NCBI GenBank assembly: GCA_902810735.1
Contig: CADDYX010000006.1
Location: 1-37,219 of the forward strand
Reading direction: 5' to 3'
Source of the DNA: Verrucomicrobiota bacterium
GTDB taxonomy: Bacteria; Verrucomicrobiota; Verrucomicrobiia; Chthoniobacterales; UBA10450
Length of the DNA: 37,219 nucleotides
Below are positions 1 to 37,219 of the stretch, piece after piece. The notes below the pieces were generated by a model that was not told where the DNA came from, did not search any database, and worked only from the letters and a program-made list of their open reading frames with translations. Each line of letters starts with the position of its first letter. Position 1 is the stretch's first letter. The position numbers were made by a program, and so were the translations under genes.

Positions 1-1
1 A

Positions 2-511
2 TTGCGGAACGAGGTGGGCCCCGATCCGATGATCACCTGGCTCGTTTACAAGCAGGGCTACATCGATCGTGCCGCGCAGGAACACCAGAACCTCACCAGC
101 TACATCGAATCCGTGCGCGACAAGTTCAATCTGAACCTGGTCTGGTTCCGCAACGGCGACGACGTCATTAACTACCTGAACTCCGGCCAGCCGCGCGACA
201 GCGTGAAGGTCGCCGATTTCGAATATTTCGGCCACTCAAACAAGGCGTGCTTCATGTTCGATTACAGCAGCAACGTCGATAGCTCTGCAAAATCGTGGCT
301 GCACGAGGATCAGCTGCGCCAGATCCATCGCGGCATCTTTGCGCGCGACGCGATTGCTAAAAGCTGGGGCTGCCACACCGGCGAAAGCATGTCGAAGAAA
401 TGGCGTGCCGCGACAGGCACACACATGATCGGCGCCATTGGCAAAACGCAGTTCATGATGGAGGAACTGCCGATTCTCTGCTCGCCCGGCGGCAAGTGGG
501 TGAGCGACTAA
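2..511 (+). CDS. C-terminal part of a caspase-like-fold hypothetical protein (truncated by window edge)
   Basis: The frame is open from the first bases of the window and ends at TAA 509-511, so only the last ~169 residues are visible and the true start lies upstream. The visible part has two motifs that look like a cysteine-protease dyad of the caspase/CHAT type: a histidine in YFGHSN and, about 50 residues later, a cysteine in SWGCHTGE. No signal peptide or membrane segment is seen in this part. The gene lies outside the left island junction and belongs to the host flank; the displaced tRNA fragment begins about 30 bp after its stop. Protease activity is inferred from the motif pair only, and the residues could also belong to a non-proteolytic relative. 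I do not recognise a named family. Confidence 0.6.
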   Translation: MRNEVGPDPMITWLVYKQGYIDRAAQEHQNLTSYIESVRDKFNLNLVWFRNGDDVINYLNSGQPRDSVKVADFEYFGHSNKACFMFDYSSNVDSSAKSWLHEDQLRQIHRGIFARDAIAKSWGCHTGESMSKKWRAATGTHMIGAIGKTQFMMEELPILCSPGGKWVSD

Positions 512-540
512 ACGTCAGCTTTTTCCAGCGCCGTTGATCT

Positions 541-582
541 GCGCGATACAGGGTTCGAACCTGTGACCCCTACCGTGTCAAG
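541..582 (-). other. Displaced 3' half of tRNA-Val(GAC): left attachment site
   Basis: Read on the minus strand this is a tRNA 3' half: part of the anticodon loop with GAC, anticodon-stem 3' strand GGTAG, variable loop, a perfectly paired T-arm (548-564, ACAGG/CCTGT around TTCGAAC) and acceptor strand ATCGCGC (541-547). Homology to a tRNA stops at 582, inside the anticodon region, with no 5' half. Bases 565-582 are identical to 36999-37016 in the complete tRNA-Val. The acceptor strand pairs over all 7 bp (one G:U) with the 5' strand GCGCGGT of the right-hand tRNA. It therefore looks like the original host 3' half, displaced by an element that supplied its own copy. No CCA is encoded here. Confidence 0.8.
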
Positions 583-663
583 ATGCCCAGCGCCACTCTA
601 AAGAATTTCTTCCCTCGTGGGTGACTCCATATGGCGCCATGCAAACGCATGAAAAACGGCAAA

Positions 664-686
664 GTGTTACAGTAAAGTGTTACAAT
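664..686 (+). repeat. Left copy of 23-bp arm-like direct repeat
   Basis: The site is two direct units of GTGTTACA spaced 13 bp apart, with a conserved TAAA between them and AAT after the second. It lies 81 bp inside the left core. A copy with one difference lies 85 bp inside the right core (36891-36913), and a third with two differences is at 21964-21986. Placement just inside both ends suggests an integrase or excisionase arm-binding site; it precedes the integrase gene by 88 bp. It could instead be an operator for the integrase. Confidence 0.6.
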
Positions 687-774
687 CCTGCAGGGCGGAA
701 CTCTATCGTTTCGCGTGAGTAAGCTGCCACTCGGCGAGCGCTGACGCGAGGCAAAATTACGGCGGCATCGTTCG

Positions 775-1842
775 ATGCTCCGATGGCGGAGCGGCCGACG
801 ACATCCGTCGACTCAGCATCGGCCGGTGCTGAAGGGGAGAATCAGAGGGCTTTACCTCCGTGGCGAAATCTACTGGTTTGCGAAGCAGGCCAACGGGCGA
901 CGCAGCATGGTCTCGCTGGAAACGCGCGACTATGCGGAAGCGGTGCAACGTGCGCGGGAGATTCTCGACAGTCCGCAGCTTCAGCCGGCGCAATCGTTGA
1001 CGGCTGAAGTAGAGCGGTTTCTCAAGCACAAGGTCGGGACGAATCGCTACAGCCCGATGAGCGCAGACAGCAAACGCTCTTGCCTGACAATGTTCGCGGA
1101 TAGCGTGAAGAACATTCCGCCGACGAATGTCACCGGCTCGCACTGCAAGGCGTTCTACGTCGCATCGAAGCAGCGGATCGCGCCGAGCACAGCGGAAAGT
1201 TACATGTTCACGCTGCGCTCGTTCTTCAATTGGTGCGTGCGCGAGAATCTTTGCCGGCGCAATCCGGTGCTCGATGTGCAGCTTGATCGCATCGATCGGA
1301 AAGGGCGAACACGATTCGCAGACTTGGAGCTCGCGCAGCGATTAATCGCGAACGCGCCTACCGACGAGCTGCGCTACATCCTCTTCTGCGGCTTTCATAC
1401 GGGAATGCGAAAGCTGGAGATCGTGGAAGCTGTTCCGGAGTGGTTCAACTTGTCGGCGCGCACGGTCGAGATTCGTCAGACGGCGACTTTCCGACCGAAG
1501 GATCGCGACGCGCGTACAGTTCCATTGACGGACCAATTTGCTGAATTCCTGGAGCGCTGGGGATTGCGATCGCCGTACGTGTTGCACCCAACCGTCGTGC
1601 ACGGGAAGCACCGCTATCGTTTCGATTTCCGCCGCGCGTTCGGCGATTACATGAAGTCTGAAGGTGTGCCGTGGCTTAGCCCGCACGTGATGCGCCATTC
1701 CTTTGCATCCATCTGCGCGAGCAAGGGCATCGACATTTACCGGATCGCGACGTGGCTTGGTGATGATGTGCGCGTTGTGCAGCGGCACTATGCGAAACTG
1801 CGGCCGGATGATCGCGAGATCATGAAGGCCTTTACGGTGTAG
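775..1842 (+). CDS. Tyrosine-type site-specific integrase of the island
   Basis: This 355-residue protein has the layout of a tRNA-targeting tyrosine integrase. It has a short N-terminal arm-binding domain (about 22-65), a core-binding SAM-like domain (about 70-165, with SYMFTLRSFFNWCV) and a C-terminal catalytic domain. Visible catalytic residues are Arg in HTGMRKLE, a Lys in RPKDRDAR, the HxxR box in SPHVMRHSF and the Tyr nucleophile in QRHYAKL. The usual LGH box reads WLGDD, so the third conserved His/Trp is replaced by Asp. The ATG at 775 is taken because residues from about 22 onward are needed for the arm-binding fold; no strong ribosome-binding site is visible. The gene sits 193 bp inside the left attachment core and overlaps the convergent excisionase-like gene by 11 bp. 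It most likely mediates integration at tRNA-Val. Confidence 0.88.
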   Translation: MLRWRSGRRHPSTQHRPVLKGRIRGLYLRGEIYWFAKQANGRRSMVSLETRDYAEAVQRAREILDSPQLQPAQSLTAEVERFLKHKVGTNRYSPMSADSKRSCLTMFADSVKNIPPTNVTGSHCKAFYVASKQRIAPSTAESYMFTLRSFFNWCVRENLCRRNPVLDVQLDRIDRKGRTRFADLELAQRLIANAPTDELRYILFCGFHTGMRKLEIVEAVPEWFNLSARTVEIRQTATFRPKDRDARTVPLTDQFAEFLERWGLRSPYVLHPTVVHGKHRYRFDFRRAFGDYMKSEGVPWLSPHVMRHSFASICASKGIDIYRIATWLGDDVRVVQRHYAKLRPDDREIMKAFTV

Positions 1843-2056
1843 CAGTTCTCGGCTGATTGGCGGAAAGCAGTTCGCCTCCTTTCAGCCGATCAATGCACGT
1901 ATCGAGGTCGCGGATATCAAACCGCGTCAGACGATTCCCACGGATGAAAGGCTTCACCCACTTCGCGCGCTCAAATTGTCGCAGCAGTTCTTTGCTGCCG
2001 ACATAAGCCGCAGCGTCTTCCGGGGACAAACCACGTCGTAACTGCGAGTACTTCAT
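1832..2056 (-). CDS. Small excisionase-like DNA-binding protein (HTH_17/MerR-like)
   Basis: A 74-residue protein starting at ATG 2056. The segment RGLSPEDAAAYVG followed by an RFDIRDLDTCIDRL tail is typical of excisionase/HTH_17 proteins: a winged helix-turn-helix in which LSxxEAAxYVG forms the first helices and the basic/aromatic strand the wing. It is convergent with the integrase, and the two stop codons overlap tail to tail by 11 bp. Longer upstream readings in the same frame are possible to 2578, but they are arginine-rich, low-quality and overlap gene debris, so the short form is preferred. By family and position it likely acts as the recombination directionality factor; this is inference. 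Confidence 0.7.
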   Translation of the reverse strand: MKYSQLRRGLSPEDAAAYVGSKELLRQFERAKWVKPFIRGNRLTRFDIRDLDTCIDRLKGGELLSANQPRTATP

Positions 2057-2239
2057 GCGCGCAGCTTGCGGCGGATTCTGCCGCGCACTGCTCGTGCTTT
2101 GGAGCGAACTGGAGAACCGCACATTCTTGGGCTGCTTGCAGAAGGTGAGGTGCATGCCCCAAGAGCTTTGAAGGAGGGACGCCCTACCCCTTAGCAGAGC
2201 AAAGGAAGTTCCGGCCTGGCGCCAACCTGCGCCCGAACG

Positions 2240-2656
2240 ACGGGCGCAGCCGCGAATACCACCGATCGCACCCAGCGCTTCAACGAGGCTGCACGCGCGT
2301 TCACGCCGCCGCCACCGACGCGTCACGCAAAGCTGATGCCGATGAAAGACGGCATTATCGGCTGCGGCAAAAGAGCGCATCGCTCCGCATGATCCGCGAG
2401 CTGCTCGCGACGGTCGATGTCGTGGACCCGATCGCGCGCTTTCTCGCGGAGGTGAACGGCGAGGCATCAGCGACTCTATCGCACAACGAAGTGAGCGTCG
2501 CCGCGTAGCCGCGCGTCCAACGCCGCCACGACAAAACTCCGGCCGCTGCGACGACGAACCGGGCGTCAGCGCCCGCACAGCCGCCGGGTTACTGACCCGA
2601 CATTCGAACGTCCACGTAGCCGCGGACCACGCGTCGCAGATCGACTCAATCTCTGA
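2240..2656 (+). pseudogene. Decayed small island-associated protein gene (frameshifts and stop)
   Basis: Three fragments line up in order but in shifting frames. The first runs from about 2240 and includes ATG 2336 (MPMKDGII). The second covers ATG 2389 to stop 2506-2508 and contains RMIRELLATVDVVDPIARFL. The third ends at TGA 2654-2656 with ERPRSRGPRVADRLNL. The middle piece resembles the helical DNA-binding-like segment of small proteins often found beside integrases in this kind of genome, a weak recollection rather than a search result. At least two frame changes and one in-frame TAG prevent a full product of roughly 100-130 residues. It follows the excisionase-like gene and is probably a relic of the mobile module. 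Confidence 0.4.
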
Positions 2657-2659
2657 TTA

Positions 2660-2758
2660 ACCAGCCGCGACGGGCTCAAGATGATCTGCCGCAACGTGGA
2701 AATGCAAGCGCGGGTGATCGATGACTTGTTAGACCTGACGCGTGTCGCGCGCGTCAAG
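2660..2758 (+). pseudogene. Fragment of a sensor histidine kinase dimerisation domain
   Basis: This short open stretch reads MICRNVEMQARVIDDLLDLT followed by RVARVK. It is very close to the second helix of the HisKA dimerisation domain in hybrid sensor kinases (typically xIRRNVELEARLIDDLLDLTRIxRGK). The phosphorylated His helix upstream and the ATPase domain downstream are absent; similarity ends at about 2757, where different sequence begins. It is a truncated relic without likely function. A second kinase remnant lies at 22616-23253, but the two do not appear to be parts of one gene. Confidence 0.5.
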
Positions 2759-3076
2759 CGGCAAACGTTGTGCGGCGGCGACATCGTCTTCGGAGCCAGT
2801 AAAGCCGACTTCGAAGTCCTCTTCGCGTGGCATCATCTCAACAAGAAGCTCGTTTATCCCCGCGTCAATCAGCGCGGCGCGAATACGGGCTCGCGCCTAT
2901 TCAATCTCCAATTGCTCGACCGCTGTCGGCTCGAAACCGACGCAGAAAGAGATCACACCGCGGGCAATCTATCTGCCGATGCGGCTGTACGCTAGCGCAC
3001 AGAGCGACGCTTCGCTGAACGCGAATTGGGCGCTAGCGGTGCATCCGCCGCACGTTTGCGGGCGGATTACCGACCA
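2729..3076 (-). pseudogene. Minus-strand reading frame interrupted only by TAG codons
   Basis: From just below TAG 3077-3079 down to TAA 2729-2731 the minus strand has one frame of good composition, interrupted only by TAG at 2969-2971 and 2897-2899. Stretches such as CGGCTASAQFAFSEASLCAL and INELLVEMMPREEDFEVGF look protein-like. The lower end overlaps the kinase fragment on the other strand. I do not recognise the family. It may be a decayed gene or a by-product of GC-rich composition. Together with the two preceding relics it accounts for the lack of an intact gene between 2057 and 3078. Confidence 0.2.
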
Positions 3077-3078
3077 CT

Positions 3079-3627
3079 ATGATGAAGAAGTACCTCACAG
3101 TTGCAGTATGCACTTTGGCAGCCGGCGCGGCGGCGCTCTTCGCGGCCGAGAACCCGATGGTGGGCGGCGCACCGATGTATGCGAACAAGAACATCGTCGA
3201 GAACGCGAGCAAATCGAAGGACCACACCACGCTGTTCGCAGCGGTAAAGGCAGCGGGACTTGTCGATACGCTCTCGAGCAAAGGACCCTTTACGGTATTC
3301 GCACCGACGAACGAGGCGTTCGAGAAACTGCCCGCCGGAACCGTCGACACGCTGCTCAAGCCGGAGAACAAAAAGAAGCTCACCGCCATTCTGACTTACC
3401 ACGTCGTGCCAGGTAAGATCACGGCGGAGCAGCTCGGCAAGAAGATCAAGGCCGGCGGCGGCACTGCCAGTCTGAAGACCGTCAACGGCGAAACGCTGAA
3501 GGCGAAAATGGAGGGCGATAGCGTCGTGCTCACCGATACGAAAGGCGGCACGGCGCGAGTGACGATCGCCGACGTGATGCAGTCAAACGGCGTCATCCAC
3601 GTGATCGACACCGTCTTGATGCCGTAA
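3079..3627 (+). CDS. Secreted fasciclin (FAS1) domain protein
   Basis: A 182-residue protein with a signal peptide (about 1-23, MMKKYLTVAV... ending near FAAEN) followed by one FAS1 domain (about 45-182). Hallmarks are the H1 box GPFTVFAPTNEAFEKLP, the YHVVPGK segment and the H2-like ending NGVIHVIDTVLMP. FAS1 domains act in adhesion or matrix interactions outside the cytoplasm. The start could be either of two adjacent ATGs (3079 or 3082); no clear ribosome-binding site is visible. It is followed by an exported MsrB and an ECF sigma/anti-sigma pair. FAS1 genes are often found near SigK/RskA-type pairs, so it may be a target of that sigma factor (inference). Confidence 0.9.
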   Translation: MMKKYLTVAVCTLAAGAAALFAAENPMVGGAPMYANKNIVENASKSKDHTTLFAAVKAAGLVDTLSSKGPFTVFAPTNEAFEKLPAGTVDTLLKPENKKKLTAILTYHVVPGKITAEQLGKKIKAGGGTASLKTVNGETLKAKMEGDSVVLTDTKGGTARVTIADVMQSNGVIHVIDTVLMP

Positions 3628-3684
3628 CTTCAACGATTCGCCAGCGCGGGCGGTGCGGTCTTGTGCCGCCCGCGCTTCGGCACC

Positions 3685-4161
3685 ATGAACATGAGAATAC
3701 AGACACTGCTCGTTGCCCTCGCGCTCTCGAACGTCGTCGTTTTCTGGAGCTCGGCGGAGGAGCCGTTCGCGAAAGTGGAGAAGACCGAAGCGGAATGGCG
3801 CGCGCAGCTGACGCCGGTGCAATACGCCGTCATGCGTGAGGGCAAAACCGAGCGCGCCGGTTCGTGCCCCTTGTTGAAAGAGCATCGCGCTGGAGTTTTC
3901 CGCTGCGTCGGTTGTGGCGCGGCGATCTTTGCCAGCGACGGCAAATTCGAGTCCGGCACCGGCTGGCCGAGTTTCTGGCAACCGATCGACGAGAAGAGGC
4001 TTCGTACGGCAGAGGACCATAGTTTCGGAATCGATTGTAAGGAAATTCTCTGCGCCCGATGCGGCTCGCATCTCGGCCACGTCTTCGATGACGGGCCGAA
4101 ACCAAGCGGGCTGCGCTACTGCATCAACGGCGTCGCCTTGAAGTTCGAGCCGCGCGATTGA
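3685..4161 (+). CDS. msrB: Exported peptide-methionine (R)-S-oxide reductase MsrB
   Basis: The 158-residue product reduces methionine-R-sulfoxide in proteins. After an N-terminal hydrophobic signal (about 5-24, LLVALALSNVVVFWSSAEE) the SelR domain covers about 35-155. The four zinc cysteines are visible as two CxxC pairs, C74/C77 (FRCVGCGA) and C123/C126 (CARCGSHLGHVF), and the catalytic cysteine is C146 in LRYCING. GTGWPSFW is also conserved. The ATG at 3685 is chosen over TTG 3661 because it places a positively charged residue just before the hydrophobic signal. Export suggests repair of oxidised envelope proteins. The neighbouring sigma/anti-sigma pair and ferritin-like protein fit an oxidative or envelope stress theme. 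Confidence 0.93.
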   Translation: MNMRIQTLLVALALSNVVVFWSSAEEPFAKVEKTEAEWRAQLTPVQYAVMREGKTERAGSCPLLKEHRAGVFRCVGCGAAIFASDGKFESGTGWPSFWQPIDEKRLRTAEDHSFGIDCKEILCARCGSHLGHVFDDGPKPSGLRYCINGVALKFEPRD

Positions 4162-4216
4162 ACGAGACGATACGTTCTTGTCAGAGCGTGACCGCTGCAG
4201 TAGCGGTCGCACAGGA

Positions 4217-4786
4217 ATGGTCGATCCGTCACAGCAAGACATCTATCGAGCGCTGATCGGGCGCGTCGCGACGGGGGACCGCGAGGCGTTCAGTTTGCTT
4301 TATGATCGCGTGAGTCGCCCGTTGTTCTCGCTCGCGTGCGAGATGCTGGGCGACGCGGCCGAAGCGGAAGACGCGATGCAGGAGGTTGCGCTGCAAATCT
4401 GGCGACGCGCTGCAAATTACGATGCGAGTAAGAGCAGCGTGTTCAGTTGGAGCGTGATGATGATGCGCTCCAAAGCGATCGATCGCCTGCGCGCGCGCGG
4501 GCGGCGGGAGCGCGTCGTGAGCGGCTCGGTTGAAGATGTGGAAGCGCAACCCGAGCTTGCGTCCGAGAGCGAAGATGCGTCGGATACCACGGCGCGAAGA
4601 GATGAGGCGACCCGCGTTCGTTCGGCGTTGCAAATGCTGCCGCAGGAACAGCGGCGCGCGATCGAGATGGCATTTTTCACCGAGCTGACCCATGCAGAGA
4701 TCGCCGCGCAGAACGATGAGCCGCTCGGCACGATCAAAGCGCGAATCCGGCGTGGTTTGCTGCGCTTACGCGAGACGTTGAAATGA
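4217..4786 (+). CDS. ECF-family RNA polymerase sigma factor (SigK-like)
   Basis: A 189-residue sigma factor with region 2 (about 20-92: LLYDRVSRPLFSLAC, EDAMQEVALQIWRRA and FSWSVMMMRSKAIDRLRAR) and region 4 (about 128-187: ALQMLPQEQRRAIEMAFF, then LTHAEIAAQNDEPLGTIKAR). A short acidic linker separates them. The ATG at 4217 is preferred; a TTG at 4178 would add 13 unlikely residues. The stop overlaps the start of the anti-sigma gene (ATGA at 4783-4786), so the two are translationally coupled. With the RskA-type partner it resembles SigK/RskA pairs. Likely targets are its own operon and nearby envelope genes (inference). Confidence 0.9.
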   Translation: MVDPSQQDIYRALIGRVATGDREAFSLLYDRVSRPLFSLACEMLGDAAEAEDAMQEVALQIWRRAANYDASKSSVFSWSVMMMRSKAIDRLRARGRRERVVSGSVEDVEAQPELASESEDASDTTARRDEATRVRSALQMLPQEQRRAIEMAFFTELTHAEIAAQNDEPLGTIKARIRRGLLRLRETLK

Positions 4787-5469
4787 TTTCGGAAGCACAA
4801 CAGGAACAAGCGGCACTCTATGCGCTCGACTCGTTAGGCGCGGAAGAGAGAGTGCCGTTCGAGCGCGAGCTTAGCGCGAATGCGGAGTTGCGTGCGCTGG
4901 TCGACGAGTTGCGCGAGACAGCGGCTTCACTCGCGCTCGCGGTCCCGCAACGCCACCCGCCGGCGGCCTTGAAGGCGCGCGTGCTTGAGTCGATCGACCC
5001 TAAAGCGGCCGGGAAGATCGTGCGCTTCCCGAGCTGGATCCCGTGGGCGATTGCGGCTGCTTTGGCGCTCTTCTGCGGATTGCTTGCCTATGATCGCGCG
5101 CAGTTGCAGCAGCGCGTCGCGGCGACGGCCAGCGAGCCAGTCCTGGTGGCGCTTGCGGCCACCAATGATGCGCCGGCAAAAGCTGAGGGTGTCGTCGCAT
5201 GGCAGCCGGCCAAGCAGAGCGGCGTGATCAAAATTCGGAACCTGCCTGCGGCTGCGGCGGGCAAGGATTACCAGCTCTGGGCTGTCGATGCGGAGCACAA
5301 GGACCCGGTGGATGCAGGTGTGGTGCGGGTGGACGCGAACGGCGTCGCGCAAGTCGTGTTCAAGCCCAAGGCGGCGACGCGCAACGTGAAAGCATTTGCG
5401 ATCAGCCTGGAACGCGAAGGCGGCGTCCCGAAAAAGGAAGGTCCTATCCTCCTCGTCGGCTCGGTGTAG
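4783..5469 (+). CDS. Membrane anti-sigma factor, RskA (anti-sigma-K) C-terminal domain type
   Basis: A 228-residue single-pass protein. The N-terminal cytoplasmic part (about 1-80: QEQAALYALDSLGAEER) is a short anti-sigma helix bundle without the zinc HxxxCxxC motif. A transmembrane segment lies at about 86-103 (IPWAIAAALALFCGLLAY). The periplasmic RskA domain (about 120-228) has KDYQLWAVD, and the ending GVPKKEGPILLVGSV matches the family's GxPxxxGPxVL tail. It should sequester the sigma factor encoded just upstream, with which it overlaps by 4 bp, and release it on an extracytoplasmic signal. The following 205 bp (5470-5674) hold no gene; a TTGACA at 5536-5541 has no convincing -10 partner. 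Confidence 0.9.
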   Translation: MISEAQQEQAALYALDSLGAEERVPFERELSANAELRALVDELRETAASLALAVPQRHPPAALKARVLESIDPKAAGKIVRFPSWIPWAIAAALALFCGLLAYDRAQLQQRVAATASEPVLVALAATNDAPAKAEGVVAWQPAKQSGVIKIRNLPAAAAGKDYQLWAVDAEHKDPVDAGVVRVDANGVAQVVFKPKAATRNVKAFAISLEREGGVPKKEGPILLVGSV

Positions 5470-5674
5470 CGGCGCGTTCCTCTACATCAAAGCGTTCGGG
5501 CAGACGACGCAGGCGAGATGCCCGGTCGTCTAGGGTTGACAGCTTTTTCTTCGTCAGCCGACGAAACATTGCATCCGCGCTCGTATGGCCAGCGTAGCCC
5601 GTGTGGGTCGTGGTCGGCCCGGCGTGACGTAAGCACGCGATCTTCAAACGGGAAACAAATGGAAGGAATTAGTC

Positions 5675-6583
5675 ATGGATACAGGAATGATTTCGGAAGC
5701 ATTAACGCAACGACGCGGCACGCGTCGGCAATTGCTCAAAGGACTCGGCTGGGGAGTAGCGGGTGTGGCCGGTATGGGAATGTTGCCGCGCATCGCACAG
5801 GCGGCCGGTGGAGTTGGGCTCGACGTGGCGATCGGCCAGTTCGCACTTAACCTCGAATACCTTGAAGCGCAGTTCTACACCTACGCGGTGACCGGTCAAG
5901 GGATTGAAGCGCAAGGTCTCGCGACGGACGGCTCAGGCACGAAAGGGGGAGTGACGATCAAGTCGAATCCGCAGGTGCCGTTTAGCGATCCGAAAATCCA
6001 GCAGTACGCAGCTGAGATCGGACAGGACGAACGTAACCACGTCGCGTTGTTCCGCGGCTTTCTCACGGCCGCAGGCGTGCAGCCCGTCGCGCAACCGCAG
6101 CTCGATTTGCAGAATAGTTTCAACACACTCGCGCAGGCCGCTGGTATCGGCTCGTCTTTCGATCCGTTTGCGAACGACATCAACTTTCTGCTCGGCGCGT
6201 TTATCTTCGAAGACGTTGGCGTGACCTTGTTTGGGGGCGCGGCCAAATTGCTCACCAATCGCGACCTGCTCGACAGCGCTGCCGGAGTGCTCGCCGTCGA
6301 GGCTTACCACGCGGCGAACATTCGCGCGCACGTCTTCGAAGCCGGCAGCACGGCGCAACAGCTCGCCCAGAAAATCTCGGACGTGCGCAAGGCGCTCTCC
6401 GGGGCGGATGACGATCAGGGCGTGGTTGATTCCAACGGCAAGGCGAACATTCAGCCGACCGATGCGAACGGGCGGGCATTTCGCCGCAGTGCGCGCCAAG
6501 GACTGAATATCGTTTACGGCGCGGTCAACGCAGCGAAGGGCCTCTTTTTCCCTAACGGACTAAACGGCGCGATCACAAAGTAG
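5675..6583 (+). CDS. Tat-exported ferritin-like domain protein
   Basis: A 302-residue protein with a twin-arginine signal: RRQLLKG at 17-23, hydrophobic GWGVAGVAGMGML, cleavage near AQA at 41-43. The mature part is a ferritin-like four-helix protein of the Ferritin_2 type. Glu-rich helices appear at LNLEYLEAQFYTYAV (59-73), EIGQDERNHVALFRGFL and AVEAYHAANIRAHVFE, which supply plausible carboxylate and His metal ligands. A good ribosome-binding site, AAGGA, lies about 8 bases before ATG 5675. The gene is in line with a secreted repeat protein and a tatA gene 1.8 kb downstream, consistent with dedicated Tat export. Its substrate is unknown; iron or another redox metal is likely from the fold. 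Confidence 0.88.
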   Translation: MDTGMISEALTQRRGTRRQLLKGLGWGVAGVAGMGMLPRIAQAAGGVGLDVAIGQFALNLEYLEAQFYTYAVTGQGIEAQGLATDGSGTKGGVTIKSNPQVPFSDPKIQQYAAEIGQDERNHVALFRGFLTAAGVQPVAQPQLDLQNSFNTLAQAAGIGSSFDPFANDINFLLGAFIFEDVGVTLFGGAAKLLTNRDLLDSAAGVLAVEAYHAANIRAHVFEAGSTAQQLAQKISDVRKALSGADDDQGVVDSNGKANIQPTDANGRAFRRSARQGLNIVYGAVNAAKGLFFPNGLNGAITK

Positions 6584-6601
6584 CTCACCATCGTATCTCG
6601 A

Positions 6602-8335
6602 ATGAAAAACATCATCCTTTCACTGGTGATGGCGGGAGCGCTGGGATTCGCGCCGCAGTTTACGCCGCTATCAGCGCAGACTTCCGGCGGCAATCAAGTG
6701 CTCTTCGGCCTCACGTTTTTCCAGAATCAGCTCGTCACCGTCGATGCTTCGACCGGCCAAGCGTCGGTCGTCGGCACGGCGAGCGAAAACATCACCGGCT
6801 ACGGCTTGGCTACGTATCAAAACCGTCTCTACACGTTCAATCCGAACATGAACGAAATCGATCAGCTCAGCATGATTGACGGCCACGTGGTTAGCCGAAC
6901 GCCGTTCAGCGTCACGGGATTGAAAGGCGAAGGCGACATCGCGATTCGCTCCGATACCGGAATCGGCTTTCTTGCGTCGGCGCTCGACCAAAACGGGAAC
7001 CCAACGCATCCATTCTTCGGGTTCGACATTCGCACCGGCACGGCCGCGAAGCTTGGCAACACGAGTGCCGCGATCGACGGACTGGCGTTCGATCAAAGCA
7101 ACACGCTGTACGCCGTCGGCCAAGGCGACAATGGCGACACCGGCATGAACGATCCGGCGCAGGGAACGGCGACGCTGTATACTGTGAATCAACTTACCGG
7201 CGCGTTGACATCGGTCGGCGCTCTCGGTGTGCCACAGAACAGCCCGGTCGCTGGAATAACTTTCGCGCCGGACGGCACACTGTACGGCGCGATCGACGAT
7301 CAGCTGTATCGCATCGATAAAAACACCGGCGCCGCCACGCTCGTGAACGCGACGAGTCCTTACTTCGGCGTGAGCAGTGTCTCGGGCCTGGCGATTGCGA
7401 CCGGCGTCAGCGATCTGCTTAACATCTCGACACGCGCGAATGTTGGCACCGGCGAAAATGTCGAGATCGCCGGGTTCATGATCCGCCCGCAAGCATCGGC
7501 TTCGCCGTCGGCGCAACCGACGCCTTCGCCGCTGCCTTCGGCTTCGGCAAGCGCTTCGCCGGCCCCGTCAGTTTCGCCGAGTGCGTCCCCATCACCCTCA
7601 GCTTCGGCGTCGCCCGCGGCCGGAATGAAAGAGGTGATCATTCGTGCGTTGGGACCGTCGATCAAAGTGAATGGTGTCCCCGTTGCCGGTACGTTAAGTG
7701 ATCCAACGTTGACGTTGTACGATCACACCGGAACGGCGATCGCGTTCAACGATAATTACAAAGATAACAGCAGCGCCGACCAGGCGCGGCTTGCGGCCAC
7801 TGGATTGACGCCGCAGGACGATCGCGAAAGCGCGCTCGTGCGGACTTTGCCCGAAGGCATCTACACTGCGATTGTTCGCGGTAAGAACGACACCAGCGGC
7901 ATCGCTCTTGCAGAAGTTTATGACACAACCGCTGGTAATGGTGAAAAGCTGCCGAACATCTCAACCCGCGCGAACATCGGCACCGCGGATGACGTTGCGA
8001 TCAGCGGCGTAATCATCGGTGGTTCATTGCAGAAGCGGGTGATCTTCCGCGGAATCGGGCCGAGCCTGCAAAGCCGCGGCGTCGCGAATCCGCTTCAGGA
8101 TCCGTTCCTGCAGCTCTTCGACGCGAACGGCAATTCAGTCGCGAGCAATGACAATTGGAAGCAACAGGATTCCGCAACCGTCAGCGACATCATGGGATCA
8201 GGTCTCGCGCCGAGCGACGACCGCGAGTCTGTCATCGATGTGACACTGACTACCGGCGCTTATACGACAGTGTTGCGCGGCAGCGGCACCAGCAACACCG
8301 GCATTGGGCTCGTAGAGGCATACGACCGCGACTAA
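6602..8335 (+). CDS. Secreted protein with DUF4394-like propeller part, Ser/Pro/Ala linker and tandem C-terminal repeats
   Basis: A 577-residue exported protein with signal peptide at about 1-25 (ending PLSAQ). Residues about 30-270 are a beta-propeller-like region, with phrases such as GLAFDQSNTLYAVGQGDNG and GITFAPDGTLYGAIDDQLY resembling DUF4394. A low-complexity Ser/Ala/Pro linker runs from about 299 to 341. The linker is embedded in the first of two homologous modules: NISTRANVGTGENVEIAGF (about 277) and NISTRANIGTADDVAISGV (about 458). Each module continues with a xGPSL/I...LxDPxLxLYD and DDRES...Y segment. Such modules are common in secreted Verrucomicrobiota-type proteins of unknown role, so an extracellular or surface function is inferred. 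The gene starts 18 bp after the ferritin-like gene and is followed by a hairpin at 8359. Confidence 0.8.
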   Translation: MKNIILSLVMAGALGFAPQFTPLSAQTSGGNQVLFGLTFFQNQLVTVDASTGQASVVGTASENITGYGLATYQNRLYTFNPNMNEIDQLSMIDGHVVSRTPFSVTGLKGEGDIAIRSDTGIGFLASALDQNGNPTHPFFGFDIRTGTAAKLGNTSAAIDGLAFDQSNTLYAVGQGDNGDTGMNDPAQGTATLYTVNQLTGALTSVGALGVPQNSPVAGITFAPDGTLYGAIDDQLYRIDKNTGAATLVNATSPYFGVSSVSGLAIATGVSDLLNISTRANVGTGENVEIAGFMIRPQASASPSAQPTPSPLPSASASASPAPSVSPSASPSPSASASPAAGMKEVIIRALGPSIKVNGVPVAGTLSDPTLTLYDHTGTAIAFNDNYKDNSSADQARLAATGLTPQDDRESALVRTLPEGIYTAIVRGKNDTSGIALAEVYDTTAGNGEKLPNISTRANIGTADDVAISGVIIGGSLQKRVIFRGIGPSLQSRGVANPLQDPFLQLFDANGNSVASNDNWKQQDSATVSDIMGSGLAPSDDRESVIDVTLTTGAYTTVLRGSGTSNTGIGLVEAYDRD

Positions 8336-8358
8336 CCGGTAATTCCTAACCAGTAACT

Positions 8359-8391
8359 AAGGCAGGAGTTGTTCAAACCGGCTCCCGCCTT
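8359..8391 (+). terminator. Hairpin between the secreted-protein gene and tatA
   Basis: The arms AAGGCAGGAG (8359-8368) and CTCCCGCCTT (8382-8391) pair over 9 of 10 positions around a 13-base loop. The run of T after the stem is very short, so it may be a weak terminator or an attenuating/processing hairpin. The tatA ribosome-binding site (AAGGAG) follows immediately. Confidence 0.5.
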
Positions 8392-8406
8392 TCTAAGGAG
8401 ACAACT

Positions 8407-8694
8407 ATGATAGCAAGCCTAATGAATCTTGCCGGGCCAGACATGATCATCATTCTGTTAATCGTGCTTGTTCTGTTCGGGGCAAAGAAGCTGCCCGAAT
8501 TGGCCAAAGGGATGGGGCAGGCGATGAAGGAATTTCAACAAGCGAAAGATGACTTCGCTCATGAAATCGCTTCGCCCCGTCAAGTGCAGTCGTCACAGAC
8601 CCAGGCCACACCCGTGGCTGCATTTGAAGCTGTAGCTGACCAAGCAGTCGAAAAGTCCCTTGAGCAAGCTGCCGGCGTGAAGAATGCCCTGTAG
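8407..8694 (+). CDS. tatA: Sec-independent protein translocase subunit TatA/E
   Basis: A 95-residue protein of standard TatA size. It has an N-terminal transmembrane helix (about 11-27, PDMIIILLIVLVLFG) ending in the invariant Phe-Gly pair, an amphipathic helix (KKLPELAKGMGQAMKEFQQA) and a polar, low-conservation tail. It forms the pore-like component for folded proteins carrying twin-arginine signals. An AAGGAG ribosome-binding site lies 8 bases before ATG 8407. No tatB or tatC is in the window, so it must work with a core translocase encoded elsewhere. Its place after the Tat-signal ferritin-like protein suggests it supports export of that cargo. Confidence 0.92.
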   Translation: MIASLMNLAGPDMIIILLIVLVLFGAKKLPELAKGMGQAMKEFQQAKDDFAHEIASPRQVQSSQTQATPVAAFEAVADQAVEKSLEQAAGVKNAL

Positions 8695-8748
8695 CTAGCG
8701 ACGGCGGCTTCTTAGCGATCAGCCGGAGTCGCTATCATAGGTTCCGAC

Positions 8749-9063
8749 GTGCTAGTTCGGGGCATAGACGTGAATGACTGGACGCAGTGCGCTCACTACC
8801 GCTCTAATCGCGACATCGTCGCGCTGAAGTTCAAGTGCTGCGACACGTTTTACGCGTGCGCCGAGTGTCACGACGAGCTCGCCGACCATCCCGCGGAACT
8901 GTGGTCCAGGAGCGAGCGACAAACGCACGCGGTTCTATGCGGTAACTGCCATTCCACCTGTTCGATCGCAGATTATCTGATGTCTCGGAATAGCTGCCCG
9001 CGTTGTGGCGCGGCATTCAATCCGGGCTGCGTTAATCACTATCATCGGTATTTTGAGCTGTAA
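8749..9063 (+). CDS. CHY-type zinc finger protein
   Basis: A 104-residue protein matching the bacterial stand-alone CHY zinc finger. It opens with VRGIDVNDWTQCAHY, the Cys-His-Tyr motif, followed by FKCCDTFYACAECHDELADH, LCGNCHSTCS and NSCPRCGAAFNPGC. Together these supply about a dozen Cys/His ligands for two or three zinc ions. The start is taken as GTG 8749, which gives the usual short N-terminus before the CHY motif. The biological role of bacterial CHY proteins is not established; chaperone or redox functions have been proposed for eukaryotic relatives. It lies alone between tatA and kynU. Confidence 0.85.
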   Translation: MLVRGIDVNDWTQCAHYRSNRDIVALKFKCCDTFYACAECHDELADHPAELWSRSERQTHAVLCGNCHSTCSIADYLMSRNSCPRCGAAFNPGCVNHYHRYFEL

Positions 9064-9083
9064 TACGCACCGCGTAATTGCAG

Positions 9084-10376
9084 ATGGATCACACACCGTT
9101 ACTCGCGAAGGCGCAGCGGCTCGACGCTGAGGATCCGCTGGCGGAATTCCGTGAACGGTTCTTCGTGCCGGACGACAAAATTTATCTCGACGGGAATTCG
9201 TTAGGTCTGCTCTGCCGCGATGCCGAGCGGAGCCTCAACCGCGTCCTTGAAGAATGGCGCACCGGCGGCATCGGCGGCTGGCTCGATGGAGACATCCCGT
9301 GGTTCATGATGGCGGAAACGCTGGCCGCGCGCGTAGCGAAGCTGGTTGGCGCGGAGTCGGATGAAGTCGCCATCGCGAATTCGATGACGGTCAACCTGCA
9401 TCAACTCCTCGCCACCCTTTACAAACCGAATCAGACCCGCACCAAGGTGCTGATCGATGCGCACAGCTTCCCGACAGACCGTTATGCGTTGCGCAGCCAT
9501 CTGCGATTACGCGGACTCCATCCCGATGAACAGCTGGTTGTCGTCCGGCCTAACGAGTCGCGTTTCTTGGATGAAGACGAAATCGTCGATGCGCTCGCGA
9601 ATCCCGAGCTGCAGATGGCGCTTTTTCCGTCGGTCGTCTACACCACCGGGCAGCTTCTCGATCTCGAGCGTCTCTGCCGCGCGGCGCGCGAAAACGATGT
9701 CGTTATCGGAATCGACATGTCGCACACCGTCGGCGTCATGCCGCATGCGCTCGACGAGTGGGGCGCCGACTTTGCCGGCTGGGGTCATTACAAATGGCTG
9801 AACGCGGGGCCTGGCTCCGTCGCCGGCCTTTACATTAATCGCCGCCACTTCGCCCGGGATGGGCGTGTCGATGCCGGTCTCGCCGGCTGGTGGAGCGTGC
9901 ACAAGGAAAGCATGTTCGAAATGTCGGATGAGTTCTTTCCCGGCGTCGGTGCGTCGGCCTTGCAAATTGGCACGCCCGCGGTGTTGAGCATGGCGCCAAT
10001 CGAAGGTGCGTTGCAGCCGATCGAAGAAGCCGGTCTTGCACGGATACGCGCGAAATCACTCGCCATGACCGAGTTCATTATCGCCGCCACCGACAGGGAG
10101 CTGGCGCCGCTTGGGTTTACGCTCGGCACGCCGCGTGAGCCGCACCGGCGCGGCGGTCATGTTTCATTGCAGCACCCAAGCGCGCAGCCGATCTCGCTCG
10201 CCTTGCGAGCACGCGGCATCGTACCGGATTTCCGCAAGCCCGACGTGGTTCGACTCGCTCCGTCGCCGCTCTACAACACTTTCACTCAGTGCTGCCGCGC
10301 GGTCGAGCAGCTAAAGGACATTGTGGCGGCCGGCGTGCACGAGGAGTTTGCCTCTGTCAACGCACTGGTCACATGA
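9084..10376 (+). CDS. kynU: Kynureninase
   Basis: A 430-residue PLP-dependent enzyme that cleaves L-kynurenine to anthranilate and L-alanine. Seen motifs: YLDGNSLG (34-41), ANSMTVNLHQLL (99-110), the PLP-pocket DMSHTVG (D211, H214) and the Schiff-base lysine K237 in WGHYKWLNAG. The end KPDVVRLAPSPLYNTF is also typical. ATG 9084 is chosen; the frame also allows TTG 9078, two codons earlier. Length and motif order are complete, so it should be active. No other tryptophan-catabolism gene (kynA, kynB) is nearby, so the pathway context must come from elsewhere in the genome. It is followed by a 125-bp gap before the arsenic genes. Confidence 0.95.
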   Translation: MDHTPLLAKAQRLDAEDPLAEFRERFFVPDDKIYLDGNSLGLLCRDAERSLNRVLEEWRTGGIGGWLDGDIPWFMMAETLAARVAKLVGAESDEVAIANSMTVNLHQLLATLYKPNQTRTKVLIDAHSFPTDRYALRSHLRLRGLHPDEQLVVVRPNESRFLDEDEIVDALANPELQMALFPSVVYTTGQLLDLERLCRAARENDVVIGIDMSHTVGVMPHALDEWGADFAGWGHYKWLNAGPGSVAGLYINRRHFARDGRVDAGLAGWWSVHKESMFEMSDEFFPGVGASALQIGTPAVLSMAPIEGALQPIEEAGLARIRAKSLAMTEFIIAATDRELAPLGFTLGTPREPHRRGGHVSLQHPSAQPISLALRARGIVPDFRKPDVVRLAPSPLYNTFTQCCRAVEQLKDIVAAGVHEEFASVNALVT

Positions 10377-10501
10377 AGTTTCGGTCGTTCGCGCTTCGCG
10401 TCGGTACGTCACCGCACGTAGGGATTGGAATCGCCCCGGCAACTCACTAACGTCGTGCATCCCAACGGACGAATCGCTCGTATGACTACAATCTTCCTGC
10501 C

Positions 10502-11653
10502 ATGAAAACTGTAGAATCTGCCGTTCGCGAACGCTACGCCGCCGGCGCGCAGGCACTCGAAGCGCGTCTTTGCTGCCCGGTCGAATACAATTCCGATTAC
10601 CTCAAGGTCATCCCGCCGGAAGTGATCGAGCGCGATTACGGCTGCGGCGATCCGAGCCGGTATTTGCGTGAAGGCGAGACGGTGCTCGATCTCGGTAGCG
10701 GCACGGGAAAAATTTGTTTCATCGCCGCGCAAGTGGTCGGCGCGCGCGGGAAAGTGATCGGCGTCGATATGACGGACGAGATGCTGGCCGTCGCGCGGCG
10801 AAATGCTCCGCTCGTGGCGGAACGAATCGGCTACTCGAACGTAGAGTTTCGCAAAGGGCGCATTCAGGACCTCGCGCTTGATCTCGAGCTGCTCGATCGC
10901 GAGTTGCAGACGCACCCGATCAGTGACGCAACGTCGTTCCTTGCCGCTGACGAACTCGCGGAAGAACTTCGCTGCAAGCAACCGCTCGTTGCCAGCGATT
11001 CGGTCGACGTTGTTGTCTCGAACTGCGTGCTCAATCTGGTCGAACCGAAAGCCAAGCGGCAGCTGTTCGGCGAAATTTTTCGCGTCTTGCAAAAAGGCGG
11101 CCGCGCCGTGATCTCGGACATCGTCAGCGATGAAGAAGTCCCCGAAGAAATGCAGAACGATCCAACGCTGTGGAGCGGCTGCATTTCCGGAGCGCTGACC
11201 GAAGAGCTGTTCGTCCGCGCGTTTGAAGACGCAGGGTTTTACGGAATTCAGATTCTGAAGCGCGACACGGAGCCATGGCGGACGGTGAATGGGATCGAGT
11301 TTCGCTCCGTCACAATCGAGGCATTCAAAGGCAAGCAAGGTGAATGCTTTGAGCGAAATCAGGCGGTGATTTATCGAGGACCGTTTAAGGAAGTTCTCGA
11401 CGACGACAATCACCGGATGGAACGCGGCCGGCGCTACGCGGTCTGCGACAAGACCTACAACCTCTACAAGAAACCGCCGTATCGTGAGTTCTTCGAGTTT
11501 GTCGATCCTATCGTCGACGTGCCACTCGAGGCGGCAAAGCCGTTTGATTGTTCGCGCACTTCGCTTCGCCACCCGAAGGAAACGAAAGGGCAGGACTACA
11601 GCGCCACCACCGAGGGAAACAGCACCTGCTGCGACGGCGGCAGTTGCTGTTGA
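10502..11653 (+). CDS. arsM: Arsenite S-adenosylmethionine methyltransferase
   Basis: A 383-residue class I methyltransferase that methylates As(III) stepwise to mono-, di- and trimethylated forms. The SAM-binding motif VLDLGSGTGK is at 61-70 with the acidic strand GVDMTDEML at 87-95. Family arsenic-binding cysteines are visible: C48 (YGCGDP), C175 (SNCVLNL) and C227 (SGCISGAL). The C-terminal domain carries a Cys-rich tail (STCCDGGSCC) that may bind As(III). It is the first gene of the arsM-pit-arsC-arsS run, 9 bp before the transporter gene. Together with arsS it points to arsenosugar production rather than simple volatilisation. Confidence 0.95.
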   Translation: MKTVESAVRERYAAGAQALEARLCCPVEYNSDYLKVIPPEVIERDYGCGDPSRYLREGETVLDLGSGTGKICFIAAQVVGARGKVIGVDMTDEMLAVARRNAPLVAERIGYSNVEFRKGRIQDLALDLELLDRELQTHPISDATSFLAADELAEELRCKQPLVASDSVDVVVSNCVLNLVEPKAKRQLFGEIFRVLQKGGRAVISDIVSDEEVPEEMQNDPTLWSGCISGALTEELFVRAFEDAGFYGIQILKRDTEPWRTVNGIEFRSVTIEAFKGKQGECFERNQAVIYRGPFKEVLDDDNHRMERGRRYAVCDKTYNLYKKPPYREFFEFVDPIVDVPLEAAKPFDCSRTSLRHPKETKGQDYSATTEGNSTCCDGGSCC

Positions 11654-11662
11654 TCGATCCGC

Positions 11663-12793
11663 ATGACCTTTCTTCTTCTCGTTGTTGCGGCGGCGTTCGT
11701 CGCGTTTTCAAACGGCGCGAACGACAACTTCAAAGGTGTCGCCACGATCTACGGCAGCGCCACCGCCAGCTACCGCACGTCGATTACGTGGGCGACGATC
11801 ACGACGTTTGCCGGCTCCATCGCCTCCATTTTTCTTGCCCAGGCGCTGCTGAAAAAATTCTCCGGCAAAGGCCTTGTGCCGGACGCTTTCACCGGGTCCG
11901 AGTTCTTCCTTCTCGCGGTCGCGCTCGGCGCCGGCGTCACTGTAATCCTCGCGACGCGCCTCGGATTTCCAATCTCGACGACGCATGCCATTCTCGGCTC
12001 GCTGATTGGCAGCGGCGCGGTGGCGGCAGGATTGGGCGGTGTCAATCTCGGCGCGCTCGGCAAAGGTTTCGTCACGCCGTTGCTGCTCAGTCCGGTGCTC
12101 GCCGTCGTCGTCGGCGCGATTCTCTACGGCGTCTTTCACGCGCTGCGCTATTCGCTGCGAATCCCCAAACAATGGTGCGTCTGCGTTGGAACGGAAGAGC
12201 GCGTCGTTGCCATGCCAGCTGGCCAGTCGGCCTTTGCGATGGGAACATTGCCGATGCCGACGCTCACGCTGGCTGAAGGCGAAACGGTTGCCAGTTGCCA
12301 GGAGCGTTACGCCGGCACTTTTGCCGGTATGGACGCGCAGCGGATCGTGGACGCCAGCCATTTTCTGAGCGCTGGCATCGTCTCGTTTGCGCGCGGCCTC
12401 AACGACACGCCAAAGATTGCAGCGCTCATGCTGCTGGTGAAATGGCTTACACCCGTGAGCGACATTGTCGTTGTCGCCCTCACAATCGCCATCGGTGGTT
12501 GCTCGGCGCGTCGCGTCGCCGAAACAATGAGCCACAAGATCACCTCGATGAATCCAGGGCAGGGCTTCACTTCAAATCTCACGACCGGCATTCTGGTTAT
12601 TCTCGCCAGTACGCTCGGCTTACCGGTTTCAATGACCCACGTCTCAGTCGGCTCGCTTTTCGGAATTGGATTGCTGACGGGACAGGCAAACGTCAAGACC
12701 GTGACGGGCATCGTGCTCTCCTGGGTCATCACGTTGCCGTGCGCGGCCGCGATTGCCGGACTCGCTTACTTCGTCATCAGCCGCCTGCATTAG
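11663..12793 (+). CDS. pit: PiT-family inorganic phosphate (arsenate) transporter
   Basis: A 376-residue multi-helix membrane protein of the PiT family. The two inverted family signatures are present: SNGANDNFKGVATIYGS near the N-terminus and FARGLNDTPKIAALML in the second half, each followed by further helices. A soluble loop of about 60 residues (around 165-230) separates the halves. PiT proteins take up phosphate with protons or cations and can carry arsenate. Here it lies between arsM and arsC, so a role in moving phosphate/arsenate for the arsenosugar pathway is likely. Start ATG 11663 is 9 bp after the arsM stop. Confidence 0.9.
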   Translation: MTFLLLVVAAAFVAFSNGANDNFKGVATIYGSATASYRTSITWATITTFAGSIASIFLAQALLKKFSGKGLVPDAFTGSEFFLLAVALGAGVTVILATRLGFPISTTHAILGSLIGSGAVAAGLGGVNLGALGKGFVTPLLLSPVLAVVVGAILYGVFHALRYSLRIPKQWCVCVGTEERVVAMPAGQSAFAMGTLPMPTLTLAEGETVASCQERYAGTFAGMDAQRIVDASHFLSAGIVSFARGLNDTPKIAALMLLVKWLTPVSDIVVVALTIAIGGCSARRVAETMSHKITSMNPGQGFTSNLTTGILVILASTLGLPVSMTHVSVGSLFGIGLLTGQANVKTVTGIVLSWVITLPCAAAIAGLAYFVISRLH

Positions 12794-12798
12794 GCAAG

Positions 12799-13263
12799 AT
12801 GCAACTGCAGCGCAAAAGTCGCGTGCTTTTCGTCTGCATTCACAACAGCGCGCGCAGCCAAATGGCGGAAGCGCTGCTCAATCAATTCGCCGGCGACAGG
12901 TTCGAAGCGGAAAGCGCTGGAATCGAGCCCGGACAGCTGAACCCCGTGGTGGTGGAAGCCATGCGTGAGATCGGCCTCGATCTTTCCCGCAACACGACAA
13001 AATCCGTCGCGTCGATGCTCGAACGCGGGCCGTATTTCGACTTTGTCGTGACGGTGTGCGACGAGACCAGCGCGGAACGCTGCCCGGTTTTTCCCGGCGC
13101 CGCGCAACGTTTGCACTGGCCCTTTGCCGATCCGTCCAGTTTCTCTGGCTCGTTCGAGGAAAAACTCGCCGCCACGCGGGCGGTTCGCGACCAGATTTAC
13201 GCGCGAATCGCTAGCTGGGTTGATTCACGGCGTCCCGCGATTGGCGTGCGTGCCACTGTATGA
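12799..13263 (+). CDS. arsC: Arsenate reductase, thioredoxin-coupled LMW-phosphatase type
   Basis: A 154-residue protein starting at ATG 12799. The phosphatase loop CIHNSAR has catalytic C13 and R19, and the redox cysteines C87 (VVTVCDET) and C95 (ERCPVFPG) form the relay of the ArsC family that is regenerated by thioredoxin. A central DFVVTVCD strand and an HWPFADPS segment match the fold. It reduces arsenate to arsenite, the substrate of ArsM. The start lies 5 bp after the transporter stop and its end overlaps arsS by 4 bp (ATGA), so transcription and translation are coupled. Much longer upstream readings in this frame overlap the transporter and are rejected. Confidence 0.94.
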   Translation: MQLQRKSRVLFVCIHNSARSQMAEALLNQFAGDRFEAESAGIEPGQLNPVVVEAMREIGLDLSRNTTKSVASMLERGPYFDFVVTVCDETSAERCPVFPGAAQRLHWPFADPSSFSGSFEEKLAATRAVRDQIYARIASWVDSRRPAIGVRATV

Positions 13264-14240
13264 CAGCGAGCGCGACGTATCCGAGTAGCTTTCGCGCGAC
13301 GCTTGCTCAGCACTCGTTGCGATTGCGCCGCAGCCGCGCCGAGATCTTGCAGGTCAACGTCGGCAAACTTTGCAACCTCACCTGCGTTCATTGCCACGTG
13401 AACGCCGGCCCGAAACGCAAAGAGATCATGACGCGCGAAACGATCGACCGCGTGATCGATTGGCTCGCAACGACCGACATTCCCACTGTTGATCTGACCG
13501 GCGGCGCGCCGGAGATGATTCCCGATTTCCGCCACTTCGTCGAACGTTTGAAAGCGCTCGATCCGCCCCGGCACATTATCGATCGCTGCAACCTTACGAT
13601 TCTGCTCGAGCCTGGGTTCGAAGATTACGCGCAGTTTCTCGCACAGCACGAAATTGAGATCATCGCCTCGATGCCGTGCTACTCGCCCGAGAACGTAAAT
13701 GCGCAGCGCGGCGAAGGTGTTTTCGATGCCAGCATCAAAGCGCTCCAGCTTTTGAACTCGTTAGGCTACGGCACCGCGCCGCACTTGCCGCTGCATCTGG
13801 TTTACAATCCGAACGGCGCGTTTCTTCCCGGCCCGCAGGCTGAGTTGGAAGCCGATTACAAACGCGAGCTAAAGGAGCATTTCGGCATCGTCTTCAACAA
13901 CCTTTACACAATTACCAATCTCCCGATCGCGCGTTTCGCTTCGTACTTGAAGCACAACAACAAGCTTGCCGATTACATGCTGTTGCTGAAGGAGGCGTTC
14001 AATCCGGCGACAATCGAGGGCCTGATGTGTCGCAACACAATCAACGTGAGCTGGACCGGCGAGGTGTTCGATTGCGACTTCAACCAGATGCTGAAGATGC
14101 AATGGCACGACCGCGGTCGCGGCTTGTACCTCTGGGATGTCGACCTCGCGTCAGTCGAGAACCGCGAGATACTTGTCGCCGATCATTGCTTCGGCTGCAC
14201 CGCCGGCGCCGGGTCGAGCTGCGGCGGCGCGCTGGTCTGA
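13260..14240 (+). CDS. arsS: Arsenosugar biosynthesis radical SAM protein ArsS
   Basis: A 326-residue radical SAM enzyme. The iron-sulfur motif CNLTCVHC (C38, C42, C45) follows ILQVNVGKL, with DLTGGAPEM as the GGE-type SAM site. The C-terminal HCFGCTAGAGSSCGGA is the characteristic ArsS cysteine cluster; some relatives carry selenocysteine in this protein, but here all positions are Cys. ArsS joins the 5'-deoxyadenosyl group of SAM to methylated arsenite, giving an arsenic-carbon bonded nucleoside that leads to arsenosugars. ATG overlaps the arsC stop by 4 bp. The 3' end overlaps the convergent glycosyltransferase gene by 58 bp. Confidence 0.94.
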   Translation: MTASATYPSSFRATLAQHSLRLRRSRAEILQVNVGKLCNLTCVHCHVNAGPKRKEIMTRETIDRVIDWLATTDIPTVDLTGGAPEMIPDFRHFVERLKALDPPRHIIDRCNLTILLEPGFEDYAQFLAQHEIEIIASMPCYSPENVNAQRGEGVFDASIKALQLLNSLGYGTAPHLPLHLVYNPNGAFLPGPQAELEADYKRELKEHFGIVFNNLYTITNLPIARFASYLKHNNKLADYMLLLKEAFNPATIEGLMCRNTINVSWTGEVFDCDFNQMLKMQWHDRGRGLYLWDVDLASVENREILVADHCFGCTAGAGSSCGGALV

Positions 14241-14905
14241 TTCCGCCGCGCGTAGTAGATCGCGTGCAACGTCTCGGCTGAAACGCCGAGTTTGAAGAGC
14301 AGCAGGAACAAGGCGTTGCGGATCGTTGTGCGCCACGCGCCGTTCTCGATGTGATGTCGTGGCGAAGTGGCGATCGGCGGATCGAGAATGACGACGCGGC
14401 CGGCGCGACGCAGCCGACGCGAGAACTCGACATCTTCCATCAGCGGAATTTCGGCGAAGCCGCCGAGCCTCTGAAATACATCGCGCCTAACGAATACTGT
14501 TTGGTCACCAAACAAGGTGCCGCCGTTGCGCGTGAGAAATCGCGCGATCGGTTCGAGCCAACGCAGGTGCGGATGACGTTCGTCGAATCGACGATAAAAC
14601 GCGCCGCCAACAATCGCGTGGTCTGCCATCGCGCGTCGAATTGAGGCAAGGTGCGTCGGCTGCATTTCCGTGTCGGCGTGGAGGAAGACGAGCACGTCTC
14701 CTTCCGCGACTGCTGCACCGTCGTTCATCTGTTTCCCGCGACTCGGACGTACGCAGCGCAACGACTTCACCTTCTCGCCGATAGGCAGCTCCGCGTCATC
14801 CGACGCTTCGACCACGATCACATCGTCGAGTTCGACGAGCGTCGGCAGCAGCGCGCGCACGTTTTCCGTGTCGCCCCACGATGGAATTATGACGCTGAGC
14901 TTCAG
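14183..14905 (-). CDS. TIGR04283-type glycosyltransferase (arsenosugar-associated), probable CTG start
   Basis: About 240 residues of GT-A fold family 2: LKLSVIIPSWGDTE at the N-terminus, GKQMNDGAAVAEGDVLVFLH with the metal-binding HADTE, GGTLFGDQTVFVRRDVF, and EIPLMEDVEFSRRLRRAG with the catalytic ED pair. Homologous proteins begin with this LKLSVIIP strand. No ATG, GTG or TTG lies in frame close by; the nearest upstream codons belong to the overlapping radical SAM gene in another frame. The likely start is CTG 14905, overlapping the TGA of that gene (CTGA at 14902-14905) as in translational coupling. An alternative is a much longer product starting inside the upstream gene. By family and location it probably glycosylates the arsenic-ribose product. 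Confidence 0.8.
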   Translation of the reverse strand: MKLSVIIPSWGDTENVRALLPTLVELDDVIVVEASDDAELPIGEKVKSLRCVRPSRGKQMNDGAAVAEGDVLVFLHADTEMQPTHLASIRRAMADHAIVGGAFYRRFDERHPHLRWLEPIARFLTRNGGTLFGDQTVFVRRDVFQRLGGFAEIPLMEDVEFSRRLRRAGRVVILDPPIATSPRHHIENGAWRTTIRNALFLLLFKLGVSAETLHAIYYARRNQTSAPPQLDPAPAVQPKQ

Positions 14906-16329
14906 GGCACCGGCGGCGCCTGCTCGGCCGGCGCGAAGACTTGCGGCTGCTTCAACAGCTCGGGATCGCGCAGCCGCGATTCGTAAACTTCCGACCACGT
15001 CTGCTGATTCATCGAACACATCGGGACCGCTTCCCATTTGCCGTCGCGTTTGACCGCGCCTTTGAAAACGCACGAGTCGAGCCGCGCTTTGATTGTCGGA
15101 TCTTCGCCGGCGCGCGCGACCATCTTCGCGTCCATGAAATTGTGCATGCCGACGCCGAGCGTGTGCACTTTTCCGCGCAACAGCGACTGGAGGATTTCCG
15201 GCGGCGCTTTTCGCGACGACAAGTAGCGCACCATCCGCGTGAGCAACTTCACCGCGAGCAGCGGATGCTGAAATAGAACGCCCGCGAGCCGGAATGCCGG
15301 CGTGCCCGCGTCATCGTTCACGAGTGACAAACCGCCGATCTTCGCGAGTACTTCGCCTAATAAGTCGTCGAATTTTTTTTCGTCCGGCAGCAGCGGAAAG
15401 ATTTTGCCGGATGGCCGCGCGACGAGCAGCGACGCCCAGCTGTTGCAATCCGGATGGCCGAAGAAGGAAACGTCGCGGCGCAATGGCAGCCCGACGCCTT
15501 CGCAAATTTTGTCCCAGACGTCATCCGGCGTGATCGGCTGCTGTGAGAACAACGTGCGGCCGGTGTCAGCTTCCGGCTGAAAGCTCAGCATGCGCCAGAT
15601 GTAGCTGCGCTGCGGATCGGCCAGATACCAGCGGATCACTTCCGGCACGTCGTCGATGTTCCGGCGCGTCACAGTGAAGCTGAGCGCGTATTCGAGCGGG
15701 CAACCTGTTTTCTCACGGATGCGCATCGCGAGATCGGTGAATGCCTGCCGCACCGGATGCAGATCTGCTTCGGATTTGATCCGCCCGATCGGAAATCCGT
15801 GCCGCCCTGCCTGCGTAATGTCGACGTGCACCGAGATCTGCCGCAAACCGCCTTCCACTACCAGCCGCTCGAGAAATTCCGGATGCTCGATCAGCGTCTG
15901 CCCGTGCGTCATCAACATCGGTACAACGCCTTTGCGGTAGGCGTAACGAACAATTTCAACCAACTCGTCCGCGCGACCGCTGCGCCAATACGCATCGGCC
16001 ACGTCGCCGCCGGTGATTTGCAATCCGCCGCCCGGCCCCTGAAAATGCCGGTTCCAGTCGATCTGCTCTTTCACGTCCGCCAATGACGGAATCGGCACCT
16101 CGTTCGCATTCTTCGGCAGATAACAATGCGTGCAATGAAACGAGCAGTAGCTCGCGCCAAGAATGAAACCGCAGTGCGTCAGATGCCGGCCGGAAATCTG
16201 GTTGTTCGTTTGCAGCTCCGGCGGAAGCGTGTTCCAGCGATCGCGCAGCACGCGCAGCTTCTCCTCGTCGATCGGATGGCGAAAAGCGCGCCAGCGTTGC
16301 CGGAGACGAGAGGGCGCTTGCATGGTCAT
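14902..16329 (-). CDS. Radical SAM protein with C-terminal cysteine cluster, arsenic-cluster associated
   Basis: About 475 residues. The radical SAM motif is CSFHCTHC (C70, C74, C77 counted from the longest start, ATG 16353), preceded by GASY and followed by QITGGDVAD as the SAM-binding GGE-like site. A C-terminal region with CVFKGAVKRDGKWEAVPMCS resembles an auxiliary-cluster (SPASM/twitch-like) end. ATG 16329 gives a typical N-terminus (MTMQAPSRLRQRW); ATG 16353 is also possible. It is translationally coupled to the downstream glycosyltransferase. I do not recognise its substrate. Location between arsS, two TIGR04283 glycosyltransferases and a nucleoside hydrolase suggests a further radical step in arsenic-compound synthesis, but this is only context. 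Confidence 0.85.
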   Translation of the reverse strand: MTMQAPSRLRQRWRAFRHPIDEEKLRVLRDRWNTLPPELQTNNQISGRHLTHCGFILGASYCSFHCTHCYLPKNANEVPIPSLADVKEQIDWNRHFQGPGGGLQITGGDVADAYWRSGRADELVEIVRYAYRKGVVPMLMTHGQTLIEHPEFLERLVVEGGLRQISVHVDITQAGRHGFPIGRIKSEADLHPVRQAFTDLAMRIREKTGCPLEYALSFTVTRRNIDDVPEVIRWYLADPQRSYIWRMLSFQPEADTGRTLFSQQPITPDDVWDKICEGVGLPLRRDVSFFGHPDCNSWASLLVARPSGKIFPLLPDEKKFDDLLGEVLAKIGGLSLVNDDAGTPAFRLAGVLFQHPLLAVKLLTRMVRYLSSRKAPPEILQSLLRGKVHTLGVGMHNFMDAKMVARAGEDPTIKARLDSCVFKGAVKRDGKWEAVPMCSMNQQTWSEVYESRLRDPELLKQPQVFAPAEQAPPVP

Positions 16330-17311
16330 ATTGGCGTTCATCAATATCGCCATCGCCGTGCGAATTCAAAGCATCGTTTCCTCTCGATTTACAAGGTGCG
16401 CGCTTGCTGGGCTGCTGTTCGTCGCGAATGCTCGCGCGACAGCGATTTGGATCGACACTGACCCGGCGATCGGCGCGCCGTGGCGTGAAGTCGATGACGC
16501 GTTCGCGCTGCTGCTCGCGTTCCGTTCGTACGAACTGACGATTGCGGGGATCAGCGCGTCGTATGGCAACGCGCCGCTGAGCTGCACCACGCATGTAGCG
16601 CGCGACCTCGTGCGGCGTTTCGGAGGCACGGTTTCGGTCTATGAAGGCGCACAATCTGCCGCCGATCTCGGCCAGGCGACGGCGGCGAGTGACGCGCTCG
16701 CGAACACTCTGCGGCACGGGCATCATGTGACGTATCTCGCCCTCGCGCCGCTCACAAACCTGGCGACGTTTGCAAGACTCCATCCGGAGCTGTTGCCGCG
16801 CGTCGATCGCGTTTACTTCGTCGGCGGCCAATCGTCGCCGGGTTTGCTGCGCATCGGACGCAGAGCGTGGCCGAAAATGCACGACGCGAATGTGTTCAAA
16901 GATCCACGCGCGGTTGCGCAAGTGCTTGCGGCGAACCTGCCGATGATGCTTGCGCCACCAGAGACTGGCGCGCAGCTGATGATCGCGAGCGACGATATGC
17001 GGCAGTTGCGGCGCTCGGGCGCAGCGGGCGAGTTCATTGCGAGCCGATCTACAATCTGGCTGGCGTTTTGGCGCAGCGTCGCTGGCATTCGCGGAGGTCC
17101 GGTTTTCGACTGTTTGCCGCTGCTGTCACTCGTTAGGCCGGACGTCGTTGAGGTTCACTCTGCGTTTGCGCAGCTAAACGGGAGCGAGCTGCGCCTCATT
17201 CGAACGCGAGCGAGCGGCGTGCACGCCGTGACCGTCTGCACGGGCGTCGATTCATCTGCGCATGCCGAAATGCTCACGCGCCTAACGAGCGCTATTCCAC
17301 CGAAGAAGTAA
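16322..17311 (+). CDS. Exported nucleoside hydrolase-like protein
   Basis: About 329 residues of the inosine-uridine nucleoside hydrolase (IunH) family, which cleaves the N-glycosidic bond of ribonucleosides. The calcium/ribose site IDTDPAIGAPWREVDDAFAL shows the DxD...DD pattern, and LALAPLTNLATF and HDANVFKDPRAV are the other conserved segments. ATG 16322 has a good ribosome-binding site (GAGAGGG, 7-base spacing). GTG 16358 would give a cleaner signal peptide (RIQSIVSSRFTRCALAGLLF, ending ANARA). The gene is divergent from, and slightly overlaps the start of, the radical SAM gene. A role in removing adenine from the arsenic-adenosyl product of ArsS fits chemically, but predicted export would argue against a cytoplasmic step. 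Confidence 0.85.
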   Translation: MVILAFINIAIAVRIQSIVSSRFTRCALAGLLFVANARATAIWIDTDPAIGAPWREVDDAFALLLAFRSYELTIAGISASYGNAPLSCTTHVARDLVRRFGGTVSVYEGAQSAADLGQATAASDALANTLRHGHHVTYLALAPLTNLATFARLHPELLPRVDRVYFVGGQSSPGLLRIGRRAWPKMHDANVFKDPRAVAQVLAANLPMMLAPPETGAQLMIASDDMRQLRRSGAAGEFIASRSTIWLAFWRSVAGIRGGPVFDCLPLLSLVRPDVVEVHSAFAQLNGSELRLIRTRASGVHAVTVCTGVDSSAHAEMLTRLTSAIPPKK

Positions 17312-17981
17312 CGCGATAGAGCTTCTGTAAAGTAGTGAGTGGAACACCGAGCGCGTAGAGTGTAGCGATCAATCCGTATGCGGCGGTCAGCTTTGTCGCG
17401 CCGACCGCCTCATATCGGCGCGCGCTCAACGTCAATCTCGCGGGCACCGAGACGATGCGACCTTGCCGGTGCATCTTTCGATAAAACTCCACGTCTTCCA
17501 TCAGCGGCACGTCGGGAAAACCACCGACGCGCTGAAACACTTCGCGCCGGCAAAAGAAACCGTGGTCGGCGCAGCGGATGCGCAGCACCTTGCCGGCATA
17601 ATGCGCGAAGGAATCAGTGAGACGGTAAACAGCGCGATCGCGCGGCAGTTGAATGCGAAAGTAACCTCCGGCAACGCGTAGGTCAGCGAGCGCCGCGCGG
17701 ATTTCGGCCAGGCAATCTGGCGGGACGCGACAGTCGGCGTGCAAAAACCAGAAGAGATCGCCGCGCGCGACAGCGGTGCCGGCATTCATTTGCGGCGCGC
17801 GCCCGCGCGCTGAGCTGATCACGCGATCGCAATGAGCATTGGCGCGCGCAACTGTCGCATCCGTGCTCCCGCCATCGACGACGATGATTTCAGCATCGCG
17901 CGCGTGTGAACGTAGATCGCGCAGGAATTCGGAGACCAAGAGCTCCTCGTTCAGAACAGGAACGATGATCGAGATGCGCAC
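17292..17981 (-). CDS. Second TIGR04283-type glycosyltransferase
   Basis: A 229-residue GT-A glycosyltransferase: MRISIIVPVLNEELLV at the start, IIVVDGGSTDATV (DGGS), GRAPQMNAGTAVARGD, the metal site FLHADCRVP, and DVPLMEDVEFYRKMHRQGR. It is clearly paralogous to the product of 14183-14905, sharing the same signature order and the PLMEDVEF box. It has a normal ATG start at 17981 and lies 33 bp after the DUF547 gene on the same strand, so the two probably form an operon. Its stop end overlaps the convergent nucleoside hydrolase gene by 20 bp. The two copies may add different sugars or alcohol side groups in arsenosugar synthesis (inference). Confidence 0.9.
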   Translation of the reverse strand: MRISIIVPVLNEELLVSEFLRDLRSHARDAEIIVVDGGSTDATVARANAHCDRVISSARGRAPQMNAGTAVARGDLFWFLHADCRVPPDCLAEIRAALADLRVAGGYFRIQLPRDRAVYRLTDSFAHYAGKVLRIRCADHGFFCRREVFQRVGGFPDVPLMEDVEFYRKMHRQGRIVSVPARLTLSARRYEAVGATKLTAAYGLIATLYALGVPLTTLQKLYRVTSSVE

Positions 17982-18014
17982 CGCTGCGATTCTGCCGCGC
18001 CACAGCGGCCGCGA

Positions 18015-18839
18015 CTACTTGAACAGGTTATCGAAGATCAGGTTTGTCTTGCTGTAGTTGCGCCCGTGCGAGCCCTGATCGTTCAAGCCCCAGTTGTAAT
18101 TCAGATAGCTGATCTGATACGTGCCCGAGCCGGCAAAGCTGCGGACGGTTTGCGGCGCATACATGCCCAGCACCTTCGGCACGCCGCCGCCCTTGTCGAA
18201 GTCGCCTTTGAACCACTTGAAGATGCTCGATATCTCGACCCGCTTCTCGTTAGGCAAAAACTTGTTCAAGTCCTCGCGCGCGAGCCAGGCGCGGAATGCC
18301 GCCGCGTCCTGCTCGGCGAAATCGGCGCCAGTGTAAGCGCTGCGCTGCAAAGGCGGACAACTCCGCGCCGCGCAGACCAGCACCGCGTGCGTTCGCCATC
18401 CGATCTCCGGCCGCAGCGCGCCGTTCTCGATGTCGTTCAGCGAATGCTTGCCGCCGCCGATCTCGTTCCGCTTCTCTTTGAACGAGTTCTTCAGCTGCCA
18501 GATGCTGTCGGTCGGGTAATTCTTCAGAATCCACTGAAGGACGAAACCGTTGTAGGCGTTGGCGAGCGATGCAGAGCGCTCGGCACCGGACGCAGCTGGC
18601 GCGGCGGGCGCAAACTGTTTCAGATAACCGTCGAGCGCGGCCAGGTCGGCAGCGTTCCGCTTCCAGCCGCTATAGTCGACGAGCCCCTGCGCGTTCACAT
18701 ACTTCTTCAGCAGCCGATCGAACTCGGCGTGATCGATCCCGGCGCGCACCTGCATGTTGTCGCCGGTGGCATTCTGCTGCGCGCGCACGAGCGCGATCAC
18801 CGCGAGGAGAGACAAGGCAACGAGAAATGTTCGCTTCAT
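18015..18839 (-). CDS. Exported DUF547 domain protein
   Basis: A 274-residue protein beginning at ATG 18839 (MKRTFLVALSLLAVIALVRA), a clear signal peptide cleaved near residue 20. Longer readings extend into the divergent flavoprotein leader and lack signal character. The mature protein is a DUF547 domain: FDRLLKKYVNAQGLVDYSGW, then SLANAYNGFVLQWILKNYP, HAVLVCAARSCPPLQRSAY with a CxxxxC pair, and FKGDFDKGGG. DUF547 is remotely related to papain-like or transglutaminase-like folds, and its role is not established. It recurs beside TIGR04283 glycosyltransferases, MerA-like flavoproteins and TVP38 proteins, as here. It precedes the second glycosyltransferase by 33 bp. Confidence 0.88.
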   Translation of the reverse strand: MKRTFLVALSLLAVIALVRAQQNATGDNMQVRAGIDHAEFDRLLKKYVNAQGLVDYSGWKRNAADLAALDGYLKQFAPAAPAASGAERSASLANAYNGFVLQWILKNYPTDSIWQLKNSFKEKRNEIGGGKHSLNDIENGALRPEIGWRTHAVLVCAARSCPPLQRSAYTGADFAEQDAAAFRAWLAREDLNKFLPNEKRVEISSIFKWFKGDFDKGGGVPKVLGMYAPQTVRSFAGSGTYQISYLNYNWGLNDQGSHGRNYSKTNLIFDNLFK

Positions 18840-18873
18840 GGCCGGAGTGTATCTAACAATCGGCAAAAAGCGG

Positions 18874-20313
18874 ATGCGGAATTTCGACAACGAGCGCTAC
18901 AACCTTGTCGTGATCGGCGCCGGCACCGCCGGTCTCGTTGCGGCGGCTGGCACGGTGGGATTAGGGGGACGCGTGGCGCTTATCGAGAGGAACAAGATGG
19001 GAGGCGATTGCCTCAACTTCGGCTGCGTGCCGAGCAAGGCGTTGATCTCGTCGGCGCGCGTCGCACAACTAATGCGCGATGCTAGCAAGTGGGGCTTCGA
19101 GCGGACCGAGCCGCAGTTCGACTTTGCGACCGTCATGCAGCGAATGCGAGCACGCCGTGCGCAAATTGCGCCTAACGACTCACAGGAGCGCTTCGAATCT
19201 CTTGGCGTGGATGTGTTTCGCGGCCAAGCGCGATTCGTTTCGCCGCATGAGGTGAAAGTTGGTGATAGGACGCTGCGCGCGCGCCATTTCCTCATCGCGA
19301 CAGGTAGCCGCGCGACCATACCGAACATCGAGGGCATCGACTCCGTTCCCTACTTCACGAACGAAACGATCTTCGACCAGCTGAACGACAAGCCGCGCAG
19401 CATGATCGTGCTCGGCGGCGGGCCGATAGGATGCGAGCTCGGCCAGGCGTTCGCGCGGCTAGGAGTGAAGGTTACGATCGTGCAGGCTGCGCCGCAGCTA
19501 CTTCCGCCGGAGGACGCGGATGTAGCTGACTTCATCCAGCGCCGACTCGAAGAAGAAGGTATCGACGTGCGGCTGAACGCGTCAGCCACGCGAGTTTACC
19601 GCGATGGCAGCGACACCGTGCTGGAATTTACCAACACGCAGCGCGTGTCTGCCGAGGTCTTACTCCTAGCAGTCGGCCGCACGCCGAACCTGCGCGCGCT
19701 CGATCTCGCAGCGGCAGGCGTTGATTACGACGAAAGCGGTGTCCGCACGAACGACTACCTGCAAACCTCGCAGCCGCACATCTATGCGGCAGGAGACATC
19801 ACGAACAAATTCAAGTTCACGCACACGGCTGACTTCAGCGCGCGCATCGTCGTCCGTAACGTCCTCATGCCGCTCCAACTCCTTCGACAGAAGGTGAACT
19901 GGTCGGCCGTTCCGTGGTGCACCTTCACTGATCCGGAAGTCGCACACGTCGGTTTCGGAGAAAAAGAAGCGAACGTTAAAGGAATTGAATACGATCTGTT
20001 TCGTGTCGAGCTCGCGCAGGTCGACCGCGCTGTCGTTGAAAGTGAAGAAGCTGGCTTCGCCAAGATACTCACCGGCAAAGGCTCAGATCAAATAGTAGGC
20101 GCGACCATGGTGGGAGCACACGCGGGCGACTTACTGCATGAGTTTGTCGTTGCGATGAATGCACGCGTTGGCCTAGGCCGAATTGCGTCGATGATTCACG
20201 TCTATCCGACACTTGCCGAGCTAGCGCGCAAAGCTGGCGATCAATACAATAAAACGCGACTTACACCACGCGCGAAGCGCATCTTCACGTGGCTTTACTC
20301 GCAAGGGCGATGA
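18874..20313 (+). CDS. MerA-like pyridine nucleotide-disulfide oxidoreductase
   Basis: A 479-residue class I flavoprotein disulfide reductase. It shows the FAD motif GAGTAG (15-20), redox cysteines C46/C51 in GGDCLNFGCVPSKAL, the NAD(P)H motif LGGGPIGCELG, the second FAD segment IYAAGDI and the C-terminal HVYPTLAEL His-Glu pair. It resembles mercuric reductases but has neither an N-terminal metal-binding domain nor the C-terminal vicinal cysteines needed to accept Hg(II), so it is probably not a true MerA. The start is ATG 18874. Its stop overlaps the TVP38 gene start by 4 bp. This flavoprotein-TVP38 pair, divergent from a DUF547 gene, may serve redox needs of the arsenic pathway (context only). 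Confidence 0.88.
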   Translation: MRNFDNERYNLVVIGAGTAGLVAAAGTVGLGGRVALIERNKMGGDCLNFGCVPSKALISSARVAQLMRDASKWGFERTEPQFDFATVMQRMRARRAQIAPNDSQERFESLGVDVFRGQARFVSPHEVKVGDRTLRARHFLIATGSRATIPNIEGIDSVPYFTNETIFDQLNDKPRSMIVLGGGPIGCELGQAFARLGVKVTIVQAAPQLLPPEDADVADFIQRRLEEEGIDVRLNASATRVYRDGSDTVLEFTNTQRVSAEVLLLAVGRTPNLRALDLAAAGVDYDESGVRTNDYLQTSQPHIYAAGDITNKFKFTHTADFSARIVVRNVLMPLQLLRQKVNWSAVPWCTFTDPEVAHVGFGEKEANVKGIEYDLFRVELAQVDRAVVESEEAGFAKILTGKGSDQIVGATMVGAHAGDLLHEFVVAMNARVGLGRIASMIHVYPTLAELARKAGDQYNKTRLTPRAKRIFTWLYSQGR

Positions 20314-21014
20314 AAGCGCGGAAGCTACTCTTACTAGTCGGTATTATTATCGTGCTCGTCGTGGGGGTGCGGCTTCTTCCGGTTACTAGCTGGCTCAAGT
20401 CTTTCAGTGGTTGGGCGGGCAGCCTCGGTCCAGTTGGCTTTGTTGTGTTTGTGCTGGTCTATGCGCTCGCCACGGTCTTGTTTGTTCCTGGCTGGCCACT
20501 AACAGTTGGGGCGGGATTCACCTTTGGCCTTCTCGTCGGTACGGCCGCCGTGTCACTTGGCTCGATAACAGGTGCGTCGCTCGCGTTTCTCATCGCACGG
20601 TCATTCGCTCGGCACGCAATCGAGTCGATGACGAACAAGAATGAACGCTTCCGTGCACTGGACCGCGCGATCGGCGAGGAAGGCTGGAAGATGATCTTCC
20701 TTCTTAGGCTAAGTCCGGTGGTGCCGTTTAACCTAAGTAACTACTTCTACGGGATCACAGCGGTAAGGTTCTGGCCCTACTTTTTCGCCAGCTGGATCGG
20801 AATGCTCCCTGGAACAGTGCTCTATGTCTATCTCGGCACGGTTGGTAAAGCCGGCGTGGATGCCGCGGCCGGCTCGCCGGCAAAACATAGCTGGCAATAT
20901 TGGACGTTCCTGACGCTCGGATTGTTAGCTACTATTGTCGTCACTGTCTGGGTGACGCGAATCGCGCGCGCGGCGCTCACTTGTCGCGCGCCAAGTAGTG
21001 CGTCACTCAGCTAG
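20310..21014 (+). CDS. TVP38/TMEM64-family (VTT domain) membrane protein
   Basis: A 234-residue integral membrane protein starting at ATG 20310, which overlaps the upstream stop (ATGA). Helices: LLLLVGIIIVLVVGVRLL (about 5-22), FVVFVLVYALATVLFVPGWP, GLLVGTAAVSLGSITGASLA, a C-terminal pair, and the signature FLLRLSPVVPFNLSNYFYGI. This VTT (DedA-like) domain is found in bacterial TVP38 proteins of uncertain transport or lipid-scrambling function. It is translationally coupled to the MerA-like flavoprotein. Its 3' end overlaps the convergent sterol desaturase pseudogene by 12 bp. Confidence 0.9.
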   Translation: MKARKLLLLVGIIIVLVVGVRLLPVTSWLKSFSGWAGSLGPVGFVVFVLVYALATVLFVPGWPLTVGAGFTFGLLVGTAAVSLGSITGASLAFLIARSFARHAIESMTNKNERFRALDRAIGEEGWKMIFLLRLSPVVPFNLSNYFYGITAVRFWPYFFASWIGMLPGTVLYVYLGTVGKAGVDAAAGSPAKHSWQYWTFLTLGLLATIVVTVWVTRIARAALTCRAPSSASLS

Positions 21015-21947
21015 CTCGGCTCGATTCGAGCCGGTCGCCGATTCGCGCACAACGATGCGCCCGTTCGCCCGCCAGTAGTCGCGTTGCTTTCGGAACGGCA
21101 AAAGAAGCGCGCTCGCCATCGTGTTGTCCTCGGGACGCGAGTACGCCGGGACGCCAATTACGATTTCCGATTGCGCCACGTTCAGCCCAAGCGTGCGATG
21201 CAGCCGGTCCCAAAAACTGAAAATCGTGCCGAAGTTCGAATTGTTCTCTCGATGCACCTGTGAGTGATGAATGCCGTGCATGCGCGGTGTGACTATAACT
21301 TTGCTTAGTATGCGCTCGAGCCGAATGGGCAGGCGCCAGTTGCTGTGGTGAAAAAGCACCTCGGCTTGGAAAACCATTTGGTAGATGAAAAACGCGCCGG
21401 CTGAAATCCCGATCAAGCTCACCTGAAGAACGCCGAGCACAGCGGAAAACGCGATTTCGCCGAAGTGAAAACGAAAGGCGCTCGAGACATCCAGATCAGG
21501 ATCGATGTGATGAACGTTATGGAAGCGCCACAGGAACGGCACGCGGTGGTTAGCCAGGTGCCAGTAGTAAAACGTAAGGTCCATCAACAAGAAGCTAACG
21601 ATGAAACGCACACCAGCGGGCGCGTTAAACATGTGCACGATCCCGAACGTCTGCTCCGCGTTTCAATGCAAGGCGCGATGCGCCGCCGGTTGCACCACAG
21701 TCAAAGCGACCATGAAGGTCAGCGCCGAAAGCACCACATTAATTCCCAGCCGGGCAATCAAAACATGCGTTTCACGTCGCAGCGGAAACCGCCGCTCAAT
21801 GGTAAACAAAGCCAGCGCAATCAGCATGACCAGCGCCGCAGGAACCACCTTCATCACGCCGGATATCATAACGAAGGTTCGCTGTGCCGCGATTGGACCG
21901 CAGATCATCGGTCGCTTGCAAGTGTGGTCGGATCGGCTGACACGCAT
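21003..21947 (-). pseudogene. Sterol desaturase/fatty acid hydroxylase-family gene interrupted by one in-frame TGA
   Basis: Two segments in the same minus-strand frame form one protein of this di-iron membrane family. The N-terminal part (21947-21666) has helices KVVPAALVMLIALALFTI and LGINVVLSALTFMVALTVVQ. The C-terminal part (21662-21003) carries the His boxes HLANH, HNVHH and HGIHH. They are separated only by TGA at 21663-21665, read after HRALH, where relatives usually have Trp (TGG). All metal-binding histidines lie after the stop, so a terminated product would be inactive; restart at ATG 21638 would lose two helices. A sequencing error or UGA readthrough is possible. The N-terminal start is uncertain (ATG 21869 or 21854 are better candidates than 21947). 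Confidence 0.7.
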
Positions 21948-21963
21948 CCGAAGCGAGAAGGTA

Positions 21964-21986
21964 GTGTTACACTAAAGTGCTACAAT
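21964..21986 (+). repeat. Middle copy of the arm-like direct repeat
   Basis: The same two-unit site as at 664 and 36891, with one unit altered to GTGCTACA. It lies in mid-island, just upstream of the disrupted sterol desaturase gene and at the edge of the decayed zone to 22.6 kb. No tRNA-like core is seen within 150 bp on either side. It may mark an older element boundary or a regulatory site. The stretch 21948-22139 around it holds no gene I can support. Confidence 0.55.
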
Positions 21987-22139
21987 CTCGCGGAGGTGAC
22001 GGGCGAGTTGCCCGCCAGAACGCTTCTTCGCCACGAACTTCGTCCAGCATCTGAACAATTGCGGCGTCCCTCACTGCGCGATCGACAGTGACGACGAAAA
22101 GCTCGACCCTCAACCGGTTTCATCCCGAAGCGGAGTTCA

Positions 22140-22615
22140 TCACCCTCGCGTATCGTCGTCACACCGGGAGCGTTCTGATCCCGGCATGATCGTATTACAT
22201 TCTGCATCGGAAATCCGGTCAGACGTTCGTGCACAAGGCACACGCACTCGAAGATCGCCGGGGCGGATTTTATAGTGCAACGGCGCGTCGATCATTTTGA
22301 CTTCGCCATCAAAGCAGACTGGCACGGGCGACGGCGTGATCTCCAAAAGCAGTTCCCGAGCAGAAACGCTCTCGAAGTCCTGAGTCTCTCGTACTTGCCG
22401 CTTCAACATGCGAAGGCCGAGGCGCATCAAACCAACCGGGCTGATCGGTTTTGGCACATAGACGGCGAGTTTACCCGCCTCGATGCAGTCGCGGCCGCGG
22501 AGATGAAAATAGTCGAGTTCCTCTGGATTGTTGCAGACGAAGACGAAGCGGCTGCGGAAGAAGCGTTCGCCCGCATCAGTCGTTAGGCGAATCGTCATCA
22601 CGTTCCCCCAGGATC
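22140..22615 (-). pseudogene. C-terminal fragment of a diacylglycerol/lipid kinase (LCB5/YegS-like)
   Basis: The frame encodes the C-terminal lobe of a lipid kinase: FVFVCNNPEELDYFHL, CIEAGKLAVYVPKP, LLLEITPSPVPVCFDGEV and APLHYKIRPGDLRVRVP are in the expected order. The whole N-terminal catalytic domain with the GGDGT motif is missing. At about 22615 similarity switches to a truncated histidine kinase on the same strand but in another frame. This looks like a deletion joining two genes, and the fragment is unlikely to be functional on its own. Confidence 0.6.
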
Positions 22616-23253
22616 CGAACGCAATTGTGAACAGCAGGTCTCTCTGACGGCGCGAATTGCTGTTCCAGTTCACTCAACGTTCCCAGCAGCGGTGCAAGCG
22701 GCGTTCGCAGTTCGTGGCTGACGGTTTCGAGCAGCTTGTTCTTTGCTTCTGTCTGGGCTTCCGCGCGGAGCAGGTCGTTGTTAACTGCGACCCACTCCTC
22801 GTGCGTCGGCAGTTTGACGACGTGCGGAACGAGCGCGCGTAAAACGAGCACCGTAGCGACAGCCAGAAAAGCAGTTCCAAGTCGCGTAGCAACAAGCGAC
22901 CAGACGACGAACGGCCCGTGAAACCAGACAGTCAGCAGACCAAAAAATGAGGTCACACCGCACAGAAACAAGAACGCGGCGATGCAAAGAACGACCCAGC
23001 CAAACGGCACATCCGATCTCTCCCGAACAATGCGAAAGAGTGAAAACGGCATGATGCAGAACGCGACCGCGATGCTGACGCTCGATGCCAAGCTCAGCCA
23101 GGTCAGAAACTGTGGCGGGGTGTAAGCGCGCGACCGCTCGAGCAAAATCGAGAACAGATGAGGACCAAAGTACCAAAATCCAACGACGATGGCGCAGAAG
23201 AGAACGAGAAACGCTGCGTATGAGCGGGCGACACGCTGCAGGCTAACTTTCAT
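22576..23253 (-). pseudogene. Truncated membrane sensor histidine kinase (N-terminal half)
   Basis: A 225-residue reading frame from ATG 23253. About five transmembrane helices (AAFLVLFCAIVVGFWYF, WLSLASSVSIAVAFCIMPF, GWVVLCIAAFLFLCG and others) form an unclassified membrane sensor. A coiled linker and a HisKA helix with the phospho-acceptor box VSHELRTPL (about residue 178) follow. The domain ends near LSELEQQFAPSERP, and the HATPase domain is absent. The last ~14 residues are unrelated and run into lipid-kinase sequence. Without the ATP-binding domain it cannot autophosphorylate, so it is called a pseudogene. No cognate regulator is adjacent. Confidence 0.65.
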
Positions 23254-23419
23254 AAAGCGCGCAAACAGGGGGATCGTATTCTACATCACCGCATCTCTGG
23301 TGCCAAGCGCCGCGAAACTCTGCGGCAGCTTTGCGAAGTGGCAAAGTCTTCCGGTCCGAGATTGGCGCAACCTGCAGCTAAATGGGCTAAGAATTTAGTA
23401 TGTTGAAAGTCACTTCCAC

Positions 23420-24133
23420 GTGGCGACGACGGATGCCTGGCAGCTTCCGCCCGTAGGCGGAGAGACGGCCGATAAAGCGCACGGATTCGCGGCAGCAGTT
23501 CCCATACAGTGCGCATCGACCGACCGCACTGTTGACGTGGGAATCGTCATCCGCGCTGAGATCGACGCAGCTCGCGTCGATGGCGTCGGGCCGGGTTCAC
23601 GAATCGCTGCTGTCGCGCATGCTGCAGCAAAGTTCGTCATCCCAAAACTCAGCCGCCAAGCTGCGTGGAAGCTGTACGGAATGGATCTCGTGCACATACC
23701 GGGGGCATGGCAGCTCGCCGATGCTGTAGAGTCGAAGTTGGCAATCGAGGCGGAATTGACGGAGGCGGTCGCAGAACAGCTCTGGGCCGGGACGCAGCGC
23801 CAGCCCGATGTACGGGCGGCGTTCGAACGATGCCGCTATTATCTAAAATTTGGTATCCAGGCCGGAATACAGGACCGCGAAAAGACGATCAGAGCCGCTC
23901 ATTTCATCGCTCAATGTGTGACGCGAGCGATCGCACCGCCGCGAGCTTTGTGGCATCCGTCTATGGGTCCGAAGTTCTTTGCCGAGATGGAGACATTGGC
24001 GCGCCGCGTCAACATTGCCGATCCGGCGTATCGAGTGCTCGTGGCGAATGCCGAGACAGCGCTGGAGATGCTCAGTCCACCGGTTTTCTGGGCAGAGTTC
24101 CCACCGAAACCCGCGGGCATCGACGACATTTGA
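23420..24133 (+). CDS. Hypothetical protein of unknown family
   Basis: A 237-residue soluble-looking protein from GTG 23420; no signal peptide or transmembrane segment is visible. The second half is helical (AVESKLAIEAELTEAVAEQL, then RYYLKFGIQAGIQDREKTI and NIADPAYRVLVANAETALEML). The first ~75 residues are less convincing, and an opposite-strand frame is also open there, so the true start may be as late as ATG 23683 (MDLVHIPGAW). I do not recognise a family. It is convergent with the sigma-54 activator gene, whose stop is 36 bp away. Confidence 0.5.
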   Translation: MATTDAWQLPPVGGETADKAHGFAAAVPIQCASTDRTVDVGIVIRAEIDAARVDGVGPGSRIAAVAHAAAKFVIPKLSRQAAWKLYGMDLVHIPGAWQLADAVESKLAIEAELTEAVAEQLWAGTQRQPDVRAAFERCRYYLKFGIQAGIQDREKTIRAAHFIAQCVTRAIAPPRALWHPSMGPKFFAEMETLARRVNIADPAYRVLVANAETALEMLSPPVFWAEFPPKPAGIDDI

Positions 24134-24169
24134 AGCAATGGAACTGAAGCGGCTGGGGAGCTTTAGCGT

Positions 24170-25639
24170 TCAATCCGCATTGCGCGTCTTCGGGAGCCGA
24201 TCTAATCCGTAACGACGGATTTTGTATTGCAGCGCGCGGCGGCTGATCCCGAGCCGGGCTGCGGCTTCCCCGCGGTTGGAAGTGAGTTTCAACAGCGTTT
24301 GGCGAATCAATTCAGCCTCGACTTGCGCTACTGTCATGCCAGGCCGGATAAGAAACGCGTCAGCGACACCGTTCGAATGCAGCAGCGGTGTAGGAAGATC
24401 GTCCATTTCGATGCTGTTGCGCGCTACCGTCACAACCAGCCGCTCAATCAGATTGCGCAACTGGCGCACGTTGCCTGGCCACCGCAGGGTCTGAAAAAAA
24501 CCAACCACTTCACGGCTGAACTTCTTCTCTCTGCGTCGGTGTTTGGCGCAAAAATGCGCGGCGAATGATTGAACCAGGGTGGGAATGTCCTCGGCTCGGT
24601 CGCGCAGCGGCGGGATCTGCACCATGACGATATTCAGCCGGTAGTAGAGGTCTTCGCGGAACCGGCCGTTCATGCTTTCGCTCTCAAGATCTTTGTTTGT
24701 CGCTGCGATGATGCGCGCGTCTGCACGTTCGGCTTTGTGACTGCCGACCGGCCGGAAGATGCCGTCTTCGAGCACGCGGAGAAGATCAGCCTGTCCTTTC
24801 GAAGAAAGGTCACCGATCTCGTCCAAAAACAAGGTGCCGCCGTGCGCCAGGTGGAACCGTCCTGGCTTATCGCGAATCGCGCCGGTGAAAGCTCCGCGGA
24901 CGTGTCCGAATAGCTCCGCCTCAATCAAGCTGTCAGGTAATGCGGCACAGTTCACTGCCACGAACGGACGTGCGCTCCGTCGGCTCTTTTCGTGAATCGC
25001 GCGCGCCGTGATTTCTTTTCCAGTGCCGCTTTCGCCTTCGATCAGGACGGTCACGTCAGTCGCGGCGATCCGTTGCACGAGCTGATTTACTTGCTCCATG
25101 GCGCGACTGGTGCCTACGAAAATGTTCGGTTCCGAACGTCGCTTTAGCCGCGCGCGTAATTGCTGGTCCTCGGCGATGAGTGCTTGATAATCGAGCGCCT
25201 TCCTCACCGAATCGATCAACTGGATTGCGTTGATAGGCTTGGCGAGATAGTCGTACGCCCCCTTCCGAATTGCTTCGACCGCTGTCCGAATTGTTCCCTT
25301 TTCGCCGACGAGAATGAACTGGGTATCCGGCGACACGGAATGGATTTTTTCCATTAAACCGATGGCGTTGGTGCGTTGCGCGTCGAAAGATTTAACGATG
25401 ATGTTGAACGACTCCGCGGCCACGGCGGAAACCGCATCCGCTTCGTGCGACGCGACTGTGACGTTGTAGCCGACGCCTGAGAGCGAGTCCTCCAGGACGC
25501 CGGCGGAGCGCGTGTCGCGGTCGACAACAAGAATGTGAATTTTCGTTGGATCGATCGCCCCAGATTGCGGTGCACATCCCAGCTGATACAAGTGCAAATT
25601 TTGCGCATTGCGACGGATATCACGCGTCAATCTGCGCAC
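24170..25639 (-). CDS. Sigma-54-dependent NtrC-type transcriptional activator with atypical receiver
   Basis: A 489-residue three-domain protein. The receiver (about 34-150) begins IHILVVDRD. At the normal phospho-acceptor position the sequence reads FNIIVKSFDAQ, placing Lys83/Ser84 where Asp is expected, with D86 two residues on. The AAA+ domain (about 170-400) has Walker A GESGTGKE, the sigma-54 contact GAFTGA, Walker B GGTLFLDEIGD and an Arg-finger region FREDLYYRLN. A FIS-type HTH (about 445-485, NRGEAAARLGISRRALQYKI) ends it. It is transcribed divergently from the Ehr operon, with a -24/-12 promoter candidate in the gap, so it probably activates that operon. ATG 25639 leaves a leader of about 33 residues, and a later start is possible. 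Confidence 0.9.
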   Translation of the reverse strand: MRRLTRDIRRNAQNLHLYQLGCAPQSGAIDPTKIHILVVDRDTRSAGVLEDSLSGVGYNVTVASHEADAVSAVAAESFNIIVKSFDAQRTNAIGLMEKIHSVSPDTQFILVGEKGTIRTAVEAIRKGAYDYLAKPINAIQLIDSVRKALDYQALIAEDQQLRARLKRRSEPNIFVGTSRAMEQVNQLVQRIAATDVTVLIEGESGTGKEITARAIHEKSRRSARPFVAVNCAALPDSLIEAELFGHVRGAFTGAIRDKPGRFHLAHGGTLFLDEIGDLSSKGQADLLRVLEDGIFRPVGSHKAERADARIIAATNKDLESESMNGRFREDLYYRLNIVMVQIPPLRDRAEDIPTLVQSFAAHFCAKHRRREKKFSREVVGFFQTLRWPGNVRQLRNLIERLVVTVARNSIEMDDLPTPLLHSNGVADAFLIRPGMTVAQVEAELIRQTLLKLTSNRGEAAARLGISRRALQYKIRRYGLDRLPKTRNAD

Positions 25640-25693
25640 CCGAAATCAGATAAACCACTGCGGATCAATGTCTTAACGTTAGCTGCTGCGTCA

Positions 25694-25709
25694 CGGCATG
25701 TAGTCTGCA
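25694..25709 (+). promoter_or_regulatory. Candidate sigma-54 (-24/-12) promoter of the Ehr operon
   Basis: The sequence CGGCAT-GTAGT-CTGCA has the invariant GG (25695-25696) and GC (25707-25708) with the required 10-base gap. It matches the TGGCAC-N5-TTGCA consensus at 8 of 11 defined positions. It lies about 83 bp before ATG 25792 and beside the divergently encoded NtrC-type activator. No activator-binding inverted repeat was identified with confidence. Confidence 0.55.
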
Positions 25710-25791
25710 GATACTGAACGGCGATGCGTTCAACCGAGATACAGCGAATCAATGCGCGCCGCGGCGTTTGCCCGCAATGCCGGGACATCTG

Positions 25792-26511
25792 ATGAACGCG
25801 CTCGCAAAATACGCGGCCCTCCTCGACGAAGAGTTTTTTGACGAGCCGGAGGTTTCTCCCGCGGACGAATTGTTCGATCGCATTTACCCGCCAACAATCC
25901 GGCAACTCTCGTGGAGGCATTGGACTCCAGTGTGCGTCGCCGTAGAAGCTGTAAAGCTGCTGGGCTTATCTGCGCAGACGCGTCTGCTCGATGTTGGATG
26001 CGGCCCGGGCAAGTTCTGCTTGGTCGCTGGCGCTTTGACTGCAGCGTCAATCACCGGGATCGAACAGCGCAGCGATTTAGTCGAGATAGCCCGGTTCGCA
26101 GCAGCGAAGCATCACCTCAATAACGTCGAGATCATCCACGGCAATGTGAGCGATCTGTCGTTCGCCGATTTCGACGCCTTCTACCTCTACAATCCGTTTG
26201 AGGAGAACGTCTACGAAGGGCAGAAAATCGACTCTACCATTCCGCTTTCACTGAACTTGCTTGTGCGATACACGGCGTACGTCGCCGAGCAGCTGCAATC
26301 AAAGCCGATCGGCACGCGCGTCGTTACCTACGGAGGCGAGGGTTGCGAAATTCCGCCCTGCTTCATCTGTAGGAACACCGCATTCGGAGGCGAGTTAAAG
26401 CTCTGGATCAAAACGCGAGAGCCCAGAGACGAGGATTTCGAGATCGCATTGCACAAAACCGTTCCGATAACCGGCGGCGCCAGTTTCGATTCGAAAAATC
26501 CAAACCTATGA
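25792..26511 (+). CDS. Class I SAM-dependent methyltransferase, first gene of the Ehr operon
   Basis: A 239-residue protein starting at ATG 25792 (MNALAKYAALLDEEFFDEP). A helical N-terminus (about 1-55) precedes a Rossmann domain: motif I LLDVGCGPGKFC (about 69-80), acidic strand ITGIEQRSDLVEIA, then FDAFYLYNPFEEN at motif IV, whose YNPF resembles the NPPF-type or DxxxxNPF segments of small-molecule or protein methyltransferases. The C-terminal CEIPPCFICRNTAF has three cysteines. The substrate is unknown. It is coupled to the zinc-ribbon gene by a 4-bp ATGA overlap, so it belongs to the operon controlled from the sigma-54 promoter upstream. Confidence 0.85.
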   Translation: MNALAKYAALLDEEFFDEPEVSPADELFDRIYPPTIRQLSWRHWTPVCVAVEAVKLLGLSAQTRLLDVGCGPGKFCLVAGALTAASITGIEQRSDLVEIARFAAAKHHLNNVEIIHGNVSDLSFADFDAFYLYNPFEENVYEGQKIDSTIPLSLNLLVRYTAYVAEQLQSKPIGTRVVTYGGEGCEIPPCFICRNTAFGGELKLWIKTREPRDEDFEIALHKTVPITGGASFDSKNPNL

Positions 26512-26939
26512 CATCAATTACTCCTACTCAGTCGAGCAATGTAGCCGGTTGGCTACGCGAACTCTCAGACCTCGAGCGCGGTGGCGCGAATGGCAAACGC
26601 CGCCGCGGCCCAGCCGCCGTCCGAGCCAATTCGCTCCGCGAACTCATTCCCACTTCGATCCTTCTGCACTACGATCGGCTGAGAGAGCGCGGCAGGCAGG
26701 CGGTGGCGCAGGTAAAACGCGGCATCTGCGGGAGCTGTCATCTTGCATTTCCCAGCGGCTCCCTCGCGACACTTCGTCGAACGACCGGTACCCTAAACGT
26801 GTGCGTGCACTGCGGCGCGTTCGTCTACTTGGCAGACGATGAGCCGACTGGCAGCGCCGCGGTTAAACGCGCGGTCAAGGGATCAGCCGCTGCGGTCAAC
26901 CCACGCAAACACGCACGGAGACCAGCCCTTGTTGCATGA
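26508..26939 (+). CDS. C4-type zinc-ribbon protein (PF02591-like)
   Basis: A 143-residue protein. A helical region RELIPTSILLHYDRLRERGRQ leads into a zinc ribbon with two CxxC pairs, ICGSCHLAFPS and VCVHCGAFVYL. This is the arrangement of the C-terminal half of C4-type zinc-ribbon proteins, whose long coiled-coil N-terminus is here shortened. The tail is basic (PRKHARRPA), suggesting nucleic-acid or protein binding. It overlaps both neighbours by 4 bp (ATGA). The following gene is a divergent relative. Its role in the operon is unknown; an accessory or regulatory function is possible. Confidence 0.8.
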   Translation: MTSITPTQSSNVAGWLRELSDLERGGANGKRRRGPAAVRANSLRELIPTSILLHYDRLRERGRQAVAQVKRGICGSCHLAFPSGSLATLRRTTGTLNVCVHCGAFVYLADDEPTGSAAVKRAVKGSAAAVNPRKHARRPALVA

Positions 26940-27283
26940 TCGATCCAAGCTCTGCCCGCGCATCTGGTCCCGCCAGCGAGGAATGCGAATCTCACGGCTT
27001 TGACATCGTTCGCACGCTGCGCGAGCTGGCCTTGATCGAACTGGACCAGAGAACAAGACCCGCTGCGCTCGAATCGCGACGGCTGAATCTCAGACAACAG
27101 CTGTCCGGCGACGTACTGAAGATTCACGATTCGCTCGTCGCAGAAGGCAAGCTGAGCGTCGCCCCGCGCTTTGCTGAAACGTGTACTGAATGCGCTGGCG
27201 ACGTGCCGGTGTGTCGTGAAACGATCCGACTTGCGCGCATCTTTGTCCAATGCCCTCATTGCCGCGCGCTTCTTTACGGGTAG
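26936..27283 (+). CDS. Second, divergent zinc-ribbon protein
   Basis: A 115-residue protein related in layout to its upstream neighbour. A helical part has LRELALIELDQRTRPAALE and GDVLKIHDSLVAEGK. It is followed by a ribbon with CTECAGDVPVC and QCPHCRALLYG. The first pair is CxxC, the last CxxC is intact, and an extra Cys is present. It starts at an ATGA overlap with the preceding gene. Tandem duplication followed by divergence is likely. Function is unknown; the conserved position at the head of an Ehr operon suggests assembly or regulation of the complex (inference). Confidence 0.75.
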   Translation: MIDPSSARASGPASEECESHGFDIVRTLRELALIELDQRTRPAALESRRLNLRQQLSGDVLKIHDSLVAEGKLSVAPRFAETCTECAGDVPVCRETIRLARIFVQCPHCRALLYG

Positions 27284-27322
27284 CCGCTGAGTAGCGCTTC
27301 GGCGAATTATCATCACAAAGGC

Positions 27323-27709
27323 ATGAGCGTGGAGCCTCGAAGCATACTTTGCGCAGACACCAATCCGTATTTCCTTCACTTTGTGGCCGAGTTTCTCTCT
27401 GGGAACGGGTATGAAGTGGATGCAGCGAGCAACGTCACTGACGTATTGTCGCTGCTTCATAACAAAGCTGCGCGATATGGGCTCATCATACTGGCCGATT
27501 GGTTTCCCGGTGTGGAGATCAGCGAACTTTTGAGTGCCGTTCGTGCAACAGCGTTCACGGGTAGGATCGTTGTTAGTTCGGGAGAGTTGTCGGCTGCGCA
27601 GAAGCGGCAATTCGAAGAACTTGGCGCCTCTTCATTTCTGCTGAAGCCGGCCGGCTATTCTGACTTATTAAGCCTTGTAACTCAGCCGGGACAACAGCTT
27701 CCGAACTGA
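27323..27709 (+). CDS. Single-domain response-regulator receiver protein
   Basis: A 128-residue stand-alone receiver domain. It has the first-strand acidic residue in ILCADTNPYF (D12), central strand YGLIILADWFPG, Ser-rich strand 4 RIVVSSGE, and the conserved Lys in FLLKPAGY. In an ungapped alignment the usual phospho-Asp position is Ala58, with Asp59 next to it, so phosphorylation may be altered or shifted. No output domain is present. It sits 39 bp after the zinc-ribbon pair and 7 bp before the ferredoxin/NuoB-like gene. It may transmit a signal to the complex or to the sigma-54 activator. Confidence 0.85.
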   Translation: MSVEPRSILCADTNPYFLHFVAEFLSGNGYEVDAASNVTDVLSLLHNKAARYGLIILADWFPGVEISELLSAVRATAFTGRIVVSSGELSAAQKRQFEELGASSFLLKPAGYSDLLSLVTQPGQQLPN

Positions 27710-27716
27710 TCTTGTC

Positions 27717-28490
27717 ATGAAGCGTCGCACCCCAAATGCATTTCGTGTTCGGGTCGCGGAAGGCCAGCCCGTCATTCCCGACGTTGCTGCCGCCAGCGTC
27801 CCAGCACGCTTTCGGGGAAAGCCGTCGATTGATTCGTCGCGGTGTCCCGATGGCTGCGTAGAATGCATTACTGCCTGTCCTACGGGAGCTATCTCGGCGA
27901 ACCCGTTAACCATCGATCTTGGCGCGTGTGTGTTTTGCCCGATCTGCGCCGCGGCATGTCCGGAAGGCGCGATCACGTACACGAACAATTACAAAATGGC
28001 GGCGACATCGCGTGAAGGATTGCTTTTGCGCGAAGGCTGCGCGGTCACGCCTGAAACCGCCTCGAGTGAGATTCGCCGTCTGTTCGGGCGTTCGCTCAAG
28101 CTGCGTTCGGTATCAGCCGGCGGTTGCAGTGGTTGCGAACTGGAACTGAATGCGCTCGGCAACGTCAATTTCGACATCGGCCGCTTTGGGATCGAGTTCG
28201 TCGCATCGCCGCGACACGCCGACGGCATCGTGATCTCCGGCACGACGACGCGCGCGATGGCGCACGCCCTGAAGGCCACCTACGAAGCGGTACCGAAACC
28301 GAAGCTGCTCATTCTTTTTGGCACGTGCGCGATCAGCGGTGGAATCTTCCAGCGTTCGGATCAGCTCGCGCGAGATTTCATCGAGAAGCATAAGGTTGAC
28401 CTGTACATTCCGGGTAATCCGCCGCATCCCCTGACATTCATACATGGCTTGCTTGAGTATCTGCGCGGGAGGGCGCCAACACGGCGCTGA
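27717..28490 (+). CDS. Ferredoxin-NuoB-like fusion: electron-transfer small subunit of the Ehr complex
   Basis: A 257-residue fusion of a HyfH/NuoI-like 2[4Fe-4S] ferredoxin (cluster cysteines C43, C47, C50, C54 and C71, C74, C77, C81) and a HycG/HyfI/NuoB-like domain (about 125-250). The NuoB-like part has GGCSGCELELNAL (C137, C140) and FGTCAISGG (C204). Where relatives have Cys in the PGCPPxP motif, this protein has Asn234 (PGNPPHP), so one ligand of the proximal [4Fe-4S] cluster is missing. The subunit should pass electrons from ferredoxin-type clusters toward the large subunit on the cytoplasmic face. It starts 7 bp after the receiver gene, and ATG 27717 gives the expected N-terminus. Confidence 0.9.
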   Translation: MKRRTPNAFRVRVAEGQPVIPDVAAASVPARFRGKPSIDSSRCPDGCVECITACPTGAISANPLTIDLGACVFCPICAAACPEGAITYTNNYKMAATSREGLLLREGCAVTPETASSEIRRLFGRSLKLRSVSAGGCSGCELELNALGNVNFDIGRFGIEFVASPRHADGIVISGTTTRAMAHALKATYEAVPKPKLLILFGTCAISGGIFQRSDQLARDFIEKHKVDLYIPGNPPHPLTFIHGLLEYLRGRAPTRR

Positions 28491-28517
28491 CTTTGTCGCC
28501 CGGCCCGGTTTCACAGT

Positions 28518-29192
28518 ATGGAACTTAACGCGGTGGAAGTCGGCTCTCTGCTGCACATGCCTGAGAAGCAGGTTCGGGAATGGGCGCATTCCGGCAGGCT
28601 GCCGCATCTCGGTGCGCAGGGACGCTTGCGTTTCAACCGGCAGGCGGTTCTTGAGTGGGCACTGGCGTGCGGCCATCCGCTAAATCTTGGCCCAGTCGAA
28701 GAAGACGCCGCCGGATTACCGCCGGTAAGCGAGCTCTTCACGCCAGATCGCTTCCATTACGGAGTACCTGGCACCACCTTCGGCGAGGTATTTCGCGCTG
28801 CGCTCGATGTCTTCGCGTTGCCACCGGACACAGACAAGGAGCTGCTCTATGACCTGCTCGTTAGCCGAGAGAAGTTAATGACGACGGCAATCGGTGATGG
28901 CCTTGCTATTCCGCACCTTCGAGTTCCGCTCGTAGCGAAAGTGCCGCGACCGACGCTTGGTATCTTCTTTACCACGCAGCCGATCGACATGGGAGCGCTC
29001 GATCATAAGCCGGTCCACACGCTCTTCGTGCTTTTAAGTCTCACTCCAAAGCAGCACCTCGAGTTGCTCGCGCGACTTTCATTTATATTCCGTCAACCGG
29101 CATTCGTACAGTTGCTCGGCGACCGAGCCCCCGCGGAGACGATCTGCGATTGGATTCACCGGCTGGTGCCTAACGACAAGCGCGTCAGATGA
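28518..29192 (+). CDS. HTH (excisionase/MerR-like) fused to a PTS EIIA (fructose/nitrogen-type) domain
   Basis: A 224-residue fusion. Residues 1-52 form a small winged HTH (VGSLLHMPEKQVREWAHSG, then LRFNRQAVLEWAL). Residues about 72-222 form a PTS EIIA type-2 domain with the phosphorylation-site His133 in GDGLAIPHLRVP, plus VHTLFVLLSLTPKQHLELLARL. No other PTS gene is in the window. In known PTS-Ntr systems EIIA phosphorylation reports metabolic state. Here the domain is tied to a DNA-binding module and encoded within the complex operon, with its stop overlapping the membrane-subunit start (ATGA). It likely couples Ehr expression or activity to carbon/nitrogen status (inference). Confidence 0.88.
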   Translation: MELNAVEVGSLLHMPEKQVREWAHSGRLPHLGAQGRLRFNRQAVLEWALACGHPLNLGPVEEDAAGLPPVSELFTPDRFHYGVPGTTFGEVFRAALDVFALPPDTDKELLYDLLVSREKLMTTAIGDGLAIPHLRVPLVAKVPRPTLGIFFTTQPIDMGALDHKPVHTLFVLLSLTPKQHLELLARLSFIFRQPAFVQLLGDRAPAETICDWIHRLVPNDKRVR

Positions 29193-31162
29193 TCGTTCTC
29201 TTCATCATTGCGCTCGTGCTGCACGGCCTTAATCTGATTCTGCCCGCGCTAATCCGTGATAGCCGCCGACTCAATGTTGTAGCCAACGTTGTGAACTCAA
29301 CCGCGCTTCTGTGCGGCCTTTCCTTCTCTCTGTTTCTTCTGCTCGGTACTCATCGACTCGAATACCGCTTCTTTCTGCCAGTCGCAGGTACGGTCGTAAT
29401 TGGATTCGACGGGCTATCAGTGTTCTTTCTCTTTACCTTTCAGCTGCTATCGCTCGCCGGAAGTGCCTACGCGATCCATTACCTGCGGCACTACATCAAC
29501 CTTGGCCTGTCAGTGCGGGCGCACCTCTGGTTTCTGACGCTGCTCATCGTCTCGATGCAGCTCGTCGTCATCTCCCACAATGCTCTGGTCTTTCTCATTG
29601 CCTGGGAGGCGATGGCGCTTGGAGCCTATTTCTCGATCGTATTCGAGAAGGAGAAGCCGGAAGTGCGACGTGGCGGGTTGTGGTACTTGGTCGCGACTCA
29701 TGCCAGCGCTCTCTTGCTCTACGTCTGTTTTCTGATCTTGCACGAGCTTACCGGCAGTTGGAACTTCGCTGACTTTTCAGCACACGCCGCCTACGACCCG
29801 CGAGTTCTAGCCGTCATCATGCTCACCGGCTTTGTAGGGTTCGGGATCAAGGCCGGGTTCATGCCGTTCCATGCATGGCTCCCGAATGCGCATCCGGCGG
29901 CGCCAGCCCACGTTTCGGCTTTGCTCTCCGCGATCAACATCAAAGCAGGGATCTATGGCATCGTGCGTTTAATGCTCATCGTGCCCGCGATGAACCCCGC
30001 GTACGGCTGGGGCCTTCTTGCTGTGTCACTCGTTTCGGCAGTGCTTGGCGTCTGGTACGCACTGGCGCAGCACGAGGTTAAGAGACTTCTCGCCTATCAT
30101 TCGGTGGAAAACATCGGGATCATCGGCTTGGGTTTAGCCGTCGCCTGGCTGGGTCGCTGTTACGGATTACCGGAGCTCGTCTTATTAGGCTTTGCCGGTG
30201 CGCTTCTTCACACGCTCAATCACGCGATCTTCAAAGGCCTACTGTTCTTCGGCGCTGGCCACGTCTATCTTCAGGCGCACACCGGCGACGTCGAGAAGAT
30301 GGGTGGGTTTGCTCGTGTGATACCAGTCACCGCAACCGCGTTTCTCGTCGCCGCAATCTCGATTTGCGGCTTACCTCCTTTCAACGGCTTCATCAGCGAG
30401 TTTTTGATCTACAAAAGCTTCTTTCGCGGTGCCAGCATGCTGCACGGCTACGCGCCGTTGGTCCTGCTGTTCTCCTCAGTCGGCCTGGCATTCATGGGCG
30501 GACTTGCCGTCGCCTGTTTCACCAAGCTTTACGGAATAGTGTTTCTAGGTGCTAACCGTTTTAGCGCAGATCTAACGCCAAAAAAAGAGTCAGTGGTTTC
30601 GTCCTTTGCCTTACTCGCGCTGGCAACTCTATGCGCAATCATCGGTGTATTCCCGCACACCGGATTGTGCCTGATCTCGCCTGCGCTTGTCGAACTTACC
30701 GGCACCGTTGTTGCGCCGTCCGGCTGGGCGTCGCCACTGCAACAGTTATCGACGGTGTTCCTTCTCTTCCTCGCGCTTGTGGCTGCGATCTACGGCGTGA
30801 AATTGCTTCTGCAACGCAAAGCTGGCGTTCGCCTGCGCGAAACTTGGAGCTGCGGTTATGCATCAGTCACGTCGCGCATGCAATACACCGCTTCCGGCTT
30901 CGCGGAAGAGCTGGTCAGGCTCGGGCGTCCGATGCTGGCTGTCGCCGTCCATTGGACAACGTTTCGCGGCGTCACGCCGGTAGCGAGCGGGTTCCGGTCG
31001 CACGTTCACGACCGAATGGAAAACGCTTGGCTCGCACTTGATCGCGCAATTGGCATCGTGCTCGGCGCCTTTCGCTGGATTCAAAGCGGCAACATTCGCC
31101 ACTACGTCCTCTATACGTTCGCAGCCGTTGTTTTTTACCTCCTGTGCGCGCTCATATGGTGA
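29189..31162 (+). CDS. HyfB-like proton-translocating membrane subunit of the Ehr complex
   Basis: A 657-residue polytopic protein of the NuoL/NuoN/MrpA antiporter-like superfamily, closest in length and features to HyfB. It has more than a dozen hydrophobic helices; the family core includes the Glu in FLIAWEAMALGAYFSIV and lysines in GFGIKAGFMPFHAWLPNAHP, LAYHSVENIGIIGLG and HTLNHAIFKGLLFFGAGH. A C-terminal soluble segment and a last helix (31100-31160) follow. Such subunits conduct protons or sodium ions. It overlaps the HTH-EIIA gene (ATGA) upstream and the NuoH-like gene downstream. Confidence 0.9.
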   Translation: MIVLFIIALVLHGLNLILPALIRDSRRLNVVANVVNSTALLCGLSFSLFLLLGTHRLEYRFFLPVAGTVVIGFDGLSVFFLFTFQLLSLAGSAYAIHYLRHYINLGLSVRAHLWFLTLLIVSMQLVVISHNALVFLIAWEAMALGAYFSIVFEKEKPEVRRGGLWYLVATHASALLLYVCFLILHELTGSWNFADFSAHAAYDPRVLAVIMLTGFVGFGIKAGFMPFHAWLPNAHPAAPAHVSALLSAINIKAGIYGIVRLMLIVPAMNPAYGWGLLAVSLVSAVLGVWYALAQHEVKRLLAYHSVENIGIIGLGLAVAWLGRCYGLPELVLLGFAGALLHTLNHAIFKGLLFFGAGHVYLQAHTGDVEKMGGFARVIPVTATAFLVAAISICGLPPFNGFISEFLIYKSFFRGASMLHGYAPLVLLFSSVGLAFMGGLAVACFTKLYGIVFLGANRFSADLTPKKESVVSSFALLALATLCAIIGVFPHTGLCLISPALVELTGTVVAPSGWASPLQQLSTVFLLFLALVAAIYGVKLLLQRKAGVRLRETWSCGYASVTSRMQYTASGFAEELVRLGRPMLAVAVHWTTFRGVTPVASGFRSHVHDRMENAWLALDRAIGIVLGAFRWIQSGNIRHYVLYTFAAVVFYLLCALIW

Positions 31163-32082
31163 ATCGCGACTCTCTCTCTTGGCTCGCATGGGTAGTTGTC
31201 CTCGCGATCGCACCGCTGCTTCTCGGCATTATCAATAAACTAAAAGCGCGGTTATCCGGCCGTTTCGGCGCGACGGTGTTTCAGCCTTACTACGAGCTGC
31301 TGCGGCTAGCGCGGAAGGAAACCGTTTACAGCACGAGCGCAGGATTCATCACGCGTGTCGCGCCGGTGATCGTCTGGAGCACGATCGCGTTCGCGATGCT
31401 GTTGCTGCCGCTCGGACGATCAGCGCCGATTTCATTTTCCGGCGACATCATTCTGTTCGCCTACCTCCTCGCACTGGGGCGGTTCTTCCAAATCCTCGCA
31501 GCGCTCGACGTAGGCAGCAGCTTCGAAGGAATGGGCGCGAGCCGTGAAGCTCGGTTTGCGGTGTTCGCCGAGCCAATTTTCTTCTTCACTGTCGGCAGCC
31601 TCGCGATTGTCACACGCAGCTATTCATTCGCGACAATTCTCGGCGGTATCTCATGGACCGATCCCCTCTTCGTTGTTTTTGTCTGCGTGGGAGTGCTCTC
31701 GCTCTTTTTCCTGATGATCACCGAGTGCTCGCGTATGCCTGTCGATGATCCAACTACGCACCTCGAACTGACCATGATTCACGAGGTCATGATTCTCGAT
31801 GCTTCGGGCATTGATCTCATGCTCTATCAGCACGCTGCGTCCTCAAAGCTTCTGCTCTATAGCATCCTAACTGCGCTGTTGTTGAATCCGTTTGGCGTGC
31901 TCGGTCCCGCCTCCGGCATGGCGCTGTTCATTCTGATTGTTCTCGCGCTCGCTGCGGCGGTCGCGCTCGTGGAAACGCTCATGGCGCGCTTTCGGCTCGT
32001 GCTGGTCCCGCAATTCCTGCTCTTCGCGACCGCGATAGGTGTGTTGAACACCCTGATCTTCACGTTTTCCCGTCACTCGTGA
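31156..32082 (+). CDS. HyfC/NuoH-like membrane subunit of the Ehr complex
   Basis: About 308 residues starting at ATG 31156; GTG 31144 and 31159 are alternatives. The protein has eight or so transmembrane helices. Family sites of the NuoH/HycD quinone or proton entry channel are visible: FQPYYELLRLARKE, SSFEGMGASREARFAVFAEP, ITECSRMPVDDPTTHLELTM and IHEVMILD. The start overlaps the HyfB-like stop by 7 bp. This subunit links the soluble iron-sulfur arm to the antiporter-like subunits and completes the minimal membrane arm of a group-4 hydrogenase-related complex. Confidence 0.92.
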   Translation: MVNRDSLSWLAWVVVLAIAPLLLGIINKLKARLSGRFGATVFQPYYELLRLARKETVYSTSAGFITRVAPVIVWSTIAFAMLLLPLGRSAPISFSGDIILFAYLLALGRFFQILAALDVGSSFEGMGASREARFAVFAEPIFFFTVGSLAIVTRSYSFATILGGISWTDPLFVVFVCVGVLSLFFLMITECSRMPVDDPTTHLELTMIHEVMILDASGIDLMLYQHAASSKLLLYSILTALLLNPFGVLGPASGMALFILIVLALAAAVALVETLMARFRLVLVPQFLLFATAIGVLNTLIFTFSRHS

Positions 32083-32711
32083 TCAACGTCCTCACAATTC
32101 TGTTCTGTCTGACGCTGATTTATCTCGCCGTCAGCACCCGTCTATCAGCCTACGTGCTGATCCTTGTCTTTCAGGGAGCTCTCGTCGCAGGCGTTCATAT
32201 CCTAGCCTACCTCGCGGACTCTGAGGGCTCACATCTTGTGGTCGCGGCAGCGGTGTTAGGTGTGCGCACGATCTTAATACCTATTTACATCTTAAGGATT
32301 ATTCGACAGCTCGACATGAGCCGTGGCGATCGTACCCGCCGCTACCATCCCGCGTTCCTCATCCAAATGACGCTTGTGGTGGTCGGCGCATTTATCCTTT
32401 CGCAGCAGCTATCGCGATTCACTCCGCTCGATGTGGTTCCTTTCGGAACTGCCATCGCCGGCATCGCAGCCGGCGGCCTTCTGATTGTCCGCCGTCGGCT
32501 GCTCCTCGCCCACATCGTCGGCTTTCTTATCATGGAAAACGGGCTGTTTCTGCTCGGCCTTGGCATCCAGGCCGATATGCCGTGGATCATCGAACTCGCC
32601 GGATTGCTCGATCTTTTCGTCCTCGTCTTTCTGATGGGTATCGCCATCAACCATCTCAAGACGCATTTCGCGGAAGCGGCGAGCGAGCAACTGACCGGTC
32701 TTCGCGAATGA
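32079..32711 (+). CDS. HyfE-like membrane subunit of the Ehr complex
   Basis: A 210-residue membrane protein with about six helices, resembling HyfE (related to NuoK and MnhC). Evidence includes SAYVLILVFQGALVAGVHIL, IVGFLIMENGLFLLGLGI (the MEN-containing NuoK-like helix with a membrane Glu) and LLDLFVLVFLMGIAINHL. It begins at GTG 32079 in a GTGA overlap with the previous gene and ends in an ATGA overlap with the next, so it is fully coupled. It probably contributes to the ion path of the membrane arm. Confidence 0.85.
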   Translation: MINVLTILFCLTLIYLAVSTRLSAYVLILVFQGALVAGVHILAYLADSEGSHLVVAAAVLGVRTILIPIYILRIIRQLDMSRGDRTRRYHPAFLIQMTLVVVGAFILSQQLSRFTPLDVVPFGTAIAGIAAGGLLIVRRRLLLAHIVGFLIMENGLFLLGLGIQADMPWIIELAGLLDLFVLVFLMGIAINHLKTHFAEAASEQLTGLRE

Positions 32712-34168
32712 ACGCCGCTGTCGTCGCCGCACTGCTGGTCGGGCCAGTAGTTGCGACTGTTGTCGCGGCATTGAGTCCCTCAAAGCTCGTAAACCACAGT
32801 GTCACACTTGCTGCTAGCGTGGCGCATCTCGTGGCGTCGCTCTACTGCTTGATCGCGCAACACAATCCGTTTCCCGCCGGCTCGTGGCTCGCTGTCGATC
32901 CGCTGGGCGCATTCTTTCTCGCAATTCTCTCGCATACGTTTCTGCTCGTAACACTCTATTCACCGCGTTTCCTGCGCCGGATGGACGCGCCGGAGTATAT
33001 CCGATCCAACCGTCTCTTTTATCCGGCGCTAAGCTTCTATCTTCTCGCGAACACACTCGTGCTCGTCGTGCAGCAAATCGCGCTGCTCTGGGTCGTGTTG
33101 GAACTCACTACGTTCAGCCTCGTCCCGCTAATTTATTTCTATCGCACGAAAGAGTCGCTCGAAGCGGTCTGGAAATACCTCTTCCTCGTTTCAATCGGAC
33201 TGATTTTTCTCTTCGTCGGCATCCTCTTTCTCGCGCTTTCAGCTCGCGGCGTAGTTGCTCAGTCGGGATTCGTCGCATCCACCCTCGCCGACGCTGCCGG
33301 ACGTCTGAATCCGCTATGGGTGAAGGCGAGTTTCGTTTTCGTCCTCGCCGGGTTAAGTCCGAAGATCGGGCTCGCGCCACTCCATCCGGCAGATATCGAT
33401 GCGACGGCCAACGCTCCCGCGCCAGTCGCTGCACTAATGGCGGCCTCACTTCGGAGCACCGCCATTCTCGTCTTGCTGCGCTTTTATCAAGTCGTCGCGG
33501 CCAGCAGTGTCCGCCCTTTCGCGCAGCGGCTACTGATTATAGCCGGCCTCGCCTCTCTCGCTGTCGCGGCGATCTACATGTGGCGCAGCCGAAATTACAA
33601 ACGGTTGCTCGCATATTCGAGTGTCGAACATCTCGGTATCGTCGCACTAGGCATCGGAATCGGCGGTATCGCTTTGCTCGGCGCGCTTCTCCACCTGCTC
33701 TTTAACTCACTCGGCAAAGTCGTGCTCTTTTTTATGGCTGGAAACATCCATCAAAACTACGGCTCCCGCGAAATTCAGCGCGTCACTGCGCTGTCAAAAC
33801 GTTTGCCGTGGACAGGCCTGCTCTGGGGCGTCGCGTTTTTCTACATCATCGGAACACCGCCGTTCGGCATTTTCTTCAGCGAACTTTTGCTGCTCCGCGG
33901 CATGATCCGCGGTGCCAACTGGCTGGCGCTCGGATTGTTTCTCGCGCTTCTGATGGTGATCTTCATTAGCCTCGGGCGCGCTATGCTTCGCATGTTGCAG
34001 ACGCCCGGCGCAGCCTCGGCGCCTAACGAGCAGATCGAACCGTTCAACGCTTCTCACGCGCTTGGTCTTTACGCAATGGCGCTTTCGATTCCTCTCGCGC
34101 TCTTCCAACCGATCCTGCTCTTCAATCCACTCCGAGCGATTCTGGCCGGGTTTGGCGTTGCGATATGA
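32708..34168 (+). CDS. HyfF-like antiporter-like membrane subunit of the Ehr complex
   Basis: A 486-residue polytopic protein of the NuoN/HyfF group from ATG 32708; longer readings run into the HyfE-like gene. Marker segments are IALLWVVLELTTFSLVPLIY with the conserved Glu, LAGLSPKIGLAPLHPADIDA with the central Lys, KRLLAYSSVEHLGIVALGIG and HLLFNSLGKVVLFFMAGNIH. With the HyfB-like protein this gives two antiporter-like subunits, as in hydrogenase-4-type complexes. It overlaps the large-subunit gene by 4 bp (ATGA at 34165). Confidence 0.9.
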   Translation: MNAAVVAALLVGPVVATVVAALSPSKLVNHSVTLAASVAHLVASLYCLIAQHNPFPAGSWLAVDPLGAFFLAILSHTFLLVTLYSPRFLRRMDAPEYIRSNRLFYPALSFYLLANTLVLVVQQIALLWVVLELTTFSLVPLIYFYRTKESLEAVWKYLFLVSIGLIFLFVGILFLALSARGVVAQSGFVASTLADAAGRLNPLWVKASFVFVLAGLSPKIGLAPLHPADIDATANAPAPVAALMAASLRSTAILVLLRFYQVVAASSVRPFAQRLLIIAGLASLAVAAIYMWRSRNYKRLLAYSSVEHLGIVALGIGIGGIALLGALLHLLFNSLGKVVLFFMAGNIHQNYGSREIQRVTALSKRLPWTGLLWGVAFFYIIGTPPFGIFFSELLLLRGMIRGANWLALGLFLALLMVIFISLGRAMLRMLQTPGAASAPNEQIEPFNASHALGLYAMALSIPLALFQPILLFNPLRAILAGFGVAI

Positions 34169-35649
34169 ACGCACAGCCGGTCGCGCCGGGCAGCATTATC
34201 GAGCTGGATGAATCGGTGCCGCTGAAACGCGGCGACTGGATTGCGGAATCGCGCCGGCTAGTGCGCGATGGCGCTCGGCCGGTGGCGTTGCTTGGCACAA
34301 AAGACGGGTACGGAGTCCGCGTCTGGCTCGCGCTTGCGTCAGATTCAACCGGCGAGCTGTTCCTCAACAGCACTGTCTTTTCAGCGCACGACCGGCTCGC
34401 CTACGCCGCGCTTTCCTACGACGTGCCGCAGATGAATTACTTCGAGTGCGATCTCTATGAGCAAACGGGCATCGTGCCGGAACGGCATCCATGGCTTCGC
34501 CCGGTCCGCTCAGGCAACGGATGGCGCCGGGACGGCAACGCCTACTCGTTCTACCGCGTCGAAGGAGAAGAGGTTCATGAAGTCGGCGTCGGGCCGGTGC
34601 ACGCCGGCGTTATCGAACCCGGCCATTTTCGTTTCCAGTGCCACGGCGAAGAGATTCTCCACGTTGAAATTCACCTCGGCTACCAGCATCGCGGCGTTGA
34701 GGAATTGCTTCCACGGCAGAACCGTGCGCAACAGCTCGTGCTGGTTGAGTCGATCGCAGGGGATTCCGTCATCGCGCACAGTACAGCTTTTTGCGCGGCG
34801 ATCGAAACGCTGTCGGGATTTAAGCCGTCCCTGCGCTCTCAGGCGGTCCGCGGCATCGCAGCCGAGCTCGAGCGAATCGCAATGCATCTCTCGACTCTCA
34901 GCGGTATCGCGACCGATATCGGATTCGCCTTGCCCGCGGCAGCATTCGGCGCGCTGCGAACTTCTGTCATTAACCTGACCGCGGAGATTTGCGGCAGTCG
35001 CTTTGGCCGTGGCTGGATTATTCCTGGCGGCGTCCGTTTCGACTTCGACGAGGCGTTGATCGCGCGGACGCGTTCCGTCCTTTTGGACGTGCTGGCGAAG
35101 TTTCCTGACGTCGAGGCGCTGCTCTTCGATGCTCCATCAGCGCTCGCGCGAATGGAAGGCACTGGAATCGTGACGCTGGAGCAAGCGTGCGCGATTCCTC
35201 TCGTTGGTCTCGCCGCCCGCGCCTCTGGCGTATCGATTGATGCGCGATCGGATTTCCCCTACGGAATCTACCGCTATTCGTCAGTGCAATCGCCGACACT
35301 TGAATCCGGCGACGTCTACGCGCGCGCCAAGTTGCGCGCCTTGGAGATTCGCGCCTCGATCGAATTTATTCGAGAGCAACTCGACAATCTGCCACCGACA
35401 AAATCGAATGCGCCGGTGGCCGAGATGAAGCCAAACGGCTTCGTCGTTAGTTTAGTCGAGGGGCATCGCGGAGAAATCGCACACATGGTGTTCACCGATG
35501 CCCGCGGGACCATCTCGCAGGTGAAGATCAAGGACCCTTCATTCAACAACTGGCAAGGCGTGGCGGTCGGAGTCCGCGAAAATGGCATCTCCGATTTCCC
35601 GCTCTGCAACAAAAGTTTCGATCTCTCTTACGCCGGCCACGATCTCTAA
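34165..35649 (+). CDS. NuoC-NuoD-like large subunit of the Ehr complex, lacking NiFe-site cysteines
   Basis: A 494-residue fusion like HycE/HyfG. A 30-kDa NuoC-like domain (about 35-150) is followed by a NuoD/hydrogenase large-subunit domain (about 150-494). The conserved core HLGYQHRGVEELLPRQN is present. The first CxxC region instead reads VESIAGDSVIAHSTAF, and the C-terminal CxxC region reads FPLCNKSFDLSYAGHDL with a single cysteine. The four nickel ligands of [NiFe] hydrogenases are therefore absent, the definition of energy-converting hydrogenase-related (Ehr) proteins. It cannot be an H2-evolving enzyme of the known kind, and no hyp maturation genes are nearby. Its redox partner is unknown. 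It is the last gene of the operon. Confidence 0.92.
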   Translation: MNAQPVAPGSIIELDESVPLKRGDWIAESRRLVRDGARPVALLGTKDGYGVRVWLALASDSTGELFLNSTVFSAHDRLAYAALSYDVPQMNYFECDLYEQTGIVPERHPWLRPVRSGNGWRRDGNAYSFYRVEGEEVHEVGVGPVHAGVIEPGHFRFQCHGEEILHVEIHLGYQHRGVEELLPRQNRAQQLVLVESIAGDSVIAHSTAFCAAIETLSGFKPSLRSQAVRGIAAELERIAMHLSTLSGIATDIGFALPAAAFGALRTSVINLTAEICGSRFGRGWIIPGGVRFDFDEALIARTRSVLLDVLAKFPDVEALLFDAPSALARMEGTGIVTLEQACAIPLVGLAARASGVSIDARSDFPYGIYRYSSVQSPTLESGDVYARAKLRALEIRASIEFIREQLDNLPPTKSNAPVAEMKPNGFVVSLVEGHRGEIAHMVFTDARGTISQVKIKDPSFNNWQGVAVGVRENGISDFPLCNKSFDLSYAGHDL

Positions 35650-35693
35650 TCGTCCGCCACGCCGTTGATGAGATTTCGTTGAAGCTCTTCCGC

Positions 35694-36023
35694 TCACGCT
35701 AGCTCCCGCTCGGCGACGACGCCCGGCAGCCGCTTCGGCGATTTGATCCGCAGTTGCTTGTTCACACTCGTGCGACCGAAGACGACTTCGATATCCCGAG
35801 CAGGCACACCGAATTCCCGCGCGAGAAAACGGACCATGTGATCGGTTGCCTTGCCGCCATCCGGCGCCGCGGTCACGCTCACTTTCAGCTGATCACCTTT
35901 GACCTTGCCGATTGCATCCGTCTTCGCGCGCGGTTTGCCGAGGATGTTGAGCACGAGCGTGTCGTCCTCCCATCGGAAAAAGGCCGGCTTCGCGATCGCA
36001 CTGCGATGCATCACGGCGGCCAT
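35694..36023 (-). CDS. DUF167/YggU-family protein
   Basis: A small protein of about 109 residues with the complete DUF167 fold: TLVLNILGKPRAKTDAIG, then KVSVTAAPDGGKATDHMVRF (the APPxxGKAN-like box) and FLAREFGVPARDIEVVFGRT, ending KQLRIKSPKR. ATG 36023 is chosen because GAGGG lies 5 bases upstream on the minus strand; ATG 36041 and 36011 are alternatives. The biochemical role of YggU is not established. It is convergent with the Ehr operon and shows no functional link to it. Single genes of this kind are common as chromosomal housekeeping, which is slightly unexpected inside an island. Confidence 0.88.
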   Translation of the reverse strand: MAAVMHRSAIAKPAFFRWEDDTLVLNILGKPRAKTDAIGKVKGDQLKVSVTAAPDGGKATDHMVRFLAREFGVPARDIEVVFGRTSVNKQLRIKSPKRLPGVVAERELA

Positions 36024-36169
36024 CATATCCCTCTGACGCATAGAGGAAAGAGGTGCCTAGCTCCGTGGACAGCGCCGCCGTGAGCCTACTGCAACACCAG
36101 GTGCGCGGGATCGAAAAAGCTATCCGCCTGAGGCGCGGTATAATCAGCAACATTCGGCAGAACCGCGAC

Positions 36170-36481
36170 TCAGCTACAGCGCGCCGCACCAGCCTGAACC
36201 GGCGGGCATGGCACCGACCCATAGCTGCAGAAGACGCAGCAATCTCCCGGCAGCGGCTTCAGCCGCCCGTGACATTCGGGGCAATCATAGAAAAAAAGAC
36301 AGGCGTTGGTCGGCATGGATTCTTCGGTTTGATGACCGCATTCCGGGCAGGTGATCCGTGAGACCAGCTGCGGCTCTCCCGATCGACGACTCGGACCGGC
36401 GAAGTAATTCCAAATCCAGCCCGGGCATAATCGAACAAAATGGCCATAACGAGGCCGGCGCCGATCGTCAGCCATTATCAT
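36170..36481 (-). CDS. GDCCVxC-domain small metal-thiol protein
   Basis: The 103-residue frame contains the GDCCVxC family domain from about residue 43. It has CPECGHQTEESMPTNAC, FFYDCPECHGRLKP and GDCCVFCSYGSVPCPP (motif at 79-85). Some family members replace a Cys with selenocysteine; here all are Cys. Family proteins are about 60-75 residues, so the first ~40 residues from ATG 36481 are an extension without family similarity and the true start is uncertain. The domain is often found near mercury or metal-resistance genes. Within the island it may add thiol-based metalloid handling (inference). Confidence 0.75.
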   Translation of the reverse strand: MIMADDRRRPRYGHFVRLCPGWIWNYFAGPSRRSGEPQLVSRITCPECGHQTEESMPTNACLFFYDCPECHGRLKPLPGDCCVFCSYGSVPCPPVQAGAARCS

Positions 36482-36890
36482 TTGATGAAGTTCACTCCGA
36501 ACATCCTCGATTCAGCTGGTGATGAGCTTAGCACGGCAGATCGGCCTCTGGCGATCACGCGAACGCATCTGCGCTCTCGCGGGCGAAAGGCAAAACTAAC
36601 GCCAGTTCTGCGGTGTCGCCGTCGACACGGCGATGAATGCTTAATGGTTAGGCTCATTCTATCGCTCGCTGCGCGCCGTAAAGGTATTGCTCGCGTGCGC
36701 TGCGCTCCACCTTGACTGTGCTCGCTCCGCAAGTGGAGGTGCGTATCGGTTGCGCTTGAGAGCAGTCGGGTGTCTCCGCCATGAATGCTCCCGCGTCAGC
36801 GCGTGAGTGAAAATGCGTTGCAGCTCCTGCGCGAAAGATTCAGCGCGCGTGCGATCCCGCCGATCAACCAACACAAATTCCAACCGAAGA
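36482..36890. other. Stretch without a convincing gene at the right end of the island
   Basis: I see no intact gene here. On the minus strand 36440-36510 could also be read as LTIGAGLVMAILFDYARAGF, which looks like part of a membrane protein helix in another frame and may be a relic next to the GDCCVxC gene. A short minus-strand frame at 36659-36883 is arginine-rich and not credible. The stretch leads into the arm-like repeat at 36891 and the tRNA. Confidence 0.4.
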
Positions 36891-36913
36891 GTGTTACATT
36901 AAAGTGTTACAAT
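36891..36913 (+). repeat. Right copy of 23-bp arm-like direct repeat
   Basis: Identical to the left copy (664-686) except at one spacer base. Two GTGTTACA units are spaced 13 bp apart, with TAAA between and AAT after. It ends 85 bp before the right core. In a circularised element the left and right copies would flank the core almost symmetrically and in the same orientation, as arm-binding sites do. Confidence 0.6.
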
Positions 36914-36970
36914 GCGTTCGAAGGCTCGAATCCGAAAACGTGTAAGTTATTCATCCCGACCGAGAAGAGA

Positions 36971-37045
<75 letters not shown>

Positions 37046-37060
37046 GAAGAGGAGTGAAAC

Positions 37061-37083
37061 GTGACGAGTGACCGGTGACGAGT
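37061..37083 (+). repeat. Short tandem GTGACGAGT repeat beside the tRNA
   Basis: Two GTGACGAGT copies (37061-37069 and 37075-37083) are separated by GACCG's last five bases, giving a 14-bp period. They lie in the host flank 16 bp from the tRNA 5' end. No function is evident; it may be a simple low-complexity repeat. Confidence 0.4.
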
Positions 37084-37138
37084 CAAGCCGTCGGAACCGC
37101 CATGGGCGCGGCACTGCAACGAACTGAGGCGAGTACGG

Positions 37139-37219
37139 TTACGCCGCGAGCTTGGCGGCGTCTTTATGGCCGAGGATTCGAACGGTCTGCTGCAGCTGCT
37201 CGATCTGGAGCGGCTTTTT
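37139..37219 (-). CDS. C-terminal end of a host gene (cut by window edge)
   Basis: An open minus-strand frame enters from the window edge and ends at TAA 37139-37141. It encodes 26 residues ending VRILGHKDAAKLAA. The regular helix-like composition (KKPLQIEQLQQT) suggests a real C-terminus, but it is too short to identify. It lies outside the right island junction. Confidence 0.4.
   Translation of the reverse strand, partial: KKPLQIEQLQQTVRILGHKDAAKLAA

Follow-up and report, generated by a model that had tools for sequence, protein, structure and literature searches.

An eleven-gene operon encodes an Ehr complex without nickel ligands

The window analysed here, a 37,219-nucleotide stretch of DNA from a Verrucomicrobiota bacterium, carries one intact operon of eleven same-direction genes (25792-35649) that encodes an energy-converting hydrogenase-related (Ehr) complex, a relative of hydrogenase-4 and complex I whose large subunit has lost all four nickel ligands. 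Our preferred reading, which we hold with somewhat more confidence than doubt, is that this complex would be a redox-driven ion pump of the complex I family with a non-nickel pocket, a dedicated sigma-54 activator, a link to the PTS and an anion moved by a SulP transporter. The genes of the operon, in order, are the following.

25792-26511, plus strand: MT, class I SAM-dependent methyltransferase (Pfam; Rossmann-type fold matches)
26508-26939, plus strand: ZR1, C4 zinc-ribbon protein (Zn_ribbon_9 in seven of seven orthologues, best E value 7e-7)
26936-27283, plus strand: ZR2, shorter zinc-ribbon paralogue of ZR1 (BLASTP E value 2e-5 to ZR1)
27323-27709, plus strand: REC, stand-alone receiver with Ala in place of the phospho-Asp (Pfam Response_reg 4.5e-11; alignment)
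27717-28490, plus strand: FeB, a two-[4Fe-4S] ferredoxin domain (HyfH/NuoI-like) fused to the small subunit (HyfI/NuoB-like) (Pfam)
28518-29192, plus strand: HTH-EIIA, an HTH_17-PTS EIIA fusion that retains the phosphorylatable His133 (Pfam)
29189-31162, plus strand: HyfB-like antiporter-type membrane subunit (NCBIfam hydrogenase 4 subunit B, 7e-149)
31159-32082, plus strand: HyfC/NuoH-like membrane anchor (Pfam NADHdh; start at GTG 31159 or ATG 31156)
32079-32711, plus strand: HyfE-like membrane subunit (no Pfam match; homologues at the equivalent place in relatives)
32708-34168, plus strand: HyfF-like antiporter-type membrane subunit (NCBIfam hydrogenase 4 subunit F, 3e-74)
34165-35649, plus strand: large subunit (EhrL, NuoC-D type) without nickel ligands (Pfam, NCBIfam, alignment, tree)

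The Pfam E values were 5e-11 for the methyltransferase and, rounded, for the receiver, 2e-19 for EIIA_2, 5e-8 for HTH_17, 4e-26 for Oxidored_q6, 2e-50 for Proton_antipo_M, 8e-28 for NADHdh and 1e-41 for Complex1_49kDa. As expected of an Ehr complex, antiporter-like and NuoH-like membrane subunits and an iron-sulfur small subunit lie together in one operon. The initial annotation had described hydrogenase-4/complex I-like membrane and iron-sulfur subunits in an operon that opens with a methyltransferase, two zinc ribbons and a receiver, contains an HTH-EIIA fusion and is held together by 4-bp overlaps. All of these genes are present, with Pfam and NCBIfam support for the membrane and iron-sulfur subunits, and such overlaps (ATGA/GTGA) join the genes at seven of the ten junctions, the remaining three having gaps of 39 bp (ZR2-REC), 7 bp (REC-FeB) and 27 bp (FeB-EIIA). 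The count of ten genes given there had to be raised to eleven.

Differences between the window and its nearest relative, genome G345 (relatives are denoted here by genome, G, or locus, L, numbers), were concentrated at third codon positions, with 0.18, 0.10 and 0.50 differences per codon position in HyfB, and this bias indicates that the operon genes are real. Where at least 95% of relatives agree at an alignment column, the window deviated nowhere in EIIA, HyfB, HyfC, HyfE or HyfF, three times in the large subunit and once in FeB (C234N). Such patterns indicate that the Ehr complex is kept in more than 100 relatives under strong purifying selection, which together with the conserved replacements described below rules out a decaying hydrogenase.

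The former nickel pocket and the proximal cluster

Hydrogenases of [NiFe] group 4 bind nickel through four Cys in two CxxC motifs. Aligned with E. coli HycE and HyfG, the large subunit of the window carries A198, S201, S488 and G491 at the positions of these Cys. This result bears out the earlier claim that all four ligand positions had been lost and, taken with the tree described below, the identification of the complex as an Ehr without nickel. The pocket is itself conserved: G199, D200, E151, I150 and G491 are invariant in 114 relatives and S488 nearly so, nearly all have Thr or Ser at position 201, and position 198 is mostly Ala, with Cys in eleven. DPSFNNW was rejected as the C-terminal ligand motif because the HycE/HyfG alignment places the ligands at S488 and G491. 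Nickel maturation has not been lost from the genome, which encodes HypD alongside HypC- and HypE-like neighbours.

The invariant Glu151 aligns with E21 of MbhL, which serves proton reduction in MBH (PMC7684303). Ile150 and Gly199 occupy the positions of H38 and Y87 of Nqo4, the quinone-ligating residues of complex I (PMC7684303), and are invariant in the 114 Ehr sequences. Since the Glu used for proton delivery in hydrogenases is kept and the quinone ligands of complex I are gone, the reaction at the Ehr pocket is probably neither H2 chemistry nor complex-I-style quinone reduction. In FeB, the proximal-cluster positions of the window are C137, C140, C204 and N234, where relatives have four Cys, and Cys was found at position 234 in 109 of them. 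Because the Asn codon (28416-28418) is two base changes away from a Cys codon, a simple base-call error is unlikely, and Asn234, which occurs in the window's genome alone, could mean altered or reduced activity.

We placed the large subunit in a tree of 122 rows, in which the outgroup branches are long and from which the named Geobacter EhrL was left out. The Ehr side of the tree (SH-aLRT 99%) stood apart from E. coli HycE, HyfG and NuoCD, from MbhL, from Thermus Nqo4 and from the two NuoD of the window's own genome, so that the window lies clearly outside NuoD, Mbh, HycE and HyfG. Together with five relatives of its own order it forms a six-row clade (SH-aLRT 100) that is sister (98) to the Ehr of Ignavibacteriota and Bacteroidota and not to most other Verrucomicrobiota Ehr, a placement that fits horizontal acquisition. 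This clade was found in only 6 of 213 genomes of the order; a seventh match, G348, belongs to another Ehr clade.

A divergent sigma-54 regulator and its accessory genes

The initial annotation had omitted a divergent sigma-54 regulator with which the methyltransferase, zinc-ribbon and receiver genes belong. The regulator and the elements associated with it are the following.

24170-25639, minus strand: S54RR, sigma-54 enhancer-binding regulator divergent from MT, composed of receiver, AAA+ domain (GAFTGA) and Fis-type HTH
25592-25606, no strand assigned: palindrome GTGCAAATTTTGCGC, likely regulator binding site, found in seven loci in the interval from S54RR to the first MT/ZR gene
25694-25709, plus strand: sigma-54-like -24/-12 element CGGCATGTAGTCTGCA, 102 bp from the palindrome (shuffle p 0.044 taken alone)

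S54RR matches Sigma54_activat (5e-69), Response_reg (1e-12) and HTH_8 (2e-9) in Pfam, and its GAFTGA loop and HTH, with RpoN encoded in the genome, are those of a sigma-54 enhancer-binding regulator. Its receiver has Ser in place of the phospho-Asp (VKSFD motif) in all six orthologues aligned. Neither S54RR nor the REC of the window has the phosphorylatable Asp of a canonical response regulator, and the REC phospho-position retains Asp only in the aligned sequence from G345. The palindrome has the consensus GTGCAA-N3-TTGCAC, with one mismatch in the window copy; the exact form is a single copy per genome, at the S54RR locus, in G309, G345 and G319, and occurs three times in G420. The distance from the palindrome to the best sigma-54-like element is either 100-102 or 113-114 bp in each of the seven loci (measured in L120 from a second, imperfect copy), two spacing classes that differ by about one helical turn; some of these loci share ancestry, so the agreement does not represent seven independent events. 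The element alone beat shuffled sequences (p < 0.05) in four of the seven loci and was weak in three. Its position and conservation make the palindrome a likely binding site of S54RR.

The block S54RR-MT-ZR1 lies upstream of Ehr in the window, in G309 and, with ZR1 ahead of MT, in G345. The block is followed in G319 and G420 by an isocitrate-dehydrogenase-like gene and a SulP-STAS transporter, with no Ehr in the vicinity, and the G218 lineage has S54RR-MT without Ehr. In G310, one contig carrying S54RR-MT-ZR1-SulP and another carrying the end of SulP, FeB, EIIA and HyfB share an exact 127-bp overlap at their ends, which suggests that the operon there reads MT-ZR1-SulP-FeB-EIIA-Ehr; this join is likely but not certain because the 127 bp may be the assembly k-mer. 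Genome G143, which has an Ehr of a different clade, encodes an S54RR homologue (54% identical, phospho-Asp replaced by Gly) divergent from a ZR gene that precedes Ehr. The S54RR/ZR block is found with Ehr in two separate Ehr clades, at locus L138 of the second without MT. Orthologues of MT are 39-66% identical, and ZR2 has a clear orthologue in G309 only. Assignment of an MT substrate from its fold was abandoned, the model being modest (pLDDT 62) and its matches generic class I methyltransferases.

The five accessory genes had been called unusual in the initial annotation. MT, ZR and the receiver are clade-restricted, and their block also precedes SulP operons that lack Ehr; HTH-EIIA, considered below, is not unusual. 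Beside close Ehr homologues the picture is mixed: MT, ZR1 and REC accompany Ehr in G309 and G345, the two operons of the family with sufficient upstream sequence, and ZR2 does so in G309, whereas in G310 SulP replaces ZR2 and REC, and in G425 MT, ZR and REC were not found upstream of FeB, a place taken there by the end of a hybrid kinase/receiver gene.

HTH-EIIA and SulP as neighbours of Ehr

We found HTH-EIIA beside Ehr in 52 of the 70 Ehr loci with enough upstream sequence, loci that are not all independent genomes (50 detected by BLAST, two added by a profile search); the 18 loci without it are mostly Gastranaerophilales. Since the 52 loci come from several phyla, the fusion is a standard neighbour of this type of Ehr and not an oddity peculiar to the window operon. 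His133 is present in 54 of 54 homologues, as in PTS EIIA of the PtsN type, and the window's genome encodes PTS EI, adjoined by HPr and an apparent HPr kinase. A natural reading is that HTH-EIIA would act as a PTS-state sensor for the expression or activity of Ehr. The open-access papers that we searched contained no report of a link between Ehr and EIIA.

A scan of neighbour genes at 101 Ehr loci revealed no donor or acceptor gene conserved within the Ehr operon. The most recurrent non-core neighbour was SulP, at 12 loci. Ten loci of Ignavibacteriota and Bacteroidota have the order SulP-EIIA-HyfB-C-E-F-G-FeB, and SulP also lies upstream of Ehr in one other Verrucomicrobiota locus and in G310. 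The culturable Melioribacter and Stygiobacter both carry the SulP-EIIA-Ehr arrangement. The window operon itself contains no SulP. Because SulP recurs upstream of Ehr and shares the S54RR block with it, the two are probably functionally coupled; a search of the open-access literature through bicarbonate terms returned no report of such a link. The best NCBIfam model for SulP was DauA (539 bits against a cut-off of 614), with BicA less close, and the closest solved structure was 6ki1. We dropped the assignment of a SulP substrate, DauA being the best model and still below its cut-off. A more far-reaching proposal, which we advance as tentative and rather improbable, is that SulP, HTH-EIIA and Ehr would work together in several phyla as a single functional unit, a mover or converter of an anion at the non-nickel pocket that is driven by redox chemistry, gated by the PTS and placed in this organism under phosphorylation-independent sigma-54 control. 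Bicarbonate, formate or a dicarboxylate are candidate anions for this unit.

Proposed mechanism and competing explanations

In the mechanism that we favour, a soluble low-potential donor, most likely ferredoxin, would feed the two [4Fe-4S] clusters of FeB, from which electrons would pass through the proximal cluster to the pocket of the ancestral NiFe site. There the conserved non-nickel constellation would perform a proton-coupled reduction without nickel, and the antiporter-like HyfB and HyfF would, judging from their family, pump ions. The sigma-54 activator with its unphosphorylatable receiver would bind the palindrome about 100 bp upstream of the sigma-54-like promoter and activate the operon independently of phosphorylation, with REC, ZR or EIIA perhaps acting as its protein partners, and HTH-EIIA would tie the operon to the phosphorylation state of the PTS. 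Since many relatives encode the complex together with a SulP anion transporter, the substrate or counter-ion of Ehr is probably an anion moved by SulP.

Three other accounts of the chemistry have to be weighed against this one. Ehr could be a complex-I-like ferredoxin:quinone oxidoreductase in which quinone is bound by other residues, as the complex-I-type subunits, the presence of NuoD/Nqo4 among the closest solved relatives and the retention of the ion-pump subunits would allow; the replacement of Nqo4 H38 and Y87 by Ile150 and Gly199 in 114 of 114 Ehr sequences makes this account doubtful. We consider it unlikely that the electrons come from a separately encoded formate dehydrogenase, with SulP as a formate or bicarbonate transporter. 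The architecture is FHL-like, Ehr subunits were more abundant in formate-grown Geobacter (PMC7894505) and an FDH-Ehr hypothesis has been proposed for Margulisbacteria (PMC6349859), but the genes recurring near Ehr at the 101 loci scanned included none recognised as a formate dehydrogenase. A very improbable account is that of an MBS-like sulfur reductase, in which a sulfur compound would be reduced directly at the proximal [4Fe-4S] cluster, one coordination site of which would be open. The proximal cluster of MBS is catalytic and has only three Cys ligands (PMC7684303), one of the four FeB ligands is Asn in the window, and the quinone ligands of complex I are absent here as in MBS. However, 109 relatives have the fourth Cys, so the family is not characterised by an open cluster site; moreover, the Glu that MBS has lost is kept here (E151), and the CxxC is intact, whereas a shortened N-terminal loop frees the site in MBS.

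A separate question is whether MT, ZR and REC lie upstream of Ehr by chance, as passengers with no relation to it. Most Ehr operons lack them as neighbours, they were not found upstream of FeB in G425, and REC is degenerate. If they were passengers, then the recurrence of the S54RR/ZR block with Ehr in two Ehr clades and with SulP elsewhere would be hard to account for, as would the single reading direction of the block, its conserved palindrome spacing and the 4-bp overlaps that join MT, ZR1 and ZR2. We regard chance association as quite unlikely.

Relation to known systems and significance

Ehr complexes have been described in Geobacter, Nitrospira, Margulisbacteria and Melainabacteria (PMC6349859, PMC7894505, PMC10284858, PMC12342949), where their function is described as unknown (PMC6349859, PMC10284858, PMC12342949) and, for Geobacter, a link to formate has been suggested (PMC7894505). 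The complex of the window, which we read as a redox-driven ion pump, shares with these the group-4-hydrogenase-like subunits and the large subunit without nickel ligands. It differs in that FeB is first and not last among the Ehr genes, in its dedicated sigma-54 regulator with MT, ZR and REC genes, and in the linkage to HTH-EIIA and SulP, which we did not find in the literature searched. MBS, the membrane-bound sulfane reductase of Pyrococcus, is likewise an ion-pumping relative without a NiFe centre; in contrast to the window, which has lost all four Cys and kept the Glu, MBS has lost the Glu but still has two of the four Cys (PMC7684303).

With E. coli hydrogenase-4 and formate hydrogenlyase (Hyf, Hyc), the window shares the order HyfB, C, E, F, G, and in Hyf, too, a gene for a transcriptional activator, hyfR, adjoins the operon. 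The hyfR activator of E. coli is sigma-54 dependent. Unlike these systems, the window has no nickel ligands, no HyfD and no maturation protease gene in the operon, and its HyfH and HyfI are fused. With complex I (NuoD/Nqo4) it has in common the NuoC-D type large subunit and homologues of NuoB and NuoH, but H38 and Y87 are replaced by invariant Ile and Gly and the large subunit lies on a separate branch of the tree.

The retention of the proton-delivery Glu, together with the conserved replacement of the nickel ligands, argues for a distinct proton-coupled chemistry as opposed to a decayed hydrogenase. Ehr complexes are widespread, and the SulP partner, the PTS-type sensor and the regulator with its predicted operator may provide routes to the substrate of these complexes and to the conditions under which they are used.

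Variation in Ehr operons and their regulation

The ferredoxin-domain/NuoB-type fusion FeB (27717-28490, + strand) carries Asn at residue 234 (codon 28416-28418, + strand) in place of the Cys that serves as a proximal-cluster ligand. This position is Cys in 109 relatives and Asn only in the window genome, and it is the window's only deviation among the conserved columns of FeB.

In relative G310, the ends of contigs C155 and C110 (loci L121 and L150) overlap exactly over 127 bp within the gene for the anion transporter SulP, which implies a single operon, methyltransferase-ZR1-SulP-Ehr, divided by the assembly. Locus L127 of G288 holds a tandem pair of Ehr operons from different Ehr clades, each with its own HTH-EIIA fusion. 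Six loci, L056 (10892-11758) and five others like it, have a gene downstream of Ehr that resembles NfnA/ferredoxin-NADP reductase, a name assigned by eye. In most of the six this gene is encoded on the opposite strand, and its presence hints at ferredoxin metabolism.

Away from Ehr, locus L172 of G218 contains the sigma-54 activator-methyltransferase pair together with the palindrome GTGCAA-N3-TTGCAC and a sigma-54 element close to consensus. What follows there is a gene for a DUF1275 membrane protein, in the place that SulP or Ehr takes elsewhere. G420 has two more exact palindromes outside its methyltransferase locus (L174, 6879; L175, 7623), possibly other targets of the regulator.

Other genes and NiFe maturation

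The window also contains:
775-1842, + strand, phage-integrase-family recombinase, close to the contig end
22579-23253, - strand, sensor kinase piece with an ethylene-receptor-like N-terminal domain and partial HisKA

Since the adjacent ORF 22140-22673 overlaps this piece, the sensor kinase gene may be frameshifted.

Elsewhere in the window genome, a Pfam-identified HypD (L183, contig C158) has neighbours that, read by eye, are HypC- and HypE-like. This gene content indicates that the organism is able to mature NiFe enzymes, and another NiFe hydrogenase probably exists in it.
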